Below, in pieces: positions 1-34,187 of a stretch of DNA of 34,187 bases. Location of the stretch: the NCBI GenBank assembly GCA_018334875.1, contig JAGXLC010000011.1, positions 1 through 34,187 of the forward strand, written 5' to 3'. How positions within the stretch are numbered: position 1 is the first letter of the stretch; each line of letters starts with the position of its first letter. The translations under genes were made by a program, and so were the position numbers. This DNA comes from Bacteroidales bacterium. Its GTDB lineage: Bacteria; Bacteroidota; Bacteroidia; Bacteroidales; UBA12077. The notes under the pieces were generated by a model that did no database searches, had not been told where the DNA came from, and saw nothing but the letters and a program-made list of their open reading frames with translations.

Positions 1-205
1 GTCCTACTGTGATAGGCAGTATAACACCGGGAAAGAGAACCGTATTTCTCAAAGGTAGAATGGGCACAGTATCCGGTACTTCTACCTTGTTCATGGATTC
101 TTCCTGCTCATCTGTAACCAAAGGTATAAATTCCGCTTTTTCGGTATCTTCGTCAAATAAGATCAAATCTTGCCAATCGTTTTTTTGATGTTTTTTCCTG
201 CTCAT
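1..205 (-). CDS. lon: Lon protease, N-terminal fragment (runs off the left edge)
   Basis: The complement of the first 205 bases encodes 68 residues starting MSRKKHQKNDWQD. It continues into VPILPLRNTVLFPGVILPIT, the hallmark opening of the Lon N-terminal substrate-binding (LAN/PUA-like) domain. Lon is the ATP-dependent serine protease that degrades misfolded and regulatory proteins in the cytoplasm. Bacteroidetes Lon proteins carry a charged leader of about 40-50 residues before this motif, as here. The AAA+ and protease domains lie outside the window, so completeness cannot be judged. The ATG at 203-205 is the first start and fits the family. No clear Bacteroidetes promoter was found upstream. 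Confidence 0.9.
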   Translation of the reverse strand, partial: MSRKKHQKNDWQDLILFDEDTEKAEFIPLVTDEQEESMNKVEVPDTVPILPLRNTVLFPGVILPITVG

Positions 206-536
206 ATTTTACCTTGCTTGTCCTTTAGATTTTACTGTCAAAATGACGTTAGTGAAAAAATATTCTATATTATGTTGGATTGTCAATAGTTATGCCAAAA
301 CATCCTACAGAATCCACCATTCTGTTTTATAACGGTAAACCGGCGTGTTGGCGGGAAAATGTAGGGGCCGGGTAACTATTGGAATTGTCTGTATTTACTG
401 GTTCTGTGAAATATTTCAGTCTGTATGTCCGTTCTAAACCCAGAAACCGGCCTTGTAAACATTAAAGAGAAAAGATTTTCCCCACTGTAATCATCAAAAA
501 GAATACAATTCTTGATAGAAGGAGACCGGATTTAAT
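206..536. other. Non-coding stretch upstream of lon
   Basis: About 330 bases without a convincing gene between the lon start and the terminator of rpmE2. It should hold the lon promoter, but I found no TTTG-N19-TAnnTTTG match on the minus strand. A weak 7-bp hairpin (arms ACAGAAT and ATTCTGT at 307-325) followed by TTT is the only local structure seen. Confidence 0.5.
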
Positions 537-566
537 CAAAAAAAGCCCCGTTTTGGGGCTTTTTAT
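537..566 (-). terminator. Rho-independent terminator of rpmE2
   Basis: The arms AAAAAGCCCC and GGGGCTTTTT enclose a short GTTTT-type loop directly past the rpmE2 stop. The A-tract and T-tract make it symmetrical, so it could stop transcription from either side. Confidence 0.85.
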
Positions 567-577
567 TCATGAAGAAA

Positions 578-856
578 TTATTGATTGCTCTTGTTTCTTC
601 TTTTTTCGTAATGTTTTTTGTATTTGTTCATGAATTTATCAACCCTACCTGTACTGTCTACCAATTTCCTCTTACCTGTATAAAAAGGATGAGAGGTATC
701 GGAAATTTCCAGTTTAACCAGGGGATATTCATTTCCATCATCCATGGTGATGGTATCTTTGGTATTCACCGTTGATCTCGCCGTAAAGGTATCCCCGTTT
801 GACATGTCTTTGAATACCACCAATCTATAATTTTTGGGATGGACGTCCTTTTTCAT
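578..856 (-). CDS. rpmE2: 50S ribosomal protein L31, type B
   Basis: 92 residues starting MKKDVHPKNYRLVVFKDMSN and containing YPLVKLEISDTSHPFYTGK, both signature segments of B-type (zinc-free) L31. L31 is a late-assembling protein of the large ribosomal subunit that bridges to the small subunit. The CxxC zinc motif of A-type L31 is absent, as expected for this class, which in many bacteria is favoured when zinc is scarce. Length is normal for the family. A clean terminator lies immediately downstream. The start is the only ATG giving the family N-terminus. Confidence 0.96.
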   Translation of the reverse strand: MKKDVHPKNYRLVVFKDMSNGDTFTARSTVNTKDTITMDDGNEYPLVKLEISDTSHPFYTGKRKLVDSTGRVDKFMNKYKKHYEKRRNKSNQ

Positions 857-945
857 TTTTCTTTTTTTTGGTTTTTACACAAAATGGATGGCAAAATTAC
901 GGAGGATTATTTGAAAAACAAAACATCAACCATTAAAATCATAAT

Positions 946-1716
946 TTATTCTCTGCCTGCTATTAGAGATAGTAGTCTGAGTATTTCGATGTATAACCAG
1001 ATCAGCGTGATCATGAGCCCAAAAGCACCATACCATTCCAAATATTTCGGAGCTCCTGCCTGGCTTCCCTTATGTATGAAATCGAAATCCAGAACCAGGT
1101 TCAGTGCTGCGATGATTACAATAACCACGCTTATTCCTATGCCGAGTGGTGAGGACTGAAATATGGCAAAATTTACACCAAATAGCCGAAGCATAATGGA
1201 AACAAAATAAAGTAAGGCTACCCCTCCTGTAGCAGCAATCACTCCCATCCGAAATTTTTTGGTAACCTTGATAACTCCGGTCTTATATGCAGCGAGGAGC
1301 GTGAACATGGTTCCGAAGGTTAATCCAACTGCCTGAATGACAATTCCGGAGAATTGCGCTTCAAGTATGGCTGACAGCCCGCCTAAAAATAAACCCTCCA
1401 GGACGGCGTAAAGCGGGGCAGTAATATTGGCCCATGTCCGTTTGAAAATGGTTACCATTGCAAGAATAAAACCGCCGATAGCGCCTCCAATAAGCCAGGG
1501 CATTACCGCAGAAGCTCCTGCTTCCATTGTTGCTGCATTAAAAAACAGCCTCCAGGTATAGAATGCCCCCAGTATTACCAATCCAAACATGAGCAGTGTT
1601 TTATTGACGGTCCCGTCAATGGTCATGACTTCGGCCTGTGTCTGAGTCCGGCTTGCTGTACGGAACATTTCTTTTGACAGGACCGGATTGGTCGATCGAG
1701 CTATTCTGTTATTCAT
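946..1716 (-). CDS. Bax inhibitor-1/YccA family membrane protein
   Basis: 256 residues with about seven hydrophobic membrane helices after a polar N-terminus (MNNRIARSTNPVLSKEMFR). The segment IDGTVNKTLLMFGLVILGAF and a C-terminus ending in charged residues after the last helix match the prokaryotic BI-1/YccA-like subgroup. BI-1 (TMBIM) proteins are inner-membrane proteins; the structurally studied bacterial member BsYetJ is a pH-sensitive calcium leak channel. Activity here is not proven. The acidic residues of the leak pore were not mapped. It stands alone between rpmE2 and the glycosyltransferase, all on the minus strand, with gaps of about 90 and 120 bases, so it is probably its own transcription unit. 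Confidence 0.88.
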   Translation of the reverse strand: MNNRIARSTNPVLSKEMFRTASRTQTQAEVMTIDGTVNKTLLMFGLVILGAFYTWRLFFNAATMEAGASAVMPWLIGGAIGGFILAMVTIFKRTWANITAPLYAVLEGLFLGGLSAILEAQFSGIVIQAVGLTFGTMFTLLAAYKTGVIKVTKKFRMGVIAATGGVALLYFVSIMLRLFGVNFAIFQSSPLGIGISVVIVIIAALNLVLDFDFIHKGSQAGAPKYLEWYGAFGLMITLIWLYIEILRLLSLIAGRE

Positions 1717-1839
1717 AGTTTAAGTTTTTGATTTTTTCTTCAAACTTCATACCCTTTTGGATTTGATCAGTTGTTCCTGTACAGGATTTTCTTCACAACT
1801 TTTTGTTTTCATCTTTATTATGCCGATGTATAAGAAAAA

Positions 1840-2799
1840 TTAACCCTCAAAGTTGATTTTATCTTTAATATAATAATGATTTCGGCTTTCGGAATTTCTG
1901 GATACCAATTCCCCCAAAAAGCCTGCAACGAATAATTGTGTTCCGATAATCATGCAGGTAAGCGCTATATAAAAATAAGGACTGTCAGTGACCAGTCTTG
2001 CGGAGATGCCATGAGCCAGAAAATACAATTTGTGTGCACCCAGCCACAGAGCCGCCAAAAAGCCAATAATGAAGATAACGGTGCCTATGGTACCGAAAAG
2101 ATGCATGGGCCTTTTGCCAAATTTGGTAATGAAGATAATGGACATCAGATCCAGAAAACCTTTGATGAATCTGTCTAAGCCAAACTTGGTCTTCCCATAT
2201 TTTCTTTTCTGATGTTTCACCACTTTTTCCCCTATCTTGCTGAAACCTGCTCTTCGAACCAATACGGGAATATACCGGTGCATTTCTCCGTAGACTTCTA
2301 TGTGCTTTACTACCTCATTTCTGTATGCTTTCAATCCGCAATTAAAATCGTGTAATTTGATTCCTGTGACGAAGCGTGCCGTTTTGTTGAAAAACTTACT
2401 GGGTATCCTTTTGGATAAAGGATCGTGTCTCTGTTTTTTCCATCCCGATACAAACTCATATCCCTCTTCTTTGATCATCCGGTATAATTCCGGTATTTCA
2501 TCCGGGTTGTCCTGAAGATCGGCATCCATGGTTATGACTACATCGCCTTTTGCCTCTTTAAATCCGAGATGAAGCGCTGCCGATTTGCCATGATTTTTCC
2601 TGAAACAAATCCCTTTAACCGCTGAATATTTGTTGCTTAATTCCTTGATTTTTTCCCAGGAACCGTCCGAGCTTCCGTCGTCTATAAAAATGACCTCGTA
2701 GGTGAATTTGTTTTCATCCATTACCCTCTGTATCCAGTCTGTAAGCTCGGTGAGTGAGCCGACTTCATTGTACAGCGGGATGACGACTGATAAATCCAT
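1840..2799 (-). CDS. Family 2 glycosyltransferase, polyprenyl-phosphate type
   Basis: 319 residues from ATG at 2799; a TTG nine codons upstream is possible but would cut into the strict N-terminus MDLSVVIPLYNE. The GT-A fold motifs are present: VVIPLYNE, IDDGSSDGSW and the metal-binding DADLQD. Two C-terminal membrane helices follow (LFGTIGTVIFIIGFLAALWL and a second ending in LGELVSR). This layout is that of GtrB/ArnC/DPM1-like enzymes, which transfer a sugar from a nucleotide donor to undecaprenyl phosphate on the cytoplasmic face of the inner membrane. The sugar cannot be read from sequence. The start lies 16 bases after the DUF4199 stop, so the two are probably one operon, a pairing I recall from other Bacteroidetes. 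Confidence 0.88.
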   Translation of the reverse strand: MDLSVVIPLYNEVGSLTELTDWIQRVMDENKFTYEVIFIDDGSSDGSWEKIKELSNKYSAVKGICFRKNHGKSAALHLGFKEAKGDVVITMDADLQDNPDEIPELYRMIKEEGYEFVSGWKKQRHDPLSKRIPSKFFNKTARFVTGIKLHDFNCGLKAYRNEVVKHIEVYGEMHRYIPVLVRRAGFSKIGEKVVKHQKRKYGKTKFGLDRFIKGFLDLMSIIFITKFGKRPMHLFGTIGTVIFIIGFLAALWLGAHKLYFLAHGISARLVTDSPYFYIALTCMIIGTQLFVAGFLGELVSRNSESRNHYYIKDKINFEG

Positions 2800-2815
2800 T
2801 AAAAATAATGCTTTT

Positions 2816-3373
2816 TTATTGATCAAATATCGGTTTATCTTTTTTGAGGAATGCAGATGTTATAAGTGAAAATATGAAACCCAGTAATGCATAAGAGAGG
2901 ACAGAGCTTATCAGCATCATGAAGGGAGAGCGAATCTTTCTCTGCATTTCTGTGAAGGTTTCAACCTGATCAGGGGACATACCCTGGTTCAGCATTTCTT
3001 CCTCGAATATTTTCATGCTTTGTTCCAACAATCCGGGGTCAATTACAGCATATAACAAATAAGTGAATATACCTACGATAATGCCGGTGAATACACTTAT
3101 TACTACTCCATAACCCAGTGCTTTGCTATAAGAGATATAACCTTCCAGAAACTGATCTCTGTATGAACGGGTGCCTATAACAATGCCCCCGATAAGAATC
3201 AGGTAATTGATAATGCCGAGGAAGAAATTTTGGTCAATGAGGTTATTGGTTGAATAGAGAAGCAGGGTATAAACAATAAGGACCAATCCGGTGATTAAAC
3301 CATAAGTCATGGTACTTTTAAGATATGTATTTTCCTGTTTTCCTGTGTTTTGAGGTTGACTACTGGTATCCAT
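2816..3373 (-). CDS. DUF4199 family membrane protein
   Basis: 185 residues starting MDTSSQPQNTGKQEN, with four predicted membrane helices: GLITGLVLIVYTLLLY, FFLGIINYLILIGGIVIG, the segment around YGVVISVFTGIIVGIFTYL, and the C-terminal MMLISSVLSYALLGFIFSL. This arrangement with an amphipathic, acidic stretch between helices 3 and 4 (EQSMKIFEEEMLNQG) fits DUF4199, a Bacteroidetes family of unknown function. The frame is open 37 codons further upstream, but that extension overlaps the SRP RNA promoter on the other strand and is not credible. It precedes the GT2 gene by 16 bases, so a role at the membrane linked to polyprenyl-phosphate sugars is possible but only inferred. Confidence 0.8.
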   Translation of the reverse strand: MDTSSQPQNTGKQENTYLKSTMTYGLITGLVLIVYTLLLYSTNNLIDQNFFLGIINYLILIGGIVIGTRSYRDQFLEGYISYSKALGYGVVISVFTGIIVGIFTYLLYAVIDPGLLEQSMKIFEEEMLNQGMSPDQVETFTEMQRKIRSPFMMLISSVLSYALLGFIFSLITSAFLKKDKPIFDQ

Positions 3374-3433
3374 ATCGTTTATATTTTTTTGTAATAATTT
3401 GACAAGCAAAGATAGAATTTTATAGGCAAATGA

Positions 3434-3464
3434 TTTGTTAATAAAAGTAATTTTTCTAACTTTG
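3434..3464 (+). promoter_or_regulatory. Bacteroidetes-type promoter of the SRP RNA
   Basis: TTTG at 3434-3437 and TAACTTTG at 3457-3464 are separated by 19 bases, an exact match to the -33/-7 consensus recognised by the Bacteroidetes primary sigma factor. The RNA is expected to begin about 6 bases downstream, at the CCGGG that opens the SRP RNA helix. Confidence 0.85.
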
Positions 3465-3467
3465 CAT

Positions 3468-3571
3468 TTCCGGGCAAGTCTCATACGACCAGCTCCCGCT
3501 AAATTCCCCCAGGTCCGGAAGGAAGCAAGGGTAGGCGGTTGAGCGGTGCGATATGAGTCGCTTGTCCGGAT
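3468..3571 (+). ncRNA. ffs: Signal recognition particle RNA (4.5S, small bacterial type)
   Basis: About 100 nt that fold into one long hairpin: CCGGGCAAG with TCTCATA on the 5' side pairs with TATGAGTCGCTTGTCCGG on the 3' side. The apical part carries the conserved domain IV core CAGGTCCGGAAGGAAGCA followed by GGGTAGG, including the GGAA tetraloop and the asymmetric loop that binds Ffh. It forms the RNA core of SRP, which targets membrane and secreted proteins to FtsY and SecYEG. The ends are set by the base-paired termini; the exact 5' and 3' nucleotides are uncertain by a few bases. No ffh or ftsY is nearby, which is normal. Confidence 0.95.
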
Positions 3572-3748
3572 TTTATTTCCTGCTATTCTGTATTAACCAA
3601 TTCATGTTTCTCCTGTGTTTTCCCGGCCGGTTGTTTTTACTAACATTTAAGCTGGTAAGCAGATAGAGACCCAGGGGTATCAACTACCGCCTTTCAACGG
3701 GGTAAATAAGGAAATAAAGAAACATTTTATTAAATATTTAAAAAAGAG

Positions 3749-4231
3749 GTGCGTAAAAGTCAACTGCGAATAATTTCCGGGGGCCAAACCGGCGCGGACC
3801 GGGCAGCACTCGATTTTGCCCTGCATTATGGCATAAGCTGCGGCGGTTATTGCCCAAAAGGAAGAAAAGCTGAAGACGGCCCGATTCCGGAGGTCTATCC
3901 TCTTAAAGAACTCCCTTCATCAAGTTATAGCGACAGGACTAAAAAGAATATAGAGGCCTCCGATGGCACCCTGATATTTAAAACAACCCGGTCCGGATTG
4001 GATCGGGGGAGCCATCTGACACTTGAATACTGTAAAAAGATAAACAAACCATGGTTTGTTTATCTTTTAAGAGAACAGCCGGACAAAATTAATCCCGAAC
4101 TTTATAAATGGATTCAGGATCAAAAAATCATGACATTGAATGTAGCCGGTAACAGAGAAAGCAATTCTCCGGGTATCTACCGGTTGGTTTATAAAGTGCT
4201 GGTAGAATTCTATCAGAATTATTTCTCATAG
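3749..4231 (+). CDS. Putative molybdenum carrier / SLOG-fold nucleotide-binding protein
   Basis: 160 residues from a GTG start. The N-terminus carries IISGGQTGADRAALDFA (GGQTGADRAA at about 11-20), the glycine-rich signature of the putative molybdenum carrier family (PF12694), now placed in the SLOG/Rossmann-like superfamily with LOG and DprA-like proteins. The downstream segment TLIFKTTRSGLDRGSHLT, where a second family-specific loop is expected, supports the assignment. The crystallised family member gave the molybdenum-carrier name, but a role in metal transport is weakly supported; SLOG proteins typically bind nucleotides or nucleotide-derived ligands. The gene is preceded by AAGAG close to the GTG. 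Its 3' end overlaps the convergent DJ-1 gene by 13 bases. No molybdenum cofactor genes are in the window. Confidence 0.82.
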   Translation: MRKSQLRIISGGQTGADRAALDFALHYGISCGGYCPKGRKAEDGPIPEVYPLKELPSSSYSDRTKKNIEASDGTLIFKTTRSGLDRGSHLTLEYCKKINKPWFVYLLREQPDKINPELYKWIQDQKIMTLNVAGNRESNSPGIYRLVYKVLVEFYQNYFS

Positions 4232-4752
4232 TGCTTTTTAAGTATATTGATATAATGTTTCATATAAATTGGCAGATCAATAGGTCTTCTGCTTGAAACC
4301 AGATTTTTGTCAATTACCACTGCCTCATCTGTCCAGGTGGCCCCCGCATTCTCCATATCATCTTTGATGGCCGGTGTACTGGTTACTCTTTTTCCTTTGA
4401 GAATGTTTGCAGATATCAAGACCCAGCCGGCATGGCATATCTCTCCGATGGGTTTCTCCTGTTCATTCATCATACGGATGAATTCAGTCACTTGTTTGTA
4501 CCTTCTCAGTTTGTCAGGAGCCCATCCACCGGGCACGAGTATACCGTGATATTCCTCCGGGTCCAGCTCGGAAAAACCTATATTAGCTGTGGCAGGTACT
4601 CCATGTTTACCGTAGTATTGAGCATTGGCTTCCTCACCGGCCAGATGAACGGTAATACCTTCTTCCCTTAATCTGATTACCGGGTACCATAGTTCCAGAT
4701 CTTCGTAACTTTGGTGAACCAGGTTAACGATCTTTAGTTTTGATAAATTCAT
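4219..4752 (-). CDS. DJ-1/PfpI family protein (glyoxalase III / protease-like)
   Basis: 177 residues. The nucleophile elbow is GEICHAGW, with Cys106 and His107 in the position of the DJ-1/PfpI catalytic pair, and the family segment LKGKRVTSTPAIKDDMENAG follows. VPGGWAPDKLR is the usual substrate-pocket loop. Such proteins have been reported as intracellular proteases, glyoxalase III or deglycases acting on methylglyoxal stress; which activity applies cannot be told from sequence. Unusually for this genome, a strong Shine-Dalgarno (AAGAGGAGG, complement of 4759-4767) lies just before the ATG, suggesting efficient translation. The gene overlaps the convergent SLOG-family gene by 13 bases. Confidence 0.9.
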   Translation of the reverse strand: MNLSKLKIVNLVHQSYEDLELWYPVIRLREEGITVHLAGEEANAQYYGKHGVPATANIGFSELDPEEYHGILVPGGWAPDKLRRYKQVTEFIRMMNEQEKPIGEICHAGWVLISANILKGKRVTSTPAIKDDMENAGATWTDEAVVIDKNLVSSRRPIDLPIYMKHYINILKKHYEK

Positions 4753-4758
4753 TTTGAA

Positions 4759-4767
4759 CCTCCTCTT
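4759..4767 (-). promoter_or_regulatory. Strong Shine-Dalgarno of the DJ-1/PfpI gene
   Basis: AAGAGGAGG on the minus strand, 6 bases before the ATG at 4752. Most other genes in the window have no recognisable Shine-Dalgarno, as is usual in Bacteroidetes, so this one stands out and fixes the start. Confidence 0.7.
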
Positions 4768-4968
4768 TTTACAAGTTCAACAGATTATTCGGAACTTTGG
4801 TTCATGGTTTTCTACAATTTGATGATTGAATTTTTAAAAATTATACTGAAAAACTATAAAGTTAATTTGGCAGTACTTTTTCTATGACAATATTTCATGA
4901 AACTGACAGAAGTTGTTTTGGCACAAAATATGTAAATATGGAAATATGTAACTATAAATTTATGAAAT

Positions 4969-5553
4969 ATGATGGAGATAAAAGACATCCGTTCCTTTGA
5001 CGAACTAACTAAAAATCTTGGAGTTAAACAAAGAACATTTTTGCTGTTGTATAAATCCGGAAGTGAAAAGAACGTTTGTGCCTATGAAAATTTGCAGAAG
5101 GCAGCTTCTGCTGCGGAAGAAGACGTAAATGTTCTGGCAGCCGATGTCAAAGAGGTTCGGGATATCCATACCCGCTACCGTATTCAGACAGCACCTACAT
5201 TACTTGAATTTGAAGGGAGTGCTTATAAAAACTCGATTAAGGGATGTCAAAATACCGATTATTATATTGCTCTGTTCAAAAACACCTTGTTCGTATCCCG
5301 TCATAACGGGGAACAAGAACAAAAGCGGGTTGTGGTTTATAGTACCCCGACATGTCCCCATTGCACCAGTCTAAAAAATTATCTGCGAAAAAATCAAATT
5401 CAGTTCAGAGATATTGATGTTTCAAAAGATCAAAAAGTGGCACAGGAATTGGTAAGGAAAAGTGGGCAGCAAGGTGTACCTCAAACGGAAATCAACGGAA
5501 GAATAATAGTGGGTTTCAATAAACAGAAAATTGATGAATTGTTGGAAATATAA
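4969..5553 (+). CDS. Thioredoxin-fold / glutaredoxin fusion protein
   Basis: 194 residues in two thioredoxin folds. Residues about 1-108 form a thioredoxin-like domain with the cis-proline loop QTAPTLLEFEG (Pro76), but the place of the CxxC holds SGSEKNVC, leaving only Cys37, so it lacks a dithiol site. Residues about 119-194 are a glutaredoxin/NrdH-like domain with the active site TPTCPHC (Cys129 and Cys132), cis-proline VPQT (Pro171) and the GF near the C-terminus. The first half may bind partners while the second does dithiol or glutathione-type exchange. Two ATGs are adjacent (4969 and 4972); either is possible. The GroES-like gene follows after 39 bases and may be cotranscribed, suggesting a shared protein-quality role, which is inference. 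Confidence 0.82.
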   Translation: MMEIKDIRSFDELTKNLGVKQRTFLLLYKSGSEKNVCAYENLQKAASAAEEDVNVLAADVKEVRDIHTRYRIQTAPTLLEFEGSAYKNSIKGCQNTDYYIALFKNTLFVSRHNGEQEQKRVVVYSTPTCPHCTSLKNYLRKNQIQFRDIDVSKDQKVAQELVRKSGQQGVPQTEINGRIIVGFNKQKIDELLEI

Positions 5554-5592
5554 GCATAATAACTCAAAGTCGAATACATAAAACGATAAACA

Positions 5593-5880
5593 ATGAAAGA
5601 ATTACAACCACTTAATGAGCAAGTAGTATTGGATGTTACAGAGGAGGAAACCGAACAAAAAACTTCTTCGGGAATTATCATTCCCGATTCAGCGAAAGAA
5701 AAGAAAAAGACAGCCAAAGTTGTTGCTGTTAGCGAAATTGAAAACGCTGCCATTCAAGCCGGTGATTATGTCCTTTATAAGGAATTCTCCGGGGTTGAAG
5801 TAGAGATGGATGACAAGAATTACCTGGTCATTCCTTATGCTGACATTTTGGCCAAGGTTGTGGAGACGGACCAAATCTAA
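5593..5880 (+). CDS. GroES-like co-chaperonin, without an adjacent groEL
   Basis: 95 residues of the Cpn10 family: an opening LQPLNEQVVLDV strand, a mobile-loop region (EQKTSSGIIIPDSAKEKKK) that in GroES contacts GroEL, AGDYVLYKEFSGVEVE as the core barrel strand, and YADILAKVVE at the end. In GroES the mobile-loop GGIVL motif is the GroEL anchor; here it is SGIII. Canonical groES is nearly always followed by groEL, but here an unrelated convergent methyltransferase follows, so this is either a second, divergent co-chaperonin or a genome with split genes. No CIRCE-type inverted repeat was seen upstream. The 39-base gap to the redox fusion gene suggests an operon. Confidence 0.85.
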   Translation: MKELQPLNEQVVLDVTEEETEQKTSSGIIIPDSAKEKKKTAKVVAVSEIENAAIQAGDYVLYKEFSGVEVEMDDKNYLVIPYADILAKVVETDQI

Positions 5881-5905
5881 TGGTTTATTAAGGGAAAATG
5901 TTATT

Positions 5906-5933
5906 ACGGGGGTATTTTTATCCCCGTTTTTTT
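5906..5933 (+). terminator. Rho-independent terminator after the GroES-like gene
   Basis: ACGGGG at 5906-5911 pairs with CCCCGT at 5922-5927 around an AT-rich loop, followed by a run of T. It sits 26 bases past the stop and separates the two convergent genes. Confidence 0.8.
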
Positions 5934-5960
5934 GTTTCGGGTGTTTGGTTGTACAGGATA

Positions 5961-6719
5961 TTAATCCGTTTGTGATCTGGCTCTGTCGCTTTTAGGATTC
6001 AGCAGATTGGTTTTCTTATTCAGGATGTGAACGGTGGTGAAAAATATCAGACCTGCAACCAGAAGAATAATCCAGTGATTGCTGAGTGTAAAGTTCTTGT
6101 TAACTGTTAGGTTTTTGAGAAGATTGAGGTACACGAAAGAAACAATCACTGCGAAAAGGCCCCTGTATTCTCTTCGTATAGACTTTTTAACAGAAAAGGT
6201 GAGATCCGGTTTTTTCCATTTTTTAAATTTTGGAAAAAAAGCAGGGGTTTGCCTGGCCCAGTTTTCAAAGTCATCACCGAATTTTTGCCTGAGGTAATCC
6301 TCTTCGGCAAACATAATTCTTTCATAATACACCCAGAATAAGAGCCCCGCGATAATTATGAACCAAATATTTCCGGTGTAGATGATCAAGCCCATCCACA
6401 TCAAAAAATTTCCCAGGTATAAAGGATGACGGACTGTTGAATAGATTCCGTTCGTATTAAGGGTGTTTGCCACCTGTTTTTTTCTGTTTCTGCCTGAAGT
6501 TCCTTTAGGAACCCAACCGACAACGATGGTTCGCATTGCCAGTCCGGAAACGGATATAAGCAAACAAACAACAGACCACACAATATCGGGATTGTAGAGT
6601 ACAGGAACCTTTTCGACCAATATAACCAGCGTGGCCAATGGGTATAAAATAATGGGTATAAAACTCCTGTTTCGAAAAAGAAAATTGCCTGAATTGTTAA
6701 ATTCCTGGATTAATGCCAT
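5961..6719 (-). CDS. Isoprenylcysteine carboxyl methyltransferase-like membrane methyltransferase
   Basis: 252 residues from ATG at 6719 (MALIQEFNNSGNFLFRNRSF); the frame is open 24 codons further but the shorter form starts cleanly. The catalytic region reads TNGIYSTVRHPLYLGNFLMW, the ICMT/PEMT signature in which the RHP and following residues bind S-adenosylmethionine, followed by YYERIMFAEEDYLRQKFGDDF with the conserved Glu pair. Several membrane helices flank it, and two more lie at the C-terminus. Family members methylate lipids or prenylated groups at the membrane; one bacterial member methylates a lipid A phosphate. The substrate here is unknown. It is convergent with the GroES-like gene and separated by a terminator. 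Confidence 0.82.
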   Translation of the reverse strand: MALIQEFNNSGNFLFRNRSFIPIILYPLATLVILVEKVPVLYNPDIVWSVVCLLISVSGLAMRTIVVGWVPKGTSGRNRKKQVANTLNTNGIYSTVRHPLYLGNFLMWMGLIIYTGNIWFIIIAGLLFWVYYERIMFAEEDYLRQKFGDDFENWARQTPAFFPKFKKWKKPDLTFSVKKSIRREYRGLFAVIVSFVYLNLLKNLTVNKNFTLSNHWIILLVAGLIFFTTVHILNKKTNLLNPKSDRARSQTD

Positions 6720-6844
6720 TGATATAAAAAGTTGTTTGTTTTGGATGCTAAATAAATAAAAACTTTTTATATGATTTGAAAGGCATCCCATTATTTCTTC
6801 CCGGGAACTTGTAAACCAATGAAAAACAGGATATTCATATTATG

Positions 6845-6880
6845 AGACAAGCCTCCTGAATTTTTTTGGGCGGCTTGTCT
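6845..6880. repeat. Perfect 9-bp stem-loop downstream of the ferredoxin
   Basis: AGACAAGCC (6845-6853) and GGCTTGTCT (6872-6880) are perfect inverted arms around an 18-base loop. It lies 27 bases past the ferredoxin stop and may act as its transcription end, though no T-run follows. The outer end GTCTATAATGT resembles the end of the dispersed palindromic repeat found elsewhere in the window. Confidence 0.55.
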
Positions 6881-6906
6881 ATAATGTTTCCAATAGAATT
6901 TTTCCA

Positions 6907-7074
6907 CTATTCCGGATGGATCGCTTCCACCGGACAAACATCCGCACAAGCACCACAATCGGTGCAAATATCCGGATCAATTTTGTAAATATCTCCTTCT
7001 GATATTGCGTCAACCGGGCATTCATCTATGCAAGCTCCACATGCTGTACACTCTTCTGTAATTACGTAAGCCAT
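6907..7074 (-). CDS. 2x[4Fe-4S] ferredoxin, 55 residues
   Basis: Short gene starting MAYVITEECTACGACIDECP and ending CADVCPVEAIHPE. It contains two complete CxxCxxCxxxCP cluster motifs: CTACGACIDECP and CTDCGACADVCP. This is the clostridial/bacterial-type ferredoxin, a soluble low-potential electron carrier, typical of anaerobic metabolism (for example with pyruvate or 2-oxoacid:ferredoxin oxidoreductases). It is near the minimum family length and complete. It stands alone on the minus strand; a stem-loop follows and a palindromic repeat element lies about 110 bases upstream. Confidence 0.95.
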   Translation of the reverse strand: MAYVITEECTACGACIDECPVDAISEGDIYKIDPDICTDCGACADVCPVEAIHPE

Positions 7075-7181
7075 TTTTTTGAAATTTTTATGTGTTAATA
7101 AAATTGATGCAAAAATATGTACCTTTTTTTATCCTCCAAATGACGTGCATCATAATGTTGTTATTTGAACGGATTTTAAAT

Positions 7182-7360
7182 AGAGTCTGTCTATAATATC
7201 CGCTGGCTGCGTTACGCTCGTTTTTCATGCCAGTCGATTACTTCTGGTAGAGACGTACGGCCGTACCTCTCTACATTTGCCATTCAAAACCCGCAAGCCT
7301 TGCCAGCGAACATTCTAGACGAGACTCTTTCAAATCTCCTTGACTTTATGGACACACACT
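7182..7360 (+). repeat. Dispersed palindromic repeat, copy 1 (with nested palindrome)
   Basis: Imperfect terminal inverted repeats: GAGTCTGTCTATAAT through CCGCTGGC at the left (7183-7207) and GCCAGCG through TAGACGAGACTC at the right (7302-7327). A conserved tail of about 33 bases follows (TTTCAAATC, then TTGACTTTATGGACA). Copies also occur at 9946 and, inverted, at 25299. The centre differs from the other copies by a 28-base near-perfect palindrome at about 7248-7275. No protein is encoded. It has the look of a non-autonomous, MITE- or REP-like element filling the gap between the ferredoxin and the M20 gene. Confidence 0.8.
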
Positions 7361-7368
7361 AAATAAGC

Positions 7369-8580
7369 TTATGAAGTATCCACTGCATTGTGTTCATTCA
7401 GGTATGATATCGTGAGCCAGGCCAGGTTGGCCATACCGGTCTTTAGGGCTTCTTCATCGATGTTGAAAGTGGATGAATGAAGTGCACTTTCAATTCCTTT
7501 TGATTGATTACCCACGCCCAGTCTGTAAAATACACCGGGAATTTTTTGGGTATAATAGGAGAAATCCTCTGCTGTCATTCTGATGTCAAGCGTTTCAATA
7601 TTCCTTTCACCCAGTAGCCTTCCCGAATATTCCATGCATTTTCGGGTCATGTCTTCATTGTTCATCAATACAGGATAACCTTTGATTATGGAAACATCGA
7701 CCTGTGTATCATAACCGGAAGCAACGATGTTTTCTGCAATCCGGCGGATAAGCGCGTGGGCTTCCGCTCTCCATGTTTCATCCATTGTTCGGAAAGTACC
7801 TTCCATATAAACTTCCTCCGGAATAACATTGGTTGCCCCGTTACCGGTGATCTTACCAAAGGATAATACGGTGGGAATTGTTGGTGGTGCTTTTCTGCTT
7901 ACAATTTGTTGTAATGACTGAATCATCTGGCTTGCAAAAAACACTGTGTCATCTGTTTGGTGGGGAATGCCTCCGTGTCCTCCTTTACCTTTTATGGTGA
8001 TATAAACCTCATCGGAGGAAGCCATGTAGGGGCCCGCTCTGTATCCCAGTTTGCCGGCAGGGAGATCGGGATATACATGCTGACCGATGATTAAGCTGGG
8101 GACTGGTTTTTCCAGTACACCACTGTCAATCATTTTTTTGGCTCCTCCGGGTAACTTTTCCTCACCGGGCTGAAAAATAAATTTTACATCTCCGTTGAAT
8201 TCCGTTTGTAAATCTCTCAATATCATCAAGGCTCCAATAAGTGCCGCAGTGTGAGCATCATGACCACAGGCATGCATCACCCCTTTGTTTTTCGAGGCAT
8301 ACTCAATTTCATTTTTTTCTTCAATCGGCAAGGCATCAATATCGGCCCTGAGGGCCACAGTCTCAGACATACCAGAATCATTCCTTAATAAACCGGTTAT
8401 CCCTGTTTCAATCGGTTTTTCAAATTGGAATCCTTCATTGGTTAAGCACTCTTCAATATAATGAATGGTATCAAATTCCTGAAAGGACAATTCGGGATAC
8501 TGATGAAGATGCCTTCTTATCTTTACAATATAATTAAAATAATGCTCTGCTCGTTCAAAAATTCTTTTTTTTAGCTCCAT
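7369..8580 (-). CDS. M20 family amidohydrolase (N-acyl amino acid / hippurate hydrolase type)
   Basis: 403 residues from ATG at 8580 (MELKKRIFERAEHYFNYIVK); an open extension of 57 codons upstream lacks family similarity and is rejected. Metal-site motifs of M20D enzymes are present: MHACGHDAH (Cys105, His107), FQPGEE (Glu140-141), IGQHVYPDLPAG (His168) and a late LHSSTF. The insert between about 185 and 300 is the dimerisation domain. Members hydrolyse the amide bond of N-acylated amino acids with one or two zinc or manganese ions; the acyl group cannot be predicted. The C-terminus lies 9 bases from palindromic repeat copy 1, so that element may serve as its transcription end. Confidence 0.92.
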   Translation of the reverse strand: MELKKRIFERAEHYFNYIVKIRRHLHQYPELSFQEFDTIHYIEECLTNEGFQFEKPIETGITGLLRNDSGMSETVALRADIDALPIEEKNEIEYASKNKGVMHACGHDAHTAALIGALMILRDLQTEFNGDVKFIFQPGEEKLPGGAKKMIDSGVLEKPVPSLIIGQHVYPDLPAGKLGYRAGPYMASSDEVYITIKGKGGHGGIPHQTDDTVFFASQMIQSLQQIVSRKAPPTIPTVLSFGKITGNGATNVIPEEVYMEGTFRTMDETWRAEAHALIRRIAENIVASGYDTQVDVSIIKGYPVLMNNEDMTRKCMEYSGRLLGERNIETLDIRMTAEDFSYYTQKIPGVFYRLGVGNQSKGIESALHSSTFNIDEEALKTGMANLAWLTISYLNEHNAVDTS

Positions 8581-8797
8581 GTGATGTTTTTTCCTGATTG
8601 ATTTGATGAAAAATATGCATTTTGTTATTTTTATACTTTCTTTATATATATATTTTATAAGAGAAAATGAAACCCTTTCCTGATATTTGTCGTTACAACT
8701 GACGAATAGAATTTCACAGGGATAAATCAGTGAATGATTCAGTTTCAGCAAACATAATTAAAAAAATACTGGTTTGAAATATCCCTGCGTTGTAATA

Positions 8798-8831
8798 TTT
8801 GTATTCTTCTTAAGCATATTTTTTAACTTAG
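8798..8831 (+). promoter_or_regulatory. Possible promoter of the DUF1573 gene
   Basis: TTTG at 8798-8801 and TAACTTAG at 8824-8831. The -7 box has one mismatch to TAnnTTTG and the 22-base spacing is longer than the usual 19-20, so this is a weak call. Position is right for a leader of about 20 bases. Confidence 0.35.
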
Positions 8832-8857
8832 TGTCTCCAAAATAAAAATAACTTATT

Positions 8858-9943
8858 ATGAAAAGAATGCTCATTCTTTCGGGCTTGATATTGGTGTTGG
8901 CCTATTCCTTGAAAGCTCAGCAGAAAGAGCCGGAGCTTGTTTTTGATAAAACCACCCATGATTTTGGCCAAATAAAAGAAGATGGGGGGAAGGTAACCCA
9001 CAAATTTACTTTTACGAACACGGGTGCCAAACCACTTGTTATTAATGAAGTGAAGGCAGCTTGTGGTTGTACTTCTCCCTCCTGGAGTCAGCAACCCATT
9101 TCATCCGGTAAAAAGGGTTATGTGAGTGCTACATTTGACCCTCTCCGTCGTCCCGGCAGTTTTAATAAAAGTATACTGCTCAGGACCAATGCCTCGGATG
9201 AAACGGTGATATTAAGGATTAAAGGTAAGGTGCTGCCTAAAAAGAAAACACTGGCCGACAAGTATCCAAGACAAATGGGAGATTTGCGTCTGAAGTCACA
9301 TCATATGGCTTTTGTAGAAGTGAAACATACGGAGACTAAGCGGGATTCTCTGGCTATTGCCAATGCTTCCGATCAAAAGATGACTTTATCTTTTTCCGGT
9401 GTCCCCGAACATATTGATCTGAACACCAAATCAAAAGTTTTAAAATCCGGAGAAGAAAGTTATATTTATGGTACATATGACGCTACCCAGATCAACGACT
9501 GGGGTTTCAAAATGGATCGGGTTCGTATAAAAGTTAATGGAAACAATGTAGCTCACAATACATTGGTTATTTCAGCCAAAATTTCCGAGGATTTCTCCGA
9601 TCTTTCGCAGCAAGAGAGAAAAAGTGCACCGAATGTAGAATTTGAAGAAACTACATTCAATTTTGGTACGGCCAAACAAAATAAAGAGATAGAACATGTA
9701 TTTCGATTCAAAAATACGGGAAAACGGGACCTGAAAATACGGAAAATACGTGCCACGTGTGGCTGTACAACGGTAAACCCCGATAAAGAGGTGATTGGGC
9801 CGGGTGAGCGCAGTTCTTTTAAGGCTGTTTTTCATACAGGAAGCAGGGAAGGGCATCAGCATAAATCAATATACTTCATTTCCAATGATCCGGATAATAG
9901 CAATGTGAAACTTAATATAAAGGGGAAGGTTGAGAAAAATTAA
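8858..9943 (+). CDS. Exported protein with two DUF1573 domains
   Basis: 361 residues with an N-terminal signal peptide (MKRMLILSGLILVLAYSLKA). Two copies of the DUF1573 immunoglobulin-like domain are visible: about 28-124 (FDKTTHDFGQIKEDGGKVTH, ending in LRIKGKV) and about 273-361 (FEETTFNFGTAKQNKEIEHV, ending in LNIKGKVEKN). Each keeps the hallmark ACGCT / TCGCT motif with two cysteines. The middle (about 130-265) is probably a further diverged domain of the same fold. DUF1573 is widespread in Bacteroidetes and related to the ASH/PapD-like domains; its function is unknown but export suggests periplasm or cell surface. Palindromic repeat copy 2 starts 2 bases after the stop. Confidence 0.88.
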   Translation: MKRMLILSGLILVLAYSLKAQQKEPELVFDKTTHDFGQIKEDGGKVTHKFTFTNTGAKPLVINEVKAACGCTSPSWSQQPISSGKKGYVSATFDPLRRPGSFNKSILLRTNASDETVILRIKGKVLPKKKTLADKYPRQMGDLRLKSHHMAFVEVKHTETKRDSLAIANASDQKMTLSFSGVPEHIDLNTKSKVLKSGEESYIYGTYDATQINDWGFKMDRVRIKVNGNNVAHNTLVISAKISEDFSDLSQQERKSAPNVEFEETTFNFGTAKQNKEIEHVFRFKNTGKRDLKIRKIRATCGCTTVNPDKEVIGPGERSSFKAVFHTGSREGHQHKSIYFISNDPDNSNVKLNIKGKVEKN

Positions 9944-9945
9944 GT

Positions 9946-10058
9946 AGAGGCTGTCTATAATGTCCGCTGGCTTCGTTACGTTTATTTTTCATGCCAGTCA
10001 TCCGGTACTGGCCGGCCTACTGGCATTCAGAACCCACAAGCCTGGCCGGCGAATATTT
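9946..10058 (+). repeat. Dispersed palindromic repeat, copy 2 (right end decayed)
   Basis: Starts AGAGGCTGTCTATAAT and continues through CCGCTGGC, matching copy 1. An inner stem TGCCAGT / ACTGGCA is intact at about 9992-10025. The right arm reads GCCGGCGAATATTTAA, after which similarity ends, so the outer right end and the tail are lost. It fills the whole gap between the DUF1573 and meaB genes. Confidence 0.72.
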
Positions 10059-10073
10059 AAATCAATTGTTAGC

Positions 10074-11180
10074 ATGGATAATGAGAATGAAAAGCGAGAA
10101 AAGGGCGACAGTAAAAGTGCCCTGAATGTTAATAAAGGGATGGAGCAGCCGTCATCTATCAACAAGGAAGCAGCAAAGCGTTACAAAAGAAAAAAACGCA
10201 TTCAATATTCCTCTGATCAATATGTAAAAGGAATATTAGAGGGGGACCGAACCATGCTGGGACAGGCCATAACCCTTATCGAGAGCTCTTTGGATGAGCA
10301 TAAGGAGATGGCTCAGCAGATCATGGAAAGGTGTTTGCCTTACGCCGGAAATTCCATGCGAATAGGTATTACCGGTGTACCAGGAGTTGGAAAGAGCACC
10401 TTCATTGAATCGTTGGGGAGAAAGATCACCCATTCCGGCCGGAAACTTGCGGTTCTGGCTGTTGATCCCACCAGCGAGCGAACAGGTGGCAGTATTATGG
10501 GGGATAAGACAAGAATGGAAACCCTGGCCGCCGATGACAATGCTTTTATCCGACCCTCTTCTTCAGGAGATTCATTGGGAGGCGTTGCAGGAAAAACCAG
10601 GGAAACGGTTGTTTTATGCGAAGCAGCCGGCTTTGATACAATATTTATTGAAACGGTGGGAGTAGGTCAGTCTGAGATTTCTGTCCATTCCATGGTAGAT
10701 TTTTTTCTCCTTTTAATGCTTGCCGGTGCAGGAGACGAATTGCAGGGCATAAAACGGGGAATAATGGAAATGGCTGATGCAATTGCTATTACCAAGGCTG
10801 ATGGGAATAACGTTCAGAAAGCCGAAATGGCAAAGAAAGAGTATGAAAGGGCATTACATCTTTTCCCTCCGAGGGAATCCGGCTGGGAGACCCGGGTGTT
10901 GACCTGCTCGGCCCACGCTAATATGGGAATCGATGAAGTGTGGGAGACAATTCTTGAATTCATTCATTATACAAAAAATAATGGCCATTTCATGCAAAAC
11001 CGAAGAAAACAGTCCAAATACTGGATGTATGAAACCATTGATCAAATCCTTAGGGACAATTTCTATCAAACCGGTTTCATTAGGGAACAGCTTTCAAAAT
11101 ATGAAAATAAGGTCCTTGAAGGCAAAATGACTTCCTTTATGGCTGCTAAAGAGTTAATCAGTCAATACTATAAAAAATAA
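10074..11180 (+). CDS. meaB: MeaB/ArgK-family GTPase, methylmalonyl-CoA mutase chaperone
   Basis: 368 residues from ATG at 10074. A longer frame upstream runs through the palindromic repeat and is not credible. G-domain motifs: GVPGVGKSTFIESLG (P-loop), DPTSERTGGSIMGDKTRM (switch region typical of MeaB), IETVGVGQSE (G3) and TKADG (G4, guanine recognition). A charged N-terminal tail of about 65 residues precedes the core. MeaB loads and protects adenosylcobalamin in methylmalonyl-CoA mutase, the enzyme of the propionate/succinate pathway. The mutase genes are not in this window, though they are commonly adjacent. Related GTPases serve other B12 mutases (IcmF, HCM), so the exact partner is inferred. 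Confidence 0.92.
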   Translation: MDNENEKREKGDSKSALNVNKGMEQPSSINKEAAKRYKRKKRIQYSSDQYVKGILEGDRTMLGQAITLIESSLDEHKEMAQQIMERCLPYAGNSMRIGITGVPGVGKSTFIESLGRKITHSGRKLAVLAVDPTSERTGGSIMGDKTRMETLAADDNAFIRPSSSGDSLGGVAGKTRETVVLCEAAGFDTIFIETVGVGQSEISVHSMVDFFLLLMLAGAGDELQGIKRGIMEMADAIAITKADGNNVQKAEMAKKEYERALHLFPPRESGWETRVLTCSAHANMGIDEVWETILEFIHYTKNNGHFMQNRRKQSKYWMYETIDQILRDNFYQTGFIREQLSKYENKVLEGKMTSFMAAKELISQYYKK

Positions 11181-11242
11181 TACCACCAATTTTTTATTCA
11201 AGAGGGAAAAACTTATAATTTTGTTATTTTAACCCCGCATTA

Positions 11243-11292
11243 GAAAAACCGGTTTTTTGCGAAATTTATTGAAGCAAAAAGCCAGGTTTTTC
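11243..11292 (+). terminator. Long hairpin terminator after meaB
   Basis: GAAAAACCGGTTTTTTGC (11243-11260) pairs almost perfectly with GCAAAAAGCCAGGTTTTTC (11274-11292), with one bulge and one wobble, and ends in TTTTT. It separates meaB from the metal transporter operon and is nearly symmetrical. Confidence 0.75.
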
Positions 11293-11302
11293 AATAGCGT
11301 CA

Positions 11303-11322
11303 GAATTATTCTTGAATAATTC
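11303..11322. promoter_or_regulatory. Candidate operator of the metal transporter operon
   Basis: GAATTATTC (11303-11311), two T, then GAATAATTC (11314-11322): a perfect 9-2-9 inverted repeat 26 bases before the start of the binding-protein gene. Metal transport operons are usually repressed by Fur, Zur, or DtxR/MntR-type dimers that bind such dyads. Which family binds is not known, and the sequence is not a classic Fur box. It could also form a small RNA hairpin. Confidence 0.5.
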
Positions 11323-11348
11323 GGGTTAATTAATTCTTAATAAAATTT

Positions 11349-12242
11349 ATGAAGAAATTTCCGGGCTTTTTGTTTTTGATCACTCCGGTCTTGTTACTGA
11401 TTTTTTCAGGTTGTAATTCGGGTGAAAAGACCGAGAGACAGGATAAGGTCATTACTGTTAGTATATTACCCCAGAAATATTTTGTAGATAAGGTATCCGG
11501 GAAGCGTTTTGATGTGAATGTAATGGTTCCCCCGGGAGCCAATCCGGTTACTTATGAACCTTCTCCCAGGCAGATGAGTAATCTCGGAAATTCCCTGGCT
11601 TATTTAAAAATTGGGCATGTTGTGTTTGAGCAGGTCTGGATGGATCGGATCCGCTCGGCCAACCCCCGTCTTAAAATTTTTGACCAGTCGGAAAATGTAG
11701 ATTTGATTGATCATGGAGGTAACGGCTCAACGCATTCCCACGGCAAAGGAGTGGATCCTCATATCTGGCTCTCCCCCGAATCGGTTCAGGTTCAACTCCG
11801 GAATATAAGAGATATGCTGATAAAACTGGATTCAGTCAACAGAAAGGATTACCGGGAAAATTGTCAGGCTTTAATGAAAGATATTGATTCCCTCGATGCA
11901 GAAATCCAACATAGTCTTGAGGGCATTGATAACCGGGAATTTTTGATCATTCATCCTGCTCTGGCCTATTTCGCAAGAGATTATGGCCTGGAGCAAATTG
12001 CAGTGCAAAAGGAAGGCAAGAAACCTTCTCCTGCAAGGATTCGCAATTTGGTGGATAAAGCCAGAGAAAGAAATATTCAGGCAGTAATAATCCAGAAACA
12101 ATTCAGTACCGATGAAGCCAAAACTTTGGCCAGGGAGTTGGACGGTGAGGTGATACAGATAGACCCGCTTGCCTACAACTGGATGGAAAATATGAGAACC
12201 ATAGCGGGGAAACTGCGAAAAGCATTGAAAGATTCGGAGTAA
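11349..12242 (+). CDS. Zinc/manganese ABC transporter, substrate-binding lipoprotein (ZnuA/TroA family)
   Basis: 297 residues with a lipoprotein signal (LIFSGC, lipidated Cys22). It is a cluster A-I metal-binding protein: SILPQKYFVDKVSG near the N-terminus, DPHIWLSP with metal ligand His138, IIHPALAYFARDYGL with His202, and IDPLAY with Asp272. A histidine-containing loop (STHSHGKG) occurs at about 127-134. The first usual ligand, the His of a GxxPHxYEP motif, is replaced: the sequence is GANPVTYEPSP with Val67. It captures the metal outside the inner membrane and hands it to the permease. It heads a three-gene operon with ATPase 18 bases downstream. Zinc versus manganese cannot be settled. 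Confidence 0.9.
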   Translation: MKKFPGFLFLITPVLLLIFSGCNSGEKTERQDKVITVSILPQKYFVDKVSGKRFDVNVMVPPGANPVTYEPSPRQMSNLGNSLAYLKIGHVVFEQVWMDRIRSANPRLKIFDQSENVDLIDHGGNGSTHSHGKGVDPHIWLSPESVQVQLRNIRDMLIKLDSVNRKDYRENCQALMKDIDSLDAEIQHSLEGIDNREFLIIHPALAYFARDYGLEQIAVQKEGKKPSPARIRNLVDKARERNIQAVIIQKQFSTDEAKTLARELDGEVIQIDPLAYNWMENMRTIAGKLRKALKDSE

Positions 12243-12260
12243 TAGGGAAAATTGTGATAT

Positions 12261-13019
12261 ATGGCTAAGAAGATACTTGAACTTGATTCAGTAGCTGCCG
12301 GATACAATGGAAAAGTTGTTATCCGGGATGTCGATATGGAGGTTTATGATGATGATTTTATTGGAGTTATAGGCCCCAATGGAGGAGGAAAAACTACCCT
12401 GCTCAAGGTTATCTTGGGTATCCTTAAACCCCTGGCAGGTAAAGTAAGATATTATTCATTGCAGGATAAAGGGAATATGAAACGTATGGGGTATCTTCCC
12501 CAGTTAAATATGATCGACAGGAAATTTCCTATTTCCGCCATGGAAGTCGTATTATCCGGCCTGATGCCGAAAAATGGACTATTGAAGAAGTACTCACGAA
12601 AAGACAAGCAAATGGCTTCTCAGATGATGGATCAAATGGGGATTTCTCATCTGAAGCATAAAGCCATAGGGGAATTATCCGGGGGACAGATGCAGCGTGT
12701 TTATCTGTGCCGGGCCATTATTTCCAGCCCCAAACTCCTTATTCTTGATGAGCCCAACACTTTTGTGGACAATAAATTTGAGGGCGAACTCTATGAACAC
12801 CTCAGGGAGCTCAATAAACAAATGGCCATTATACTGGTCAGTCATGACATAGGTACAATAACCCCATATGTAAAAACCATAGCATGTGTAAACCTCGAAT
12901 TTCATTATCACCGTTCCAATGTGATATCGGAAAAACAGCTTGCAGCCTATAATTGTCCGATTCAGTTGATTACCCATGGTGATTTGCCTCATACCGTACT
13001 GAAAAAGCACAACAAATAA
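12261..13019 (+). CDS. Zinc/manganese ABC transporter, ATP-binding protein (ZnuC-like)
   Basis: 252 residues with all ABC ATPase motifs: Walker A GPNGGGKTT (about 38-46), Q-loop YLPQLN, signature LSGGQMQR, Walker B LLILDEPN with catalytic Glu, and the switch His in ILVSHDIG. It powers import by the ZnuB-like permease. DEPNTFVDN differs slightly from the common DEPxxGxD but is normal for this subfamily. The stop overlaps the permease start as TAATG, indicating translational coupling. The C-terminal 40 residues (NVISEKQLAAYNCPIQLITHG) lie beyond the ATPase core as in other metal transporters. Confidence 0.94.
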   Translation: MAKKILELDSVAAGYNGKVVIRDVDMEVYDDDFIGVIGPNGGGKTTLLKVILGILKPLAGKVRYYSLQDKGNMKRMGYLPQLNMIDRKFPISAMEVVLSGLMPKNGLLKKYSRKDKQMASQMMDQMGISHLKHKAIGELSGGQMQRVYLCRAIISSPKLLILDEPNTFVDNKFEGELYEHLRELNKQMAIILVSHDIGTITPYVKTIACVNLEFHYHRSNVISEKQLAAYNCPIQLITHGDLPHTVLKKHNK

Positions 13020-13843
13020 TGATAACAGAATTGTTTCAATATGAGTTTTTTATCAATGCGTTGTGGGCGGCATTGTTTTCAAGTATTACCTGTGGAATTA
13101 TCGGCGCTTATATTGTTTCCAATCGTATAGTTTTTCTTAGCGGGGGTATAACCCATTCATCCTTCGGAGGCATTGGCATAGGATATTACCTGGGAATTAA
13201 CCCCATACTAGGGGCAGCAGTTTTCAGTGTCCTCTCCGGGTTGGGCATTGAATTTTTTTCCAGAAAAGGGGAGGTAAGATATGATTCCATGATTGGTATA
13301 TGGTGGTCGTTAGGCATGGCCCTGGGGATTATATTTATTTATCTTACCCCTGGTTATGCTCCCAACCTGATGACCTACCTGTTTGGAAGTATTCTTTCCG
13401 TTTCCACAGGGGATTTGATATTTATGGCTATTCTGGCCGGGGTGGTCATTCTGTTTTTTATATTGTTCTACCATACCATTCTGTTTATTTCCTTTGATGA
13501 AAGTTATGCCAGGGTTTTTGGTTTACCCGTGAATGCAATGAAGAACATATTGATCGGTCTTGTGGCTCTTACCATTGTGATCAATATAAAAGTAGTGGGA
13601 ATTATATTGTTGATCTCCATTTTGACCATTCCACAGGCAATTGCCAATCATTTTACACAAAGGTTTGAAAAGATGATTTATTATTCTACTATAACGGCAT
13701 TTGTCGGAGTGATCAGTGGTTTATTGTTCTCCTATCAGTTTGATGTCCCCTCAGGGGCTTTCATTATATTTGCCCTGGTGGTTTTGTTTGCATTGGTAAA
13801 ACTTGTTTTATCCCTGAAAAAACGGTTTTTTACATACAAATAA
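13019..13843 (+). CDS. Zinc/manganese ABC transporter, membrane permease (ZnuB-like, ABC-3 family)
   Basis: 274 residues with about eight membrane helices. The N-terminal segment FLSGGITHSSFGGIGIGYYL is the conserved ABC-3 motif, and DESYARVFGLPVNAMKN carries the coupling-helix region that contacts the ATPase. IKVVGIILLISILTIPQAIA is the other family signature. It forms the homodimeric channel in the inner membrane. Its ATG overlaps the ATPase stop by one base. No repressor gene accompanies the operon. Confidence 0.94.
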   Translation: MITELFQYEFFINALWAALFSSITCGIIGAYIVSNRIVFLSGGITHSSFGGIGIGYYLGINPILGAAVFSVLSGLGIEFFSRKGEVRYDSMIGIWWSLGMALGIIFIYLTPGYAPNLMTYLFGSILSVSTGDLIFMAILAGVVILFFILFYHTILFISFDESYARVFGLPVNAMKNILIGLVALTIVINIKVVGIILLISILTIPQAIANHFTQRFEKMIYYSTITAFVGVISGLLFSYQFDVPSGAFIIFALVVLFALVKLVLSLKKRFFTYK

Positions 13844-13929
13844 ACATGATGTTGAGAACAATTATGCTTTTGAATAGTTATTCACAATTGAAAAGGAAGC
13901 ATTAGTAAACAATTAAAAACATTGTCATT

Positions 13930-15321
13930 ATGAATTATGATCTGATAGTTATAGGAAGCGGACCGGGTGGTTACGTTGCCGCCATAAGGGCTTCCCAGTT
14001 GGGAATGAAAGTAGGTGTTGTGGAGAAAGCAGAGCTCGGTGGAGTATGTCTTAACTGGGGTTGTATACCCACCAAGGCACTACTCAAAAGTGCAGAGGTA
14101 TACCACAATTTTAACAAGGCTAAAGAATATGGTATTAGCGTAGAGGGTGAGATTAAGCCTGATTTTGAGGCCATGGTAAGCAGGAGCAGAAAAGTTGCAG
14201 ATGGTATGAGCAGGGGGGTTCAGTACCTTTTCAAAAAGAACCAAATTGATCACATCCGGGGAACCGGCAAGCTGGTTGATAAGAAGACCGTCGAGGTAAG
14301 TGATACGGACGGCAACACAGCGAATTATTCAGCGAATCACATTATACTGGCTACAGGGGCGAGATCGAAGGAGCTCCCAAATCTTAAGCAGGACGGTGAA
14401 AAGGTTATTGGCTATCGGAAAGCCATGACGCTCCCTAAACAGCCAAAATCGATTATTGTTGTTGGCTCGGGAGCTATAGGAAGCGAATTTGCTGACTTTT
14501 ATAATTCAATCGGAACGGAAGTTACGTTGGTAGAGGTGTTGCCCAGCGTGGTACCTATTGAGGATCAGGAGGTCTCCAAACAACTGGCCCGTTCCTTTAA
14601 GAAAAAAGGCATCAAGGTGATGACCAATGCATCCATTGAATCGGTAGATACCACCGGTGATCTTTGCAAGGCAACCATCAAAACCAAAAAAGGAGAAGAA
14701 ACCAAAGAGGCTGAAATAGTGCTTTCGGCTGTAGGGATTACCCCTAATCTTGAGAATTTGGGAGTTGAGGAAATGGGCATTGAAATGGACAATGGAAAAG
14801 TCAAAGTTGATGAATTTTACAGAACCAATATGGAAGGGGTCTATGCGATTGGTGATATAGTGCAGGGACCGGCTCTTGCCCATGTAGCCTCTGCCGAAGG
14901 CATTGCCTGTGTGGAGAAGATAGCCGGGAAGAACCCCGAACCTCTTGATTATAGAAACTTACCAAGCTGTACATATACTTCACCTGAGATCGCTTCCGTT
15001 GGAATGACTGAAGAAGCTGCAAAGGAAGCAGGATATGAGATCAAGGTGGGAAAGTTTCCCTTTACCGCATCAGGGAAAGCAAATGCCGGAGGTGAGAGTG
15101 AAGGGTTTGTCAAGCTTATATTCGATGCCCAATATGGCGAGTTGCTGGGAGCGCACATGATTGGCGCCCATGTCACTGAGATGATTGGTGAACTTTTGGT
15201 GGGTAAGAAAATTGAAGCCACCGGACACGAATTCATCAAATCTGTCCATCCCCATCCTACCATGTCAGAGGCTATAATGGAAGCAGCGGCTGCGGCATAT
15301 GATGAAGTGATTCACATATAG
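13930..15321 (+). CDS. lpdA: Dihydrolipoyl dehydrogenase (E3)
   Basis: 463 residues. FAD-binding GSGPGGYVAAIRASQLG opens the protein; the redox disulfide is GGVCLNWGCIPTK (Cys40, Cys45). The NAD-binding fold is at VVGSGAIGSEFADFYNSIG, the second FAD motif at YAIGDIVQG, and the C-terminal HPHPTMSEA gives the catalytic His-Glu dyad of the partner subunit. It reoxidises dihydrolipoamide in 2-oxoacid dehydrogenase complexes or the glycine cleavage system. No E1, E2 or glycine cleavage genes lie beside it, so which complex it serves is open. The solo tail of the palindromic repeat begins immediately after the TAG, and a strong terminator follows. Confidence 0.96.
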   Translation: MNYDLIVIGSGPGGYVAAIRASQLGMKVGVVEKAELGGVCLNWGCIPTKALLKSAEVYHNFNKAKEYGISVEGEIKPDFEAMVSRSRKVADGMSRGVQYLFKKNQIDHIRGTGKLVDKKTVEVSDTDGNTANYSANHIILATGARSKELPNLKQDGEKVIGYRKAMTLPKQPKSIIVVGSGAIGSEFADFYNSIGTEVTLVEVLPSVVPIEDQEVSKQLARSFKKKGIKVMTNASIESVDTTGDLCKATIKTKKGEETKEAEIVLSAVGITPNLENLGVEEMGIEMDNGKVKVDEFYRTNMEGVYAIGDIVQGPALAHVASAEGIACVEKIAGKNPEPLDYRNLPSCTYTSPEIASVGMTEEAAKEAGYEIKVGKFPFTASGKANAGGESEGFVKLIFDAQYGELLGAHMIGAHVTEMIGELLVGKKIEATGHEFIKSVHPHPTMSEAIMEAAAAAYDEVIHI

Positions 15322-15350
15322 TTTCAAATCTATTTGACTTTATGGACAAA
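15322..15350 (+). repeat. Solo tail of the dispersed palindromic repeat
   Basis: TTTCAAATCTATTTGACTTT followed by ATGGACAAA is identical over 29 bases to the tail of repeat copy 3 (complement of 25301-25329) and close to copy 1. The palindromic body is missing. It begins on the base after the lpdA stop codon. Confidence 0.72.
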
Positions 15351-15370
15351 AACAGATTATTTGACAATAG

Positions 15371-15399
15371 AAAAAGGGCGGAAATTTCCGCCCTTTTTC
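15371..15399 (+). terminator. Rho-independent terminator of lpdA
   Basis: AAAAAGGGCGGAAA and TTTCCGCCCTTTTT form a perfect palindromic stem with a T-tract, 50 bases after the stop. Confidence 0.92.
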
Positions 15400-15638
15400 A
15401 TTTTCGGGTAATCTGCATTTGTTGGGGTTAGGAGTAGGGTTTTGTATTTTAGGGTTAGGTCATTCTATATTGATAAAAAAAACCATTTCGCTTTTTAGTT
15501 TCATATATTAGATGAAAAAAGTCCGGGAAAAGTTGCGTTAATTTTTATTTAAAACGCAACTTTTTTTCTAAAAGCTCCATCTATATTGTGAATAGAAAAT
15601 ATCTTCCGGTATGCTTTTACATTATTAAAAATTTTGGG
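15400..15638. other. Non-coding gap before the sigma factor, with a second hairpin
   Basis: About 240 bases with no convincing gene. It contains GT-rich stretches with two GGGTTAGG-like motifs (15425-15461) and, at 15528-15567, a strong hairpin described separately. It should also hold upstream promoter elements for the sigma factor operon. Confidence 0.5.
15528..15567 (+). terminator. Second terminator-like hairpin, no gene directly upstream
   Basis: AAAAGTTGCGTT (15528-15539) pairs perfectly with AACGCAACTTTT (15553-15564), followed by more T. The lpdA transcript should already end at 15399, so this hairpin may end an undetected small RNA that starts after 15400, or it may be a simple backup. 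Confidence 0.6.
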
Positions 15639-15646
15639 TATCTTTG
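15639..15646 (+). promoter_or_regulatory. -7 box of the sigma factor operon
   Basis: TATCTTTG is an exact TAnnTTTG match, 24 bases before the chosen GTG start. The -33 region (TTTTAC near 15615) is poor, which leaves room for activation or for recognition by another sigma factor. Its position argues against the TTG start at 15634. Confidence 0.5.
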
Positions 15647-15669
15647 TTGGAAACCCATATTATTTGTCA

Positions 15670-16224
15670 GTGTCAAAGCTGAATAACATAGTAAAAGCTT
15701 GTCTCTCGGGAGATTCGAAGGCACAAGCCCAGTTGTATAAACAATATGCAAGTCGCTTGTATGCTCTGTGCCTGAGATATACTAATAATGAGGATGAAGC
15801 CAGGGATATACTCCAGGAAGGTTTTATCAAGATTTTTGAAAAGCTTGGGCAGTATAAGAACACAGGTTCTCTGGAAGGATGGATGAGAAAGATTGTTGTG
15901 AATACTGCTTTGGAAAAGATAAGGAAAGAAAGCCGTTTCGTGCTGGTAGAAGATGAAACAATGATCGAAAATGATAAATACAAGTACGAACATGTATTGG
16001 AGGATATAGAAAGAAATGAGCTGTTGGGAATGATTAAGGAGTTGAGTTTACAGTATCGTATGGTTTTCAACCTTTATGCCATTGAGGGATATTCACATAA
16101 AGAAATCAGCAAAAAACTCAATATCAGCGAAGGTACTTCAAAGTCCAACTTGTCAAGGGCAAGAGAATTGTTAAAAAGTAAGATTGAAACACGATATAAG
16201 ATTAAATTTGGGAAAGTGATTTAA
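15670..16224 (+). CDS. ECF-type RNA polymerase sigma factor (sigma-70 family)
   Basis: 184 residues from the GTG at 15670; TTG codons at 15664 and 15634 are alternatives, and the promoter box at 15639-15646 speaks against the longest form. Region 2 spans about residues 20-90 (YALCLRYTNNEDEARDILQE, then EGWMRKIVVNTALEKIRK) and region 4 about 125-175 (LSLQYRMVFNLYAIEGYSHK, then a helix-turn-helix ending SNLSRARELLKSKI). There is no region 1 or 3, so it is an extracytoplasmic-function factor. Its stop overlaps the start of the next gene as TAATG, so the pair is translationally coupled, as is usual for a sigma factor and its anti-sigma regulator. Confidence 0.92.
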   Translation: MSKLNNIVKACLSGDSKAQAQLYKQYASRLYALCLRYTNNEDEARDILQEGFIKIFEKLGQYKNTGSLEGWMRKIVVNTALEKIRKESRFVLVEDETMIENDKYKYEHVLEDIERNELLGMIKELSLQYRMVFNLYAIEGYSHKEISKKLNISEGTSKSNLSRARELLKSKIETRYKIKFGKVI

Positions 16225-17582
16225 TGACGGTAGACAGATCAAAAATAGATGAGATTTTCCGCAACAGATTGAAGGATCATGAAGTGATCCCTCCCTATGA
16301 GGTATGGGAGGATGTTGTGGTACATCTGGCTGAGCGCAGGAGAATAAGAAAAAGTAAAAAGATGTATCTGCAGATTGCGGCCTCTTTGATTATTCTTGTG
16401 GCTGCAGGGTCCCTTTTCCTGACATCCTCTGAAACTTTATTCAATTCGGGCGTTCAGTCACAGAATCGTATTGAAAAACAGTCCTCCCGTAATATTGTTG
16501 AGGAGCCACCTTCTCAGCCCTTACATGCGGATGCTTCCGAAAAAGAACCTCCTGAAAAGGAATCTGGCGGCTCTCCTCCGGTTGATGATCAAAAAAGTCA
16601 GGATGCCGGTAGAGATTTTCCATCCGATGGAAATACCAATGCCCTTGCATCTTTATCTCCGGAAACCAGCGAAAATATAGATGAGCTTTTGGAGAAAAAG
16701 GAACCCCTGATGTCCGGTGTTTCCTCAAATAACGGAGCCGGGGAAGAGCCGGTTTTTGCAGGAATTTATGCCGTCGATGCGTTTACCGATGGGTTTGCCT
16801 CCTCAGGGGAGGCTTCTGTTGCCGCTGATGTTCCCAATACAACGCATTTCTCCCTTAAAGCTACTATGGCGCCTGTGATGTCTTACCGAAGATTGCAGAA
16901 TAATGCATCGCGGGCTGAATACAATACTTCTGAGAGCGAGCTTTTCTCTTACAGCGGGGGTGTTAATTTCGGCTATAAGCTCACCGAGCGCTTAAGTGTT
17001 CATTCCGGTTTCTATTATTCACAAATGGGACAAACAGTAAGCAAAATCCGTCTCGGTTCCGACGATTTTGCACAATATGGCGAAGAAATTTTTGTCAGGC
17101 TGAAGAATTCGCTGGGGGAAGTTGAAGTAAAACCCGGTAAGCTGATTAGTGCCAAGCCTCCTGAAAGCATTCAGAATATCGTAAACGGAAACAGACTTCT
17201 TAAGTTTTCCTATAAGCTGGATGCTTCAGTAGTGCAACGATTTGAATATGTTAAAGTTCCTTTGATGGTTGAATATACCGTAATTGACAAAAAAATCGAT
17301 GTAAATCTTGTAGGTGGACTTAACTCCAACTTCCTGGTTAATGAAGGAGTTTATCTGAAAAATCAACAGGGTGATACACGTTTAATCGGGAATACAGCCA
17401 ATATACGTCAGTTCAATTATTCCGGGTCATTGGGTTTAGGCTTGGAGTATAATATTGCAAATCAAGTTAATATGTATTTTGAGCCCCAAATGGATTATTT
17501 TTTACATTCCATTAATTACAGTGAAACAAAAACCTATCCCTATTCGTTTGGTGTTCTTACAGGGTTGAGTATAACTTTTTAG
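16224..17582 (+). CDS. Anti-sigma-like membrane protein with a C-terminal outer-membrane beta-barrel-type domain
   Basis: 452 residues in three parts. Residues 1-47 are charged and cytoplasmic-looking (MTVDRSKIDEIFRNRLKDHE, PPYEVWEDVV), as in Bacteroidetes anti-sigma proteins. One membrane helix follows at about 48-67 (MYLQIAASLIILVAAGSLFL). Residues 70-205 are a low-complexity Pro/Glu/Ser-rich linker. Residues about 206-452 alternate like a porin-type barrel (SGGVNFGYKLTERLSVHSGF; GSLGLGLEYNIANQVNMYFE) and end in GVLTGLSITF, a terminal Phe typical of barrels. It probably regulates the overlapping sigma factor. How one chain reaches both membranes is unclear; it has no cleavable signal. A pure periplasmic beta-domain is the alternative. 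Confidence 0.75.
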   Translation: MTVDRSKIDEIFRNRLKDHEVIPPYEVWEDVVVHLAERRRIRKSKKMYLQIAASLIILVAAGSLFLTSSETLFNSGVQSQNRIEKQSSRNIVEEPPSQPLHADASEKEPPEKESGGSPPVDDQKSQDAGRDFPSDGNTNALASLSPETSENIDELLEKKEPLMSGVSSNNGAGEEPVFAGIYAVDAFTDGFASSGEASVAADVPNTTHFSLKATMAPVMSYRRLQNNASRAEYNTSESELFSYSGGVNFGYKLTERLSVHSGFYYSQMGQTVSKIRLGSDDFAQYGEEIFVRLKNSLGEVEVKPGKLISAKPPESIQNIVNGNRLLKFSYKLDASVVQRFEYVKVPLMVEYTVIDKKIDVNLVGGLNSNFLVNEGVYLKNQQGDTRLIGNTANIRQFNYSGSLGLGLEYNIANQVNMYFEPQMDYFLHSINYSETKTYPYSFGVLTGLSITF

Positions 17583-17614
17583 GCAAAGGATAATTATCAC
17601 CGCTTAAATTTCCC

Positions 17615-17622
17615 TAATTTTG
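17615..17622 (+). promoter_or_regulatory. -7 box of the lytic transglycosylase gene
   Basis: TAATTTTG matches TAnnTTTG exactly, 32 bases before the ATG at 17655. No TTG is found at the expected -33 distance. Confidence 0.45.
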
Positions 17623-17654
17623 TAGGCTTTTAAAGGAAAATTATTATTTCAACT

Positions 17655-18635
17655 ATGATTGGAAAGGAAAGAATGGTGATTGGGCTGATATCTGCTTTGA
17701 TCACCTTAATTTTGGTACTTTTTTTTATTATCGGTCTGGGTTTTACGAGCGACGAAGAGGAGGAGGAGAAGCAACCCACTTTTGCTGAGAGGTTCCAGAA
17801 TGATTATTCCATTTATTCTCTGAATCTTCCCGATTCATTAACCTTTGCCGGCGAAGAAGTGCCTGTTGATTATTTTGATGTACGGGAATCTCTTGATCGC
17901 GAATTGCTGGTGAATACTTACTGGCAATCTCATACCATCCTGCTTATCAAAAGGGCCAACAGGTACTTCCCTATGATAGAGGATATTCTGGAAGAACATA
18001 ATGTCCCGGAAGATTTTAAATATGTGCCACTGATTGAAAGTGAATTGACTCATGCGGTTTCACCCGCCGGTGCAGTAGGGTTTTGGCAATTTTTAAGGGG
18101 AACAGCAAGGGATTATGGATTGGAGGTTAACTACCAGGTAGATGAGCGATATAATTTGGAAAAATCAACCAAAGCAGCTTGCGAGTATTTTCATGATGCC
18201 AAAGAAAGATTTGGGAGCTGGACACTGGCAGCAGCAGCCTTCAATTTTGGCCGGACGGCAACAATCAGGCAGTTGAACAGACAACAGGCGGATAGTTACT
18301 ACAACCTGGTACTGAATGAGGAAACAGCCCGATACATCTATAGAATACTGGCCATGAAACTTATAATGAATGACCCGGAAAAATATGGATTCAATATCAG
18401 GGAGCAAGATTTGTACCATCCGGTCCCTTATTATAAGGTTGAAGTAGATACAACGGTGGAGGATTTTGCCGCGTTTGCCAGGGAACATTCCATCAACTAT
18501 AAACTGCTTAAAATCATGAATCCTTGGTTGAGAGAGAATTACTTGAAGAATCCCAGAGGTAAAACCTATGAGATCAAGATTCCTGAAAAGGGATACCGCG
18601 ATTACCGGAAACTTTATCTCAACCAAAAACAATAA
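17655..18635 (+). CDS. MltD-like membrane-bound lytic transglycosylase
   Basis: 326 residues. A single N-terminal membrane anchor (about 8-30) replaces the lipobox of E. coli MltD, followed by an acidic stretch DEEEEEKQ. The family 23 lysozyme-like core contains VPLIESELTHAVSPAGAVGF with catalytic Glu128, then WQFLRGTARDYGL and the AAAFNFG motif. The C-terminal part (about 255-320; YYKVEVDTTVEDFAAFAREH and LKIMNPWL) resembles a diverged LysM wall-binding domain. The enzyme cleaves peptidoglycan glycan strands to leave 1,6-anhydro ends. It acts in the periplasm, tethered to the inner membrane. Confidence 0.88.
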   Translation: MIGKERMVIGLISALITLILVLFFIIGLGFTSDEEEEEKQPTFAERFQNDYSIYSLNLPDSLTFAGEEVPVDYFDVRESLDRELLVNTYWQSHTILLIKRANRYFPMIEDILEEHNVPEDFKYVPLIESELTHAVSPAGAVGFWQFLRGTARDYGLEVNYQVDERYNLEKSTKAACEYFHDAKERFGSWTLAAAAFNFGRTATIRQLNRQQADSYYNLVLNEETARYIYRILAMKLIMNDPEKYGFNIREQDLYHPVPYYKVEVDTTVEDFAAFAREHSINYKLLKIMNPWLRENYLKNPRGKTYEIKIPEKGYRDYRKLYLNQKQ

Positions 18636-18683
18636 TTTTTTTATTTATACATTGTTATTGAGATGCATTAAAATTGTTCTACG

Positions 18684-21533
18684 TTGTTAGAAAGTAAAGA
18701 CTTACAAGATATAATTGAGTCAGAAGGCCGGGAAGTCAGTGTATTGGGTGCAAGAGTTCATAATCTGACCAATATTGATGTAGCCATACCCAGAAACACC
18801 CTTACGGTGATAACTGGTTTGAGTGGAAGCGGGAAATCGTCCCTTGCCTTTGATACCATATATGCTGAAGGCCAGCGGCGGTATATTGAAACCATGTCCG
18901 CTTATGCCCGGAAATTCATCGGAGAAATGGAACGCCCCGATGTGGATAAGATAACAGGTTTAAGTCCTGTGATATCCATAGAGCAGAAGACAACGATCAG
19001 GAACCCCCGCTCTACAGTTGGTACCATTACCGAAATTTATGATTTTATGCGTCTGCTTTTTGCCAGGGCTGGTGAAGCCTATTCTTATCTCACCGGTGAA
19101 AAAATGGTGAAATATACAGACGACCAGATAGTAGATCTGATTGGTAAGGAATATTCGGGAAAGAAAGTGATCATACTGGCACCACTGATTCAGGGTAGGA
19201 AGGGGCATTATAAAGAGCTTTTCGAAAAATACCGAAAGAAAGGCTATCTGAATATCCGGATTGATGGGAATTTACAGGAGATCCAGCCGGGCATGAAGGT
19301 GGAACGTTATAAGAACCATCATATTGAACTGGTGATTGATAAACTCCGTATAGATGAAAATGAAGGAAAAAGGCTGAAGCAGTCGGTTAAAACTGCGATG
19401 GATGAAGGCAAAGGGATTCTCATGCTGATGGAATATGATAGCGAAAAAACCCGGTATTTTAGTCGTAAGCTGATGTGTCCGACTACCGGTCTTTCCTATA
19501 ATGAACCTGCACCACATACCTTTTCGTTCAACTCACCCCAGGGGGCATGTCCAAAATGCAACGGACTGGGAGTTGTGGATGACATTAACCTGGAAAGAGC
19601 CATTCCCAGTCAGAAGCTTAGTATCAGGGAAGGAGGAATCGAACCCTTCGGGAAGTACAAAGATATATTAATATTCTGGCAACTGGAGGCTATTGCTAAA
19701 AAGTATGGTTTTACGCTTGATACGCCCATAGAAAAAATACCGCGTGAGGCTATGGATATCATTCTTTACGGTTCGGAGGAACCTTTCCGCCTTCATTCAT
19801 CCCCTTTGGGAAGAAGTTCAAAATATTCCCTCAAATTTGATGGTTTGGTGAATTATCTGCTCCATAGCCACAGAGCTGCCAAATCAAAAGGGTCAAAGTG
19901 GACCGAGCGATATATCAGGAAAGTTACCTGTTCGATGTGTGAGGGGACCCGGTTGAAAAATGAAGCACTGTATTTTAAAATTGACGGCAAGCATATCGCT
20001 GAGTTATCCCGGATGGATATTAATGAGCTTTCTCAATGGTTTTCAGACCTTGAAAGCCGAATGACCAGGAAACAGACGCTTATTGCCCGGGATGTGCTTA
20101 AGGAAATCCGAAACCGGTTAAATTTTTTACTGGAGGTGGGTCTGGAATATCTCACCCCCGACCGGCCTGCACGGAGCCTTTCCGGGGGTGAAAGTCAAAG
20201 GATCAGGCTGGCTACCCAAATTGGGTCCCAGCTTGTCAATGTGCTCTATATACTTGATGAACCCAGTATCGGTCTGCATCAGAGAGATAACAGGAGATTG
20301 ATTCATTCCCTTAAACAATTGCGTGACAATGGGAATTCTATTATGGTGGTTGAGCATGATAAAGGAATGATTTTATCAGCCGATCATGTGGTAGATATGG
20401 GTCCGTATGCCGGGGAACATGGAGGTGAGGTTGTAGCTCAGGGTAAACCCGTGGAAATAATGAAGCAGAATTCCCTCACAGCCGACTACCTGAACCTGAA
20501 AAAAAAGATTGAAGTCCCACAAAAAAGAAGAGCGTTTAACAATGGCGAGCTTATATTAAAAGGAGCCCGGGGGCATAACCTGAAAAATATAAATGTAAAA
20601 TTTCCCCTGGGGCGGTTTATTTGCATTACCGGAGTATCGGGAAGCGGAAAATCTACCCTCATAAATGAAACCTTGCAGCCTATTTTAAGTAAAAGTTTCT
20701 ACAGGTCTTATAAAGATCCTTTACCTTATGAGGAAATTGAAGGTATGGAACATCTAAATAAAGTGATTGAGGTAGATCAGGCGCCTTTGGGCAGGACTCC
20801 GCGTTCAAATCCTGCTACCTATACCGGCGTCTTTTCCGATATACGCAGCTTGTTTGCCCAAACGCCTGAGGCCAGGATCAGAGGATATAAACAGGGGCGG
20901 TTTTCTTTTAATGTTAAGGGCGGAAGATGTGAAACCTGCAAAGGAGCGGGATTGCAAGTGATCGAAATGAATTTCCTGCCCGATGTGTATGTGCATTGCA
21001 AGGATTGTAACGGCAAACGTTATAACCGGGAAACCCTGGAGATAAAATACAAGGGAAAAACAATCAGCGATGTTCTGGATATGACCATTGATAGAGCATC
21101 CGAATTTTTTGAAAGTATACCTTCTATTTATACCAAATTGCAGGTTATGAAGGATGTAGGATTGGGATACGTCACTCTTGGCCAGCCGTCCACTACACTT
21201 TCGGGTGGGGAATCTCAGAGGGTTAAACTCGCGGCTGAGCTGGCCAGGAAAAATACGGGAAACACGCTTTTCATTCTTGATGAACCGACAACCGGTCTTC
21301 ATTTTGAGGATGTAAGGGTTTTGCTTAATGTGCTGAATTCATTGGTGGATAAAAACAATACGGTCATTGTTATTGAACACAATATGGAAGTAATTAAAGT
21401 AGCGGATTATATAATAGATATGGGAAAAGAAGGTGGAAATCGGGGCGGAGAGGTACTTGTTACCGGTACACCCGAGGAAGTTGCTGAAAGCAATGAAAGT
21501 TATACTGCCCGGTTTCTAAAGGATGAGCTGTGA
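18684..21533 (+). CDS. uvrA: UvrABC system protein A
   Basis: 949 residues, the normal length. Two ABC ATPase modules: Walker A GLSGSGKSS near residue 45 and GVSGSGKST near 655; signatures LSGGESQRIRLATQIGS and LSGGESQRVKLAAEL; Walker B ILDEPSIGLH and ILDEPTTGLH. Zinc modules are intact: CPKCNGLG, CSMCEGTR and the pair CETCKGAG with CKDCNGKRYN. UvrA finds bulky DNA lesions and loads UvrB in nucleotide excision repair. No ATG is available before the conserved VLGARVHNLTNIDV, because the nearest upstream ATG runs straight into a stop, so the TTG at 18684 is used; this should lower expression. UvrB and UvrC are not in the window. Confidence 0.97.
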   Translation: MLESKDLQDIIESEGREVSVLGARVHNLTNIDVAIPRNTLTVITGLSGSGKSSLAFDTIYAEGQRRYIETMSAYARKFIGEMERPDVDKITGLSPVISIEQKTTIRNPRSTVGTITEIYDFMRLLFARAGEAYSYLTGEKMVKYTDDQIVDLIGKEYSGKKVIILAPLIQGRKGHYKELFEKYRKKGYLNIRIDGNLQEIQPGMKVERYKNHHIELVIDKLRIDENEGKRLKQSVKTAMDEGKGILMLMEYDSEKTRYFSRKLMCPTTGLSYNEPAPHTFSFNSPQGACPKCNGLGVVDDINLERAIPSQKLSIREGGIEPFGKYKDILIFWQLEAIAKKYGFTLDTPIEKIPREAMDIILYGSEEPFRLHSSPLGRSSKYSLKFDGLVNYLLHSHRAAKSKGSKWTERYIRKVTCSMCEGTRLKNEALYFKIDGKHIAELSRMDINELSQWFSDLESRMTRKQTLIARDVLKEIRNRLNFLLEVGLEYLTPDRPARSLSGGESQRIRLATQIGSQLVNVLYILDEPSIGLHQRDNRRLIHSLKQLRDNGNSIMVVEHDKGMILSADHVVDMGPYAGEHGGEVVAQGKPVEIMKQNSLTADYLNLKKKIEVPQKRRAFNNGELILKGARGHNLKNINVKFPLGRFICITGVSGSGKSTLINETLQPILSKSFYRSYKDPLPYEEIEGMEHLNKVIEVDQAPLGRTPRSNPATYTGVFSDIRSLFAQTPEARIRGYKQGRFSFNVKGGRCETCKGAGLQVIEMNFLPDVYVHCKDCNGKRYNRETLEIKYKGKTISDVLDMTIDRASEFFESIPSIYTKLQVMKDVGLGYVTLGQPSTTLSGGESQRVKLAAELARKNTGNTLFILDEPTTGLHFEDVRVLLNVLNSLVDKNNTVIVIEHNMEVIKVADYIIDMGKEGGNRGGEVLVTGTPEEVAESNESYTARFLKDEL

Positions 21534-21568
21534 TTTTCCAATTTGAACTGTAAAAAATTAACTGTAAA

Positions 21569-22276
21569 ATGAGCCAGGAAGAAGATAGAATCAGAGATGC
21601 TTTTCAGCGTAAAGACTGGAATGAAGTTCAAACGGCCGATACCTGGTCGATATTCAAGATAATATCTGAATTTGTGCAGGGTTTTGAAAAACTTTCCAAA
21701 ATCGGACCTTGTGTATCAATTTTCGGATCAGCAAGAACAAAACCGGATAACAAGTATTTTAAACTGGCAGAGGACATTGCTTTCAAATTGACAAAAAATG
21801 GCTATGGAGTCATAACAGGAGGTGGCCCCGGTATTATGGAGGCAGGAAATATGGGTGCTAAGAAAGGCGGAGGACGGTCCGTGGGATTGAACATAGATCT
21901 TCCTTTTGAACAATCAGCCAATGTTTTTATCGACCCGGACAAGCTGATCAATTTTGAGCATTTTTTTGTCCGCAAAGTGATGTTTGTAAAATATGCGCAG
22001 GGATTTATTGTTTTGCCCGGCGGTTTGGGAACCATGGATGAAATGTTTGAGGCCCTTACATTGATTCAGACCGAAAAGATCGGTAAATTTCCGATAATTC
22101 TAGTGGGTAAAGCTTATTGGAAAGGTCTGTTCGACTGGATAAAACAAACGGTGCTTGAGGAAGAGAATATTAAAGAAGAAGATCTGGAGTTGTTTCAGTT
22201 GGTGGAAGGCGCCGATGAAGCCGTTGATCAGATCAATTCCTTCTATTCCAGGTACATACTGAGTCCGAATTTTTAA
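21569..22276 (+). CDS. LOG family protein (TIGR00730; cytokinin-nucleotide phosphoribohydrolase-like)
   Basis: 235 residues with a Rossmann-like SLOG fold. The signatures are GGGPGIMEAGNMGAKKGGG and VLPGGLGTMDEMFEALTLIQ, the latter the PGGxGTxxE active-site motif, with the nucleotide-binding Arg in FVRKVMF. Members cleave the N-glycosidic bond of nucleotide monophosphates (5'-phosphoribohydrolase); many were misannotated as lysine decarboxylases. An N-terminal helix of about 45 residues precedes the core. It starts 35 bases after uvrA and may be cotranscribed. The physiological nucleotide in bacteria without plant contact is unknown. Confidence 0.9.
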   Translation: MSQEEDRIRDAFQRKDWNEVQTADTWSIFKIISEFVQGFEKLSKIGPCVSIFGSARTKPDNKYFKLAEDIAFKLTKNGYGVITGGGPGIMEAGNMGAKKGGGRSVGLNIDLPFEQSANVFIDPDKLINFEHFFVRKVMFVKYAQGFIVLPGGLGTMDEMFEALTLIQTEKIGKFPIILVGKAYWKGLFDWIKQTVLEEENIKEEDLELFQLVEGADEAVDQINSFYSRYILSPNF

Positions 22277-22346
22277 GAAATGGAAAAAGTTTTTTATATA
22301 ACCCGGGTTAAGTTATTAACAGTTTGTTAAATTCTTATGTTAATAT

Positions 22347-22378
22347 TTTGTTATTATCTTTTAAAAACTTTATATTTA
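22347..22378 (+). promoter_or_regulatory. Promoter of the SPOR-domain / OM protein operon
   Basis: TTTG at 22347-22350, 20 bases, then TATATTTA at 22371-22378, which differs from TAnnTTTG only in the last base. The ATG follows 25 bases later, a normal leader. Confidence 0.55.
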
Positions 22379-22403
22379 GCCCGCAATAAAATATCTAGAG
22401 GTT

Positions 22404-23777
22404 ATGGTATATAAAATTGTGTTTTTAATCAACCTGCTTGCCGCATTTACAGTTGATTTCATGATTCCCGGCCAGGTAAGTGTTGATGTAAATGCTCCGG
22501 AGGAAATTGAAGCGGGAAGTGAGGCTACCATTCAGATTGACTTGAAAAAATCGGATGTTAGAAGTTTTGCGCGTTTCCAGCAGAAGTTACCGGGAGGACT
22601 GGAACCTGAAGTAGTTGAGGATGGGAATGCAGAATTTCGCTTTGAAGACCAGACCGTCAAGTTCATCTGGTTAAAATTACCTCAGCAGGAAGAAATTACC
22701 TTATCCTATAAACTCAATGCAAATGAGCGGTTAAAGGGCAAATTTCAACTGGAGGGATCATTCGATTATATAGTTAATAATGAAAGAAAATCTTTGGATG
22801 CCGGGACAAGAACCATAAACATCAGACCTTCCTCTTTGATAAATCCGGAAATGCTGGTGGATGTGAGTGAATTCAAACCATTGGCCAAAGCGCCTGCAGA
22901 GAGAGACAGAGCAGGCAGGGTTCAGTGCATCAGGCAAGTTCCTTACCAGGAAGAAGGTTCTGAAGCGTATAGGGTCAATCTGCTTGTAAATAAAGAGGAG
23001 AAAGAAAAGTTTGCCAAGATTCAGGAAGATATCCCTGAAGGTTATCAAGCGGTGGAAGAAGAAGCGCAGGGTGCCATATTTACTTTCAAAGACCAGACAG
23101 CCAAGTTTCTGTGGATGAACCTGCCTTCAGACAGGATTTTTGTCGTTTCCTACAAGCTGATTCCGGAAAATGATTCCGGGGACACACCGGATATTGACGG
23201 CGATTTTTCCTATATCGAAAACGAGAATACCAGAAAAATTGATATTGTTGAACGTCAGGTTGATTTGAGCAACACACAGGAAGAACATCTTTTAAGCATC
23301 ATTGATGATGAAGAACCGCCTGTTATTACGGCAGAAGGGGGCCTTACCGCTGAAGACAATGAACTGGTCGAAGAGCCGAGTTCTGCCGGCTTGCGCCGGA
23401 ATAACGGAAAAGTGAAAATTGAGATTGCGGATGAAGCCAAACGGCTTTTAGAACAGAATGCCCAACTGACTCATAAGCTGGAACCGCAATCAGGAGTATA
23501 TTACCGCGTTCAGATTGCCGCAGGTCACAGACCCATCAATGTAGAGCGTTATTTTGATCGGTATGATATTGAAAAGGAAGTTCGTACCGAATTGCATGAT
23601 GGCTGGAGGAAATACTCGGTGGGCTCTTTTTCAGTTTACAAGGAAGCAAGAGATTATAGGGTGCATTTATGGAACACCACTTCAATTGATGATGCCTTTG
23701 TAGCTGCATATAATGACGGTGACAGAATAACCGTTCAGGAAGCCCTGATGATCGCAAATCATAAATGGTACAGATAG
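22404..23777 (+). CDS. Unknown protein with two tandem beta-domains and a C-terminal SPOR-like domain
   Basis: 457 residues; not recognised as a named family. An N-terminal hydrophobic segment (VYKIVFLINLLAAFTVDFMI) looks like a signal or anchor. Two related domains follow, about 26-140 and 172-288. Both contain a motif of the form F-x-DQT-x-KFxW-x-x-LP then (L/V)SYKL: FEDQTVKFIWLKLP and FKDQTAKFLWMNLP. Residues 289-365 are an acidic linker with a short predicted helix. Residues about 366-446 read YYRVQIAAGHRP, then WRKYSVGSFSVYKEARDY and VAAYNDGDRITVQEAL, which fits a SPOR-like peptidoglycan-binding fold. The gene lies only 4 bases before the outer-membrane protein gene, so the two products probably act together in the envelope. 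Confidence 0.75.
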   Translation: MVYKIVFLINLLAAFTVDFMIPGQVSVDVNAPEEIEAGSEATIQIDLKKSDVRSFARFQQKLPGGLEPEVVEDGNAEFRFEDQTVKFIWLKLPQQEEITLSYKLNANERLKGKFQLEGSFDYIVNNERKSLDAGTRTINIRPSSLINPEMLVDVSEFKPLAKAPAERDRAGRVQCIRQVPYQEEGSEAYRVNLLVNKEEKEKFAKIQEDIPEGYQAVEEEAQGAIFTFKDQTAKFLWMNLPSDRIFVVSYKLIPENDSGDTPDIDGDFSYIENENTRKIDIVERQVDLSNTQEEHLLSIIDDEEPPVITAEGGLTAEDNELVEEPSSAGLRRNNGKVKIEIADEAKRLLEQNAQLTHKLEPQSGVYYRVQIAAGHRPINVERYFDRYDIEKEVRTELHDGWRKYSVGSFSVYKEARDYRVHLWNTTSIDDAFVAAYNDGDRITVQEALMIANHKWYR

Positions 23778-23781
23778 AAAC

Positions 23782-25155
23782 ATGATGAAAAGACTTTCGC
23801 TATCCATCTTTTTTCTTGTATTGATGCTTTCCCTCCCTTCTTTTCTCATGGCCCAGGAAGAGGAAGAAGAGCAACCGGAAGCTCAGAGTTATGAAGATTT
23901 GCTTTTTCAGGAAGTAGAGGTGGAAAATCCGGTTTATTATCCTGTATTAAGTGTAGGTACGGGGATGTTGAATTATTATGGTGAACTGAACAACAATATG
24001 CAGGATTTTGGAACCCTACCACCTTTAAAGATCAATGTTTATCACTTTCTGGATAATCAACAAAATTTTCGGGTCAATATATTTGGTATGTCGGGTAATC
24101 TGAGCGGCAGTTTTAACGAGTTGCCCGAAGAGGATGAGCTCATGAATAAATATAATGGCATTACAAATTTTCAAACCGATCTTCTGGCTCTGGGTTTGAA
24201 TCTTGAGTATGGGTTTGGCCATTTCTACTCTCAACGACCTAAATTCCGACCTTTTCTTGCTCTTGGGGGAGAGGTGCTGATCTATAACCCCAAATCGGAT
24301 TACATGAAGGACGGTTCTCCCTATGATTGGCATTCTGAACAGATCATTTTAAGGGATTATAATTACGATTACAACCTGAGGCATGCCAATTTGTTTGATG
24401 TAAGCTACAATCAAAATACCCCGGCAGTAACTCTGGATGTTGGATTCGACTTTTCACTAAGTAGTCGTGTTTCAGTGCGAGTGGGTGCCAGTGGCCATTA
24501 TACTTTTACCGATCTGCTCGATGGGATTCCATATAAAGATGGTGATGGTGATGTGGTTGGAAATGAGCTTCCTGATATCTTGAGTTTTACATACGTAACA
24601 TTCGGCTGGGACCCATTCTCCGAATCGGAGACCGAAACCGTTGAGAGATTATTCGCTGATATCAGTGATGATTTTGACTATACTGCCATTGCTGATAGCG
24701 ACCGTGACGGAATAATTGATTTGCATGACGAGTGTCCCGATAATCCCCGTGGGGTGGCGATTGATACGACCACAGGTTGTCCCCTGGATTCGGATGGTGA
24801 TGGGGTTCCTGATTACAGGGATAAAGAGGAACACAGCAGTGAAGGGGCCATTGTCAATGAAGAGGGTGTGGAAATGTCGGATGATGAGGTGATTTCCTCA
24901 ATGAATTATAATCTTGTGGCCGTAGACAGAAACGATGCTTATATGGTGCCCGTAACCACCAGTTTTTCTTCCAAATATACAAGTGTGGAGGGAGAACTTG
25001 AGATACCCGATAAATTTAAATCTGTGGATAAGGATAATGACGGGGATATTTCATACGATGAATTGCTTCAGGCCATTGACAATTTTTTCAATGGCCAGTC
25101 GGATTTTACCGCCAACGAAATTTATGAGCTGAATGACTTTTTCTTTGCACAGTAA
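23782..25155 (+). CDS. Outer-membrane beta-barrel protein with thrombospondin type 3 repeats and a C-terminal EF-hand
   Basis: 457 residues. A signal peptide (KRLSLSIFFLVLMLSLPSFL) is followed by an acidic stretch. Residues about 50-300 alternate like a barrel (YYPVLSVGTGMLNYYGELNN; TLDVGFDFSLSSRVSVRVGA). From about 305 come calcium-binding thrombospondin type 3 repeats: DSDRDGIIDLHDECPDNP and LDSDGDGVPDYRD. The C-terminus holds a textbook 12-residue EF-hand loop, DKDNDGDISYDE (Asp416 to Glu427). In most Bacteroidetes proteins of this design an OmpA wall-anchoring domain follows the repeats; here it is absent, while the partner gene 4 bases upstream supplies a SPOR-like domain. A calcium-stabilised envelope complex is inferred. 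Not a type IX-secreted protein as far as I can see. Confidence 0.8.
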   Translation: MMKRLSLSIFFLVLMLSLPSFLMAQEEEEEQPEAQSYEDLLFQEVEVENPVYYPVLSVGTGMLNYYGELNNNMQDFGTLPPLKINVYHFLDNQQNFRVNIFGMSGNLSGSFNELPEEDELMNKYNGITNFQTDLLALGLNLEYGFGHFYSQRPKFRPFLALGGEVLIYNPKSDYMKDGSPYDWHSEQIILRDYNYDYNLRHANLFDVSYNQNTPAVTLDVGFDFSLSSRVSVRVGASGHYTFTDLLDGIPYKDGDGDVVGNELPDILSFTYVTFGWDPFSESETETVERLFADISDDFDYTAIADSDRDGIIDLHDECPDNPRGVAIDTTTGCPLDSDGDGVPDYRDKEEHSSEGAIVNEEGVEMSDDEVISSMNYNLVAVDRNDAYMVPVTTSFSSKYTSVEGELEIPDKFKSVDKDNDGDISYDELLQAIDNFFNGQSDFTANEIYELNDFFFAQ

Positions 25156-25184
25156 TGGAAGGAGCTTTATTTTCTATTCATTTA

Positions 25185-25262
25185 TAGGGAATTTGTTTGG
25201 AATTTTGAATATTAGAAATTGGTGCTTATTTGTTATTTGAAATTTGGGATTTGGAATTCAAT
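25185..25262. repeat. Low-complexity TTTGGAATTT-type repeat
   Basis: A short run of degenerate GAATTTTGAA / GAAATTTGGG / TTTGGAATTC units between the OM protein gene and palindromic repeat copy 3. Such AT-rich satellites are, from memory, common between genes in Bacteroidetes. No coding or RNA signal seen. Confidence 0.5.
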
Positions 25263-25298
25263 AAAAAACATCTTCTCAGGTGCATTCCCAATAATTAG

Positions 25299-25453
25299 TG
25301 TTTGTCCATAAAGTCAAATAGATTTGAAAGAGTCTCGTCTAGAATATTCGTTGGCAAGGCTTGCGAGTATTGAATGCCAGGAGTTTACTTGATGTAATCG
25401 ACTGGCATGAAAAACGAGCGTAATGCAGCCAGCGGATATTATAGACAGACTCT
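25299..25453 (-). repeat. Dispersed palindromic repeat, copy 3 (complete, inverted)
   Basis: Read on the minus strand it begins AGAGTCTGTCTATAAT, passes CCGCTGGCTGC, has an inner stem TGCCAG / CTGGCA at about 25375-25407, then GCCAACGAATATTCTAGACG and ends in the tail TTTCAAATCTATTTGACTTT plus ATGGACAAACA. It is the most complete copy. It lies 41 bases past the smpB stop, where it could end transcription from either direction. Confidence 0.82.
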
Positions 25454-25494
25454 AATTATAATGTATTTTAAGATTCGACAGTCCCCCAGCCTGA

Positions 25495-25956
25495 TTATTT
25501 AATTTTATACTTTTTAGTCAACCTTTCCATGTCCCTTTTCATGTCTTTGCGTTTGATTTCCTCGCGTTTGTCATGTTTTTTCTTTCCACTGGCAAGTGCA
25601 ATTTCCACTTTGGCCCACCCGCGTTCACTGATGAATAAACGCAGGGCTATGATGGTGTAGCCTTTTTCATTGCTTTTTCTTTGTAACTTCTTCAGCTCGT
25701 TTTTTGTGAGGAGTAATTTCCGGTCTCTTTTGGGTTGGTGATTAAAGTGGCCGGAATGTTCATATTCTGCTATATGCATTCCTTTAAGCCATAATTCATT
25801 ATTTTTGAAATAACAATAGGTATCTACCAAGCTTGCCTTGCCTTGCCTGATGGATTTGATTTCAGTACCTTTTAACTGCAGTCCGGCAATGTATTTTTCC
25901 TCAATCTGAAAAAGAAAGTGGGCTTTTTTATTCTTTATTTCAACTTTATTCTGCAT
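25495..25956 (-). CDS. smpB: SsrA-binding protein
   Basis: 153 residues. The N-terminus (KNKKAHFLFQIEEKYIAGLQ) and LKGTEIKSIRQGKASLVDTY form the oligonucleotide-binding barrel, with IAEYEHSGHFNHQPKRDRKL as the next signature. The C-terminal basic tail GKKKHDKREEIKRKDMKRDM is the part that enters the ribosomal mRNA channel. SmpB binds tmRNA and enables rescue of stalled ribosomes. The ssrA gene is not in the window. The gene lies 21 bases after the Yip1-family gene on the same strand and is probably cotranscribed with it. Confidence 0.97.
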   Translation of the reverse strand: MQNKVEIKNKKAHFLFQIEEKYIAGLQLKGTEIKSIRQGKASLVDTYCYFKNNELWLKGMHIAEYEHSGHFNHQPKRDRKLLLTKNELKKLQRKSNEKGYTIIALRLFISERGWAKVEIALASGKKKHDKREEIKRKDMKRDMERLTKKYKIK

Positions 25957-25977
25957 GAATTATCTGTCGGATTTCCT

Positions 25978-26541
25978 CTATATGGAAGATGCAACAAATA
26001 TGGACTGAAGAATAAAGTTAAGGATAAAGGTGATGGCCAGTATGATCAATGCGGCAATCAAGACAAAACCGACTTTTTTATCTTCAGCTACATCCATTAT
26101 TTTCGGTAATCCCACCCAGAAAAGATATAAAGAATACAGACCAAACAGGCCTATGAAGGATAAACCCGGATGCAGGCTGGCCACTACCGAAGCAACGAGG
26201 GAAGCGGTTGCCGAATACACGATCAGTTTTAAAGTACCTCCAAAATCTTTTTCTACATTAAATCCCGGTTCCAGTTCGCTGACTACTACGGCGGAAATGT
26301 AGATTCCTGCTACCATGCTTATAAAATAAGTGATGGCGAGCATGAATCCCTGGTAAACACTTATATCACCCATAGAAGCTTTCCCTATGAAGGTAGTAAT
26401 GGCTCCCAGGGCTACAATGGGTACCACGTAATTGATGATCATTTCGTTCTGATCATTCGGTTCTGCCGTGATTTTATCCCACTCTGCAGTAGGATTGGCG
26501 ATAATGCCTTTTATTCTTTCCCAGATTTTCTTAAAATCCAT
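25978..26541 (-). CDS. Yip1-family integral membrane protein
   Basis: 187 residues. The N-terminus MDFKKIWERIKGIIANPTAE with WDKITAEPN is the typical lead-in of the bacterial Yip1 domain, followed by five hydrophobic helices (IINYVVPIVALGAITTFIGK; FMLAITYFISMVAGIYISAV; LIVYSATASLVASVVASL; a GLFGLYSLYLFWVGLPKIM helix; a last helix ending FILNFILQSIF). The LYSLYLFWVGLPKIM stretch is the most conserved part. Yip1 proteins act in membrane trafficking in eukaryotes; bacterial roles are unknown. It shares a promoter with smpB downstream and is divergent from miaA. Confidence 0.85.
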   Translation of the reverse strand: MDFKKIWERIKGIIANPTAEWDKITAEPNDQNEMIINYVVPIVALGAITTFIGKASMGDISVYQGFMLAITYFISMVAGIYISAVVVSELEPGFNVEKDFGGTLKLIVYSATASLVASVVASLHPGLSFIGLFGLYSLYLFWVGLPKIMDVAEDKKVGFVLIAALIILAITFILNFILQSIFVASSI

Positions 26542-26565
26542 AATATTGTATTTTTGTTTAGACTA

Positions 26566-26573
26566 CAAATGTA
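26566..26573 (-). promoter_or_regulatory. -7 box for the yip1-smpB operon
   Basis: On the minus strand TACATTTG matches TAnnTTTG exactly, 25 bases before the ATG at 26541. The -33 region is only T-rich, so the match is partial. Confidence 0.5.
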
Positions 26574-26617
26574 TCACATTTAAGGCTTTTTTAAAAATTT
26601 ATTTGATAAAGTAATCT

Positions 26618-27547
26618 ATGAAAGTTATAAACGCTGATATTCTCGTGGTTCTGGGTCCGACGGCAAGCGGCAAAACTTCTTTTGCGGCTCATTTGGCTCA
26701 TGAATTTGACGGAGAGGTTATTAGTGCCGATTCCCGCCAGGTGTATAAAGAGATGAACCTTGGTACAGGCAAGGATTATAAGGACTACCAGGTAGGAGCG
26801 CATCAAATACCCTATCATCTGATAGATATTGCAGAACCCGGTACCCGATACAATGTTTATGAATTTCAGAAAGATTTTCTGGAAGTTTACCAATCTTTGA
26901 AAAGCAGGGGAAAGCTTCCCGTGTTATGCGGCGGATCGGGTTTGTATATTGAATCGGTTTTAAAGGGCTACAAGCTGATTCACGTGCCTATTGATCCTGA
27001 ATTGAGACAATCCCTTTATGGAAAACCGCTGAGTAAACTCAGGGAAATTTTGCTTTCCTATAAACAGAATCTGCATAACACCACCGATCTGACATCTGTC
27101 AAAAGGGCGATAAGGGCCATTGAAATAGCCAGATACTATAGTGAGCATTCTGAGATCGACTTTGAGTACCCTAGTATCCAGTCATTTATATTTGGAATTG
27201 CATTTGACCGGCCAACTCAACGACGGCGTATTACCGAAAGACTTAAACAAAGACTGGAGAGCGGGATGATTGAAGAGGTAGAGCATTTGATGAAAAGCGG
27301 TCTCTCCACTGACGACCTGGAGTATTACGGGCTGGAGTATAAATATATTGTCAGGTACCTTGTAGGGGAGATTTCCTATGAAACGATGTTTGAGCAGTTG
27401 AATATTGCTATTCATCAGTTTGCCAAAAGACAGATGACCTGGTTCCGGAAAATGGAACGCAATGGAATGAAGATCCACTGGATTGACGGTCATCTGCCGT
27501 TGTATGAGAAGCTTGAAAAAGCGAAGGCATTGGCTGCCCAATACTGA
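26618..27547 (+). CDS. miaA: tRNA dimethylallyltransferase
   Basis: 309 residues. The P-loop is VLGPTASGKTS (residues 13-20) and the family-specific ISADSRQVYKEMNLGTGK follows, with LCGGSGLYIESVLKGY and a C-terminal FAKRQMTWFRKM that contacts the tRNA. MiaA transfers a dimethylallyl group to A37 of tRNAs that read codons starting with U, the first step to ms2i6A, improving decoding. Relevant here because the tRNA-Ser in this window reads AGC/AGU and is not a substrate. Length is normal. Confidence 0.97.
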   Translation: MKVINADILVVLGPTASGKTSFAAHLAHEFDGEVISADSRQVYKEMNLGTGKDYKDYQVGAHQIPYHLIDIAEPGTRYNVYEFQKDFLEVYQSLKSRGKLPVLCGGSGLYIESVLKGYKLIHVPIDPELRQSLYGKPLSKLREILLSYKQNLHNTTDLTSVKRAIRAIEIARYYSEHSEIDFEYPSIQSFIFGIAFDRPTQRRRITERLKQRLESGMIEEVEHLMKSGLSTDDLEYYGLEYKYIVRYLVGEISYETMFEQLNIAIHQFAKRQMTWFRKMERNGMKIHWIDGHLPLYEKLEKAKALAAQY

Positions 27548-27587
27548 AGATCACCCGAAATGCTAAGGAGTATAGTGTATCTTTCCA

Positions 27588-29690
27588 TTATTCCTTAAGC
27601 CATTGGTCGAGCCATTTAAAGAACTCGCGCTGCCAGAGTATTCCGTTCTGGGGTTTGAGCACCCAGTGATTTTCGTTGGGGAAAAACAGGAATTTGCTGG
27701 GAATATCCTGTAGCTGTGCAGCATTGAATGCACTCATGCTGTGGGTATAAGGGATCCGGTAATCTTTTTCACCGTGGATCACCATAATTGGTGTATCCCA
27801 TTCATCTACAAACCGATGAGGCGACTGTTCATATACCTCTTTATTTTCTTCTTCCCAGTAAGGTCCCCCCAGGTCCCAGTTGGGAAACCACATCTCTTCG
27901 GTTTGAAGGTAGAAGGATTCCAGGTTGAGCATCCCGTCGTGTGCTATAAATGCATCGAATCTTCCTTCGTGGTGGCCTGCCAGGTAAAAGACCGAATATC
28001 CCCCGTAGCTTGCTCCCACGGCACCAAGATTTTCCTCGTCTGCATAGGGTTCTTTTTTTACTGCATCAATGGCGCTCAGATAATCTTCAATATTTTGTCC
28101 GGCATAATCTCCGCTGATCTGTTCCAGCCAGTCCATGCCAAACGAAGGCAATCCCCTTCTGTTGGGGGCCACCACAATGTATCCGTTGGCAGCCATCGTC
28201 TGGAAGTTCCAGCGGTAAGAGAAAAACTGGCTTACTGAAGATTGAGGTCCGCCCTGGCAATATAGCAGGGTAGGGTATTTCTTATCCCTGTCGAAATTGG
28301 GCGGATAGATCACCCAAGTGAGCATTTCTTTGCCGTCAGTGGTTCCAATCCATCTTTTTTCCACTTCTCCCATGGTCAGTTGGTCCATCAGGTTTTCATT
28401 GATGAAGCTCACCTGGGTTTCCTTGCCTGTGGCAGGATCGATACTGTAAATCTCCGTGGGCTGTGACATAGATTGTTTGGAGCCTATCAGTATATCTCCT
28501 GCCGGCTCCACTGAACGGTAGTTATGCTTTCCTTCAGTAATCTGTCTTATATTACCGTCCTCCAGATTGAGCTCGTAAATCTGAAACCGGGCATGGTAAT
28601 CGCTGGTGAAATAAAGTTTTTTGCTGTCGTCGCTCCAGGTCAGGCCTTGCGCATTTTGTTCGAATTCTGTGGAATAATTGGTCTCCTCACCTGTATTGAA
28701 GTTATAAACAAAAATCCTGTTCTTATCGGACTCATAACCGTCTCTGCGCATGCTTTCCCAGGCTATCAGCTCGCCGTTGGGAGAATAGACCGCCGCCTTG
28801 TCATATCCCTCATGCTTTTCTTTGGTTAGATTTTTCGTTTCACCGCTCTCCAGGTCATGAATGTATATTTCGGAGTTGGTGCTTAGGGTATATTCCTTGC
28901 CCGTGAGTTTTTTACAGGTATAGGTAATTTTTTTGCTATCCGGGCTCCAGTTTACCTGTTCCATGCCGCCAAAGGGCTCCAGGGGGGCGTGGTATTTTTC
29001 TCCTTCCATAATATCCACAGAGTTGGTAACTTCAGATCCATTGTAATCTGCTACAAAAACGTGGCTGTATTTGTAGTTGTGCCATTCATCCCAGTGTCGG
29101 TACATCAGATCGGTCTCTATTCGTGCATTGGCCTCGGGCAGGTCGGGATGGATGTCATGCACGGATTGGTCGAGTTTGACCTCCTTGATGTACAATATTT
29201 TTTCCTGGTCAGGGGCGTACTCGAATCCGTTGATGCCGCCTTCAATGTCCGATATCCGTTTTTTGCCGCTTCCGTCCGGGTTCATCTCCCATAGCTGATT
29301 GGAGCCACTCCGGGATGAGAGGTATCCGATTTTTTCTCCGTCGGGACGCCACCTTGCATTAGATTCCGTCGCCTCTGTGCGGGTAAGGTTTTTCATTTCA
29401 TTTTCCCCAATCGATGTGACGAAAATTTCTCCGTTACTGCTGTTTTCTTGCACATTGTGGAAGGAGGAGCGGAAAAGTATTTGATCCCCGGCTGGAGAAA
29501 CCCTCACGCCGCTGATTCTTCCAAATGACCATAAAGCCTCAGGGGTCATAATATCGGAATTCAATTCAACCTGATCAACAGGATTATTTGTCGTTTGGAC
29601 CGATGGCTCCTTTTTTTCCGTTTGCTCTGCACAGGAAGAAAGAAAGAGCACTATAATAACGATTAAGATAGGAAGGATGCTTTTTTTCAT
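27588..29690 (-). CDS. S9 family peptidase lipoprotein (prolyl oligopeptidase / acylaminoacyl-peptidase type)
   Basis: 700 residues from ATG at 29690 (MKKSILPILIVIIVLFLSSC); the frame extends 10 codons upstream without support. LFLSSC is a lipobox, so the protein is a lipoprotein. Residues about 60-440 form a TolB/WD40-like beta-propeller with repeats such as RWRPDGEKIGYLSSRSGSNQ and VNWSPDSKKITY. The alpha/beta-hydrolase part carries GAVGASYGGYSVFYLAG (nucleophilic Ser), an Asp in VIHGEKDYRIPY and His in PNENHWV. It is probably an exported dipeptidyl or oligopeptidase used in protein or peptide breakdown. It is convergent with miaA, 40 bases apart. Confidence 0.93.
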   Translation of the reverse strand: MKKSILPILIVIIVLFLSSCAEQTEKKEPSVQTTNNPVDQVELNSDIMTPEALWSFGRISGVRVSPAGDQILFRSSFHNVQENSSNGEIFVTSIGENEMKNLTRTEATESNARWRPDGEKIGYLSSRSGSNQLWEMNPDGSGKKRISDIEGGINGFEYAPDQEKILYIKEVKLDQSVHDIHPDLPEANARIETDLMYRHWDEWHNYKYSHVFVADYNGSEVTNSVDIMEGEKYHAPLEPFGGMEQVNWSPDSKKITYTCKKLTGKEYTLSTNSEIYIHDLESGETKNLTKEKHEGYDKAAVYSPNGELIAWESMRRDGYESDKNRIFVYNFNTGEETNYSTEFEQNAQGLTWSDDSKKLYFTSDYHARFQIYELNLEDGNIRQITEGKHNYRSVEPAGDILIGSKQSMSQPTEIYSIDPATGKETQVSFINENLMDQLTMGEVEKRWIGTTDGKEMLTWVIYPPNFDRDKKYPTLLYCQGGPQSSVSQFFSYRWNFQTMAANGYIVVAPNRRGLPSFGMDWLEQISGDYAGQNIEDYLSAIDAVKKEPYADEENLGAVGASYGGYSVFYLAGHHEGRFDAFIAHDGMLNLESFYLQTEEMWFPNWDLGGPYWEEENKEVYEQSPHRFVDEWDTPIMVIHGEKDYRIPYTHSMSAFNAAQLQDIPSKFLFFPNENHWVLKPQNGILWQREFFKWLDQWLKE

Positions 29691-29800
29691 GATGTAGCTT
29701 TGATTAATTATATCATTCATTAATATAACAGTTTATTAAAAGTTTGAATTTCAAATTGATTTACATGCCAAATTCATGTATTTTGCTTGTATCACCATGG

Positions 29801-29850
29801 AACCCGCATGTTACTCATGTTCTTGTTGTGGAGGCCACTGCATGCGGGTT
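29801..29850. repeat. Perfect 10-bp inverted repeat upstream of the S9 peptidase
   Basis: AACCCGCATG (29801-29810) and CATGCGGGTT (29841-29850) enclose 30 bases. It is about 110 bases upstream of the peptidase start and may be an operator, an RNA hairpin, or a late terminator for recA, which reads toward it. Confidence 0.6.
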
Positions 29851-29880
29851 TCATAAGAAATTTTTAACAAATTAACATTC

Positions 29881-30120
29881 GAGACGCAATGCTTTGCGCA
29901 TCTACCAGCTTGTTGCAGTTGTCTCGCTGCTTACCCTTATGCAACTGGCTAACTTTTCACCTCTTCTCGTTTTCTTGTCTTCCTGTATTTCCTGCTATCC
30001 ATTGAAATACGCCATGGCGTATTTCTACACAAATTCGTACAACATCAAACTCTTGTCAAACCCGCCTGTCGGCGGACAGGCAATCAAACTCCTGTCAAAC
30101 ATTATTCATTAGCCAACTCA
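29881..30120. repeat. Palindrome-rich non-coding patch downstream of recA
   Basis: Within about 240 bases lie a hairpin CGCAA-TGCT-TTGCG, a CAGTTG / CAACTG stem, the perfect 22-base palindrome GAAATACGCC plus its complement at 30004-30025, and GCCTGTC-GGCG-GACAGGC at 30064-30081. The last is flanked by an 18-base direct repeat, ATCAAACTCTTGTCAAAC at 30044 and ATCAAACTCCTGTCAAAC at 30083. A 72-codon open frame crosses it but looks random. No gene recognised. Confidence 0.6.
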
Positions 30121-30131
30121 CTACTACATTC

Positions 30132-31229
30132 CTAGCCCTGTTCTTCCTTCTCCTTCAGTTTCTCCTTGATCTTGTTTTCCAGTTCTTCGGCCAGTTCGGG
30201 ATTATCTCTGAGCAGTTGCTTGACTGCTTCTCTTCCCTGTCCGAGCTTAGTTTCTCCATAGCTGTACCATGAACCGCTCTTGCGGATCACTTTATGATCG
30301 ACGCCCATGTCGATGATTTCTCCAACTTTGGAGATGCCTTCGCCATACATGATGTCAAATTCGGCTTTACGGAACGGGGGTGCAAGCTTGTTTTTCACTA
30401 CCTTCACACGGGTGCGGTTTCCCTTTACCTCTTCTCCTTCTTTGATCTGCCCGATGCGCCGGATATCCACCCTTACCGAAGTGTAGAACTTAAGTGCATT
30501 CCCGCCGGTTGTGGTTTCGGGATTGCCGAACATGACCCCGATCTTCTCACGCAACTGGTTGATGAACATGCAACAGGTGTTGGTTTTGCTGATGTTGGCT
30601 GCCAGTTTACGGAGTGCCTGTGACATAAGCCTGGCCTGAAGGCCCATTTTGGAGTCGCCCATATCACCTTCCAGTTCTGCTTTGGGAGTCAGAGCAGCTA
30701 CAGAATCAATCACTACGATGTCAACGGCACCGGATCGAATCAGATGATCCGCAATTTCAAGGGCCTGTTCTCCGTGATCGGGTTGGGAGATAAGCAGGTT
30801 TTCCACATCTACACCCAGTTTTTCTGCATAAAATCGGTCAAAGGCATGTTCTGCGTCTAACATGGCAGCTATGCCGCCCTTTTTCTGGGCTTCGGCAATT
30901 GCATGAATGGCCAGGGTTGTTTTGCCCGATGCTTCGGGTCCATACACCTCTACAACCCTGCCACGGGGGTAACCGCCTACGCCCAGGGCCATATCAAGGG
31001 CTATTGATCCCGATGAAATGGAAGGAACATCGACTACTGCCTTATCCCCCATCTTCATGATCGTACCTTTGCCATACCCTTTCTCGATCTTATCCAGGGT
31101 AAGCTCCAGGGCTTTCATCTTTTCCTGGTCAACCTGTGATTTTGTGTTTTTTTTATCTTTCTGTTTGGCTTCCTGCTGGTTTGCCTTTGTCTCTTGTTGT
31201 GTCGAATTGTTGTTCTGTTTTGTAGCCAT
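30132..31229 (-). CDS. recA: Recombinase A
   Basis: 365 residues from ATG at 31229; an upstream open extension of 26 codons is not supported. A Gln/Lys/Asn-rich leader of about 35 residues precedes the core. The core shows Walker [19 protein letters not shown], the L1/L2 loop regions and [20 protein letters not shown], and the C-terminal [20 protein letters not shown]. The acidic/basic tail ends [11 protein letters not shown]. RecA carries out homologous strand exchange and triggers LexA self-cleavage. No LexA gene or obvious SOS box was identified upstream. It is divergent from the clpS operon. Confidence 0.98.
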
Positions 31230-31433
31230 ACAAAATTTTTTTTGGTTAGGTAAAGTTAACAAGAATGCATCAAATAAATTGTTATAGGTTAATAATTTTA
31301 TCAACAAAATACAGTTTATTTTTATTATTTTTGAATGGTTGCTTTTTTCCCGTGGGTAGTGGCCTATCGATTCCTTTACTTCGTCTCGGGAAAAAGAAAA
31401 GTTGATTAAAGCACCGAAAAAGTCAGCAAATTT

Positions 31434-31464
31434 TTTGAAAATACAAATTATACAATTATCTTTA
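31434..31464 (+). promoter_or_regulatory. Promoter of the clpS-nfeD-floA operon
   Basis: TTTG at 31434-31437, exactly 19 bases, then TATCTTTA at 31457-31464, one mismatch from TAnnTTTG. The clpS ATG follows 33 bases later. Confidence 0.65.
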
Positions 31465-31496
31465 ACCCTCTGAATGTAAAATGAAATGCCATAAAC

Positions 31497-31778
31497 ATGG
31501 GTGAAGGAGACAGACTACACCAACAGCAGAATTCAGGTTCCCAATCTGATGGAAACAAGGAAAAGAACCTTATCCTTTACAACGATGAGGTGAATGATTT
31601 CAATTATGTCATTGAATCATTGATAGAGATATGCAATCATGATAATGTGCAGGCTGAGCAATGTACTTACCTGACGCATTATAATGGAAAATGCGAGGTT
31701 AAGAAGGGGCCTTATCAGGAACTTAAGGTGATGAAAGATGGATTGACAGACCGGGGTCTGCAGGCTGAGATTTATTAA
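31497..31778 (+). CDS. clpS: ATP-dependent Clp protease adaptor ClpS
   Basis: 93 residues. After a polar flexible N-terminus (about 1-22) comes [20 protein letters not shown], the N-degron-binding strand and helix with the Asn-Asp pair and the second helix, then [20 protein letters not shown] including the His that lines the binding pocket, and the family end [11 protein letters not shown]. ClpS delivers N-end-rule substrates to ClpAP (or ClpC). The long Gln-rich leader is the part that enters the ClpA channel. It is 11 bases ahead of nfeD; the association of a protease adaptor with a flotillin operon is noted separately. Confidence 0.92.
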
Positions 31779-31789
31779 TTTTTTATCTG

Positions 31790-32260
31790 ATGTCATTTAT
31801 TGCCATTTTGTTGTTGATTCTTTTGGGAATTTTTCTTTTCCTTGTAGAATTTTTATTGGTTCCCGGTGTTACTGTGGCAGGTATCGCCGGCTTTATTTTG
31901 ATTGTAGGCGGGGTTTATATGGGTTATGAGAGCCTGGGAACGCCCGAGGGACATTATATTCTGGCTGGCGCGGTATTTCTTTCGGTGGTGGTTATAGCCT
32001 ATTCCCTTCGGGCGAAAACCTGGAAACGGCTGATGCTGGATTCCACCATCAGCGGGAAGGTTTCCAGGTATGAAGAGGAGAAAGTGAAGGTGGGGGATGA
32101 GGGTGTGACTGTTACCCGGCTTAATCCCATGGGAAAGGTTCTGATCAACGGAGAATATTTGGAAGCCAAATCTACCGGCCCTTATATTGAACAAAAGAAA
32201 AAGATAAGAGTTATAAGCATTAAGCACTTTAGTGTAGTGGTAAAATCAATAGAAGAATAA
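31790..32260 (+). CDS. NfeD family membrane protein (short form)
   Basis: 156 residues with two or three N-terminal membrane helices (FIAILLLILLGIFLFLVEFL; VAGIAGFILIVGGVYMGYES; GAVFLSVVVIAYSL) and a C-terminal OB-fold-type beta domain (GDEGVTVTRLNPMGKVLING, then EYLEAKSTG). This is the short NfeD class without the ClpP-like serine protease half. Short NfeD proteins are usually encoded next to flotillins or stomatins and form a membrane complex with them; the floA gene 18 bases downstream fits. The OB fold faces the cytoplasm or membrane surface. Confidence 0.9.
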   Translation: MSFIAILLLILLGIFLFLVEFLLVPGVTVAGIAGFILIVGGVYMGYESLGTPEGHYILAGAVFLSVVVIAYSLRAKTWKRLMLDSTISGKVSRYEEEKVKVGDEGVTVTRLNPMGKVLINGEYLEAKSTGPYIEQKKKIRVISIKHFSVVVKSIEE

Positions 32261-32278
32261 ACATATAATTCATTAATT

Positions 32279-33286
32279 ATGGAAGGAATCGGAATGTACA
32301 TTGTAATTATTGTTGGGGCCATCATCGGTCTTTGGATCATCCTGTATTTTGTTCCAATAGGACTTTGGTTTTCGGCCCTTGTATCCGGAGTTAGAATATC
32401 GTTGCTTCAGCTCGTTTTGATGCGGTGGAGGAAAGTACCTCCTGCCGTGGTTGTCAATTCGATGATAGAAGGTAATAAGGCCGGTTTGACACTTTACCGG
32501 AACGACCTGGAGGCACACTACCTGGCGGGTGGTCATGTGCCGGATGTAACCCATGCGCTTGTTTCGGCAGAGAAGGCCAACATCGACCTGGATTTTAAGA
32601 TGGCCACGGCCATTGATCTGGCCGGCAGGGATGTTTTCGAGGCGGTACAGATGTCGGTTAACCCCAAGGTTATCAACACACCTCCCGTGACTGCAGTTGC
32701 AAAAGACGGAATTCAATTGATTGCCAAGGCCCGGGTTACTGTACGGGCCAATATCAAACAGCTTGTTGGTGGTGCAGGCGAGGAAACCATCCTGGCCCGT
32801 GTTGGCGAGGGGATCGTATCTTCTATCGGTTCGGCCAGCTCCCATAAAGCTGTATTGGAAAACCCGGACTCCATTTCGCGTGTGGTTCTTGAGAAAGGAC
32901 TGGATTCTGGAACCGCTTTCGAGATCCTTTCTATTGATATTGCGGATATGGATATTGGCAAGAACGTGGGTGCCGGCTTGCAGATCGATCAGGCCAATGC
33001 CGACAAGAACATTGCCCAGGCCAAGGCAGAGGAACGAAGAGCCATGGCTGTTGCCGAAGAACAGGAGATGAAGGCGAAAGCCCAGGAAGCCAGGGCTGCT
33101 GTGATACAGGCAGAGAAGGAAATACCCCAGGCCATTTCCGAAGCACTGCGAAACGGCAATATAGGCGTTATGGATTATTACCGGATGAAAAACATCCAGT
33201 CCGATACTGAGATGCGGGATGCCATCTCCAGGCCTGAGGAGGATGATTACAAGGATCCGGGTGATGTCGGAGAAGAAGAGGATTAA
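32279..33286 (+). CDS. floA: Flotillin-like protein FloA
   Basis: 335 residues. An N-terminal hairpin-type membrane segment ([20 protein letters not shown]) is followed by [20 protein letters not shown], typical of the YqfA/FloA group, an SPFH-like core, and a coiled-coil rich in Ala/Glu (about 240-290; [20 protein letters not shown]). The C-terminus ([20 protein letters not shown]) matches the family end. FloA scaffolds membrane microdomains and affects fluidity and secretion. It is the last gene of the clpS-nfeD-floA unit. An equally long antisense frame is an artefact. Confidence 0.95.
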
Positions 33287-33373
33287 CTGTAAAAACAAAG
33301 ATGAACTTGCGTGAGGTTATCCTGTTGGTTTAATACCGGTAATGGGCTTGCATAAGAAGAATTTTGGAATTTC

Positions 33374-33404
33374 TTTGTGATTTGACTCCAATTTACTATT
33401 TTTG
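33374..33404 (+). promoter_or_regulatory. Promoter of tRNA-Ser
   Basis: TTTG at 33374-33377, exactly 19 bases, then TATTTTTG at 33397-33404: a perfect match to the Bacteroidetes consensus. The tRNA begins 14 bases downstream, so the primary transcript has a short 5' leader. Confidence 0.82.
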
Positions 33405-33418
33405 CCCAACATTTTTCC

Positions 33419-33507
33419 GGAGAGATGGGAGAGCGGCTTAATCCACCGGTTTGCTAAACCGGCGTGCCCTGAATAGGGTACCGGGGGTTCAAATCCCCCT
33501 CTCTCCG
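33419..33507 (+). tRNA. tRNA-Ser (anticodon GCU, reads AGC/AGU)
   Basis: 89 nt. The acceptor stem GGAGAGA pairs with TCTCTCC, the anticodon loop is TTGCTAA between CCGGT-type stems (ACCGG / CCGGT), a long class II variable arm GTGCCCTGAATAGGGTAC is present, and the T-arm is GGGGGTTCAAATCCCCC. The discriminator is G; the CCA end is not encoded. A terminator lies 12 bases downstream. Confidence 0.97.
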
Positions 33508-33518
33508 CGGGTTTGGGT

Positions 33519-33545
33519 AAGCCTTCCTCCGGGAAGGCTTTTTTT
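33519..33545 (+). terminator. Rho-independent terminator after tRNA-Ser
   Basis: AAGCCTTCC and GGAAGGCTT form a perfect 9-bp stem with a 4-base loop, followed by seven T. Confidence 0.92.
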
Positions 33546-33825
33546 ATGGTTTTAGGGTGATGTTTGTGTTTAAATTCTGAATATGCTGTTCAATGAAAAA
33601 ATTAGCTTTTTGAAAGGTGCGTTTATTTGTTGATATTACGTTGTTTTAGGCAGTAATGGGTAGTATAAAGTAATGCCATTTTTTTACAGTACGGTTTGGA
33701 AAATAGAAAAACAATTTATTTATTTGCAAAACTCTTTTAAAGGGCATAATTGTTTTATTGCAGTCTGATTTACTGAGCAAAGGAAACGCAAATTAAACGA
33801 AGCCTGTTGAGAGAAAAGCGTTTTA
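33546..33825. other. AT-rich non-coding stretch
   Basis: About 280 bases between the tRNA terminator and the tRNA-like array. No gene, hairpin or repeat recognised. Confidence 0.5.
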
Positions 33826-33905
33826 CGGGGTGCAGCCCCGCCGTTGGCGGGGCACTGACTTGGGAAGTCGGGAGAGTCGCAGGTACGAATCGGGAAGTGG
33901 CATTA
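33826..33905 (+). repeat. tRNA-like repeat unit A
   Basis: Starts CGGGGTGCAGCCCCGCC. It reads as the 5' acceptor strand CGGGGTG, a D-arm turned into the perfect hairpin GCCCCGCC-GTT-GGCGGGGC, a complete 5-bp anticodon arm CTGAC-TTGGGAA-GTCGG (anticodon GGG, proline), and GTCGCAGGTACGAATC resembling the 5' T-arm. The 3' part CGGGAAGTGGCATTA does not pair with the acceptor or T-stem, so it is not a normal tRNA. Confidence 0.72.
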
Positions 33906-33938
33906 CTAAAGGACTTTGAAATAGCATATAAGATATAT

Positions 33939-34017
33939 CGGGGTGTAGCCCCGCCGTTTGCGGGGCACTGATTTGGAAGTCGGGAGAGTCAAAAGCTCGA
34001 ATCTGCTGGTGCCATTA
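33939..34017 (+). repeat. tRNA-like repeat unit B
   Basis: CGGGGTGTAGCCCCGCC, then hairpin loop GTTT and GCGGGGC, then CTGATTTGGAAGTCGG where the anticodon loop is one base shorter than in unit A. The T-arm part reads AGCTCGAATCTGCTGG and the end GTGCCATTA. The spacer after it (AGCAAAGAACTATGAAATA) is related to the spacer after unit A (CTAAAGGACTTTGAAATA), so the repeat extends past the tRNA-like part. Confidence 0.68.
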
Positions 34018-34055
34018 GCAAAGAACTATGAAATAAACTAAAAAAGAAGATTTCT

Positions 34056-34105
34056 CTGGGTGTAGTCCCGCCTATTTGCGGGGCATCCCTTTGAGAGGTT
34101 AAAAG
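34056..34105 (+). repeat. tRNA-like repeat unit C (truncated)
   Basis: CTGGGTGTAGTCCCGCC, loop TATTT, GCGGGGC, then similarity fades before the anticodon arm (ATCCCTTTGAGAGG). Only the first half of the unit is left. Confidence 0.6.
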
Positions 34106-34110
34106 AAATT

Positions 34111-34187
34111 CGGGGTGTAGCCCCGCCGTTGGCGGGGCACTGACTTGGGAAGTCGGGAGAGTCGCAGGTACGAATCGGGAAGTGGCA
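34111..34187 (+). repeat. tRNA-like repeat unit D (cut by the window edge)
   Basis: Differs from unit A at one base (T for C in TGTAG) across the 77 bases visible. Such identity next to two diverged units suggests recent duplication or gene conversion. The unit, and perhaps the array, continues beyond the window. Confidence 0.72.

Follow-up and report, generated by a model that had tools for sequence, protein, structure and literature searches.

What are the three dispersed palindromic copies that lie between genes in the window (the whole stretch of 34,187 nt analysed here), and by what means have they spread? The copies come from a draft Bacteroidales genome of 4.72 Mb in 533 contigs. In our view they are probably copies of a non-autonomous DNA transposon (MITE) moved in trans by a DDE-type transposase.

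Copies in the window and in the genome

The first-pass annotation had described three copies with several motifs in common, and all three are present with these motifs. It had found the right loci, and their exact limits are corrected here to 7183-7359, 9947 to about 10057, and 25298-25452. Its outer ends, GAGTCTG... and ...GAGACTC (GAGTCTGTCTATAAT / TAGACGAGACTC), did not hold, as comparison of the copies puts the conserved tail inside the element. On the right the element truly ends in this "tail", TTTGACTTTATGGACAAACAC; the ...GAGACTC further in repeats the left end in inverted form. The element runs from GAGTCTGTCTATAAT to TTTATGGACAAACAC, covers 155 or 177 bp and is longer than first described. 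The distances to the nearest stop codon, given earlier as 2 to 42 bases, measure 9, 3 and 42 nt. The features are as follows.

7177-7182, no strand: left 6-bp target duplication of copy 1, TAAATA, read from the sequence
7183-7359, plus strand: copy 1, full element of 177 bp, with both ends and the TAAATA duplication
7247-7274, no strand: palindrome GTAGAGACGTACGGCCGTACCTCTCTAC, nested within the copy 1 loop, from the sequence and the size classes
7360-7365, no strand: right 6-bp target duplication of copy 1, TAAATA, read from the sequence
9941-9946, no strand: TAAGTA, the left target sequence that copy 2 retains; the TAA stop of the DUF1573 gene (ORF end 9943) overlaps it
9947-10057 (end approximate), plus strand: copy 2, lacking its right end, with the MeaB gene just beyond, from alignment to other copies
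15322-15353, plus strand: bare right end TTTCAAATCTATTTGACTTTATGGACAAAAAC directly after a stop codon, from the repeat family and the sequence
25292-25297, no strand: TAATTA, target duplication flanking copy 3 on its right-end side, read from the sequence
25298-25315, minus strand: right terminal repeat of copy 3, GACTTTATGGACAAACAC, matched exactly in the genome and phylum-sample searches
25298-25452, minus strand: copy 3, full element of 155 bp, with both ends and the TAATTA duplication
25330-25452, minus strand: hairpin part of copy 3, from the DNA fold (z = -3.57) and covariation
25453-25458, no strand: TAATTA, target duplication flanking copy 3 on its left-end side, read from the sequence

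The nested palindrome of copy 1 supplies the extra length of the 177-bp class. The bare right end at 15322-15353 is, judging from its sequence, a probable remnant of a further copy. Elsewhere in the window, Rfam models matched a Bacteroidales small SRP RNA at 3465-3571 and a tRNA gene at 33419-33507; downstream of the tRNA, GC-rich tandem repeats with a period of about 112 (CGGGGTGTAGCCCCGCCGTTGGCGGGGCACTGA...) fill the window end at 33826-34187.

When copy 3 was used as a genome-wide query, at least 42 alignments were obtained, from the 40 of 107 candidates that were scored. With up to two mismatches the right end had 94 matches in the genome against 5 for the reversed pattern, and the left end 122 against 7, some of the 122 being right ends. 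The genome holds about 90 copies or more in 4.7 Mb, far beyond chance. The search for more copies proposed earlier has found many, though not the several hundred thought possible. Full elements fall mainly into classes of 155/156 and 176/177 bp, and full 155-bp copies diverge from each other by about 5%. Their terminal inverted repeats, GAGTCTGTCTATAA / GTGTTTGTCCATAA, are imperfect, and these short, non-coding elements contain no transposase or other gene.

Target duplications, relatives and the proposed moving enzyme

The clearest trace of mobility lies in the flanks of elements that were delimited by their ends alone. Identical 6-bp flanks were found in 37 of 60 elements from this genome (shuffled mean 9.8, maximum 16) and in 55 of 80 foreign elements (shuffled mean 12.5, maximum 20), and no other duplication length showed a comparable excess in either set. 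The foreign set was collected via the right-end sequence, so that its end statistics are ascertained and its duplications are not. The duplication has the consensus TAWWTA. Both flanks of a copy agree while the 6-mer itself varies among copies, the signature of insertion via a 6-bp staggered cut.

Comparison with relatives points the same way. No element match was detected anywhere in the three genomes of the same genus (G001-G003). In these genomes PEMT, M20 peptidase and DUF1573 are still neighbours, except that the short G001 locus showed no PEMT, and no such end occurs there. The gap from the DUF1573 match to the MeaB match is about 52 bp in G001, against about 130 bp in the window, where copy 2 stands between them. 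Since the proteins are only about 60% identical, no empty site could be aligned at the nucleotide level between this genome and G001-G003; the empty-site check in sister genomes has nevertheless given element-free syntenic loci at PEMT-M20-DUF1573. The first-pass annotation had counted a lack of further copies and of empty sites against a mobile element, and the outcome favours mobility.

A 20-base right-end pattern searched in genome contigs gave at least 106 stretches in about 35 assemblies among the matches listed. Carriers among these are mostly metagenome-assembled genomes (MAGs) of Bacteroidales and other Bacteroidota, together with the isolate Marinilabilia salmonicolor and assemblies labelled Chlorobiota, Treponema, Delongbacteria and Neomarinimicrobiota. 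A single carrier has up to 413 end matches, and the Marinilabilia isolate has more than 100 exact ends. The family is patchy: in a sample spread evenly over the phylum, the exact end is absent from all 295 other genomes. Carriage by phages or plasmids was rejected, since plasmid and phage records yielded nothing convincing for these ends, and 12 matches on viral contigs look like chance and have no paired right end nearby. In many Bacteroidota the same ends and duplication surround homologous or different bodies. One copy (L302:1232-1383, contig C34 of G044) sits inside a broken IS4-like transposase gene; it was discarded as an empty-site test because its flanking 6-mers differ (TAAATA/TATTTA) and the insertion is not clean.

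How could such elements move? A DDE-type transposase supplied in trans would bind the two ends of about 18 bp (GWGTYTGTCYATAAAGTC type). It would transfer the element, or a copy of it, into a staggered 6-bp cut made at TANNTA, and repair of this cut would leave the 6-bp duplication. That no transposase lies nearby, as first reported, was upheld and counts toward a MITE. The proposed check for a transposase with matching ends returned no matching autonomous IS. Scans for end pairs at all loci examined, including those of the Marinilabilia isolate, revealed neither an autonomous element nor a transposase with such ends, and every inspected pair was either a short element or belonged to separate elements around host genes. 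Several candidates for the parental IS were dropped. Long end pairs proved to be host genes between separate elements, the half-bodies with a long insert at L151 and L210 hold no transposase, and the DDE_Tnp_1 genes of carriers are not bounded by these ends. A Marinilabilia IS with a similar-looking end, GTGTCTATTA (L291), lacks the 6-bp TANNTA duplication, and PF13751 is absent from the genome under study. Draft assemblies tend to be interrupted at multi-copy ISs, and the transposase families tested were few, so that an ordinary parental IS is possible.

Prokaryotic MITEs such as Correia, RUP, ERIC and MITEAba12 have been reviewed (PMC10969869). The element resembles them in being short and non-coding, in its terminal inverted repeats and flanking direct repeats, in insertion into AT-rich intergenic DNA and in high copy number. 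It differs from the described MITEs that were compared in its 6-bp TANNTA duplication, in a right end that lies outside a covarying hairpin, in one body found with different ends, in forms of 38-39 bp and in the lack of any autonomous partner in our searches. Among Bacteroidota, Porphyromonas gingivalis carries MITE239, MITEPgRS/464, MITE700 and BrickBuilt; the ends of its MITEs match the IS5-family elements ISPg1/3/4/9, and BrickBuilt duplications vary in length (PMC4596501). Some P. gingivalis ends also start with GAG. In contrast, the ends here are of the GWGTYTGTCYATAAAGTC type, the duplication is constant at 6 bp and the searches turned up no matching IS; the ends differ from published ISPg and MITE ends, and none is of the IS5/ISPg type. 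Our literature search met no relevant paper that prints these ends and none that recognisably describes the family.

The first-pass annotation had also considered REP/BIME sequences. REPs are stem-loops of 20-40 bp with an unpaired GTAG or CGTC tag, mostly arranged as head-to-head dimers; GTAG REPs are tied to Y1 (RAYT) transposases, whereas CGTC repeats, found in Bacteroidetes, Chlorobi and Spirochaetes, have no known transposase (PMC3733652). The copies here are likewise dispersed extragenic palindromes, and like CGTC repeats they come without a known transposase. Unlike REPs, the element measures 155-177 bp, has terminal inverted repeats and 6-bp duplications, and forms head-to-tail arrays; by sequence and fold, none of the window copies is a 20-40 bp stem-loop with a GTAG or CGTC tag. 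We consider it unlikely that the element is REP/BIME-like and that a Y1 transposase (RAYT or IS200/IS605) moved it in the form of folded single-stranded DNA. The retained long hairpin with its DNA-like pairing would suit such a mover, Y1 genes occur in many carriers, and G000 has three of them against none in G001 and G003 and one weak match in G002. However, the target duplications are exact, and to our knowledge Y1 enzymes make none; the high-copy genomes G039 and G052 have no Y1 match (their assemblies may be incomplete), and the non-carriers G006 and G007 have Y1. On distribution and target duplications, a Y1 transposase was rejected as the mover. The MITE reading, in contrast, agrees with the small size, the non-coding body, the terminal repeats, the 6-bp duplications, the high copy number and the element-free syntenic loci.

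Exchanged ends, minimal forms and arrays

In the family mate G019 a related body stands between the ends GTGGCTATAAGAAAACG.../...GTTTTCTAAGATGCAC. G012 and G022 have a related body with the ends GTGTCAGCAAGAAAACACC... These mates with different ends also sit at TANNTA targets; five of nine duplications are identical and one of the nine is cut by a contig edge. The converse case, unrelated bodies with the first type of ends, was also observed. Some elements reach hardly beyond their two ends. Those of a Treponema MAG (G046), 38-39 bp long and flanked by identical 6-bp duplications, are as follows.

L172:7584-7623: short element, which may be the same site as the next
L332:585-624: short element
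L339:376-414: short element

One form of 39 bp (L031) is present in the genome under study. Units of this size would test the minimum size of mobile DNA.

Tandem arrays were found at L163, L198, L201, L204, L210 and other loci, with a single 6-bp target copy common to adjacent units. Both units could be oriented at 11 junctions, and all 11 are head-to-tail. This counts against the MITE reading, as random insertion at a symmetric target leaves it unexplained. The arrangement brings to mind a cassette-like element handled by a tyrosine recombinase, with a 6-bp crossover between two ends like a dif-type or Tn916-type core site. At each array junction two ends do form a palindrome with 6 bp between them, and head-to-tail units are expected of circles that recombine at a shared core. 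Such a recombinase is nonetheless quite improbable, as the 6-mer varies among copies while matching on both sides of each, and the targets in the genome under study have no arm sequence beyond the 6-mer.

The hairpin body and the placement of copies

Many foreign elements have a homologous body with the conserved stretches CGTTACGCT, GTCATTTAC, GTAAACTCC and TTCGCAAGCCT. When folded, these elements form a long hairpin between the left end and its internal inverted copy, and the right end remains outside, as in copy 3. Across genomes, compensatory changes were detected in 20 of 30 hairpin pairs, and 93.7% of cells in the hairpin alignment are paired, against 79.7% when shuffled and at most 41.5% when slid. 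The left-end 7-mer varies between elements. An internal copy was located in 40 foreign elements, and in 32 of these it is identical to the 7-mer. As many as 108 cells have changed on both sides, and only 9 of about 700 paired cells hold G-T/G-U pairs. This near-absence of G-T pairs suggests DNA pairing or DNA-templated copying rather than RNA. Within the single genome, the outer stem shows no compensation (2 two-sided cells against 1.4 expected), so that fast hairpin-templated correction is unsupported there as the sole cause of covariation, though over long times it may have acted. Single copies seem to drift freely while the lineage that spreads keeps its pairing, which suggests, without proving it, a role of the hairpin in mobility. 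The hairpin body would then probably aid propagation, since pairing is kept in spreading lineages.

Strong covariation could also mark a structured RNA or 3'-UTR element that has a host function and is merely dispersed, and many copies do stand just after stop codons. Among the 46 copies classified in the genome under study none lies inside an ORF; 13 lie between convergent genes, 11 between divergent genes, and those between tandem genes are 14 sense and 8 antisense. A role as terminator or in mRNA is disfavoured by the mixed orientation and the divergent-gene placements. Target duplication and stop codon frequently overlap, or the first base of the element completes the codon (distances 3 and -1). 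TAA and TAG fit the TANNTA target, and insertions by the DDE-type enzyme would therefore often fall on stop codons and leave the protein unchanged. With G-U pairs almost missing, outer-stem changes uncompensated within the genome, a patchy presence and no covariance-model match for the element in Rfam 15 at gathering or relaxed thresholds, we regard an RNA function as very unlikely. An assembly artefact or chance similarity, which the 533 contigs and some copies near contig ends might suggest, is hardly conceivable given matches about 20-fold above the reversed-pattern controls and the same ends and duplications in independent assemblies and an isolate.

The covarying hairpin body, the ends swapped at the same TANNTA target, and the 38-39-bp forms and arrays exceed what an ordinary MITE displays. 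The body of a MITE commonly passes for filler. In this family it is preserved across genera, with compensatory changes and even between different ends, and this points to a role of the DNA hairpin in mobility. We tentatively propose, as a less probable extension of the MITE reading, that the elements are a family of hairpin-dependent mini-transposons. One conserved hairpin body combined with different ends, and units down to 38-39 bp, would then depend on an unlinked, possibly domesticated transposase that makes the 6-bp TANNTA duplication, as a DDE-based counterpart of REP/RAYT. A family so abundant and so patchy poses the question of which carrier enzyme makes this duplication.

Two further short elements of the same genome, L082:1055-1220 (contig C230) and L121:1067-1221 (contig C196), have no clear target duplication; they hold a different body (CACAGAGT..CACGGAG type) between the related ends GAGTTTGTCCATAAAGTC.../...GACTTTATGGACAGACTC.

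Follow-up and report, generated by a model that had tools for sequence, protein, structure and literature searches.

Can a single polypeptide connect a cytoplasmic ECF sigma factor with the outer membrane? The question is raised by two overlapping genes in the 34,187-nucleotide stretch of Bacteroidales DNA analysed here (the window), the first encoding an ECF sigma factor and the second a 452-residue protein to which a first-pass annotation, made from the sequence alone, had assigned an anti-sigma-like N-terminus and an outer-membrane-type barrel. The architecture of this protein, the fold of its barrel, its conservation, and the promoter of the pair with its targets are established here by computation, and the coordinates are collected in Table 1. 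Probably, as we read it, a single chain holds sigma at the inner membrane, has its barrel in the outer membrane and releases sigma upon outer-membrane disturbance.

The sigma protein matches Pfam families PF04542 (region 2, 1.9e-15) and PF08281 (region 4, 6.6e-17). Its reading frame is open upstream to a TTG at 15634; the GTG at 15670 is the likely start, since GTG is also the first codon, at the equivalent position, in the relatives L004 and L005, and the start and coordinates first assigned to the gene were right. The TAATG overlap was also found as described, the stop codon TAA (16222-16224) sharing one base with the ATG at 16224 (TAATG, 16222-16226). In 25 of 30 loci the sigma ORF ends between -4 and +9 bases from the anti-sigma start, and in the remaining five the locus or contig stops short, so that the figure is 25 of 25 where the DNA reaches. 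A natural fusion of sigma and anti-sigma was absent from the matches listed for the 15 genomes searched. The pair is flanked by a lipoamide dehydrogenase gene upstream (ending at 15321) and by genes for an SLT transglycosylase and UvrA downstream. An ECF sigma factor followed by a membrane anti-sigma factor in a Bacteroidota genome would suit classical FecI/FecR cell-surface signalling with a TonB-dependent transducer. However, no TonB-dependent receptor is found among the neighbouring genes seen at the window locus, and no FecR domain is detected in the 452-residue protein, in which no Pfam family other than PF13568 appears with E of 1 or below, so that this explanation is hardly credible. 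Class I anti-sigma partners have been ascribed to only 6% of Bacteroidetes ECFs (PMC7406223).

Table 1. Features of the sigma/anti-sigma locus, in window coordinates
Feature	Position	Strand	Basis
Candidate sigma-dependent small RNA, ~130 nt	15371..15503	-	Start inferred from promoter; core 15406-15437; terminator hairpin 15371-15398
Divergent second promoter copy, back to back with the operon promoter (predicted)	15510..15538	-	Motif; 17/22 distinct genomes
Predicted sigma/anti-sigma operon promoter, own-sigma type, ACGCAAC-N17-CATCT	15554..15582	+	25/25 relatives
ECF sigma factor gene, 184 aa, GTG start	15670..16224	+	Pfam regions 2 and 4; relatives' starts; family alignment
Anti-sigma factor/outer-membrane barrel, single 452-aa chain, Dma-type	16224..17582	+	ORF, Pfam, alignment, model
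Residues 1-47, cytoplasmic anti-sigma region, D..F+..L..y...PxxxW..I...L	16224..16364	+	Conserved motif; putative sigma-holding role
Residues 48-67, single transmembrane helix	16365..16424	+	Hydropathy, model, K/R asymmetry
Residues 68-204, disordered periplasmic linker	16425..16835	+	pLDDT <50; low identity
Residues 205-452, modelled 8-stranded outer-membrane beta-barrel ending in Phe	16836..17579	+	Pfam, AlphaFold2, Foldseek, VIA-align

The charged N-terminus, the single helix and the long disordered linker that had been noted at first sight were all borne out. Residues 1-47 of the chain, whose predicted intact size is 49 kDa, include 12 K/R and 9 D/E and no Cys, and residues 1-60 gave no Pfam match. 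P24 and W28 are invariant in the 26 aligned full-length relatives, in which the helix and the barrel are also kept, and W28 is nearly invariant (at least 90%) across a 77-member alignment of ORFs that follow related sigmas; the PxxxW motif is common to the proteins following this sigma family throughout Bacteroidota. The KD hydropathy peak (2.13) lies at residues 49-67, the next best being 0.88, a helix spans residues 25-73 in the AlphaFold2 model, and K/R are commoner before the helix than after it in 26 of 26 relatives. The linker (~137 residues) is of low complexity, with pLDDT <50. Mean identity over the 26 relatives is 35% in the N-terminus, 16% in the linker and 44% in the barrel. Such a chain might also work as two halves acting apart, a protease always cutting after the helix, so that one gene would provide a one-helix anti-sigma factor and a free barrel. 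The end of the helix, AAGSLFLTSS, would suit a cleavage site, the helix could in principle be a cleaved signal peptide, and a long, poorly conserved linker fits constant cutting. A charged cytoplasmic stretch of 47 residues is, however, long for a cleavable signal; the linker, in spite of its free sequence, is fairly constant in length (124-193 residues, sd 15.6), as expected for a tether; and a single ORF is kept in the 40 of 59 relative genomes in which the window protein was matched. Halves that always separate are thus unlikely.

Chains that combine an inner-membrane helix with a barrel are rare in general, and the C-terminal domain could instead be a periplasmic beta domain anchored to the inner membrane, with no inserted barrel. 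The model argues otherwise. AlphaFold2, given an alignment of 26 related sequences (mean pLDDT 67), placed eight long strands between residues 209 and 451, mostly with pLDDT of at least 90, the long loop that joins strand 3 to strand 4 (about 274-334) being less certain (pLDDT 55-82). Structural comparisons, all resting on this one model, gave OmpA as the top Foldseek match, followed by OprG, OmpW and Ail among others, and in VIA-align a Legionella T4SS-associated porin (Z 18.8), NspA (18.5), OmpA (17.4), the OprF barrel (17.3) and OmpW (16.5); the closed-barrel matches near the top of the latter list (Z 16-19) are outer-membrane barrels only. PF13568 (OMP_b-brl_2) scored 30.2 bits over residues 234-413, against a cut-off of 27, and the terminal Phe is present in 23 of 26 relatives. 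A profile search of PDB sequences rendered chance matches only. The PorT/OmpW-type barrel ending in Phe that had been proposed is therefore recovered as an OmpA/NspA/OmpW-like eight-stranded model. A soluble beta-sandwich, the outcome that would have told against signalling across two membranes, was not seen for residues 205-452, and that objection fails because of the barrel model and of PF13568 scoring above its cut-off. The eight strands, the Z scores, the terminal Phe and the published family of dual membrane-spanning proteins considered below (PMC13088901) make an uninserted periplasmic domain very improbable.

The architecture had been suggested for a search in other Bacteroidota, and profile matches, in part or whole, were obtained in 216 of 296 genomes sampled from this class. 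The window's own genome holds two further sigma/anti-sigma pairs, L117 and L118. In L117 (contig C127) the N-terminal motif occurs in three to four tandem copies, and L030, L052, L067, L069 and L077 share with it an arrangement of two to four tandem anti-sigma motifs before the helix, as if several sigma molecules could be held by one chain. When named genomes were scanned with the sigma alignment, 590 places were confirmed; 78 of the best 80 of these have record titles naming a Bacteroidota group or genus, and the other two of the best 80 are titled only 'bacterium' (L056) and 'Bacteroidetes bacterium' (L073). The loci collected include no Bacteroides-titled record with the gene. Ten pattern hits in viral contigs included no relative of the anti-sigma protein, and plasmids gave no anti-sigma match by tblastn.

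The ORF after sigma was taken at each of these best 80 places, and 77 partner proteins were usable (L060, L107 and L108 were left out). The N-terminal profile was found in 75 of the 77 (E <0.1) and the barrel profile in 31, and by Pfam 29 carry PF13568, nine PF13505 and nine CHU_C, a type IX secretion signal. The CHU_C partners (L056, L062, L084, L086, L087, L091, L095, L103 and L109) have the same N-terminal region and helix, two of them also have PKD domains, and they adjoin sigma genes of a Flavobacteriales-rich group. Eight of the nine were scanned singly, and all had CHU_C at the C-terminus (27.2-61.7 bits, cut-off 27); the ninth, L091, is nearly identical to L086. In a sigma tree of 83 rows, made by a quick method and with 39 of its 79 inner branches open, the window lies in a clade of 33 rows (support 98) with 28 barrel partners, five unlabelled rows and no other kind, 13 rows of the tree being unlabelled on account of a cut or doubtful ORF. 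The nine CHU_C rows require two changes on this tree, versus 8.7 in shuffles, and barrel partners outside the main clade are those of L117, L118, L074, L081, L092 and L101. Judging from the CHU_C variants, the outer end seems exchangeable, and the object watched may be the assembly line handling that end. In Flavobacterium psychrophilum, T9SS genes have been described to share a sigma-ECF-like promoter motif with one sigma/anti-sigma pair (PMC9723704), a lead toward sigma control tied to the T9SS. The CHU_C anti-sigma factors, if real, would join sigma control to type IX secretion via the anti-sigma protein itself.

The two genes are predicted to share a promoter of their own sigma type and thus to be self-regulated. 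The element ACGCAAC-N17-C(A/G)TC lies upstream of sigma in 25 of 25 relatives with an invariant spacer, and the exact pattern ending in CRTCT rendered 79 sites in 24 genomes versus six for a reversed control (table sums). In a search over the wider Bacteroidota for the core GCAAC-N16-18-(C/T)(A/G)TC within 300 bases before sigma, with expectations taken from shuffles, the core was present at 26 of 29 loci with barrel partners (0.24 expected), three of nine with CHU_C (0.04), ten of 27 with neither end (0.28) and seven of 13 unlabelled loci (0.06). Outside Bacteroides, such a promoter can serve directly as a reporter of this sigma family, and the invariant spacer makes its regulons readable from sequence.

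After manual removal of duplicates, 17 of 22 distinct genomes show a divergent copy of the promoter, in two cases as a TAGCAAC variant. Outside the window's genus, in the sister genus and further afield, the frame ahead of it tends to be small or lipoprotein-like; within the window's genus no conserved reading frame lies ahead of it, and the stretch that it faces contains a core of 32 nt that all five genomes of the genus share (at most one mismatch) and none of 54 other relatives has. A hairpin with a T run closes the ~130-nt stretch; it did not appear in a terminator scan, probably because its stem takes in the T run; the fold z of -4.9 is driven by this terminator. With the core on one side of the hairpin and the lipoamide dehydrogenase gene on the other, read-through from that gene should stop before the core. 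Near the candidate, Rfam rendered only matches below gathering scores. The anatomy is that of a candidate sigma-dependent small RNA. MicA and RybB are sigmaE-dependent small RNAs of Escherichia coli, and the divergent RNA would be of that kind.

Exact-pattern sites away from the sigma loci were collected (48 fetched, seven of them flagged as lying within a long frame; single sites in G025, G026 and G028 were left out). Among the ten genomes of the sister genus (G005-G014), the promoter precedes yaaA in eight (PF03883, E 2.5e-87 for one of them). It also occurs at a divergent pair of genes for an LVIVD-repeat lipoprotein and a small barrel in five of the ten, before a lipoprotein of ~160 residues in five, before a serpin in two, and before an 81-residue orphan in three (G005, G006 and G013). 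This orphan was sought by protein in 12 genomes, and seven further sister-genus genomes were positive; all seven have ACGCAAC-N17-CATCA 142-188 nt upstream of it, outside the reach of the first pattern, which at the level of sequence is an independent, out-of-sample success of the motif. Every one of the ten sister-genus genomes has an orphan of 80-82 residues without a Pfam match (L212:2157-2399, minus strand; L204:2227-2466, minus strand; L264-L270), preceded by the sigma promoter at a distance of 140-260 bases or less. The serpin-type lipoproteins of L221 (1321-2556, minus strand; PF00079, E 5.7e-114) and L233 lie directly behind the promoter, a protease inhibitor being an odd sigma target.

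The window's own genus gave a different picture. Promoter sites with one mismatch in the own genome numbered 12, versus 12 for the control, and beyond the sigma locus its five genomes have 12 further sites versus seven for the control, which is not above background. The promoter is absent upstream of yaaA in three of three own-genus genomes (the yaaA starts of the sister-genus genomes G005 and G006 were not located, and these two were left out of the scoring), and the five share no sites other than the two at the sigma locus. An exact intergenic copy in the own genome (L193, C52:6417) points antisense into a recQ-like gene and has no evident gene of its own.

For the holding of sigma, the insertion of the barrel, the cutting and the signal, we infer from the anatomy of the chain and from the Phocaeicola and Bacteroides thetaiotaomicron pairs how it might work. 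Residues 1-47, anchored by the helix, would keep sigma at the inner membrane, the long disordered linker would cross the periplasm, and the barrel would sit in the outer membrane. Misinsertion of the barrel, or a disturbance of the outer membrane, would cause the chain to be cut or the pull on it to be altered, and sigma would be freed. Freed sigma would then transcribe its own operon from ACGCAAC-N17-C(A/G)TC together with the divergent transcript and, for the sister genus, envelope and stress genes. A broader idea, which we advance tentatively and with considerable doubt, is that these anti-sigma factors act as client reporters of outer-membrane assembly lines, a single conserved sigma-holding N-terminus being joined to any domain that has to go through the machinery under watch, with a barrel as client of BAM in Bacteroidales and CHU_C as client of the T9SS in the Flavobacteriales-rich group, a failed client being cut and sigma freed. 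The conserved output in the window's own genus may then be RNA, since only the operon and small-RNA promoters were found in all five genomes.

The initial proposal of signalling across two membranes stands in its structural half, on the strength of the barrel model and PF13568. Its claim that the one-chain architecture is unusual has to be given up, since it is already in print (PMC13088901, PMC9308784): the architecture is not new and fits the "dual membrane-spanning anti-sigma" (Dma) family of Bacteroides, published in 2022-2026. Pardue et al. named the class, described it as occurring solely among Bacteroidota, and related it to vesicle formation and gut fitness; the B. thetaiotaomicron pairs are Dma1/Das1 and Dma2/Das2, with Das1 and Das2 belonging to ECF21 (PMC13088901). 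Because the published descriptions of the Dma and Phocaeicola proteins match, we file the window pair as an additional Dma member, Dma1 and Dma2 having been compared by description only. Like them, it has one chain, here predicted to run from the cytosol to the outer membrane, with an adjacent cognate ECF sigma, restricted to Bacteroidota; unlike them, it comes from a non-Bacteroides genome, and the available part of PMC13088901 makes no mention for Dma of the promoter, the sister-genus regulon or the divergent RNA described here for the window family. With FecR cell-surface signalling it would share the reporting of the outer-membrane state to an ECF sigma, which in that case takes two proteins, an anti-sigma factor and a TonB-dependent transducer, whereas here one chain would do. 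Another close system is that of Phocaeicola vulgatus M0N98_03760/03761, likened to the EcfO/Reo pair of Bacteroides fragilis (PMC9308784, PMC13114119), in which Evans et al. (2022) reported an "unusual anti-sigma factor" whose predicted chain crosses the periplasm and ends in an outer-membrane barrel. Its loss frees sigma, a genetic proof of anti-sigma action, and the pair is induced by the toxin BcpT, an envelope attack (PMC9308784). A downstream anti-sigma gene and a predicted inner-membrane helix and C-terminal outer-membrane barrel are common to this pair and that of the window, whereas the regulons differ, that of Phocaeicola comprising NigD genes and an LPS glycosyltransferase (PMC9308784), and the one predicted in the window's sister genus YaaA, a serpin, an LVIVD lipoprotein and a barrel.
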